From positions 1 to 32,308 of the forward strand of contig JAJPJQ010000008.1 in assembly GCA_021324155.1 (NCBI GenBank): a stretch of DNA of 32,308 nucleotides, read 5' to 3'. Both the position numbers and the translations under genes were made by a program. The notes under the pieces were generated by a model. It was not told where the DNA came from. It searched no databases and worked only from the letters and a program-made list of their open reading frames with translations. The stretch is from Pseudomonadota bacterium. GTDB taxonomy: Bacteria; Desulfobacterota; Binatia; UBA9968. Numbering within the stretch: the first letter of the stretch is position 1; each line of letters starts with the position of its first letter. Below, one piece after another: positions 1 through 32,308 of the stretch.

Positions 1-734
1 ACGTTGATCGTCTGTCCGGTGATGAAGTCGCTGTCGTCCGAGGCGAGAAAAACGACGGTGCCGACCAGGTCGTCGGGCTTCTGGTCGCGCTGGAAGGAGC
101 GCTTCTTCCGCCGGTCGGCCATCTGCTCGGGCGTGAGCGTGCCTTCCTGCTGCGGGCTCGAGATCGTGAGCCCCGGCGTGATCGCGTTGACGCAGATGTT
201 GTCGCCGCCGAGCTCGCGCGCGAGCGCGCGCGTGAAGCCGATGACGCCGGCCTTCGAGGTCACGTAGTGGAGATAGAAGGGCGTGCCGCCGAGCGCCGTA
301 CCGGATGAGATGTTGATGATCTTGCCTTTGCCCTGGCGCTTCATCGCCGGGTAGACCGCCTGCATGCAGAGGAAGAGGCCTTTCACGTTCACCGCCATGA
401 CGCGGTCCCACTCCTCCTCGTCGATCTCCATGAACGGTTTTTTCTTGATCGCCGAATACAGCGCGGCGTTGTTGACGAGGATGTCGATTCGGCCGTAGCG
501 CGCGAGCGCCGCGTCGGCCATCACGCGCGTCTTCTCGGGTGAGGTCACGTCGACGGCGACGGCGATCGCGTCGCCGCCGTTCTGTCTGATTTCTTCCGCG
601 ACTCTTCCCGCCTCGACATGTTGAATGTCGGCGGCGACGACTTTCGCGCCCTCGCGCGCGAGCGCGAGACAGTAGGCGCGGCCGATGCCGATCCCGCCGC
701 CGGTGACGATCGCGACCTTGTCTTTGAGACGCAT
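1..734 (-). CDS. SDR family NAD(P)-dependent oxidoreductase, C-terminus cut by window edge
   Basis: Classical short-chain dehydrogenase/reductase, probably NAD(P)-dependent oxidation or reduction of an alcohol/ketone in the cytoplasm. Visible are the cofactor motif TGGGIGIG (residues 11-18), the NNA motif near residue 88-90, a catalytic Ser around 143-144 and the YVTSK active site (Y157, K161). About 244 residues are present; classical SDRs have ~250, so only a few residues and the stop lie beyond the left edge. The start is the ATG at 734, preceded by a GGAGAA-like ribosome site. It is the last visible gene of a minus-strand run of amidohydrolases and an alcohol dehydrogenase, separated from its upstream neighbour by a palindromic repeat. 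Substrate unknown; family assignment is firm. Confidence 0.93.
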   Translation of the reverse strand, partial: MRLKDKVAIVTGGGIGIGRAYCLALAREGAKVVAADIQHVEAGRVAEEIRQNGGDAIAVAVDVTSPEKTRVMADAALARYGRIDILVNNAALYSAIKKKPFMEIDEEEWDRVMAVNVKGLFLCMQAVYPAMKRQGKGKIINISSGTALGGTPFYLHYVTSKAGVIGFTRALARELGGDNICVNAITPGLTISSPQQEGTLTPEQMADRRKKRSFQRDQKPDDLVGTVVFLASDDSDFITGQTIN

Positions 735-754
735 AGAAGGTTCTCCTATCGGAG

Positions 755-820
755 CCCTTCGACAGGCTCAGGGCGAACGGAAACTCAACCGGCTCCGTTC
801 ATGCTGAGCTTGTCGAAGCA
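755..820. repeat. Dispersed intergenic palindrome, two-armed copy
   Basis: Two 26-nt arms (755-780 and 795-820) are imperfect inverted repeats of each other, 20 of 26 positions matching, around a 14-nt spacer. The core is CTTCGACAGGCTCAG. A single-arm copy sits at 31305-31330 and matches the left arm here at 24 of 26 positions in inverse orientation. It lies between two minus-strand genes and could fold into a long hairpin in the transcript. No T-run follows, so I do not call it a terminator. Confidence 0.8.
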
Positions 821-829
821 TTCTTTCGG

Positions 830-1870
830 CTAAAGTTCCAGACGGTAGAAATTTTTCGGGTTGTCGTGGAGGATCATCTTTTTCTCGGCGTCGGAAAGAT
901 CCTCGCGCGCGAGAAACTCGGGGATATCGTGCTTGAACATGTCGGGCAGCCGCTCGTGCGGATAGTCCGACGGCCACATGAGGCAGCGTGGGTTGAACTG
1001 CCGCAGCACCTGGATCAGGGCGCGCTCCTCGACCTCGCAGGTGGCCCAGACCTGGCCCGAGCGGATGTACTCGCTCGGTTTTTTCTTGAGCGCCGGCGCG
1101 CCGGCCTTGTGCGGCTTTTCGTATTCCTCGTCCATCCGGTCCATCATGTACGGCAGCCACCCCGAGCCGGCTTCGAGATACGCGACGCGTAATTTGGGGA
1201 ACTTCTCGAAGACCCCTTCGTAAATCATGTGCGTGAACTGGATCAGGATCGCGAAGGGATGCTCCAGCGTATGGACCTGGATAAACTTGTCGAAGAAGTC
1301 GAAGCCCATGCCGCGGCTCGGCGCGCCGTGGACCGCGAGCGGCATGTCGAGGCGCTCCGCGGCTCGATAGATCGGATCGAAATCCTGGTGGCCGTAGCCT
1401 TTGTGGAGAACGGTGACGGCCGGCAGGAGGCCCCCGACGAGTCCCAAATCCTTCGCGCGCTCCAGCTCCTTTGCCGCTTCCTGCGGCACCTGCACCGGGA
1501 GCAGCGCGACCGCTTTCAGCCGCGCGCTCTCGCCCGTGTAGCGCGCCGCGACCCAGTTGTTGTACGCGCGAGCGACGCCGCAGGCCCAGTTGTGGTCCTG
1601 GATCAATCCGAGCGCGAGGCCGCCGGTCGGGTAGAGCACGGTCGTGTCGACGCCGAGCTCGTCGAGAAATCCGAGCCAGCGCGACGCCGGCACGTCGGTC
1701 TCTTTGCCCTTCGCGGAAAAGCCCCGGTGCCAGCCGTCGAGCGAAGGGAAGAAGCCATAAGTCTCGTTGCGCTTCATCTCGCGGTAGCGGCCCTCGAGAA
1801 AATCCGCGAGCTCGTAATCTTTTTCGAGCACGTGGCCGTCGGCGTCGATGATCGGATAATTCGGCTGCAT
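830..1870 (-). CDS. Amidohydro_2 family metal-dependent hydrolase (paralogue 1)
   Basis: 346-residue predicted TIM-barrel hydrolase/decarboxylase of the amidohydrolase-2 (ACMSD-like) family, likely cytosolic. N-terminal metal motif D-A-D-G-H (D9, D11, H13), a barrel histidine in AVHGAPSRG (H181) and a C-terminal SDYPHE motif (D302, H305) are the expected metal-binding and catalytic positions. Start is the ATG one base after the TAA of the upstream paralogue, so the two are translationally coupled. Members of this family act on ring-cleavage products and other carboxylated or cyclic substrates; the specific substrate here cannot be read from sequence. No signal peptide. Confidence 0.9.
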   Translation of the reverse strand: MQPNYPIIDADGHVLEKDYELADFLEGRYREMKRNETYGFFPSLDGWHRGFSAKGKETDVPASRWLGFLDELGVDTTVLYPTGGLALGLIQDHNWACGVARAYNNWVAARYTGESARLKAVALLPVQVPQEAAKELERAKDLGLVGGLLPAVTVLHKGYGHQDFDPIYRAAERLDMPLAVHGAPSRGMGFDFFDKFIQVHTLEHPFAILIQFTHMIYEGVFEKFPKLRVAYLEAGSGWLPYMMDRMDEEYEKPHKAGAPALKKKPSEYIRSGQVWATCEVEERALIQVLRQFNPRCLMWPSDYPHERLPDMFKHDIPEFLAREDLSDAEKKMILHDNPKNFYRLEL

Positions 1871-1871
1871 G

Positions 1872-2963
1872 TTATAAACCGTACAGCGCGCGGGCGTTGT
1901 CGCTTAGGATCTTCTGCTTGATCGCGGGCGCGACGTCGTCGCGCGCCTTGAAGGTCTTGATCGCGTCGACGTCGCTCGAGGTATCGGTGTGGCCGTAGTC
2001 GGTGCCGATGACGAGGCAGTCTTCGCCCGCCTGATCGACGATGTACGGAATGTCGTCGGAGTTCTCGCACGTGATGAACATGCGGTATTCGCTGATGCCG
2101 CGCTCCGGCCATTTTCTGCCGAGCGCTCTGAAACGGTTCTTCGCCTCGTGCACGACCCACGGCACCCACTGCGCGCTCGCCTCGATGAAGCCGATGCGAA
2201 GCTTGGGGAAATTCACCAGCACGTCGCTGAGCAGGAAATCGCTGAAGCAGGCGACGGTCGGGATCCGAAATTTGTGGAACGCGGCTGCGGTCGCGACCGG
2301 ATGTTTGACCATGTCGACCATCCACGAGTTGCCGTTCGAGATGTGGATCGCGATCGCCATGTCGAGGCGGCTCGCCTCGTCGTAGATCGGATAGAAATAA
2401 GGATCGACGAGCAGGCGGTTGCCCTCGATCGGCCGCAAAAGCACGGCGACGGCGCCGTTCGCCTTGCCGAAGCGGATTTGATCGAGCGCGTCGCTCATCG
2501 CGAGCGTCGGCGCCATGCACGACCAGCGGAGCCGCCCTTTGCCCTGGCGCCAGATGTCGGCGAGCCAGCGGTTGTAGCTTTTGCACAGCGCCACTTCGAC
2601 CTCGGGACGGTCCGTCGCCGGCTCGATGAACATCGTGTTGTGCAGCACTTGCACGTCGACGCCGCTGCGATCCATGTGATCGAGGCGGAGACCGACGTTG
2701 CCTAATTCGCGCACCTCTTGGTCGTCGGCAAACTTACGCCCGGCCAGATCCATGCGCTTCTTGAGCGCATCCTCGGAAAACGCGGGGAAACGGAATCCGC
2801 GCACCTTGCCGTCGATCAGCCAGTATTGCAGCTTGACGCCGGCTTCCTCCGGCGTCTCCAGCGGAATCGGCCGGAACTGCTTATCGGAAGCATCCATGTA
2901 CTCCCAGGTGCGGGCGGATTCCACTACATGAGCGTCGGCGTCGATAACCGGATGGGACTCCAT
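1872..2963 (-). CDS. Amidohydro_2 family metal-dependent hydrolase (paralogue 2)
   Basis: 363-residue relative of the next gene downstream, with the same architecture: D-A-D-A-H near the N-terminus (D8, D10, H12), AIAIHISNG (H207), and IGTDYGHTD (D322, H325) near the C-terminus. The two paralogues are clearly diverged, so they may handle successive or alternative substrates or form a hetero-oligomer (inference). Start ATG at 2963 follows a purine-rich GGGGGAACGAAC site, and a good promoter match lies about 30 nt upstream. First gene of a coupled pair with the 830-1870 gene. Confidence 0.9.
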   Translation of the reverse strand: MESHPVIDADAHVVESARTWEYMDASDKQFRPIPLETPEEAGVKLQYWLIDGKVRGFRFPAFSEDALKKRMDLAGRKFADDQEVRELGNVGLRLDHMDRSGVDVQVLHNTMFIEPATDRPEVEVALCKSYNRWLADIWRQGKGRLRWSCMAPTLAMSDALDQIRFGKANGAVAVLLRPIEGNRLLVDPYFYPIYDEASRLDMAIAIHISNGNSWMVDMVKHPVATAAAFHKFRIPTVACFSDFLLSDVLVNFPKLRIGFIEASAQWVPWVVHEAKNRFRALGRKWPERGISEYRMFITCENSDDIPYIVDQAGEDCLVIGTDYGHTDTSSDVDAIKTFKARDDVAPAIKQKILSDNARALYGL

Positions 2964-2993
2964 GTTCGTTCCCCCTTTCAGGGATGTCGATTC

Positions 2994-3023
2994 AATCTAG
3001 TTTGCGTCAATAAGGCGTGTCAA
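2994..3023 (-). promoter_or_regulatory. Sigma70-like promoter for amidohydrolase pair
   Basis: On the minus strand TTGACA (3018-3023) and TAGATT (2994-2999) are separated by 18 nt and end about 30 nt upstream of the ATG at 2963. Pattern match only; the -10 matches the consensus at four of six positions. Confidence 0.4.
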
Positions 3024-3031
3024 GACGAGGT

Positions 3032-4117
3032 TTATGGCCGGATCAGCGCCTTGGTGGGATAGAGCTCGGGGAACTCGCCGCCGACGGCGCGGATCGCGCG
3101 TTCGATCTCTTCGAGCGGAAAAACGTGGCTCACCATTTCCTGGACCGGAAACTTGCTCGCTTCGAGGAGCCGCATCGTCGCCTCGACGGCATCGTTGTCG
3201 GCGGTGAAGGCGCCTTGAACGCGCACTTCTTTCCAGACGATCTTGTCGATCGGTATCGGCGTCAGCGTCTGATCGCCCGTAAGCCCGGCCAACACGACCG
3301 TCGCCTGGCGGCGCGCGCAGTCGATTGAGACGGGGATCGCCTTCGGGCTGCCCGAGACGTCGACGACGACGTCGGCCATCGCGCCGCCGGTCTCCTCGCG
3401 CACGACATCGAAGACGTTTTCTTTCTCGACATCGATCGTCCGATCGGCGCCGAAGCGGCGCGCGAGCGCGAGGCGCGGCGCGTCCCGCCCGATTCCGGTA
3501 ACGAAGACGCGCGCGGCGCCCGCCTGTTTGGCGGCGAACGCGCACGATAGCCCCTGCTGGCCGGGCCCTTGGATCAGCACGTAATCGCCCATCTTTACGC
3601 CGCCGTGGCGGAGCGCCCATTGATAGCCGTTCGCCATCACCGCGCCGACGAGCACCGCCGCCTCGGCGGGAAGCTCGTTGCTGACTTTGGTCGCGAGCGC
3701 GTCGGGCGCGAGATAGACGTAGTCGGCGAAGCCGCCGAAGAGATGGGGCGGATTCGCCGAGCTGGTGCGTCCGCCGTAGCTCGTGCGCTTCTTGCAGAAG
3801 CGGTCGGCGCCGCGCCGGCAGTCGGCGCAGCGGCCGCAGCCGCGCGCGCCCTTCAAGATAACCCGATCGCCTTCATTAAGCCCGTGGATGTCCGCTGCTT
3901 TGCGGCCGAGCTTGACGACGTGGCCAAGAATTTCATGGCCGAGTATAATAGGCAGCGGCAGATCGAGCCGGCCGTGAAAATATTTGACGTCGGTGCCGCA
4001 GATGCCGGCGCGCTCGACGGCGAGCAGGCCGCCGTCCGGCGGAATATCCGGAATGGGATATTCGCGGAGCTCCAATTTCTCGGGTGCCGTTAGAGTCGCG
4101 CCGCGGGAAGTCGCCAT
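3032..4117 (-). CDS. Zinc-binding alcohol dehydrogenase (MDR superfamily)
   Basis: 361-residue medium-chain dehydrogenase. Catalytic zinc ligands are visible as C40 in GICGTD and H61-E62 in LGHEILG. The structural zinc loop is present with four cysteines (C94, C97, C100, C108). A Rossmann fold follows in the middle of the protein. The closest broad match is the threonine/sorbitol/glutathione-independent alcohol dehydrogenase type that oxidises secondary alcohols with NAD(P). It probably works with the adjacent SDR and amidohydrolases in a degradation route (inference from neighbourhood). The start ATG at 4117 has no clear ribosome site, and an AT-rich palindromic element lies immediately upstream. 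Confidence 0.9.
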   Translation of the reverse strand: MATSRGATLTAPEKLELREYPIPDIPPDGGLLAVERAGICGTDVKYFHGRLDLPLPIILGHEILGHVVKLGRKAADIHGLNEGDRVILKGARGCGRCADCRRGADRFCKKRTSYGGRTSSANPPHLFGGFADYVYLAPDALATKVSNELPAEAAVLVGAVMANGYQWALRHGGVKMGDYVLIQGPGQQGLSCAFAAKQAGAARVFVTGIGRDAPRLALARRFGADRTIDVEKENVFDVVREETGGAMADVVVDVSGSPKAIPVSIDCARRQATVVLAGLTGDQTLTPIPIDKIVWKEVRVQGAFTADNDAVEATMRLLEASKFPVQEMVSHVFPLEEIERAIRAVGGEFPELYPTKALIRP

Positions 4118-4126
4118 ACAATTTGA

Positions 4127-4219
4127 GATTTTAGATTGCCCATTTTCGATTGATTCGGAGTTATCATCTTTCGATTCGGACCGCTTCGAATCTAAAATCT
4201 AAAATCGAAAATCTAAAAT
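4127..4219. repeat. AT-rich intergenic hairpin built of short repeats
   Basis: The segment is much more AT-rich than its surroundings. GATTTTAGATT at 4127-4137 is perfectly inverted at 4189-4199. ATTTTCGATT at 4142-4151 is inverted at 4203-4212, and the 4128-4151 block can also pair with 4203-4219 if GCCC is bulged. The right side is a near-tandem of AATCTAAAAT units, and CGATTCGGA-like words repeat in the loop. It fills the whole gap between the epimerase and alcohol dehydrogenase genes. Confidence 0.7.
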
Positions 4220-4222
4220 AGT

Positions 4223-5194
4223 TTAAAGTCCTTCGATCTTCTTCAGCGTCTCGGCGTAGTCGCCGAGCGCTTTATCTATGAGATAATCCGGCTCATATCC
4301 CAGCTTTTCTTTCGCCCGCGACAGATCGCTCGGGATGCGCTCCTCGGGATATGGCATCGGGCGCGCGCCGCGCGTGAGCGTGATGTCCGCTCCGGGAAAG
4401 TGGCGCTTTAACGCCGTCAGGATATCGTCGCCGGTCGACGTCTGGCCGGTGCCGATATGAAAGATATTTTCTTTGAGATTGTCTTTCACCACGGCAAGCA
4501 CCGCGCCTTTGGCCGCGTCCTTGCCGTAGAGCAATTGTGCCGGGCCGTAGGGCCAGTTGATCTTTGCCGCCTCGCCTTTGATCGCCGCGCGCACCATCTG
4601 CTGGATCGCCTGCTCGCGCGTCGCCTTGAGGCCGGCGGGCGAGGGCCCATACAGCGCCGCGAAGCGCACGGTGATGAACTCGAAGCCGAAGCGCTTCGCG
4701 TAGGCGCGGCCGAGGAATTCCGAGGAGGCTTTCGTCGCGGCGTAGATCGACAGCGGATTCAGCGGGATCGTCTCGTCGATCTTTTTCGGCCCGCCCTCGC
4801 CGATCTCGGCGTGAAAGACGGTGCTCGAGCTCGACAGCACGACGCGCTTGACGCCTTCGAGGCGCGCGGCTTCTAGGACGTTGACGGTGCCCATGAGATT
4901 CAATTGCACGCCGCCGTACGGCCGGCGCTGCACCTCCTCGCCGAGAAACGCCGCGAGATGGAGCACGCGACCGATTTTATGCTCGCGCAGCGCCGAGATG
5001 ATGCCCGGCAGATCGCCGACATCGCCGCGCACGGCGATAATCTCCGCGGGGTCGACGCCGACCGCGCGCAACAGGCGCTCGTTCAGCGCTACGTCGAACA
5101 GCACCGGGTGCTCGCCGCGGTCGAGCAGCATGCGCGCCGCGTTCGCGCCGACGAGTCCGCTGCCGCCGGTGATTAAGATTGCATCGCCTGCCAT
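4223..5194 (-). CDS. NAD-dependent epimerase/dehydratase (extended SDR)
   Basis: 323-residue extended SDR, the usual length for this family. The N-terminal nucleotide-binding motif TGGSGLVG (residues 9-16), LHLAA (78-82), a catalytic SSS run near 121-124 and the YAATK active site (Y151, K155) are all intact. Such enzymes act on nucleotide sugars or on small hydroxy/keto substrates. With catabolic neighbours rather than glycosyltransferases, a small-molecule dehydrogenase role is as likely as sugar epimerisation (inference). ATG at 5194 follows AAGGAG with 7-nt spacing. Confidence 0.9.
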   Translation of the reverse strand: MAGDAILITGGSGLVGANAARMLLDRGEHPVLFDVALNERLLRAVGVDPAEIIAVRGDVGDLPGIISALREHKIGRVLHLAAFLGEEVQRRPYGGVQLNLMGTVNVLEAARLEGVKRVVLSSSSTVFHAEIGEGGPKKIDETIPLNPLSIYAATKASSEFLGRAYAKRFGFEFITVRFAALYGPSPAGLKATREQAIQQMVRAAIKGEAAKINWPYGPAQLLYGKDAAKGAVLAVVKDNLKENIFHIGTGQTSTGDDILTALKRHFPGADITLTRGARPMPYPEERIPSDLSRAKEKLGYEPDYLIDKALGDYAETLKKIEGL

Positions 5195-5210
5195 AGGATC
5201 TCCTTAACGA

Positions 5211-5287
5211 TATGAATTCAGGTGTCAGGAGTCAGAATCCAGAAGCTCCGGAACGATTTGACTTCTGCCTCCCGGCTTCTGAATTCT
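5211..5287. repeat. Intergenic repeat with inverted arms
   Basis: Arms AGAATCCAGAAGC (5234-5246) and GCTTCTGAATTCT (5275-5287) are inverted repeats with one mismatch in 13. The left flank carries short near-tandem words (TCAGGTG / TCAGGAG / TCAGAAT). It lies between the binding-protein gene and the epimerase gene on the minus strand and may be a decayed repeat or a transcript hairpin. Confidence 0.55.
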
Positions 5288-5306
5288 ATCTTCCATCGCT
5301 CAGTCT

Positions 5307-6284
5307 TTACTTCACTTTGTATTCTTTCGTCAGCTTGTCGATAAAGCCGCTGTCGTCCAATTCTTTGATCAGGCTCATGTCCGCGAAGCGGTCGGGATTT
5401 TCTTTCAAAATACGCGGGTCTTTGCGACCGACTTCCTGAATCGGCAGCGCGTAGTATTCCTTTGAGGGATACGGCTTTAGCGGAAACTCGTATTCGCGGA
5501 AGGTCTCCTCGACCACCTCGGGGTCGGAGAGGTGCATGTTTTTAGCGATTACCTTGAAGCTGAAATCCTTGTGCGCCTTGAAGTAGTGCACGCCTTCGAT
5601 GATCGCCTTCATGACGTTTTTCATGTCTTCGCGGTGCTGCGCGAGATAGGATTTCCGCATGGAGAAAAACAGGCTCGAATAGGGGATGTTGAGCTTGGAG
5701 CTGTCGATCAGCAGCGGAAAGCCCATCTTGCGCGCCTGGAGCGTGATCGGCGGCGTCACGATCGCCGCGTCGGCGCGGCCGGTCTCGATCGCCGCGATGC
5801 GGTTAGACTGGTTGCCGAACTGGAGAAAAGCGATGTCGGTGTCGGGCTTGAGTCCGGCGCGCTCGACCAGGAAGCGGCCGGCGAAATCCGCGTTGCTGGC
5901 GAAGCGGCTGATCGCGAGCGACTTCACCTGCTTGATGTCGGTGATGCCTTTGCGGCCGAAGATCCGGTTGTCCATCGAGTTGCCGAGCCGCCCGATCATA
6001 ACGAGATCGAGGCCCTGCATGGCGCTCGTGAGGACGACCTGCGGCGAGAAGGAGCCGATCTGCGCATCGTTCGAGATCACCGCGGCGGCGGCCGCGGCCG
6101 CGCCCTGGATGAAAACGAGCTGCACCTGGTTGCCGTACTTTTCGAAGATCCGCGCCTCCTTTGTGACCCAGATCGGCGCGAACGTGCCGGTCTCGCTCGT
6201 CCAGATGAGCGTGATCTGCGCGGCGTAGGCCGGAGCGGCGAATAGTCCGATCGACAGTAGCGCGGTGGAAAAGAGCCGTCGCAT
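5307..6284 (-). CDS. NitT/TauT-type ABC transporter substrate-binding protein
   Basis: 325-residue exported protein with a clear Sec signal peptide (basic MRR, hydrophobic core, cleavage after AYA near residue 21). The mature part follows the NMT1/SsuA/TauA-like periplasmic binding fold: the early stretch in which the protein begins with a modified environment (FAPIWVTKEARIFEKYG), then a GRADAAIVTPP segment typical of the ligand hinge. No permease or ATPase gene lies beside it, so it must pair with transporter parts encoded elsewhere or act alone. AGGAGG precedes the ATG by 5 nt. The ligand is unknown; aromatic or sulfonate-like compounds are possible given the catabolic neighbours. Confidence 0.88.
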   Translation of the reverse strand: MRRLFSTALLSIGLFAAPAYAAQITLIWTSETGTFAPIWVTKEARIFEKYGNQVQLVFIQGAAAAAAAVISNDAQIGSFSPQVVLTSAMQGLDLVMIGRLGNSMDNRIFGRKGITDIKQVKSLAISRFASNADFAGRFLVERAGLKPDTDIAFLQFGNQSNRIAAIETGRADAAIVTPPITLQARKMGFPLLIDSSKLNIPYSSLFFSMRKSYLAQHREDMKNVMKAIIEGVHYFKAHKDFSFKVIAKNMHLSDPEVVEETFREYEFPLKPYPSKEYYALPIQEVGRKDPRILKENPDRFADMSLIKELDDSGFIDKLTKEYKVK

Positions 6285-6323
6285 GTTGGCCTCCTGTCCT
6301 CCTCTCCCATATCAGGGGAGACG

Positions 6324-7286
6324 TTACTGTGCCACAAGCTCGACCCGACGGTTTTTCGACCGGCCCTCTTCGGCGGCGTTCGACGCGACAGGCGCGAGCG
6401 GCCCGACGCCATTGGCGATCAGGCGCGCGGCGGCGATTTTATGCTCGTTCACCAGCGCGCTCACCACGGCCTCTGCGCGCTGTTTGGAGAGCGTCATGTT
6501 GTGGCCGAGAACGCCGACATTGTCGGTGTGGCCGACTACGTGAAGCCGGAGCGAGGGCTGCTCGCGGAGGAGCTTGGCGATCTCGGCGATCGATTGCTTC
6601 GATTCCGGCTTGATCACCGACTTGTCGGTGTCGAAGTAGATGCCGTAGATCGAAACATGGCCCGTCTTGCTGATGTCCGCCGCCATTTCTTTCGCGCCGA
6701 TCGTCACCATGCCCGTTTGCATCGGCTTGCTCTCGACGACGATGAGATAGGTGTCCTCGGTGCGTACTTTGACCGCGGCGACAACATCGCCGTTGGCGCG
6801 GGCGAGTTTTGCGACGATGTATCGCATCGGCTCGGGGCACTGAATCTTGTTGGTGACGCACCAGAAGCCCAGCTCGTCGGTCTTCGCGTTGCCCGCGTCG
6901 CCGCATTCGTCGGCGCTGCACGCAAAGAGCGTCTGGAACCCGGCCTTCGTGAGCGCCTGCTGGTAATTGCGGTAGATTTCGAGCGTCGATCGATTCTTGG
7001 GATTATCGTAAACGAGTCGCCAGATCTTTCCCTCGAAGCGATCCGTCTTCGTGAACTTGCCCTTTTCGTGCGGTCCCGTCGGAAGGGTGATCTCGTCGAA
7101 CTCTTTCACGCTCGGCTTATTGAGGTAGGAGAAGTTGGAGCCGGGGTACCTCGATATCATTGGATGGTCCTTGATCTCCTGGCTTGCGGCGGGAAGCACC
7201 CCAAGAAAGGAAACGGACACGGCCAACACGATTATCGCCGTGTTTATAATTTTCATCGTGGCAAAGAATCGGTTGCATTCGCACAT
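6324..7286 (-). CDS. OmpA-family protein with DUF4892-like N-terminal region
   Basis: 320-residue envelope protein. A hydrophobic signal segment covers about residues 13-30. The N-terminal half contains a SRYPGSNFSYL motif as seen in DUF4892-type OmpA proteins. The C-terminal ~110 residues are an OmpA-like peptidoglycan-binding domain: YFDTDKSVIKPES, VVGHTDNVG, LSKQRAEAV and the final RSKNRRVEL. It likely anchors the outer membrane or a complex to peptidoglycan. The ATG at 7286 has AAGGAG 10 nt upstream, which favours this start over an internal Met 10 codons later that has no ribosome site. It follows the repeat-domain gene by 20 nt, probably the same operon. Confidence 0.88.
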   Translation of the reverse strand: MCECNRFFATMKIINTAIIVLAVSVSFLGVLPAASQEIKDHPMISRYPGSNFSYLNKPSVKEFDEITLPTGPHEKGKFTKTDRFEGKIWRLVYDNPKNRSTLEIYRNYQQALTKAGFQTLFACSADECGDAGNAKTDELGFWCVTNKIQCPEPMRYIVAKLARANGDVVAAVKVRTEDTYLIVVESKPMQTGMVTIGAKEMAADISKTGHVSIYGIYFDTDKSVIKPESKQSIAEIAKLLREQPSLRLHVVGHTDNVGVLGHNMTLSKQRAEAVVSALVNEHKIAAARLIANGVGPLAPVASNAAEEGRSKNRRVELVAQ

Positions 7287-7306
7287 GTTCCGTTGACTCC
7301 TTTACA

Positions 7307-8578
7307 TTAATGCTTCTGACGCTTGAGCTTGACGTAGAACGTCGGATGTTTGTCGACAGCGTCCGAAGCTCTGTACTCGAGAGTGTCGCCCGCGCACGTA
7401 TAAGCGTTGTTGTTTGCCGTGCTTCCCAAGCCGCCCGGACCCAGGCCGGGGATCTTCTGAACGAACTTCCTCCCGGCGGAAGCGAGGTGGACTACGGCCG
7501 CTTGTTGATCGAGCGTTTCGATCTTCGCCACGCCGTTCGCCGTCGAGATATGCGCGGAAGCGTTGCCCCTGTATGTGAACGTGTCGGGATTCGCGGGCGT
7601 GCTGTCCGGAAACACGAGCGGCGCGGTGGTGGAATAATCGATGCTCTCGCCGCCGTCAGCGGTGAAAGTCACGCGGTAGCCGGCGCCGCCGGTCGCGCCG
7701 CTCGCCGACTTGTTCAAAGGCGTTACAGAAGTCGCTAACCACGAGCCCAGCAGACACCGGTCCATCGAGCCGCATGCCGGCCAAAAAACCCCGATGAGCC
7801 CCTGCGACGCGCCGGCGGCGTCGACGAGCCAGACTTCCCACTTGCCGCCGCCCTCGGCGCAGATCTGCGCCGTCGTCGTCGCGGTCAGCCCGGAGGAGAT
7901 ATCCGCCCTGACCTGCGCCGGAACTCCGCTGGCGAGAACGCGCTTGAAGAGCAGCGTCTTCGGCGGCGACGCCAGTTTGCGGCGCAGCGTCACGGTGATT
8001 TTAGTGCCAGTAGGGCCGGTGCAGGGACTGATCGAGGCGACGGCTGCGTCGCTGTTCTCGCAAAGCCTCTGCGATGCTCCGCTTCCTCCGCCCGGCGTCG
8101 GTCCCGTGCCACCTGCGCCGCTGCTGCCGGAACTCGCGGCGCTGCAGTCCGGCCAGAACGCGCCGATGAAGCCTTGCGACGCGCCAGCAGCGTCGACGAG
8201 CCAGACTTCCCAGCGGCCGCTGCCGCCGGTGCAGAGCTCGGCCGGCGCGGCGGCGCTGAGACCCGAGACGCCAACGCGCACTTGCGCCGGTACGCCGCCG
8301 GCGACGGCGCGCTTGAATATCAGCGCTGCCGGCGGTGATTTAAGCGTCCGCTGCAGATTGATGTTGATCGTCGTCCCTGTGGGACCTGTGCAGGGGCTGA
8401 TGTTCGCGACCGATGAGTCGCTGTTCTCGCACAATCTTTGAGCCGTCGCGGTGGCCGGTGTGAAAGCGTGGTAGATACCAAGCGTTATTGCGGCGACGAA
8501 GATCGCGAAGCAGGCGCCGGTCTTCCACGAACGGAATTTTGGCGGCTGCGCATGTGCTTGCTGAGTTGAATGAAGCAT
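7307..8578 (-). CDS. Exported protein with duplicated four-cysteine domain
   Basis: 423 residues; function not recognised. A hydrophobic segment at ~21-38 is a signal peptide or membrane anchor. Two tandem copies of a ~100-residue domain (47-145 and 170-269) share RLCENSD, ISPCTGPTGT, GVPAQVR and WEVWLVDAAGASQG, with four cysteines conserved in the same places (C50, C63, C116, C145; C173, C186, C240, C269), suggesting two disulfides each. A Gly/Ser-rich linker (146-169) separates them. The C-terminal ~145 residues form a different beta-rich region beginning with LLGSW, reminiscent of lipocalin-like folds (weak). It sits just upstream of the OmpA-family gene, consistent with an envelope or surface role. 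Confidence 0.82.
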   Translation of the reverse strand: MLHSTQQAHAQPPKFRSWKTGACFAIFVAAITLGIYHAFTPATATAQRLCENSDSSVANISPCTGPTGTTININLQRTLKSPPAALIFKRAVAGGVPAQVRVGVSGLSAAAPAELCTGGSGRWEVWLVDAAGASQGFIGAFWPDCSAASSGSSGAGGTGPTPGGGSGASQRLCENSDAAVASISPCTGPTGTKITVTLRRKLASPPKTLLFKRVLASGVPAQVRADISSGLTATTTAQICAEGGGKWEVWLVDAAGASQGLIGVFWPACGSMDRCLLGSWLATSVTPLNKSASGATGGAGYRVTFTADGGESIDYSTTAPLVFPDSTPANPDTFTYRGNASAHISTANGVAKIETLDQQAAVVHLASAGRKFVQKIPGLGPGGLGSTANNNAYTCAGDTLEYRASDAVDKHPTFYVKLKRQKH

Positions 8579-8617
8579 TCTCGGCGGCAGGATACTACTC
8601 TCCCGGTGAAAACGCTG

Positions 8618-9913
8618 TCAACGGCCTTCCACAACGTCGGCGGCGCGGCCGCGGCGCGCGAGCGGAAAGACGATCAAACCTAGAACGATGCCTGCGATGC
8701 TGACGAGAATCGTCGGCAGATCCGCCAACGCCATGCTGACAACGCATAAAATCACGGGCGGGACCGACAGCGCGATTGCGCCCGCCGTACCGCCGGGAAC
8801 GCGATAGGGGCGCGGCATCTCCGGCGCTTTCAGCCTAAGCCACACGAGCGCCGCAAATTCCAGGATCAGCGCCAGCGCATACAAGAACATGTCGACCTGC
8901 ACGAGATCCTGGAAAGAGAAGGGGATGAGCAGCGCGACGCCGAGCGCGTTGACGACGATGGAAACCCACGGAGTCGCATAGCGCGGATGGAGCCGTTCGA
9001 GGGGCGCGGGCAGCATGCCGCGCTCCGCCATCGCGTAAGGGACGCGCGACGAGGTGCAGAGCAGCGCGCTAAGCAGCCCCGCCGCACTCACAAGCGCGGC
9101 GGCTGCGAGCGCGGCGCCGAGCCACGGACCGCCGATCGCCGCCGCGACTTTCGGAAAATAGCCTTCCTCCCAGGACTGCCAATTGCTGTCGACACCGACG
9201 CCGACGGCGACCGGCAAAAGGTAGGCGATGGTGACGAGCACGACGGCCGCGGCCATCGCCGCGGGATAATTTCGTCCCGGCTTTTCCACTTCGCCGGCCA
9301 GTGTCCCGGCGTTGTCCCAGCCCGAGGTATTCCACAAGACGACGCTCAGGAGCAGCGCCCAGTCGCCTTTGCCGCCACCGGCCAGCCACGCGCTCATATC
9401 GACGTGCGGCGCGCCCAGCGCGACCATGGCGGCGAATGGGGCGAGGACGACGACGGTGAAGACGACGAGGCTCGCGCCGACCAGCCGCGTGCCGCGGATA
9501 TTGAGCCAGGTCGTGACGGCGACGAGCGCGGCGCCGATCGCCCAACGCTCGGACGGCGCGATGTCGCCGCGGAGGTATGAGAGGTAATCGACGAACATCA
9601 CCGGATAAAGCGCATTGTCGGCGAAGCTGCAGAGCCAGCTCCACCAACCCTCCTGGAATCCCCAGAAGCGGCCGAACGCGCGCGTGACCCAGACAACATA
9701 GCCGCCGTCCTCGGGCATCGCGGCGGAAAGCTCGGCGGTCATGAGCGCCGTCGGAAAACTCCAGAGCCAGGGCACGAGGATGAGCGCCACGAGCGCGACC
9801 GCCGGCCCGGCGGCGCCGACCGCGTCCTCGAAACCGTAGGCGCCGCCGGCGACGCAGAAGAAGGTGAGCGCGACCAGGCGCGCGAGTCCGAGCGTGCGGC
9901 GCGGTTGAAGCAT
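8618..9913 (-). CDS. APC-superfamily amino acid/polyamine permease (PUT-like)
   Basis: About 431 residues, almost entirely hydrophobic, with ~12 predicted membrane helices. The N-terminal region carries GGAYGFEDAV, PWLWSFPTALMTAEL, PEDGGYVVWV and GFQEGWWSW, the signature of the PUT/LAT-like branch of the APC family (polyamine uptake transporters and eukaryotic-like amino acid permeases). Probably a proton-coupled importer of amino acids or polyamines in the inner membrane. The ATG at 9913 is directly preceded by an in-frame GTG (9916) abutting the TAA of the upstream YihY-like gene; either start gives translational coupling. Confidence 0.9.
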   Translation of the reverse strand: MLQPRRTLGLARLVALTFFCVAGGAYGFEDAVGAAGPAVALVALILVPWLWSFPTALMTAELSAAMPEDGGYVVWVTRAFGRFWGFQEGWWSWLCSFADNALYPVMFVDYLSYLRGDIAPSERWAIGAALVAVTTWLNIRGTRLVGASLVVFTVVVLAPFAAMVALGAPHVDMSAWLAGGGKGDWALLLSVVLWNTSGWDNAGTLAGEVEKPGRNYPAAMAAAVVLVTIAYLLPVAVGVGVDSNWQSWEEGYFPKVAAAIGGPWLGAALAAAALVSAAGLLSALLCTSSRVPYAMAERGMLPAPLERLHPRYATPWVSIVVNALGVALLIPFSFQDLVQVDMFLYALALILEFAALVWLRLKAPEMPRPYRVPGGTAGAIALSVPPVILCVVSMALADLPTILVSIAGIVLGLIVFPLARRGRAADVVEGR

Positions 9914-9916
9914 CAC

Positions 9917-11266
9917 TTATGCGGTGTGCGGCAGCAGATCGCCGAGCGTCGTGCGCGCGAGCGCTTCACGCCGCGAGTCGATTGCGCGATCCAGCGCGGC
10001 GTAGAGCGGCTCCTCGCCCTCGACGCGCCGCGACGGCACCGCCTCGCCCCCGTAGAGGCGGAGCGCATCGATGACCTCATTGACGGAAATCTTCTCCGGC
10101 GGCCGCGCGAGCATGTAAAGTGGCTCCATTTCGTCGCCGGTGGCGGCGATGAGAAATCCCGCCTTGCAGTGGTGCTCGAGAATATCGCCTATGATCTTCA
10201 CCGACACGGCCAGCTCGCGACCGAGCGTCTCGGCGCTGTAGCGCGGTTCGCCGTCGACGAAGTGCCTGCCGATGAGCCATAGGAGCTTGAGCCCCAGCTC
10301 CTCGCGAAACGCGTACGGCGCGTCGGCCACGTTCGGGTCCTTGCCCGTGGTGCGGATGTTCTGATGCGCGAACGACAAGACGGCGCCGAAAAGGACCACG
10401 TTCCAGCCCATATAGAGCCAGACGAGGAAGATCGGCAGCTGCGCGAACGCGCCGTAGATCGCGTTGGCGCGCGCGACGCCGACCTGAAAGTGGACGTAGC
10501 CCCATTGCGCCACCTGCCAGAGCGTGCCCGCGATGATGCCGCCGTAAACCGCCGAGGCGAGCTTCACGCGCGTATTCGGCAAGTAATCATAAAGGAACGT
10601 GAGCGCGATCCACATGAGAATATAAGGCGTGATCGCCGCGATCGCGAGCACGAGATATCCCATTCCCGGCAGTTCGAGAATCTGCTGCACGACCGAGACG
10701 TTCTGGACCGAGCTCGTGAGGCCGAGCGCGGCGACGAAGAGAATAGGGCAGGTGAGAAGAACGCTCAAATAGTCGGAAAACTTTCGCCCGATATTCCGCG
10801 TCCGCTGCACGCCCCAGATCCGGTTGAGCGCGAACTCGATATTGCCGACGACCGAAATGGCTGTGACGAGCAAGCTCGCCAGTCCTACGGCGCCGAGCGC
10901 CTTGACGTTGGTCTTGTCGATATAACCGATGATCTGTTTGACGAGCTGCTCCGAGCCGGCGGAGAGCTTTTCGATCAGGATCGGCTCGATGCGGTTCTGG
11001 ACGCCGAAGCCCTTGAGCATGGCGAACATGAGGGCCAGCAGCGGCACGAGCGAGAGCAGCGTCGTATAGGTGAGCGCCGAGGCGAGCAGCGGGCAGCGGT
11101 TGTCGTTGAAGCCGAGAATCGCGCGGTAGAGAATACGGACCTGTCGGTAGAGGCCGCGCTTGAGCGCCGGCATCGACTCGAGATCGCCGTAAAGCAGCTT
11201 GTCGTTGAAGGTCCGGACGTGCTGGATCCTGCCGCGCGCCGCGTGTATCACCGAATGCCGCGCCAT
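9917..11266 (-). CDS. YihY/BrkB family inner-membrane protein with winged-helix-like tail
   Basis: 449 residues. The N-terminal ~300 residues hold about six membrane helices with the family hallmarks NRCPLLASALTYTTLLSLVPL, IWGVQRTRN and the late PIFLVWLYMGW segment. The family was once called ribonuclease BN in error; its members are membrane proteins of uncertain transport or envelope function. The C-terminal ~130 residues are cytosolic and look like a winged-helix module, a recognised extension in longer members. ATG at 11266 has AAAGGAG 11 nt upstream. Coupled to the permease downstream. Confidence 0.9.
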   Translation of the reverse strand: MARHSVIHAARGRIQHVRTFNDKLLYGDLESMPALKRGLYRQVRILYRAILGFNDNRCPLLASALTYTTLLSLVPLLALMFAMLKGFGVQNRIEPILIEKLSAGSEQLVKQIIGYIDKTNVKALGAVGLASLLVTAISVVGNIEFALNRIWGVQRTRNIGRKFSDYLSVLLTCPILFVAALGLTSSVQNVSVVQQILELPGMGYLVLAIAAITPYILMWIALTFLYDYLPNTRVKLASAVYGGIIAGTLWQVAQWGYVHFQVGVARANAIYGAFAQLPIFLVWLYMGWNVVLFGAVLSFAHQNIRTTGKDPNVADAPYAFREELGLKLLWLIGRHFVDGEPRYSAETLGRELAVSVKIIGDILEHHCKAGFLIAATGDEMEPLYMLARPPEKISVNEVIDALRLYGGEAVPSRRVEGEEPLYAALDRAIDSRREALARTTLGDLLPHTA

Positions 11267-11363
11267 GAGCTCACCGGCTCCTTTTATAATACCAGCTTGT
11301 CACCGGCCGAGCGTAGCGAAGGCGCGGCGAGGATGTCAACCGAATATTGACCATGGCGAAGAG

Positions 11364-12986
11364 TTACCGCGGTTTTTTGACGGAATCGTAGTCGACGACG
11401 GGAAGACCGTATTTTCGCCGCAGAGCTTCGGCCCGAAGCTTCAAAGATTCGGCCTCGGCCTCGCGACCTGTTTCACGCAAAAGCGTGAAATAATTTTCCA
11501 GCGGATCGACAAGGACAGGATGTTCCTTGCCTACCGCCTTCTCCAGAATTTGGATCGCTTCGAGGTAAAGCGTCTCGGCTTCCCGCGGTTTGCCCTCCTC
11601 TTGGTATAGCTCGCCCAGATTTGTGAGGCACGTTGCGACGTCGGGGTGATCGCGGCCGAGCTCCTTCTCCCGAACGGTGAGTGATTGACGCAGTGACTTC
11701 TCCGCCTCCGCGAAGTTTCTTAGGCCTCGATAGGCGGTGCCAAGATTGTTGAGAACAGCGGCCGCATCGATGTCGCCTGGGCTGCGAATTTTTCTCAAGA
11801 CCGCGAGCGATTGCTGCAAAACCGGCACGGCGCGAGCGTATTCGCCGCGCGATACATAAAGAGCGCCGAGATTCGATAGCGTCAGGGCCGCGTCTGCAGT
11901 ACCGGCGGACGTCCCTTCCTGAATCTTCAGCGCACGCTGATAATAACTCTCGGCGACCTCGTAATGCTTTCGGCCATAGTAAAAGTAACCGAGATTGTTG
12001 AGCGCAGTCGCCGTCGAGGGATGGTTCGGCCCGACGGTGCGCTCGCGCGCCGCGAGCACAAGTTTGTAAAGACGCTCGGCGTTTTCCCAGTCGCCGGCGT
12101 CTTGGCAGACGAGTGCCAGGTTGCCGATCGTCGCGAGCAGCTTCGGATCGTCGGCACCGAGCCGCTTCATTTCTACGTTGACGCTACGCGAATAGTACAT
12201 CCGCGAATCGGCGTAGCGGCCGCGCTGTCTGTAAAAAGCCGCGAGGTCGTGCAGGCTCTCGTCTGTCTCCGGATGCTCGGCGCCCAGCGCTTTCTCGCGG
12301 ATCGCCAGCGCCTTTTGATAGAAGATTTCCGCATTGGCATAATTTTTTTTCGCCGCGGCCACTGCGGCGAGCCCTTTGAGTGTCATCGCAATATTCGGAT
12401 CATCAAGGCCGACCAGCTCCTCTTTGAGCTTCATCGCCCGGACATAAAATTCTTCCGCGACCTCGATCTTGTTCTCCAAAAAATATAATTGCCCGAGATT
12501 GTGCAGCGCGCGAGCGAGGAGGATGTCCTTCGAGCCGCCCTGTTCCAGCAGCGCGAGGGCGCGTCTTAACGCCCGCTCGGCTTCGTCGTAGCGGCCAGTC
12601 TGCTGGTAAACGAGGCCGAGATTGTTGAACCCCGCTGCAGCGATGTTTGGCGCCGCGGCGAGCTCTTTTTCGCCGACCGCGATGCCCTGCTTCAACAGCG
12701 GCTCGGCTTTCTCGAACTTTCCTTGCAGGCGATAAATTTCGCCCAGGCTGGTGTACATCAGCGCGCGACGCGAATCTGGCGGCGAAACATTTTCGGCCAT
12801 CTTGATCGCGTGGATGTAACGCTCTTCGGCTTCCGCGTAGCGCCCTTGCTGAAAGTATTTCAATCCGACGATATAAACATTCCAAGGGTCCGCGTCCGCC
12901 GCGTGCCCGCCGGCCGTATAGATGAGGGTGCAAAGGAGGAGCGGAACTGCCGAAGGTACCAAGCGCAGCGGAAAGCGGCGGATCAT
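11364..12986 (-). CDS. Exported tetratricopeptide-repeat protein (kinesin-light-chain-type TPRs)
   Basis: 540 residues. A signal peptide spans about residues 1-30, then ~10 TPR units with the 42-residue spacing of the TPR_12/TPR_10 kinesin-light-chain type run through almost the entire mature protein (recurring NLG-LY--QG-Y-EAE-LY--AL-I-E). It is a helical protein-interaction scaffold, probably periplasmic. No enzymatic domain is visible. It is separated by ~100 nt from the YihY-like gene downstream and is divergent from the broken nucleotidyltransferase gene. Partner unknown. Confidence 0.9.
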   Translation of the reverse strand: MIRRFPLRLVPSAVPLLLCTLIYTAGGHAADADPWNVYIVGLKYFQQGRYAEAEERYIHAIKMAENVSPPDSRRALMYTSLGEIYRLQGKFEKAEPLLKQGIAVGEKELAAAPNIAAAGFNNLGLVYQQTGRYDEAERALRRALALLEQGGSKDILLARALHNLGQLYFLENKIEVAEEFYVRAMKLKEELVGLDDPNIAMTLKGLAAVAAAKKNYANAEIFYQKALAIREKALGAEHPETDESLHDLAAFYRQRGRYADSRMYYSRSVNVEMKRLGADDPKLLATIGNLALVCQDAGDWENAERLYKLVLAARERTVGPNHPSTATALNNLGYFYYGRKHYEVAESYYQRALKIQEGTSAGTADAALTLSNLGALYVSRGEYARAVPVLQQSLAVLRKIRSPGDIDAAAVLNNLGTAYRGLRNFAEAEKSLRQSLTVREKELGRDHPDVATCLTNLGELYQEEGKPREAETLYLEAIQILEKAVGKEHPVLVDPLENYFTLLRETGREAEAESLKLRAEALRRKYGLPVVDYDSVKKPR

Positions 12987-13048
12987 TTTCGGCAGCGTAG
13001 CTAAGGGGGCGCGGGGCTGTCAACCGGGTTGACTATCGCTGCTATTAT

Positions 13049-13078
13049 TTGAAGTGTTAACCAGCTCTGGAATATAAT
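13049..13078 (+). promoter_or_regulatory. Sigma70-like promoter upstream of RlaP-like gene
   Basis: TTGAAG (13049-13054), 18-nt spacer and a perfect TATAAT (13073-13078), about 38 nt before the ATG at 13116. Pattern match only. Confidence 0.45.
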
Positions 13079-13115
13079 CTCGCGAAATAACCCGAGCCGG
13101 CCGATCTTTACAAAC

Positions 13116-13906
13116 ATGAGCACACTCATCACCGCCGACATCGAAGCGGAGCTTTCCTCAGTGGAGCAAAAGGAAAACGTCGCGGTCTGCCTGGCCGTCG
13201 AGTCGGGCAGCCGCGCCTGGGGGTTTGAATCTAAAGACAGCGACTACGATGTACGGTTCATCTATGTTCATCCCCGGGAATGGTATTTATCGATAGATTT
13301 GGAGGCGAGGCGCGACGTCATCGAGCAGCCGATTGTCCATGAGATCGATCTTAGCGGCTGGGACATCCGTAAGGCCTTGAAACTTTTTCAGAAATCCAAT
13401 CCACCGCTTCTGGGCTGCAGTCGCCCATTGTGTATCGCGAGCGGTTTTCCCTTGCCGGCAGGTTGCGCGCGCTACTGCCCACATTCTATTCGCCCAAAGC
13501 CAGCTTCTTTCATTATCTTCACATGGCGAAAGGAAACGTGCGCGAGTACCTGCGCGGGGAAAATGTCTGGCGCAAGAAATACTTCTACGTCCTGCGGCCA
13601 CTTCTGGCGATGCGCTGGATCGAGCAGGAGTTGGGTGCGGTGCCGATCGAGTTCGCGCGCCTGCTCGACGCAACCGTATCGACTCCAGAACTCCGGCGCG
13701 CGATCGATGAATTGCTTGAAGAGAAAAAAAGCGGGGCCGAATTGGACCATGGTCCCCAAATCCCGGCGATCAGCGAATTCATCGACCAAGAGATCGTACG
13801 TTTGGAGCGGATCGCCGGAGAACAACCAAGCGCCATGGCGGACTCAGATGCTCTCAATATGTTGTTCCGCGAGATGCTCGATGAGGTCTGGGGCAGGTCG
13901 ACGTGA
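13116..13906 (+). pseudogene. RlaP-like nucleotidyltransferase, frameshifted
   Basis: The first frame encodes a polymerase-beta-type nucleotidyltransferase of the RlaP (PF10127) family: GSRAWGFESKDSDYDVRFIYV-like motif with the metal-binding pair D43 and D45 after GS (31-32). The reading frame runs to NPPLL at about 13412. The homologous sequence then continues in a different frame as LQSPIVYRERF and on to a TGA at 13904-13906. The sequence CTTCTGGGCTGCAG is exactly what remains if 4 nt are lost from an expected Glu-Trp codon pair (NPPLL-EW-LQSP). So the gene is whole except for one small deletion near 13412-13413. It may be a recent pseudogene or an assembly/sequencing error. The combined length (~264 residues) is normal for the family. 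Confidence 0.85.
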
Positions 13907-14053
13907 GACTTAAGCGCAAATGCCCTTTACGTTTTCACAGGCACGCCAACTCCTCTCCGATTTAAAAGTCTAGAATCAACCGCAATCCGTCGACTTGGTC
14001 GGTGGCGCAGCAAGCCGCGATTTGTTACCATAACCGACCTTAGAGGCATCGAG

Positions 14054-15019
14054 TTGGATTTTTCCTCGGGGATTTTCTTTCAGGTCGCCGTCGACGGCAT
14101 CGTGCTCGGCTTCATGTACGCGCTGATCGCGCTCGGCTACACGATGGTCTATGGCGTGCTGGAATTCATCAATTTCGCGCACAGCGAGATATTCATCCTC
14201 GGCGCCTTCGTCGGCGCCGAGCTGCTGCTCGGGCTGGAAGCGTCCGGCGCGCTCGCCACGTTGCATCCCGCGGCCGTAATCCTCATGATCGTGCTCGCCG
14301 GCATGCTCGCGAGCGGCCTCGCGGCGGCGGCGCTCGAGCGGATCGCCTACCGTCCGCTGCGCGGCGCGCCGCGCCTCGTGCCGCTCATCTCGGCGATCGG
14401 CGCATCTTTCTTCCTCCAGGATTTCATCCGTTTTATCGAAAGCCTCTGGCGCAACACCTTCTACCTCAATTATCCGACGCTCGACATCCTCGACCAGAAC
14501 TTAACGCTGGGCGCGGCGGTGGAGATACCGTTCAAGTCGGTGCTGGTCATCTTCACCGCGCTTGCGATGCTCGCCGGGCTCTACCTGTTCGTCAACAAGA
14601 CAAAGCTCGGCACGGCGATCCGCGCGGTCGCACAGGACCCGGACGCCGCGGCCCTCATGGGCATTCCCGTCGACCGCATCATCACGCTGACGTTTTTCGT
14701 CGGCGGCGCCATGGGCGGCGCCGCGGGCGTTCTGTTCGGCCTTCACTATAGCCTTATCAATCCTTATAGCGGTTTCGTTCCCGGCTTAAAGGCGTTCACC
14801 GCCGCCGTCCTCGGCGGCATTGGCAACATCCCGGGCGCGGTTTTGGGCGGACTCGTGCTCGGTCTGATGGAAGCTTTCGCCGCATCCTATCTGGCCGTGA
14901 TCACGAACGGAGCCTTCGGCGCGGAATATAAAGACGTCTTCGCCTTCGCGGTTTTGATCCTGATCCTGATCTTCCGGCCTAAAGGTCTGCTCGGCGAGAC
15001 GGTGAGGGAAGGAGCCTGA
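14054..15019 (+). CDS. livH: Branched-chain amino acid-type ABC transporter permease
   Basis: 321 residues, eight or so membrane helices, with LivH family features: early GFMYALIALGYTMVYGVLEFINFAH, VAQDPDAAALMGIP cytoplasmic loop that couples to the ATPase, and the late KAFTAAVLGGIGNIPGAVLGG segment. Imports branched-chain amino acids or, in many soil bacteria, aromatic acids or amides, via the inner membrane. The start is a TTG at 14054 preceded by an AGAGG site; no ATG lies nearer the N-terminal helix. First gene of a four-gene operon; its stop overlaps the ATG of the next permease by one base. Confidence 0.94.
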   Translation: MDFSSGIFFQVAVDGIVLGFMYALIALGYTMVYGVLEFINFAHSEIFILGAFVGAELLLGLEASGALATLHPAAVILMIVLAGMLASGLAAAALERIAYRPLRGAPRLVPLISAIGASFFLQDFIRFIESLWRNTFYLNYPTLDILDQNLTLGAAVEIPFKSVLVIFTALAMLAGLYLFVNKTKLGTAIRAVAQDPDAAALMGIPVDRIITLTFFVGGAMGGAAGVLFGLHYSLINPYSGFVPGLKAFTAAVLGGIGNIPGAVLGGLVLGLMEAFAASYLAVITNGAFGAEYKDVFAFAVLILILIFRPKGLLGETVREGA

Positions 15020-16326
15020 TGGAAGGCGCCGAGCGGAAAGTTTTTCTTATCAACATTGGTCTCGCCGCCTACATCGCGCTCACGAGCCTGCTCGTCTACT
15101 GGTTTCCGCGCTCGGTCTCTGCATTTCTTCTTTTCCAGGCATCGCTGTTAATGATCTACTACGCGCCGATCGCACGGACGGCGAAGCTCGTTTTCAGCGC
15201 CGCCGTGCTCATCGTACTCATGCCGTTTCTCGGGGCGATCGAAGGCTACTATCTCGAGGTCGCGATTCAGATCGGCATTTTTGTCGCGCTCGCGCTCGGC
15301 CTCAATATCGTCGTGGGCTTTGTCGGCCTTCTGAATCTCGGCTTTGTTGCCTTTTACGCGATAGGCGCTTATCTCTGGGCGATCTTCGGCTCGCCGCAGG
15401 CGAACGCGTTCATCGCGGGCGGCCACTTTCCGCTCGCCGCCGGGTGGTTCTTCGCGTTTCTCGCGGGCGGCATCGCGCTCGGGGCGATCACCGGCGTGCT
15501 CCTCGGCCTGCCTGTTTTGCGGCTGCGCGGCGACTATCTCGCGATCGTCACGCTCGGCTTCGCCGAGGTCGTGCGCGCGCTGGTGAACAATCTCGACAAG
15601 CCGGTCAACCTCACCAACGGCCCGCGCGGGATCACGCCGATCCAGCGGCCGCCGCTGTTCTTTCAGCCGCTGCTCGATGCCATCGGCATGCATCGGGAGC
15701 CCGCCGCGCTCTATCCGATTTATTTTTATTTTCTCGTGCTCGCGCTGGTGCTTGCCGTCATCTTCGTGACGCGGCGGCTCGAAGACTCTCCCATCGGGCG
15801 CGCCTGGAAGGCGATCCGTGAGGACGAGATCGCTGCAATCGCCATGGGCGTGCCCGTCGTGCGCATGAAGCTGCTCGCGTTCGCCGTGGGCGCGTCGTTC
15901 GCCGCCGGAGTCGGCGTGCTGTTCGCCGCCAAGCAGGGCTTCGTGAATCCGGAGAGCTTCACCTTCATGGAATCGATCGGCGTGCTCGCGATGGTCATTC
16001 TTGGCGGCATGGGTTCGATCCCCGGCGCCATTCTCGGCGCGACGATCGTGACGATCCTGAATCTGCAATTGCTCAAAGGCCTGTCGCTGTGGCTGAACGC
16101 GCTCCGCCAATCGGGCGAGATGCTGGTCATCCCGTTTCTCGGAAGCTTCGACCTGAGCCAGATTCCCGCGCAGTTCGAGCCGGCGAAATACGAGCGCATG
16201 GTGTTCGGTCTCATCCTAATTCTCATGATGATCTTCCGGCCGCAGGGCTTCCTACCGCCGAGCCAGGGCTCGGCCGCGCTCACGCGCAAGGGCGGCCAGC
16301 CCGCGAAGCCCGCGGCGGGGAAATAG
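15019..16326 (+). CDS. livM: Branched-chain amino acid-type ABC transporter permease
   Basis: 435 residues, somewhat long for LivM because of extra N-terminal helices and a basic C-terminal tail. Family motifs are GLNIVVGFVGLLNLGFVAFYAIGAY, LPVLRLRGDYLAIVTLGF and the coupling loop AIREDEIAAIAMGVP, followed by GGMGSIPGAILGA. Forms the membrane heterodimer with the LivH-like partner. Start ATG overlaps the upstream TGA (TGATG), and the stop TAG directly abuts the ATG of the ATPase gene, so the whole operon is translationally coupled. Confidence 0.94.
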   Translation: MEGAERKVFLINIGLAAYIALTSLLVYWFPRSVSAFLLFQASLLMIYYAPIARTAKLVFSAAVLIVLMPFLGAIEGYYLEVAIQIGIFVALALGLNIVVGFVGLLNLGFVAFYAIGAYLWAIFGSPQANAFIAGGHFPLAAGWFFAFLAGGIALGAITGVLLGLPVLRLRGDYLAIVTLGFAEVVRALVNNLDKPVNLTNGPRGITPIQRPPLFFQPLLDAIGMHREPAALYPIYFYFLVLALVLAVIFVTRRLEDSPIGRAWKAIREDEIAAIAMGVPVVRMKLLAFAVGASFAAGVGVLFAAKQGFVNPESFTFMESIGVLAMVILGGMGSIPGAILGATIVTILNLQLLKGLSLWLNALRQSGEMLVIPFLGSFDLSQIPAQFEPAKYERMVFGLILILMMIFRPQGFLPPSQGSAALTRKGGQPAKPAAGK

Positions 16327-17112
16327 ATGGCGCTGCTCGAAGCCCGCCGCGTAACGAAAAAGTTCGGCGGCCTCGTCGCTGTCAAGAGCGTCGATCTCGC
16401 CATCGAAGAAGACAGCATCGCCGCGCTCATCGGCCCCAACGGCGCCGGCAAGACAACGCTTTTCAACGTGCTGACCGGTCTTTACCATCCGGAAGAAGGA
16501 GAGATCCGCTTCGAGCAGCGCGCCCTCCGGCGCCTGACGCCGGACAAGATCACGCGCGCGGGCATCTGCCGCACATTTCAAAATATCCGCCTGTTCGGCG
16601 AGATGACGGTACTCGACAACGTGCTCGTAGGCATGCACGCGCGCATCCCGCTCACGGTCGCCGACGTGCTCCTGCGACCACTGCGCAAAAACGCCGAGGA
16701 GGCGCGCGCCAAGGATCGCGCCATGGAGCTGCTCGAGCTTGTCGGACTCGCCGGCAATGAGGAAATCTGGGCGCGGCGCCTCTCATACGGCGATCAGCGC
16801 CGGCTCGAGATCGCGCGCGCCCTTGCCGCCCGGCCCAAGCTCCTGCTGCTCGACGAGCCGACCGCAGGTATGAATCCGTCGGAGGCGCAGACGCTCATGG
16901 CGCTGCTCAAAAAGCTCGTCGGCTCGGAGGTGCGCAGCCTTCTGTTGATCGAGCACAACATGCGAGTGGTGATGGGCATCTCCGACCGCGTCGCCGTCCT
17001 CGATCACGGCGAGAAGATTGCCGATGGCGCGCCGGACGACGTGTGCCACGATGCGCGCGTCATCGAGGCTTATCTCGGCAAGGGAAAATGGGCGGGCGAT
17101 GCTCCGCGTTGA
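16327..17112 (+). CDS. livG: Liv-type ABC transporter ATP-binding protein
   Basis: 261 residues with a complete ABC ATPase: Walker A GPNGAGKTT (36-44), Q-loop in CRTFQNIRLF, signature LSYGDQRRLEIARAL, Walker B LLLLDEPTAG and the switch histidine in LLIEHNM. The residues after MNPSE (KKLV...) and the overall length are typical of LivG. Cytoplasmic face of the importer, pairing with the downstream LivF-like ATPase. The signature has Tyr rather than Gly after LS, a common LivG variation. Its 3' end overlaps the next gene by 14 nt. Confidence 0.95.
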   Translation: MALLEARRVTKKFGGLVAVKSVDLAIEEDSIAALIGPNGAGKTTLFNVLTGLYHPEEGEIRFEQRALRRLTPDKITRAGICRTFQNIRLFGEMTVLDNVLVGMHARIPLTVADVLLRPLRKNAEEARAKDRAMELLELVGLAGNEEIWARRLSYGDQRRLEIARALAARPKLLLLDEPTAGMNPSEAQTLMALLKKLVGSEVRSLLLIEHNMRVVMGISDRVAVLDHGEKIADGAPDDVCHDARVIEAYLGKGKWAGDAPR

Positions 17113-17800
17113 CGACCTGCACGTCTATTACGACGCGATCCACGCGCTCCAGGGCGTGTCGTTCCGCGTCGACAAGGGCGAGATGGTCACGCTGCTCGGC
17201 GCGAACGGCGCCGGGAAAAGCACCACGCTCAAAACCATCTCCGCGCTGCTGCGCGCAAAGAGCGGTACGATCGAGCTCGAAGGCGCGCGACTGGATCGGC
17301 TGCCGGCGCACGAGATCGTGCGGCGCGGCATCGCGCACGTGCCCGAGGGGCGGCGCGTCTTCCCGCGGCTTTCGGTTTTGGAAAACCTTCAGACCGGCGC
17401 CTATTCTCAGAGCGGCGGCGCAAGCGCCGACGACCTGGAGCGTGTTTTCAATCTTTTCCCGCGCCTGAAGGAGAGAATCCGTCAGAAGGCGGGAACGCTT
17501 TCCGGCGGCGAGCAGCAGATGCTCGCGATCGGCCGCGGCCTCATGGCATGCCCGAAGATGTTGCTCCTCGACGAGCCGTCGATGGGTCTCGCGCCGATTC
17601 TTGTCGAGCAGATCTTCGCGATCGTGCAGGCGATCAACAAAGAGGGTGTGACGGTCCTGCTCGTCGAGCAGAACGCCGCGATGGCGCTTGCCATCTGTCA
17701 CCGCGGCTACGTGCTGGAGACGGGAAAAATCATCCTAGAAGGCACGGCCGCCGAGCTCTCCGGCAACGACCGCGTGCGCCAAGCGTATCTGGGCGGATGA
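17099..17800 (+). CDS. livF: Liv-type ABC transporter ATP-binding protein
   Basis: 233 residues, the normal LivF length, with Walker A GANGAGKST (34-42), signature LSGGEQQMLAIGRGL, Walker B LLLDEPSMGLAP and switch His replaced by the LVEQNA motif characteristic of LivF. I chose the ATG at 17099, inside the end of livG in another frame, because the protein then begins with MLRVDDLHVYY, the usual LivF start; an upstream start at 17018 would add unrelated residues that overlap livG. No livK binding-protein gene follows, so the ligand-binding subunit is encoded elsewhere. Confidence 0.94.
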   Translation: MLRVDDLHVYYDAIHALQGVSFRVDKGEMVTLLGANGAGKSTTLKTISALLRAKSGTIELEGARLDRLPAHEIVRRGIAHVPEGRRVFPRLSVLENLQTGAYSQSGGASADDLERVFNLFPRLKERIRQKAGTLSGGEQQMLAIGRGLMACPKMLLLDEPSMGLAPILVEQIFAIVQAINKEGVTVLLVEQNAAMALAICHRGYVLETGKIILEGTAAELSGNDRVRQAYLGG

Positions 17801-17880
17801 CGATTAGACTTTGTGTCGCGGCGTGTTCTGGATGATCGTGCTGCGCGCGTTCGCCTGGCGCGCAAGCGTTTGGAAGACGC

Positions 17881-18027
17881 TCACGTGATTGTGTTCGAGA
17901 CGGAAATCGTCGAGTGCTCGTATTCCGCGTGATGCGCGTCGCTCCAATTGCGATGCGCTCGATGGAAGCATTCCCGGTTCATGCGCATCAGGTCGGGATA
18001 AAACCTTCGAATCGTTTGCTCATCCAT
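17881..18027 (-). other. Short ORF of uncertain status between livF and metallopeptidase
   Basis: The 240-nt gap after livF holds a 48-codon minus-strand ORF (start ATG 18027, rich in Arg, His and Asn) starting 13 nt after the metallopeptidase stop. A partly overlapping 55-codon ORF lies in another frame. Neither has a strong ribosome site or recognisable motif. This could be a small gene, a frameshifted remnant or chance. I see no RNA or terminator here. Confidence 0.2.
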
Positions 18028-18040
18028 CGTCCGTTCTCGT

Positions 18041-18883
18041 TTAAACCTGGCCTCGGGAGAACGTATCGCATTGCCGGAGGTCGCCGGCTTCGAGGCCGCG
18101 GCGAAACCAGCGCACGCGTTGCTCGGCGCTGCCGTGCGTGAACCCTTCGGGAACCACGTAGCCCTGCGCGCGCTTTTGCAGCCGGTCGTCGCCGATCTGG
18201 GCGGCCGCGTTCAAGCCCTCCTCGACGTCGCCTTCTTCGAGAATCTTCCGCTCGCGATTCGCCGTCGCCGCCCAGACGCCGGCGAGGCAGTCCGCCTGCA
18301 GCTCGATGCGGACCGAGATCGCGTTCGCGTCCGCGCGGCCGGCGCGGCCCTGGGCCGCATGCGCCTTGCCGAGCGTGCCCAATAGATTCTGAACGTGGTG
18401 GCCGACCTCGTGCGCGATCACATACGCCTGGGCGAAATCGCCCGGCGCCTGAAAGCGATCGCGCAGCTCGCGGTAAAAATCGAGATCGATGTAAACCTTT
18501 CGATCCTCGGGGCAATAGAAAGGCCCGGATGCCGTCTGCGCGAAGCCGCAGGCCGAATTGATGCCGCCGCTGAAAAGAACGAGCTTCGGCGCCTCGTAAT
18601 CGCGGCCGCTGGCGCGGAAAATCTCGCCCCAGGTGCGCTCGGTGCTGGAGAGCACGCGCGAGACGAAGGTGCGCATTTCGTCGGGCGCTCCGGCCTGCTG
18701 CGCGGGCGGCGCGCTCGTATCGACGCCGGTCTGCTGCAGCAGCGCTCTCGGATCGATACCCAGATAAAGCCCGATGAGGAGGATGACGAGCGTGCCGATG
18801 CCGCCACCGGCCATTCCCGGCGAGACGCGAAATCCGCGGCGGTCTTCTACGTTACTGCTTTCGCCTTCTTGATCCAGACGCAT
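18041..18883 (-). CDS. Neutral zinc metallopeptidase, YpfJ/KPN_02809 family
   Basis: 280 residues, normal for this family (PF04228). N-terminal RRGFRVSPGMAGGGIGTLVILLIGLYLGIDP contains one membrane helix (about 25-42) following the family's typical disorder-prone start. The mature domain carries the zinc site H158-E159-V160-G161-H162 and the conserved FSGGINSACGFAQTASGPFYCP and YIDLDFYREL segments. A downstream ELQADCLAG motif supplies the third zinc ligand. Likely a membrane-anchored periplasmic protease of unknown substrate. Divergent from the binding protein at 19016. Confidence 0.93.
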   Translation of the reverse strand: MRLDQEGESSNVEDRRGFRVSPGMAGGGIGTLVILLIGLYLGIDPRALLQQTGVDTSAPPAQQAGAPDEMRTFVSRVLSSTERTWGEIFRASGRDYEAPKLVLFSGGINSACGFAQTASGPFYCPEDRKVYIDLDFYRELRDRFQAPGDFAQAYVIAHEVGHHVQNLLGTLGKAHAAQGRAGRADANAISVRIELQADCLAGVWAATANRERKILEEGDVEEGLNAAAQIGDDRLQKRAQGYVVPEGFTHGSAEQRVRWFRRGLEAGDLRQCDTFSRGQV

Positions 18884-18958
18884 ATGACCTCCGTACGGCC
18901 AGTTAAGTATAAACGACGATATCAGGTTTTAAATAGGGTATTCACACGATGGGCGCCG

Positions 18959-18986
18959 TTGACATACGTCGAGCCTGTGCTAGGTT
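18959..18986 (+). promoter_or_regulatory. Sigma70-like promoter with extended -10
   Basis: TTGACA (18959-18964), 16-nt spacer and TAGGTT (18981-18986) preceded by TGC (extended -10), about 30 nt before the start codon of the binding-protein gene at 19016. The perfect -35 makes this one of the better promoter matches in the window. Confidence 0.45.
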
Positions 18987-19015
18987 GCGCGGCGGTATCG
19001 CTTAAAGGAGACCCC

Positions 19016-20005
19016 ATGACGCGAGCAATCATAGCAATTTTCGGTGCTTTGTTTTCGCTCAATTTGAGCGATGCCGGCGCCGCGGATTCGATCAAGTTGC
19101 GCTACGGGCAAAACGCGGCGTCGTCCGGCAGCCTCTCGTCGCTGCCGCTGACTGTCGCCGAGCGCAAAGGAGTTTTCATCAGAGAAGGCATCGACCTGGT
19201 GGTTGTGCCCATTCCCGGCGGCACTGACCGCATCGTCGCTGCGCTCGACAAAGGAGAGGTCGACACCGGCCGGAACTCCACGCCGTACATGATCCAGGCG
19301 GCGCTTCAGGGCTCGACGTCCGTCGCCATCGCCGCGCAGACGCTGAATCCGGTGTACAGCCTGATCGTCAATCCGCAGATCAAAAGCTTCGCCGATCTGA
19401 AGGGTAAGGTCGTCGGCTTATCCACTGCCGGCGATACGATCACCTTGTCGACGGTACGATTGCTCGCGCATCGCGGCATCAAGCCGGCGGATTTTAAGAC
19501 CAAGGCGGTGGTCGGCACCGGCGCGCGCTTCGACTGTCTGAAGGCCGGCCAATGCGCGGCGGTGCCGATGGGCCAGCCGGACGACTTGGCGGCGATTAAG
19601 CAGGGATACCCGCGGCTAGGCTACAATTACGAGGCCGGCGCCGATCTCATTTTCAACGTCGATATGGCGCGGCGCGAATGGGGCGAAAAGAATCAGGATA
19701 CGCTGGTGCGCTTCGTGCGCTCGTTCGCCGCCGCGTACGAGTTCATCAACGATCCGAAAAACCGCGCCGAGGTGGAGAAGATCGTCGCCGAGTCGCTCAA
19801 GACCTCGACCGAAACCGCGCGCGAGATATTCGCGCCGTATCACGACCCCGAAAAGAAAGTTCTGCCCAAGCGAGGCGAGATCGATCTCGCGGCGTTCAAC
19901 CGCGTGCTCGCGCTGATGGCGGACGCCGGCGTCATTCCCAATCCCGCGCCGCCCGCCGAGCGCTTCGTCGATTTGAGATATTTAAAGGCGGCGGGAATTC
20001 AGTAA
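19016..20005 (+). CDS. NitT/TauT-type ABC transporter substrate-binding protein
   Basis: 329 residues. The ATG at 19016 is preceded by AAAGGAG with 5-nt spacing and starts a proper signal peptide (MTRA, hydrophobic core, cleavage near GAA at ~22); the frame stays open much further upstream but that extension is antisense to the metallopeptidase. The mature protein resembles SsuA/NMT1-type binding proteins: LPLTVAERKGVFIREGIDL, ALDKGEVDTGRNSTPYMIQAALQG and a KGKVVGLSTAGDT ligand-loop segment. No permease or ATPase gene is adjacent. The 3' end contains a TAAAGGCGGCGG direct repeat (19983-19994 and 20003-20014) spanning the stop codon. Confidence 0.9.
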   Translation: MTRAIIAIFGALFSLNLSDAGAADSIKLRYGQNAASSGSLSSLPLTVAERKGVFIREGIDLVVVPIPGGTDRIVAALDKGEVDTGRNSTPYMIQAALQGSTSVAIAAQTLNPVYSLIVNPQIKSFADLKGKVVGLSTAGDTITLSTVRLLAHRGIKPADFKTKAVVGTGARFDCLKAGQCAAVPMGQPDDLAAIKQGYPRLGYNYEAGADLIFNVDMARREWGEKNQDTLVRFVRSFAAAYEFINDPKNRAEVEKIVAESLKTSTETAREIFAPYHDPEKKVLPKRGEIDLAAFNRVLALMADAGVIPNPAPPAERFVDLRYLKAAGIQ

Positions 20006-20253
20006 AGGCGGCGGAAAAGACTTCGTCCGATGTCGGTGCCGTTATACCTGTCGTGGTCCGCAAGCGAGTAAACTCGAGCACATCGCTCGATAACGGCCTC
20101 ATGGGCGTCCTCGGGCATGATCAAATCGAGCAGCATTTGCAGTTTTTCGTTGCCGGAAAGGGCGGCATGTACGCGTCGTCCCGCTTCATCTGCCGCCGCG
20201 AAAAAGAAATTTGCGAACGATTTTTTCCACGATCCTAGAATCGCACAGACGGG
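19999..20253 (-). pseudogene. 5'-truncated ORF remnant convergent with the binding-protein gene
   Basis: An open minus-strand frame of 84 codons reads like a protein C-terminus (…FAAADEAGRRVHAALSG, then LLDLIMPEDAHEAVIERC and YNGTDIGRSLFRRLY), ending in a TGA at 19999-20001 that overlaps the stop region of the gene opposite. A TAG at 20254-20256 closes it upstream, and no ATG, GTG or TTG with a ribosome site lies near the N-terminal end; the first ATG is 40 codons in. It therefore looks like the tail of a gene whose 5' part is lost. I do not recognise a family. Confidence 0.35.
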
Positions 20254-20270
20254 CTACGATGTCGCGGAGC

Positions 20271-21467
20271 CTAGGCGCCGCCACTATCGAGTGAGTGACG
20301 AGACCGTTCCCTGCTTAGTCCCAGCCACACGACACACACGACGACGAGCGAGATAACCCCCATCGCCTGGAACCCGCGTTCGTAGCCCAGCTTTTCGATG
20401 AGCGCGCCGCAGACTAATGGTCCGAGCGTCTGCCCGATAGAGGTGGACGCGCGCGAAACGCCGAGAGCGATCTCCTTCGTGCCGGCGGTCGCCGACTGCA
20501 GCGCGAACGTCGTCGCGCCGACGTTGGTAAAGCCGAAGCCCGTGGTCATGATCACGAGCGGGATCAGCAGTGTCAGATAACCCGCCCCGTAGCCCTGCAC
20601 CGCGAACATCGGCACGCCGATCGCGACGCCGAGCAGAATGACTTGGCTCGGGCGGATGCGGTCGCAGAGCCAGCCGCCGGTATAGCGTCCGACGGTATCG
20701 GTCATCCGCGAAATCGACACCAAAGTTCCGACGGCATCGAGAGTAATGCCGCGATAATTCGTCGCGAGAAACGGAAACGCGACGCGGGTGACGCCGGTCA
20801 AAAAGAAAAAACATTGACAGATTGCGAGACACGACGCGAGAAACGGCGGCTTCTTGAGCAGCACGGCGGCTTCGCGCCAGACGGTGCCGGCGGCGGGCCG
20901 TGTGGCTCTGCGGTAGCGGTGCGCGCCGGCGACGAGAATTATAATAAAGGCGAGCGATTGCGGCACGGCATAGACGAAATACACACCGTCGGGCCCCAGC
21001 CAATTGCCGACGAAGCCGCCGAGCAGCGGGCCGAGCGTGAAGCCGACGCCAAGCGCCGAGGCCATCTGGCCCTGTACGCGCCCCTGCCGGTCGGGCGCGG
21101 CCTGGTCGAATCCGACCTTGCGCAGCGCGAGCGCGAACATCGCCTCGGTGACGCCGAAGACGATCCACGCGCCGACGAACACCGGCATATGATCGAGGAA
21201 AAGATAGCCCGTGACGCTCGTCATGATGCCGATCGCGGTCGCGGCGATGAGGAGCGCGCCGGGGCTCAAGTAAGTCGCCACGACTCCGGACATCAAATCC
21301 GAGCAGACCCGGCCGATGCCGTTGGCGACGAGCGGGATACCTGCGAGCGCGATCGAGTAGCCGTGCGCCTTCATGAAAAACGGCCCGAGCATCGCGGCGC
21401 CGGACGAGCCTGACGTCTGGCTGACCGCGGCCAGCACGTACAACGTGAGCGGCGAGAGCTTCTTCAT
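20271..21467 (-). CDS. Major facilitator superfamily transporter
   Basis: 398 residues with twelve predicted membrane helices, the normal MFS size. The charged loop DRQGRVQGQ between helices 4 and 5 and the second-half GRYTGGWLCDRIRPSQV (loop 8-9, the MFS motif A equivalent) fit the family. Likely a proton-driven exporter or importer in the inner membrane; substrate cannot be inferred. The ATG at 21467 has no strong ribosome site, so the exact start is uncertain by a few codons. Stands alone, with a gap of about 80 nt to the release-factor-like gene upstream. Confidence 0.9.
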   Translation of the reverse strand: MKKLSPLTLYVLAAVSQTSGSSGAAMLGPFFMKAHGYSIALAGIPLVANGIGRVCSDLMSGVVATYLSPGALLIAATAIGIMTSVTGYLFLDHMPVFVGAWIVFGVTEAMFALALRKVGFDQAAPDRQGRVQGQMASALGVGFTLGPLLGGFVGNWLGPDGVYFVYAVPQSLAFIIILVAGAHRYRRATRPAAGTVWREAAVLLKKPPFLASCLAICQCFFFLTGVTRVAFPFLATNYRGITLDAVGTLVSISRMTDTVGRYTGGWLCDRIRPSQVILLGVAIGVPMFAVQGYGAGYLTLLIPLVIMTTGFGFTNVGATTFALQSATAGTKEIALGVSRASTSIGQTLGPLVCGALIEKLGYERGFQAMGVISLVVVCVVWLGLSRERSRHSLDSGGA

Positions 21468-21549
21468 CGCGCGGGAATGTAGGGTGTGTCAAAACCGCGA
21501 CGAGCGCTTTGTGGTTCGTTCATTGAAATCGGGTTGTCGCGTAGTGAGG

Positions 21550-21969
21550 CTAGTCGTCGTAGCCGCGCACCGGAACACGCGCGGCTTTTTTCTCCCCTTG
21601 CCGGCGCTTCGCTTCGAGCATCTTTTCTTTCGCGCGGCGCGAGCGCCGGCGTTTCTGCCGCCGGATGCGCGCGATCTCCTGCTCGGCCGCCGTCGAGGCT
21701 CCTTTGATGCGCGCCTCGATCTTGTCCAACAAGAGCCGGCGCGCGAGAAAGCGGTTGAGCGCCTGCGAGCGCTCCTGCTGGCATTTGACCCGAACGCCCG
21801 TCGGCCGGTGATGGAGGACGACGCACGACGAAGTCTTATTAACTTTCTGGCCACCGGCGCCCGAGGAGCGTACGAACTGCTCCTCGATGTCCTCCTCGCG
21901 GACGCCGAGCGCTTGCATGCGCTCAACCAGCGATTTTTCTTTGCCGGGCGAGACGATATTGAGGGCCAT
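21550..21969 (-). CDS. Release-factor-like protein with GGQ domain (ArfB/YaeJ-like)
   Basis: 139 residues, containing only the RF-1 catalytic domain. The peptidyl-tRNA hydrolysis motif is intact ([11 protein letters not shown], with G39-G40-Q41), followed by [18 protein letters not shown]. The C-terminal third is extremely Lys/Arg-rich, as in ArfB/ICT1-type ribosome-rescue factors whose basic tail enters the empty mRNA channel. There is no codon-recognition domain, so a role in rescuing stalled ribosomes is the best inference; it also resembles the 'peptide chain release factor-like' group, whose role is less certain. Divergent from the aldo/keto reductase with only 44 nt between starts. Confidence 0.9.
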
Positions 21970-22013
21970 GTTTATTCCTGTACCATAATAGCTGGGCGCA
22001 GACGAGAAACTTT

Positions 22014-22904
22014 ATGGCGCTTTCGATCGATACCACGATTAAGCTCAATGACGGGCATACGATCCCGCAGCTCGGCTTCGGCGTCTGGCAGGTGCGATCG
22101 GGGCGAACGACCGAAGCCGCCGTGACGACTGCGCTGGAGGCGGGCTACCGCCACATCGACACGGCGGCGGCGTACGGCAACGAGGCGAGCGTCGGCGCGG
22201 CCATCCGCGCGAGCGGCATTGCGCGCGAAAAGATTTTCGTCACGACCAAGCTGTGGAATGACGACCACGGCGATCCCGAAGGCGCTCTCGACACGAGCCT
22301 TCGAAACCTCAAAATGGATTACGTCGATCTCTACCTGATCCATTTTCCCGTGCGCCGCCGCCACCAGAGCTGGAAAATGTTTGCAAAGCTCCGCTCCAAG
22401 GGAAAGGCCCGGTCGATCGGCGTGAGCAACTACACGGTCCGCCATATGACCGAGCTGCTACAGGAGAGCGACGTCGTCCCCGTAACGAATCAGGTCGAGA
22501 TACATCCGTACCTGCAGCAGCGCGAGCTGGTCGATTTCTGCCGCGCGCGCGGCGTCGTCATCGAGGCCTACAGCCCGCTGACCCACGGCCAGCGCTTGAA
22601 CGATCCCAGGCTCGTCGCGATCGCCCAAAAATACTCCAGAAACGGCGCCGCCGCGCCGGTGTGGAAGCGGCTCTCCATGCTGGAGAATTTCGCGCGCCCC
22701 GACGGCGTAAAGACGACAGCTCAGGTGCTGATTCGCTGGGCGCTCCAGAAGGGCTACGTCGTGATTCCGAAATCTTCCAAGCCGCGGCGCATCGTGGAGA
22801 ACGCCGACGTCTTCGACTTCGAGCTCTCAGGAGAAGACATGCGCGCCCTCGATGGCTTCGAGGAGAATCTCCGTACCTGCTGGGATCCGACCAACGCGCC
22901 GTGA
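22014..22904 (+). CDS. Aldo/keto reductase
   Basis: 296-residue NADPH-dependent aldehyde/ketone reductase of the AKR superfamily (TIM barrel, cytosolic). The catalytic tetrad is complete: D49 and Y54 in HIDTAAAYGNE, K79 in VTTKLW and H110 in LIHFPV. The C-terminal IPKSSKPRRIVENADVFDFELS forms the NADPH phosphate-binding region. Closest in pattern to the 2,5-diketo-D-gluconate reductase/AKR5 group. It ends 6 nt from the stop of the convergent isochorismatase-like gene. Confidence 0.94.
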   Translation: MALSIDTTIKLNDGHTIPQLGFGVWQVRSGRTTEAAVTTALEAGYRHIDTAAAYGNEASVGAAIRASGIAREKIFVTTKLWNDDHGDPEGALDTSLRNLKMDYVDLYLIHFPVRRRHQSWKMFAKLRSKGKARSIGVSNYTVRHMTELLQESDVVPVTNQVEIHPYLQQRELVDFCRARGVVIEAYSPLTHGQRLNDPRLVAIAQKYSRNGAAAPVWKRLSMLENFARPDGVKTTAQVLIRWALQKGYVVIPKSSKPRRIVENADVFDFELSGEDMRALDGFEENLRTCWDPTNAP

Positions 22905-22910
22905 GGCGGT

Positions 22911-23549
22911 TTAGAATTTAATCATGTCGCTGCGCGTCACTGTCGTTTGCTCGGTGACGACGGCGGGCCCGCCTTTGGCCATGTGAAACGCGGCGTACTG
23001 CTCCATGTACGGCATGTCGGACGACATGCAGTCGACCGGCACGATGACTTTATAGCCGCGCTGCGCCGACCCGCTGCCGGTGCCGATCACCACACCCTGT
23101 GCCGACGTGCCGCAGACGATCACCGTCTTGATGCCGCGCGCCTTGAGCTTCTCTTCCAGGTTCGAACCGAGGAATTTATCCGGGCCGCGCTGCGCGACCC
23201 ATTCGCCGTCGCGCGGCGCGATGCCGGGATCGATGATCTCCGAAGGCTCGGGCTTGTCACCGACGAGCGTATAGAAGATCATGGCGCCGGCGGAGCGCGC
23301 CTGATCGTGCAGCTTCTTTACGTTCGGCACCGTCGCGAGGCAGCGCGGACGCGAGCCGCAGCCGCGCTTCATCATGTCGAGAATCAACAGCGCCGTCGTC
23401 TTGCCGTCGAGCGTTACGGGATTTAATTCCGGCGCCGGCGGCGCCTTGACCGACGACCACTCCGCGACGATGTCCGCACCTCGGAGCGGGGCGGCGGCGA
23501 GCGCGGCAAGCGCGAGAGCGCCGCACAACGAAAGAAATGGTTTCTTCAT
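22911..23549 (-). CDS. Exported isochorismatase/cysteine hydrolase-like protein lacking the catalytic Cys
   Basis: 212 residues with a Sec signal peptide (1-24, cleavage near RGA), unusual for the mostly cytosolic isochorismatase family. The catalytic Asp (D58 in LLILDMM) and Lys (K125 in RGPDKFLGSNLE) are present. The Cys normally found in a T-x-V-C-V context aligns with V153 in CGTSAQGVV, so the nucleophile is absent. Some relatives read GTAAHGAV at this place, so this may be a genuine subfamily with altered chemistry or a binding role. Several other Cys occur (C64, C70, C146, C174) and one could substitute. AAGGAGG precedes the ATG. Last gene of a three-gene operon. Confidence 0.85.
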   Translation of the reverse strand: MKKPFLSLCGALALAALAAAPLRGADIVAEWSSVKAPPAPELNPVTLDGKTTALLILDMMKRGCGSRPRCLATVPNVKKLHDQARSAGAMIFYTLVGDKPEPSEIIDPGIAPRDGEWVAQRGPDKFLGSNLEEKLKARGIKTVIVCGTSAQGVVIGTGSGSAQRGYKVIVPVDCMSSDMPYMEQYAAFHMAKGGPAVVTEQTTVTRSDMIKF

Positions 23550-23558
23550 GGCGCCTCC

Positions 23559-24869
23559 TTAGTTGGCTCCCTGAAACCGCGCGCTGATCCACTTTTGCGT
23601 ATAGTCGAACATGTTCTTCACAGTGTTGGAATACTGTCCGGGGGTCTTCTCGCACGCCCGGCACGGGCGGATGCCGTGGGAGGCGCCCTCGATGATGACG
23701 TATTCCTTATCCTGGCTCGCCGCGACGTCGTAGTGCATCTCGTTGTCGCGGAGAAAATAGTGACCGCCCATGCCGAAGATCAAAACCGGCACGGTGATCT
23801 TTTCGAGGTGGCAGGGGGTCGAGTTGTTGTTCGAGCAGTAATCGATGCCGTCGTACGAGTCGCGCGCGCGGATCGCGCGCGTCCCGAGGAACGATCGTAC
23901 AGTGAGAAGCTTCGCGCTGTCCTGGAACGAGTGACCGCGCTCGGCGGCGTTTTTCGCCGGCACGCGCACGCTTTTGACGATTTCCGTCACGATCGTGCCG
24001 TCGTTCTTAATGAGCTTCTGCGGCTTCTGCGTTGCGCCGTCGACGGAAATATCCATCTCCGCGAGGCGCGCGCCGTCGCTGCCGTAAATGACGAAGGCGT
24101 CGTCATCGCCGTAGGGATATTTTCCCGCTTCCATCGCGCGGAGCTTCGCGAGCGCGGCCTCGACGAGTCGGTTCATGCGCGCCGCCTGCGCCTTGAAGTA
24201 GCGCTGCTTGAATTCCTTCGAATAGTGCGACTCGCCGGAGGGGTTGAAGCCGTTTTTCGGATTGAATGGGTCGAGCGCCGGATTCCTGCGCCCCGGCTGG
24301 TCGTCGCGCTCGATCGACGGATTGAGCGAGCGCAGCGTGTTGACGGCCGTGCCGGGGTGCGCGTCGCGCATGATGATGCCGTCGGCCGGCGGCAGGCCGG
24401 CCAAATCGCTTTTGCACGGGATCAATTTCTCTTTGCCCTGGCAGACCGCCGGGCCGTTTTGCGCGACGTTCTGGTAAAACGTCATGAGCGGGCCGCCGCC
24501 GCTGCCGGCGTATAGAAGAATCTTCGTCGCCTTGACGGTGTCCTTGAGATATTTCATGCCGGTCGCGATATCGAGCGGCAGGTCGTTCCAGAAGTCGAGC
24601 GCCTCGTTGTTATCCGAGCGGCCGTTCATGCACAGGACATATATGCCGCGCTTGACCAGCTCAGTGCAGGCGATGTCGTCGAGGCGGTTGCCGTCCTCGT
24701 GCATGTTGAGGACCGCGACGCGCGACCCGCCGGTCTGCGCCGGCGAATAGAGTACCGCCTTCACTGTCGGACTAAGCTGCAAATAAGTCGTTTGCTGCGC
24801 GGCGGCGGCGCCCGCGAAACCCATACAGCCTGCGGCGATGAGGACGATCCGGAAGAGCGATACGCGCAT
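23559..24869 (-). CDS. Exported alpha/beta hydrolase-fold protein
   Basis: 436 residues with a signal peptide (1-24). The nucleophile elbow is AGSGGG (S123), preceded by a strand LNMHEDGN that could form the oxyanion region. A late VPVLIFGMGGHYFLRDNEMHYD segment and IIEGASHGIRPC supply the probable acid and catalytic histidine. Long for the family, with an insertion of ~150 residues between the elbow and the C-terminal part. Probably a periplasmic esterase or related hydrolase. AAGGAGGT lies 5-6 nt before the ATG. Middle gene of an operon with a binding protein upstream and the isochorismatase-like gene 9 nt downstream, suggesting joint uptake and hydrolysis of one compound class (inference). 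Confidence 0.82.
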   Translation of the reverse strand: MRVSLFRIVLIAAGCMGFAGAAAAQQTTYLQLSPTVKAVLYSPAQTGGSRVAVLNMHEDGNRLDDIACTELVKRGIYVLCMNGRSDNNEALDFWNDLPLDIATGMKYLKDTVKATKILLYAGSGGGPLMTFYQNVAQNGPAVCQGKEKLIPCKSDLAGLPPADGIIMRDAHPGTAVNTLRSLNPSIERDDQPGRRNPALDPFNPKNGFNPSGESHYSKEFKQRYFKAQAARMNRLVEAALAKLRAMEAGKYPYGDDDAFVIYGSDGARLAEMDISVDGATQKPQKLIKNDGTIVTEIVKSVRVPAKNAAERGHSFQDSAKLLTVRSFLGTRAIRARDSYDGIDYCSNNNSTPCHLEKITVPVLIFGMGGHYFLRDNEMHYDVAASQDKEYVIIEGASHGIRPCRACEKTPGQYSNTVKNMFDYTQKWISARFQGAN

Positions 24870-24940
24870 TGCCTACCTCCTTTGGCGCCGAAGCGGCGCG
24901 ACGGGAGATTAGACGAGCGTCGCAAAAGTTGTCAAGCGCG

Positions 24941-25972
24941 CTAGCGCGCGCCGAAAACTTTTAAGAATTCGTCGTTGATCTCGTTGTAGCGCGTGCCGCC
25001 GTCGACGATGTCGGAAAAGAATAGCTTGCGGCCGCGGACGAGCTCGGGCGGATCCGGGTCGACCTTGGGGTGCGCCGGAATTCTTCCCGAGCGGCGAAGG
25101 ATCGCCTGCCCCTGCGGTGAAAGGACGAAGTCGATAATCAGCTTCGCGGCATTCGGCGCTTTGCCGTAGCTGCTGAGACCGATCGCTTGCGGCGTGGTGA
25201 CGAGCACGTCGTCCTTGATCCATCCCATCGGCGCGCCTCGTTTCTGATACTGGCCGATGCGATGCGCGTAGGCTGCGATGCCGATCGCGTGCTCGCCTGC
25301 CATCGCGAGCTCGACCATCATGCGGTTTCCCGACTGGACCTCGACCTTCTGCGCCGCGAGCCGGCGCATGAAGGCGCGGCCTTTGTCGGCGCCCAGGTAT
25401 TGCAGCATGCCGTGGTACCAGGTGACCGCCGAATCGGGAATCGCCATGCGGTTCTTCCACCGCGGGTCGAAGAGATCGTTGTAGGTCTTCGGCGCCGCCG
25501 CCGCGGGCACGAGGTTCGTGTTGTAGATTACAACCTGAGGCAGCAGGAAGAATCCCGCCCAGCGTCCGGCGGGATCGCTCAACTCCTTAGGATACGCAGC
25601 GAGCTCGGGCGAAACGTAGCGCGTCCAGAAATTTCGCTTGAGCACCTGCGCGACGTAGAAGCCGTCGAGGTCGATGATGTCGACGTTCAAGCCGCGCGCC
25701 CGCGCCTCGACGTCGAGGCGGCTCAACACCGGCGCGTTCGCCGCGCGCGAGCGCTTGATGTCGATGAACGGATACTTCTGGCCGATGCCGGCGACGAGCG
25801 CGCTGGCGTCGTCGACGTTCATCGACCCGTACCAGTAAACCGGCCCCTCTTTTTTCGCCGCGGCGATTTTTTCCTGCTCGCTCTCGGCGGCGGAGAGACG
25901 CGAGGCGAAAAGAATCAGAGCAAGCGCGGCAAGCCATAGGCGGTAAGTCGGCATGCGGGACAAAATAATCAT
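24941..25972 (-). CDS. ABC transporter substrate-binding protein, iron(III)/type-1 extracellular family
   Basis: About 343 residues. After a signal peptide (hydrophobic LWLAALALILFASRLSA), the mature protein follows the SBP type-1/Fe3+-binding pattern: EKIAAAKKEGPVYWYGSM, a DPAGRWAGFFLLPQVVIYNTNL hinge and FVLSPQGQAILRRSGRIPAHPKV near the C-terminus. Start choice is uncertain: ATG at 25972 or 25954, or an upstream TTG at 25990; none has a clear ribosome site. No permease or ATPase is adjacent, the third such orphan binding protein in the window. First gene of the hydrolase operon. Confidence 0.85.
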   Translation of the reverse strand: MIILSRMPTYRLWLAALALILFASRLSAAESEQEKIAAAKKEGPVYWYGSMNVDDASALVAGIGQKYPFIDIKRSRAANAPVLSRLDVEARARGLNVDIIDLDGFYVAQVLKRNFWTRYVSPELAAYPKELSDPAGRWAGFFLLPQVVIYNTNLVPAAAAPKTYNDLFDPRWKNRMAIPDSAVTWYHGMLQYLGADKGRAFMRRLAAQKVEVQSGNRMMVELAMAGEHAIGIAAYAHRIGQYQKRGAPMGWIKDDVLVTTPQAIGLSSYGKAPNAAKLIIDFVLSPQGQAILRRSGRIPAHPKVDPDPPELVRGRKLFFSDIVDGGTRYNEINDEFLKVFGAR

Positions 25973-26024
25973 TTTGCTTCGCCGCGTCAAAGTGGAATAA
26001 AATGCGAGTTTCGAGGAGCATCAA

Positions 26025-26672
26025 GTGGCCCGCCGACGCGTCCAAGAATCCTGTCCGGTTTGCTATATGAACCGGCTTTTCTGCATCTGCGATACGATTC
26101 CGACGCTCGCGCTCCGCACGCGCGTCTGCCTCGTCATCCACATGAACGAGCTCAAGAAGAGCAGCAACACCGGCCGGCTCGCGCTGCGCGCGCTCGTCAA
26201 CAGCGAGATGCGCGTGCGCGGCGAGCCGGGCGAGACGCTCGATCTGAGCGATGTCCTGAGCGAGCGCTACCGCACGTTTTTATTTTACCCGTCCAAAGAC
26301 GCCGTTGAATTGAACACCGATTTGATCGCTGCGGATCCGAGGGCGGTGCAGCTCATCGTGCCGGACGGCTCGTGGCGTCAGGCGGGCAAGCTGCTTTACC
26401 GCCACCCGGAATTGAAGGACGTGCCGCGCGTGAAGCTCGGCGCGGCGAAGGCGCCGAAATATTATCTGCGGGCGCAGCACCGGCCGGAGGGAATGGCGAC
26501 GCTGCAGGCGATCGCGCACGGCCTGGGTATTATCGAGGGCGCGCGCATCGAGGCCGAATTGATGCGGCTCTACGACGCAAAAATCGAGCGGACGTTGCAG
26601 GCCAGGGGATTCAGGCATCGGGGGGTAGGGATCAGTAATTTGAGACCGCCGAACAGCCGGCGGGGGGAGTGA
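26025..26672 (+). CDS. DTW-domain tRNA-uridine aminocarboxypropyltransferase
   Basis: 215 residues. DTW enzymes (TapT/DTWD types) transfer the 3-amino-3-carboxypropyl group of SAM to uridine in tRNA (acp3U). The N-terminal Cys cluster (C10, C13, C20, C22) that characterises the family is present, followed by LVIHMNELKKSSNTGRLA. The DxTW-type motif appears as DGSW (D114, W117), with Ser in place of the usual Thr. The later RAQHRPEGMATLQAIA segment also fits. The GTG start at 26025 is chosen because GAGGAG sits 6 nt upstream. Single gene. Confidence 0.92.
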   Translation: MARRRVQESCPVCYMNRLFCICDTIPTLALRTRVCLVIHMNELKKSSNTGRLALRALVNSEMRVRGEPGETLDLSDVLSERYRTFLFYPSKDAVELNTDLIAADPRAVQLIVPDGSWRQAGKLLYRHPELKDVPRVKLGAAKAPKYYLRAQHRPEGMATLQAIAHGLGIIEGARIEAELMRLYDAKIERTLQARGFRHRGVGISNLRPPNSRRGE

Positions 26673-26699
26673 GATTTACTCCCAAGGCTGATTCCTCAT

Positions 26700-26743
26700 T
26701 TGCAAAAGAAGCCCTTGCAAAAACTTGCGAACTGTCATATGAA
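26700..26743 (+). promoter_or_regulatory. Promoter with TTGCAAAA direct repeats upstream of the diiron protein
   Basis: TTGCAA (26715-26720), exact 17-nt spacer and TATGAA (26738-26743). TTGCAAAA occurs at 26700-26707 and 26715-26722, with a related TTGCGAA at 26725-26731, so a regulator might bind here. The promoter ends about 55 nt before the ATG at 26798. Pattern match only. Confidence 0.4.
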
Positions 26744-26797
26744 GCATACGAACGTCCGTTCTAATGCCCTTAGTCTAAACCAGCCGGGGGGTCTGTT

Positions 26798-27922
26798 ATG
26801 TTCGTGAAAAAGGCGCGACTCGAGAACTTCGATGACTGGGTGGATTACTTTCACGCCTGGCACGACGACATCGGCTATCCGATGGAGCTGATCGGCAACG
26901 ACTATACGTTTGAGACCAAGCTCGCCGAGATCGAGAGCAACGAGATCGAATTCGGCGACTACGCCGGCCGGCCCAAGTGGGAGAAGCTCACCGACGTTCC
27001 CGACCAGCGCATCCGCGACGCGCTCGCGCACCTGATCGAGTTCCAGGGCGATACCGAGTTCGCCTCGGTTGAGCAGCAGAGAAATCTGATCGAGCGCGCC
27101 CCGACGGACGTCGACCTGAAAAACCTCATCCGCATCAACCGCGAGGAGATGCGCCACGGCTGGCAGATGGCCTACGTCCTGATGACGCACTTCGGCGATA
27201 GCGGCAAGCGCCAGGCGCAGAATTTATTGGAGCGTCGCGCTTCGACCAACTCGCGCCTGCTCGATTCCTTCAACCAGCCGGTGCGCAACTGGCTCGACTT
27301 CTTCACCTACACGAGCTTCATCGACCGCGACGGCAAGTATCAGCTCAACATGCTGAGCCGCTCGGCCTTTGCGCCCCTCGGCCGGAGCTGCCTGCCGATG
27401 CTGCAAGAAGAGGCGTATCACCTAGCGCAGGGCAACATCGGCCTCGTTCGCATCGTCAAGGCGGGCAAGATCCCGATGCCGATTATCCAGAAATATTTCA
27501 ATAAGTGGGTCTCGACCGCCTACGACCTCTTCGGCCAGGACGAATCGAGCTCGGCGCACTGGGCCTACGTCTGGGGCTTGAAGGGGCGCTACGACGAGCA
27601 GCTCTACGATGCGCCCGCGGATATGGACAAGCTGAACGAGCTCTCGCGCGCGACCTTCTTCAAGGAAGTGAGCGCGCTCGTCGACGCGCTGAACCACTAC
27701 ATCCCCAAAGACACGCCGCGGCTCACGATCCCGAGCGACAAATTCCGCCGTTACATCGGCCAGTACGCGGGCAAGCCCTACAGCATCACGGGCGAGTTAC
27801 TATCGCAGGAGGCGTACGAGAAGCATCTCAAGGAAGTGATGCCGTCGGACGCCGACGACGAGTTCGTCATCAACATCGAGAAAGAGAAGGGCTGGATCCT
27901 CGACCCGCAGCCCGGCAGATAA
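26798..27922 (+). CDS. PaaA/BoxB-like diiron oxygenase-family protein
   Basis: 374 residues of the phenylacetic acid catabolic (PF05138) ferritin-like family. Two EXXH metal motifs are visible: REEMRH (E117, H120) and QEEAYHLA (E205, H208), with an upstream helix containing E81/E87 that could supply a further ligand. PaaA catalyses ring epoxidation of phenylacetyl-CoA and BoxB of benzoyl-CoA; this protein is longer than PaaA (~310) and shorter than BoxB (~470), and none of the partner subunits (PaaB-E or BoxA) is nearby. It may be a stand-alone relative, with the CCG iron-sulfur protein opposite as a possible redox partner (speculative). GGGGGG lies upstream of the ATG. Confidence 0.86.
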   Translation: MFVKKARLENFDDWVDYFHAWHDDIGYPMELIGNDYTFETKLAEIESNEIEFGDYAGRPKWEKLTDVPDQRIRDALAHLIEFQGDTEFASVEQQRNLIERAPTDVDLKNLIRINREEMRHGWQMAYVLMTHFGDSGKRQAQNLLERRASTNSRLLDSFNQPVRNWLDFFTYTSFIDRDGKYQLNMLSRSAFAPLGRSCLPMLQEEAYHLAQGNIGLVRIVKAGKIPMPIIQKYFNKWVSTAYDLFGQDESSSAHWAYVWGLKGRYDEQLYDAPADMDKLNELSRATFFKEVSALVDALNHYIPKDTPRLTIPSDKFRRYIGQYAGKPYSITGELLSQEAYEKHLKEVMPSDADDEFVINIEKEKGWILDPQPGR

Positions 27923-27942
27923 AGAGAATCGAAATACACGGT

Positions 27943-27981
27943 GAAAAAGCCCTGGGCGGAATTTCCGCTCAGGGCTTTTTC
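27943..27981. terminator. Bidirectional rho-independent terminator
   Basis: A 17-bp stem (27943-27959 with 27965-27981, one G-T wobble) around a 5-nt AATTT loop. The outer stem is AAAAAG on one side and CTTTTT on the other, giving a U-run for either strand. It serves the diiron gene and the convergent CCG gene, whose TGA (27969-27971) lies inside the stem. Confidence 0.9.
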
Positions 27982-29237
27982 GTTTCCAGACCGTAGGCGC
28001 GCGCGAGAATTTCGATCGGATGGACCGGCTTCTTGCCGGTCGCCTGCTGGACCTGGATTGCCGAGAGCGGGCAGTCCGACGCAGTGCACGCGTCGTCCAT
28101 CTTCATGAACTTGAAGAGCGGCCGTCCGACCTTCATCGACGCCTCGAAGTTTTCCTTCTTCACGCTCCAGCTGCCGTCGTGGCCGCTGCAGCACTGCATG
28201 CGCGCGACCTCGGCGCCCGGAATGAGCGACAGCAGCTCCTGCGCCTTGAAGCCGATGTTCTGCGCCTTCAAGTGGCAGGGCTGGTGATAGCGAATCTTGC
28301 CGACGTTCTTGTCGGAAAAATTGAGATCGAGCTTGCCGCCCTCTTTGGCCTTCACGAGATATTCAGAGAGATCGTATGTGTTGGCCGCGACGAGCTTCGC
28401 GTCTTCGGTGGGCAGGAAGCGCGGATAGTCCTGCTTCAGCATGTAGCTGCAGCTCGCGCTCGGCGCGACGATCTTGTAGCCCTGGCGCACCGCTTTCGCG
28501 AGCGACGCCGCGTTCGCCTCCATCTTCTCCAGCGCGCGCTCCATCTGGCCGACGTCGAGAAACGGCAGTCCGCAGCACTCCTGCTCGGGCACGGCGCATT
28601 CGATGCCGTTCTTCTCGAAGACGGCGACGGCCGCCTTGCCGATGTCGGGCTCGTTGTAATTGACGGTGCAGGTGTAAAACAGCGCGACCTTCTCCTCGCC
28701 TTTCCCTTTGGTGCCCGGGCGCTTGCGAAACCATTTCGCGAAGGTCTCGGCGTGATAAGTCGGCAGCAGCCGGTCGCGGTGGATGCCGAGGTATTTTTCC
28801 ATCCAGCCGCGGATGGTCGGGTTCTTGTTCGCCCAGTTGACGAGCGGGGCGAAAAAGCTCGAAAGCGTGCCGACGCGATCGGTGTCGCCGAAGAGCCGGT
28901 CGGCGAGACTGATGCCGGTCTGCTTCGCGCGGACGAGGTCGGAGCGCATCATCGTACGCGGAAAATCGATCAGCCACTCGTGCGGCGGCACGTACGGGCA
29001 GATCGGGTAGCAGAGCTTGCACTGGTAGCATTCGTCGACGACGCGCTTAACCTGCTGGTCCGTCAAGCGCTCGGGCTCGCCGAAGTTCTCGTCCATCATC
29101 TGAAACAGGCTCACGAACGACGGGCACAGCGTGTGACACAGCGTGCAGCCGTAGCAGATGTCGAAGACGCGGTTCACTTCCTTGCGCGTCTCTGCGGGAT
29201 CCCAAAACTCTTTCGATTTCGGATCGAAATTGAACAT
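27969..29237 (-). CDS. Di-cluster [4Fe-4S] protein with two CCG domains (GlpC/HdrB-related)
   Basis: 422 residues. Two ferredoxin-type clusters at the N-terminus: C28-C31-C34-C38 (CYGCTLCHTLC) and C70-C73-C76-C80 (CYQCKLCYPIC). Two CCG domains follow, with ECCGLPF and QCCSGHDGSW plus YTCTVNYNEPD and HQPCHLKAQ, as in the heterodisulfide reductase HdrB/GlpC/lactate-utilisation family. It probably passes electrons between a soluble or quinone donor and a partner enzyme, cytosolic or membrane-associated. The ATG at 29237 has GAGAGG 7 nt upstream. The promoter-like site at 29268-29296 could drive it independently of the selenoprotein gene upstream. Confidence 0.9.
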   Translation of the reverse strand: MFNFDPKSKEFWDPAETRKEVNRVFDICYGCTLCHTLCPSFVSLFQMMDENFGEPERLTDQQVKRVVDECYQCKLCYPICPYVPPHEWLIDFPRTMMRSDLVRAKQTGISLADRLFGDTDRVGTLSSFFAPLVNWANKNPTIRGWMEKYLGIHRDRLLPTYHAETFAKWFRKRPGTKGKGEEKVALFYTCTVNYNEPDIGKAAVAVFEKNGIECAVPEQECCGLPFLDVGQMERALEKMEANAASLAKAVRQGYKIVAPSASCSYMLKQDYPRFLPTEDAKLVAANTYDLSEYLVKAKEGGKLDLNFSDKNVGKIRYHQPCHLKAQNIGFKAQELLSLIPGAEVARMQCCSGHDGSWSVKKENFEASMKVGRPLFKFMKMDDACTASDCPLSAIQVQQATGKKPVHPIEILARAYGLETKKP

Positions 29238-29267
29238 CAAAAAACCTCTCGCGGTGAATTAGGCGAC

Positions 29268-29296
29268 ACCATAGCTGTCGTAGGCGCGAAATGCAA
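29268..29296 (-). promoter_or_regulatory. Sigma70-like promoter for the CCG protein gene
   Basis: On the minus strand TTGCAT (29291-29296), exact 17-nt spacer and TATGGT (29268-29273), about 30 nt before the ATG at 29237. Pattern match only. Confidence 0.4.
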
Positions 29297-29322
29297 TTTC
29301 GGGTGAACGATCGGCGAAGCGA

Positions 29323-30114
29323 TCAGCGCTCGTGGAGCAGTTCCGCCCGGAGATCTTCTTCCCACTCGCGGCCGCCGTCGGCCGGCCACTCGCAGGCGAG
29401 AGCGCGAATTTCGCCGCAATGCGTGAACAGGGGAAATTCGGCGAGCGTTTTGCGGAGGACGTCGGCATTACACGGGCGGTCGTGCGGCGGTCCGAAAGTC
29501 CTGCCGACGGGATGATCGACGAAAGCGCCGCGCGGCGGTGCGACTTGCGACATGATGTCGAGCGCGGTGCCGATCACGAGGGTGGGGATCCCGCTGCCTT
29601 CGATGATATGAGAAATGAGACCGACGGTCTCATGGCAAAACGGTCAGTAAGGAACCAACAGCGCTGCGTCAACGTCGGCGCGCCTCAGTTCTGCCGCGAT
29701 GGCAGGAGCGAGGGAGCTTTCGACTTCGTGATGGGATTTGAGGCCGCCCATGAACGAAATATGAAAGGGGGACAGAGAGCCGATAACGCCTTCATTCGCC
29801 AACGTCGCAAGCGCCGCGCGTGGAAAGACGATCTCGGGGTCCTGCCGCGGCACACGGCCGATTCCCGAGTGATGATCGATGACGATGGTTCCAGCCGCGG
29901 GATCGGACGGCACCAGGCGGTAACTGGTGTCGTCGCGCGGAATGAAAGGCGCTTGCTCGCTCGACCGCAACGCCGCGCTCGTCAGCAGCGCGACTCGCGA
30001 CTGCGCGAGCGGTTTCTCTAGCCGCTGCCATGCGGTCTTCGAGGGAGTTGCCAGCACTCTGGGCGGCTTCGGCGCGCCCGCCCGCGCCATGACCGGAAGA
30101 TATTCGAAGGCCAT
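29323..30114 (-). CDS. Selenoprotein of the glycine/betaine/sarcosine/D-proline reductase B family, Sec encoded by in-frame TGA
   Basis: 263 codons read through a single in-frame TGA at 29644-29646 (residue 157). The frame is identical on both sides. The first part has LVPSDP, VFPRAALATLANEGVIG and HISFMGGL, and the second has HETVGLISHIIEGSGIPT and FVDHPVGRTFGPPHD, a continuous match to the GrdB/PrdB-like reductase family. Read as selenocysteine, the TGA gives U157-P-F-C160, a redox UxxC motif; homologues from memory carry Cys-Pro-x-Cys there. A SECIS-like hairpin lies 18 nt downstream. PrdB, the D-proline reductase subunit, has its Sec at a similar position, but no prd/grd partner is nearby. 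Starts 9 nt after the topoisomerase VI A stop with a weak ribosome site. Substrate unknown. Confidence 0.88.
29615..29633 (-). promoter_or_regulatory. Candidate bacterial SECIS element
   Basis: In the mRNA, AUGAGACC-GUC-GGUCUCAU forms a perfect 8-bp stem with a 3-nt loop whose first base is G. The loop begins 18 nt after the UGA, inside the 16-37 nt window described for bacterial SECIS elements, and a G in the first loop positions is the known requirement for SelB binding. It lies within the coding sequence, as bacterial SECIS elements must. Confidence 0.75.
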
Positions 30115-30123
30115 GTCCGCGAA

Positions 30124-31230
30124 TCAATCCAGCCAGTCCTTCTCTTTCAATTTCCGTGGCAGGTAGGTCTTCGTCAGATACTGGAAGTCTTTATTCGCGA
30201 GCGCGTCGAGCTCGTATTTGAGCTCGCTCGTGAGCATGCGCTTGATCTCGTTTTGCCACTCTTTTTTCTGGAACCATTTATATTTCATCAGCTCCCGAGC
30301 GCGGCTGATGTCTTTGTCGTTCAGCTTGATGCCGACGTTGCGCGGCAGGCCGTAGTGGTCGGGGTCGGCGCTGGATAAGCCGATGAACTTCGCCTTCGGG
30401 ATCGCCATGCGCTGGCTCTCGAAGGCGAGGTTGATCGAGCCCTGCTTGACGACGGAGTAGATGTAATAGCCCCAAGGGTCGTTGTCGACGAGCACGTAAA
30501 CCGGCAGGTTGTATTCCTCGTGCAGTCTGCGCGCGAGGCGGCGCACGCCGCGCGGCGGCTGGCCGTTGCCGGTTAAAAGCACGCAATTGTAGCGGCGCCA
30601 GAATTTGTCCTCCGAGAGGCGGTTCCACTGCGTGCCTTTCTCGACCAGCAGGACGAAATCGGCCTTGCAGCTCGCGATCTGGAGATATTCCGGCTCGACG
30701 ATCGACGGCACCGAGTAGCCGCCCTTGCCGAGCCGCGAGCAGTCGACGCGGTCGCCGTCGTCGATGAAGACGACCGGCCCGACGATGCTGCCCGCGTTCT
30801 CCGCGCGCACGTGCAGTTCCTCCCGCAGCGCCGCGAGCGTGACTTCCAGGTCCTCGATCAGCGGGTCGGATTCGTTCTGGCTGTCGAAGGTGTTCTCGTG
30901 CGAGTCTTTGATCGTGTGCTTGGTGCGGTAGTAGATTTCTCTCAGCGAGGTGGTCAGATCGGCGCGCTGCAATTCGGCCAGCGCGTCGGCGACCAGCACC
31001 GTCTGCATGAATTTTTTCGCCATGCCGACGTTGAAAAACGAGCGCGCCTGCTTGCGCTTGCCCAATTCAATCAGCCCGCGCTTCTCGTCGAAGTTGACGT
31101 TGGCGAGGCTCCGGATCGGGATCGAGAACGTCGGGTCCTTGCTATGCTCCGCCGCGACCACGACGGTATCGGCGATGCCGATGAGCTTCTTCTCGACAAT
31201 TCCGTTCGTCTTCGCTTTTTTCTTGGCCAT
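30124..31230 (-). CDS. top6A: DNA topoisomerase VI subunit A
   Basis: 368 residues, the normal length for Top6A/Spo11-type enzymes. It makes the transient double-strand DNA break. The 5Y-CAP domain contains LREIYYRTKH with the catalytic tyrosine pair (Y100-Y101). The Toprim domain shows LLVEKG (E197) and the VDNDPWG acidic pair (D249, D251) that binds Mg2+. The flanking GYSVPSIVEPEYLQI and SINLAFESQRMAIP segments are typical. It forms the A2B2 enzyme with the B subunit encoded just upstream. Rare in bacteria compared with archaea and plants. The TGA stop is followed 9 nt later by the selenoprotein start. Confidence 0.95.
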   Translation of the reverse strand: MAKKKAKTNGIVEKKLIGIADTVVVAAEHSKDPTFSIPIRSLANVNFDEKRGLIELGKRKQARSFFNVGMAKKFMQTVLVADALAELQRADLTTSLREIYYRTKHTIKDSHENTFDSQNESDPLIEDLEVTLAALREELHVRAENAGSIVGPVVFIDDGDRVDCSRLGKGGYSVPSIVEPEYLQIASCKADFVLLVEKGTQWNRLSEDKFWRRYNCVLLTGNGQPPRGVRRLARRLHEEYNLPVYVLVDNDPWGYYIYSVVKQGSINLAFESQRMAIPKAKFIGLSSADPDHYGLPRNVGIKLNDKDISRARELMKYKWFQKKEWQNEIKRMLTSELKYELDALANKDFQYLTKTYLPRKLKEKDWLD

Positions 31231-31268
31231 AAGTGTGTCCCTTAATCCGTATTCTTGTTCGGTGATAT

Positions 31269-31330
31269 TAAAACTTCACTCAGGTTTTAAAGGATACTCC
31301 TAATCCGTTCGTCCTGAGCCTGTCGAAGGA
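31269..31330. repeat. Intergenic stem-loop and single-arm copy of dispersed palindrome
   Basis: The 195-nt gap between the topoisomerase VI genes holds TTAAAAC / GTTTTAA arms (31269-31275 and 31285-31291), a small AT-rich stem-loop. It also holds a single 26-nt arm (31305-31330, core CTGAGCCTGTCGAAGG) of the palindrome found at 755-820. ACTCTTTGAT is repeated directly, at 31330-31339 and again near 31414. The second palindrome arm is missing here, suggesting a decayed copy. Confidence 0.6.
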
Positions 31331-31425
31331 CTCTTTGATGGCTCTTTCCTTCTGGCGAGCCTCGAAATCTCGGACCACTCACGACGCGCAAAAGACAATT
31401 TAGGAGCCCGAAAGACTCTTTGATC

Positions 31426-32308
31426 CTACTTCTTTTTCTTCTTCGCGCCGCCGTCGAAGCCGAGGGTCATCTGCTTCGCCGACACGGCTTCGACCTTGGC
31501 GGGATTCTTTTTATCCGACGCCTTCGCCTTCGGCATCTTCTTGCTATCGGCCTTGGTCTTGATCGCTTTCGGCGCCTTCGACAGCTCGACGTCGATCAAT
31601 CGTTCCTGCTCGGGCGACTGCGCCGCCTCCTCGGCCGGCGGGGCTTCCGTCCGCGGGTCGCCGGCGAGCTCCGGCGCGTCGCCCTCTACGCCCTCGGGGG
31701 TGACGATAATCGAATCGGGCAACCCCTCGGGGGATTTTTTCTTCCCGAGCAGCTCGTCGACCTTCTCGCCGCCGGTTCGCTTGAGCGCGATTTTCTGGAG
31801 CTGCTGCTTCAATTTTTCCTTCGGCAGCTTGCCGCCCTTCAAACGGTTGCACGCCTCGACGACCTCTTCGATGTAGAGCTCGAAGATGTTGCGGCGGCGG
31901 AACTCGCTCTTGGCGTGCTCGCGGCGCCGGAGAAAGACGCCGAGACGCCGGCCGCACTCCTGCAGCGCGAGCTTGATCTCTTTTCTAATTTCGTCGTAGT
32001 CGGCGATCGCCTCCTTCGATTCGCTCGTGAACGGCACCCACACCGACGCCATGTGGACGAAGACGAACATCGGCCCGGCGGGGAGCGCGCCGCGGGACTG
32101 CGTCACGCCGTAGTTGCGCCAGCTCGTCTCCAGGACGGCTTTGAAGGTCGCGCACGCCGACTGCTGGTAGAGCAGCGGCACGCGGTTGGCGTAGCGGATG
32201 ACGCGCGCGAGCTCTTCGTCCTCATCGTGGCTCTCGCCCTCGGCGAGCGGCGCCTTCGGATGCTCGGGATCGGCCGCCTGTCCCGGCGCGTTGCCGTAGG
32301 CGAGCCCC
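31426..32308 (-). CDS. top6B: DNA topoisomerase VI subunit B, N-terminus beyond window
   Basis: The last ~293 residues of Top6B. ANRVPLLYQQSACATFKAV is a hallmark segment of the C-terminal transducer domain, followed by WVPFTSESKEAIADYDEIRKEI and LREH-like AKSEFRRRNIFELYI helices. The ATP-binding GHKL domain must lie beyond the right edge. After ~170 residues of transducer the protein continues into a low-complexity, Lys/Pro/Ala-rich tail ending in KKKKK, probably flexible and DNA-binding. Top6B binds ATP and clamps the captured DNA segment for Top6A. Upstream gene of the A subunit; the 195-nt gap between them is larger than usual. Confidence 0.93.
   Translation of the reverse strand, partial: GLAYGNAPGQAADPEHPKAPLAEGESHDEDEELARVIRYANRVPLLYQQSACATFKAVLETSWRNYGVTQSRGALPAGPMFVFVHMASVWVPFTSESKEAIADYDEIRKEIKLALQECGRRLGVFLRRREHAKSEFRRRNIFELYIEEVVEACNRLKGGKLPKEKLKQQLQKIALKRTGGEKVDELLGKKKSPEGLPDSIIVTPEGVEGDAPELAGDPRTEAPPAEEAAQSPEQERLIDVELSKAPKAIKTKADSKKMPKAKASDKKNPAKVEAVSAKQMTLGFDGGAKKKKK

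Follow-up and report, generated by a model that had tools for sequence, protein, structure and literature searches.

A predicted PrdB-like selenoprotein, encoded across an in-frame TGA, that probably acts without the partner subunits of proline and glycine reductases

The window analysed here (the whole stretch of 32,308 nucleotides) carries on its minus strand a gene that standard annotation would split or call a pseudogene: read through a single in-frame TGA, it encodes a PrdB-like protein in which that codon, to judge from its sequence context and its conservation, is almost certainly decoded as selenocysteine (Sec), so as to give a genuine bacterial selenoprotein. Current labels would make the product a proline or glycine reductase, but the genome evidence fits neither label: the sel genes and a SECIS hairpin are present, and the partner subunits are not found. 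Because these partner proteins are missing, a different reaction is probable, and we propose that the protein is probably a stand-alone selenol reductase rather than a D-proline or glycine reductase. The explanation as a whole, which combines Sec decoding, a partner-free PrdB-like protein and a selenol mechanism, strikes us as likely. The features of the locus are:

29323 to 30114, minus strand: gene of the PrdB-like selenoprotein (263 residues; start ATG, 30114-30112; terminal TGA, 29323-29325)
29644 to 29646, minus strand: in-frame TGA, the predicted Sec codon (U157)
29635 to 29637, minus strand: codon of C160, the second residue of the UxxC motif
29615 to 29633, minus strand: predicted SECIS hairpin (8-bp stem, GUC apical loop, 18 nt from the UGA to the loop)
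29644 to 30114, minus strand: N-terminal ORF of 156 aa, starting at ATG and ending at the Sec TGA, which a standard caller would report
29323 to 29577, minus strand: C-terminal ORF of 84 aa, starting at GTG, which a standard caller could report
30124 to 31230, minus strand: upstream neighbour, DNA topoisomerase VI subunit A (family-confirmed; stop TGA)
27969 to 29240, minus strand: downstream neighbour, a GlpC-like Fe-S/CCG-domain protein

Reading the TGA as Sec yields one frame of 263 residues, with LLVPYUPFCHETVG around U157 and C160 and the terminal TGA as its only stop. An earlier, sequence-only reading of this DNA had proposed that two same-frame minus-strand ORFs are joined by one TGA, that U157 lies three residues before C160 in a UxxC motif, and that the 263 codons contain no further stop; the ORF coordinates and the joined translation agree with all of this. 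The stop of the topoisomerase VI subunit A gene is 9 nt from the start of the selenoprotein gene, and what ties that gene and the GlpC-like gene to the selenoprotein gene is adjacency only. A 251-aa ORF beside the topoisomerase VI subunit A gene (30124-32181, minus strand) resembles, by eye, the C-terminal part of the B subunit. Near the GlpC-like gene lies a BoxB-like protein (26798-27922, plus strand) that scores 239 bits with TIGR03225, against a cut-off of 499, and passes the cut-off of PF05138. A scan of the window against Rfam at the gathering threshold returned no match.

The claim that family similarity continues unbroken across the TGA is upheld by the TIGR04483 (PrdB) profile, which matches residues 23-243 at E 3.2e-33; the score, 115.2 bits, compares with a curated cut-off of 300, and two true PrdB proteins run as controls reached 422.6 and 399.7 bits. 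NCBIfam (June 2026) holds no named family closer than PrdB. The GrdB-type models give 28-30 bits (TIGR01918: 29.8 against a cut-off of 65.45), and PF07355, whose cut-off is 22, reaches 20.5 bits, over residues 89-154 only. The proposed GrdB/PrdB-family placement accordingly holds at the level of the superfamily, but not at that of the PrdB, GrdB or PF07355 families, whose cut-offs are not reached: on sequence similarity, which crosses the Sec column, the protein is a member of the PrdB/GrdB superfamily in the broad sense.

The TGA recurs throughout the relatives. Besides the window gene, our search of 35 genomes of the order returned 15 full-length relatives (identity 43-71%), all of which have a single TGA, in the same column as U157. 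A profile search (alignment A2) of 395 phylum genomes gave at least 116 matches, some of GrdB length, in at least 93 genomes; these counts, like those of the PF09338 and PrdA searches of the same 395 genomes, are lower bounds, since the phylum set was sampled and no more than a few candidates were scored per genome. At least one in-frame TGA occurs in 114 of the 116 matches, its column having been checked only in the loci fetched; there, TGA stands at the Sec column in 28 of 29 (L080-L108). The exception, L102 of genome G392, has GGA at this column with the hairpin still intact, and represents either a recent mutation or a sequence error, while the second phylum match that has no TGA spans only positions beyond the Sec column. 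The motif is UxxC in 41 of 46 aligned sequences and UxxD in five. In a sub-clade with UPLDH (L086, L089, L093, L097 and L098), Asp replaces the second Cys, and the TGA and the hairpin are kept. Genome G025 has, in addition to the main gene, a divergent second paralogue that also contains a TGA (L065; contig C270, 4583-5350; 32% identity).

As the sequence-only reading had anticipated, relatives have Sec in alignment column 157, and one homologue has Cys there. Its expectation that homologues use Cys here is met by the one Cys homologue examined, from Roseomonas, but Sec is far commoner than Cys in this column, and one sequence has Gly. With the single protein as query the contig search gave no relative, and with protein alignment A1 it gave seven loci; A1 omits L034 (frameshifted) and L035 (contig end), and L043 and L044 have no local tblastn match. 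The phage records searched had no match.

The hairpin after the TGA, which the sequence-only reading had not mentioned and which strengthens its selenoprotein claim, has the shape of a bacterial SECIS element. The bacterial SECIS model quoted in PMC13188914 has a loop of 3-9 nt, a stem of 4-16 bp and a UGA spacing of 16-37 nt; a G stands at one of the two leading loop positions, and G or U usually comes next. The hairpin, with its 3-nt GUC loop, 8 bp and 18 nt, agrees with these loop, stem and spacing limits and with the leading G. We aligned, gap-free, the 54 nt from the TGA on in 46 sequences (45 distinct; 18 from the order and 28 from the phylum), with L034 included and L102, which has GGA at the column, left out. 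The stem pairs columns 14-21 with 25-32 (alignment A3), 95.0% of cells are paired across the 46 sequences, and G22 and T23 of the loop are invariant. The pair adjoining the loop is absent in 13 of 45 sequences, and pair 21-25 is open in eight sequences of family f3, which have a five-base loop.

Both sides have changed in four of the eight pairs: C-G/G-C, U-A/C-G, U-A/A-U and, in one sequence, G-C/A-U. The covariation score is 0.388, as against 0.149 +/- 0.017 in 500 shuffles, none of which reached it, and a maximum of 0.071 after sliding, and RNAalifold, unprompted, finds the same helix with seven pairs. Two of five covariation measures are not clearly distinct from shuffles; four doubly changed pairs were reached by 17 of 500 shuffles, and the pair-type count is no higher than in shuffles, 485 of 500 of which matched it. 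The stability of single genes, set against synonymous-codon shuffles, gives a weak signal: p<0.05 in 6 of 18 sequences, with p = 0.007 for the window gene and 0.05-0.34 in the 12 above threshold. A folding more stable than the hairpin occurs in 42 of 252 windows along the same gene. The argument for the hairpin rests on the alignment-level covariation test.

The machinery for Sec insertion is encoded in the same genome, where the sequence-only reading had proposed to look for it: selA (603 bits), selB (412 bits; cut-off 242), selD (398 bits) and selC, the tRNA-Sec (74.8 bits; gathering 47), were found by profile matches and ARAGORN, which reports a tRNA-SeC with anticodon tca. All four are on contig C16. 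The selD gene (L017:6186-7247, minus strand, contig C16) itself contains a TGA, in the motif GUAAK, and the start given by the ORF finder lies 3' of it; we take this Sec near the N-terminus to be in the usual active-site position. Two formate-dehydrogenase-like genes also have an in-frame TGA (RVUHSSS and RIUHSSS); their frames span 1110 and 1109 aa and score under the family cut-off:

C48:68054-68842 of the same genome (G000), minus strand: formate-dehydrogenase-like TGA gene L111, with a predicted hairpin after it
C38:11049-11870 of the same genome (G000), minus strand: formate-dehydrogenase-like TGA gene L112, with a predicted hairpin after it

Across the order, selB is present in 29 of 35 genomes. 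It is not matched (E<=1e-60) in G020, G024 and G033, each of which has a TGA-containing PrdB-like gene; these genomes are 93%, 94% and 84% complete, in 620-790 contigs. Four genomes (G014, G023, G027 and G028) have selB with no match to the PrdB-like protein, PF09338 or GrdA, so the sel genes are not kept for the PrdB-like gene alone.

We hypothesize the following course of events. UGA157 would be read as Sec because the downstream hairpin recruits SelB carrying Sec-tRNA (selC); SelA would make this Sec-tRNA, using selenophosphate that SelD supplies. The resulting short PrdB-like protein of the GrdB/PrdB superfamily would work without a PrdA/GrdE-type subunit and without GrdA. Its U157 selenolate, adjacent to a helix N-terminus within an alpha/beta domain of Rossmann-like type, would attack a small substrate; C160 would then resolve the intermediate to a selenenyl-sulfide, which a dithiol donor, e.g. 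thioredoxin, would re-reduce. This Se-S resolving step cannot be general, given the UxxD motif in five of the 46 sequences. As for the proposed reductase chemistry, we put its chances at about even. The word 'reductase', which the sequence-only reading also used, rests on the superfamily and the UxxC motif; the partners that define PrdB and GrdB were not found in the genome.

An AlphaFold2 model built from seven sequences, with residue 157 as Cys (pLDDT 77.9, pTM 0.81), folds as an alpha/beta domain; its strand 150-154 runs into helix 158-173, which places U157 next to the predicted N-terminus of the helix. Foldseek found no match in the PDB at E<=0.001 (best E 5.0e-3, with low TM-scores), and the best E in a sequence search of solved structures was 0.078. 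The best VIA-align Z, 8.6, with LacI-type folds, is barely above the 7 to 8 that is this tool's typical best for models with no clear match, and we therefore claim no function from the fold.

The neighbouring genes offer a lead on the substrate in one lineage. Two tandem TctC-like genes lie 3' of the gene, on the same strand, in all eight scorable relatives of the same family (genera g7, g9 and g13; L064, at a contig end, was left out of the neighbour scoring). For the pair of L049, the only one scanned against Pfam, one gene exceeds the TctC cut-off (32.2 against 27 bits) and the other has no Pfam match; the two are 51% alike. In these same-family relatives the TctC-like receptors encoded next to the gene would perhaps capture a small carboxylate that serves as the substrate. 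TctC-like genes do not adjoin the gene in the f3 relatives (L055-L062), and TctC, VOC and OCD queries had no match in the window, so the TctC link is a lead for one lineage and no rule. All eight f3 relatives have a glyoxalase-superfamily gene near the PrdB-like gene, and seven of them an ornithine-cyclodeaminase-like gene within 3 kb; the contig of the eighth ends first. Some f3 loci also contain, by eye, xanthine-dehydrogenase-like genes. No common neighbour was seen across the 29 phylum loci, where the largest flanking ORFs were compared by eye.

The protein might instead be a selenoprotein that keeps the PrdB fold but is no reductase, e.g. a redox sensor, a peroxidase-like protein or a selenium store. 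Such a role would suit the failure to find partner proteins, a common neighbour across the phylum or an informative structural relative, as well as the Asp that replaces the second Cys in five of 46 sequences. We nonetheless consider it unlikely, as the UxxC of the other 41 and the many residues invariant across the order suggest an active site, and the characterised members of the superfamily, GrdB and PrdB, are described in a review as parts of reductases, for reductive deamination or ring cleavage.

Whether the partners are truly missing bears on the more conventional reading, in which the protein is PrdB of a D-proline reductase, or GrdB of a glycine, betaine or sarcosine reductase, and its partner was missed. 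The genome has no match to PF09338 (the GrdE/GrdG/PrdA type; E<=0.001), to GrdA (PF04723) or to PrdA (TIGR04480); in a sensitivity control, PF09338 detected known PrdA at 79 and 92 bits. The window is contig C1 of this genome (G000), a MAG of 4.80 Mb in 53 contigs that is 98.1% complete and 3.3% contaminated, figures that leave some room for an overlooked partner or a foreign contig.

In the order, PF09338 is present in 28 of 35 genomes and GrdA, with an in-frame TGA, in 24; G026 alone has 27 PF09338 matches and G024 has 9, and a TGA-containing GrdB-like match is often close to these many GrdE/GrdG-type genes. Judged by their sequences, these order relatives carry selenium-dependent glycine/betaine-reductase-like sets; a single literature search returned no paper on the group. 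Among 16 other order genomes (those of the 15 relatives, and G020), only G009 and G010 have a PF09338 gene on the contig that bears the PrdB-like gene. These two assemblies consist of 1 and 4 contigs, and in them more than 260 kb separate the PrdB-like gene from the closest PF09338 gene. The remaining contigs often measure just 5-20 kb, which makes the off-contig evidence weak.

In the phylum, PrdA exceeds its cut-off in none of the 395 genomes. PF09338 occurs at E<=1e-20 in 17, and the 15 genomes with weaker PrdA matches (E<=0.001) fall within these 17. Among the 93 genomes with an A2 (PrdB/GrdB-like) match, PF09338 at E<=1e-20 is found in 12 and absent in 81; leaving out GrdB-length matches, 79 genomes have at least one match in a frame of <=400 aa, and four of these have PF09338 (manual reading). 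Neither PrdA nor GrdE was found in flanks of about 1.5 kb or less at the 29 phylum loci; PrdA showed at both control loci of true prdB. Our tree, which has an arbitrary root and long branches for L065 and L077, unites the 16 order sequences (100/100) and, separately, the three true PrdB (100/100); the latter join 11 other phylum rows (99/96), apart from the sequences of the order.

A PrdB or GrdB with a missed partner accounts well for several of these points: the best named family is PrdB (TIGR04483, 115.2 bits), the Sec aligns with that of true PrdB, many order relatives carry PF09338 and GrdA, and an ornithine-cyclodeaminase-like gene lies within 3 kb in seven of eight f3 loci. It is still quite improbable in our view, for the score is far under the 300-bit cut-off that true PrdB proteins pass at 423 and 400 bits, PF09338, GrdA and PrdA are unmatched in a genome that is 98.1% complete, no phylum genome has PrdA over cut-off, and true PrdB groups with the 11 other phylum rows and not with the order's sequences; the lack of PF09338 on the gene's contig, or its distance of more than 260 kb in G009 and G010, adds weakly to this because of the short contigs. 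We think it probable that the selenoprotein acts alone, with neither a PrdA/GrdE-type subunit nor GrdA. In the known reductases, a carbonyl or pyruvoyl group of the partner subunit binds the amine substrate. With no such carbonyl-bearing partner to activate amines, the protein probably does not take an amino acid as its substrate in the manner of the Stickland reductases.

Two readings that dispense with Sec have next to no probability left. A lone TGA in an open frame could come from a single base change, whether in a decaying pseudogene or as a sequencing or assembly error for TGC or TGT, and G392 (L102) has GGA where relatives have TGA; but the 15 full-length relatives from the order and 28 of the 29 phylum loci fetched share the TGA, dN/dS in nine chosen pairs (dS is high in some) stays well below 1 both ahead of it (0.10-0.25) and beyond it (0.07-0.33), the hairpin covaries and the sel gene set is complete, and decay or error is effectively refuted for the family. 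The frame would also be open under any code that gives TGA a residue, in the style of codes 4 or 25, but genome-wide reassignment is contradicted by the tRNA-Sec (anticodon tca), by SelB, by the SECIS hairpin after the TGA and by the TGA stops that end 8 of 24 window ORFs taken as genes, as well as the selenoprotein gene itself, which indicate that TGA is not generally reassigned.

If proteins of this kind do act alone, the PrdB labels of metagenomes overstate Stickland metabolism, and an uncharacterised selenoenzyme would be common in Binatia and related groups. We advance more tentatively, at a little below even chances, a wider proposal: that a widespread branch of PrdB/GrdB without partners forms a separate functional class, selenol reductases of one subunit that need no pyruvoyl-type partner and act on substrates other than amines (small carboxylates brought by TctC-type receptors in some lineages), and that many environmental 'D-proline reductase PrdB' are such an enzyme and not the Stickland proline reductase. 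In the literature covered, which did not extend to the relevant papers PMC12013261 and PMC9879109, we found no account of partner-free PrdB-like proteins or of any Binatota selenoprotein; selenocysteine appeared together with Binatota only inside a reference title, and there was nothing on a Binatota glycine reductase. Neither GrdB or PrdB nor proline reductase or Binat is mentioned in the deep-Sep paper. Such sequences may be included in the groundwater MAGs surveyed by Deng et al., a study cited in a review.

Set beside known systems, the protein is most readily compared with PrdB of Terrisporobacter, Enterococcus and Ligilactobacillus (241 aa, against 263 here), to which it is 29-30% identical over 83-85% of the length, with Sec in the same alignment column and a Cys three residues on. 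It differs in its motif, which is UPFC here and UGTC in PrdB, and in its company: the three true prdB genes adjoin prdA, whereas its own genome has no PrdA match. GrdB, GrdF and GrdH (PF07355, TIGR01917, TIGR01918, NF040794 and NF040795) share local similarity with it over residues 90-226, including the Sec column; the GrdB-type profiles, however, are about 430 residues long, all of their cut-offs lie above its scores, and neither GrdE/GrdG (PF09338) nor GrdA is matched in the genome. The 'selenoprotein B family protein' of Roseomonas haemaphysalidis (WP_207415257.1; L077), whose place in the tree is unsure because of its long branch, is 33% identical and has CPVC at the position of UPFC. Unlike the window protein it has Cys at the Sec column, and three of its eight stem pairs are broken (hand count). 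No PrdA or GrdE match lies in the 12.6 kb around it. Finally, the Sargasso Sea and GOS data contain selenoproteins named 'Proline reductase PrdB', which are UxxC selenoproteins with the same family assignment. They number 42 and 235, against 1 and 5 for GrdB, and the accessible portions of the two papers (PMC1088965, PMC2398784) label these metagenomic UxxC sequences PrdB and do not discuss PrdA partners. UxxC selenoproteins with the PrdB label, long known from ocean metagenomes, are some of the most frequent there, so that the protein described here would be a selenoprotein of a known kind.
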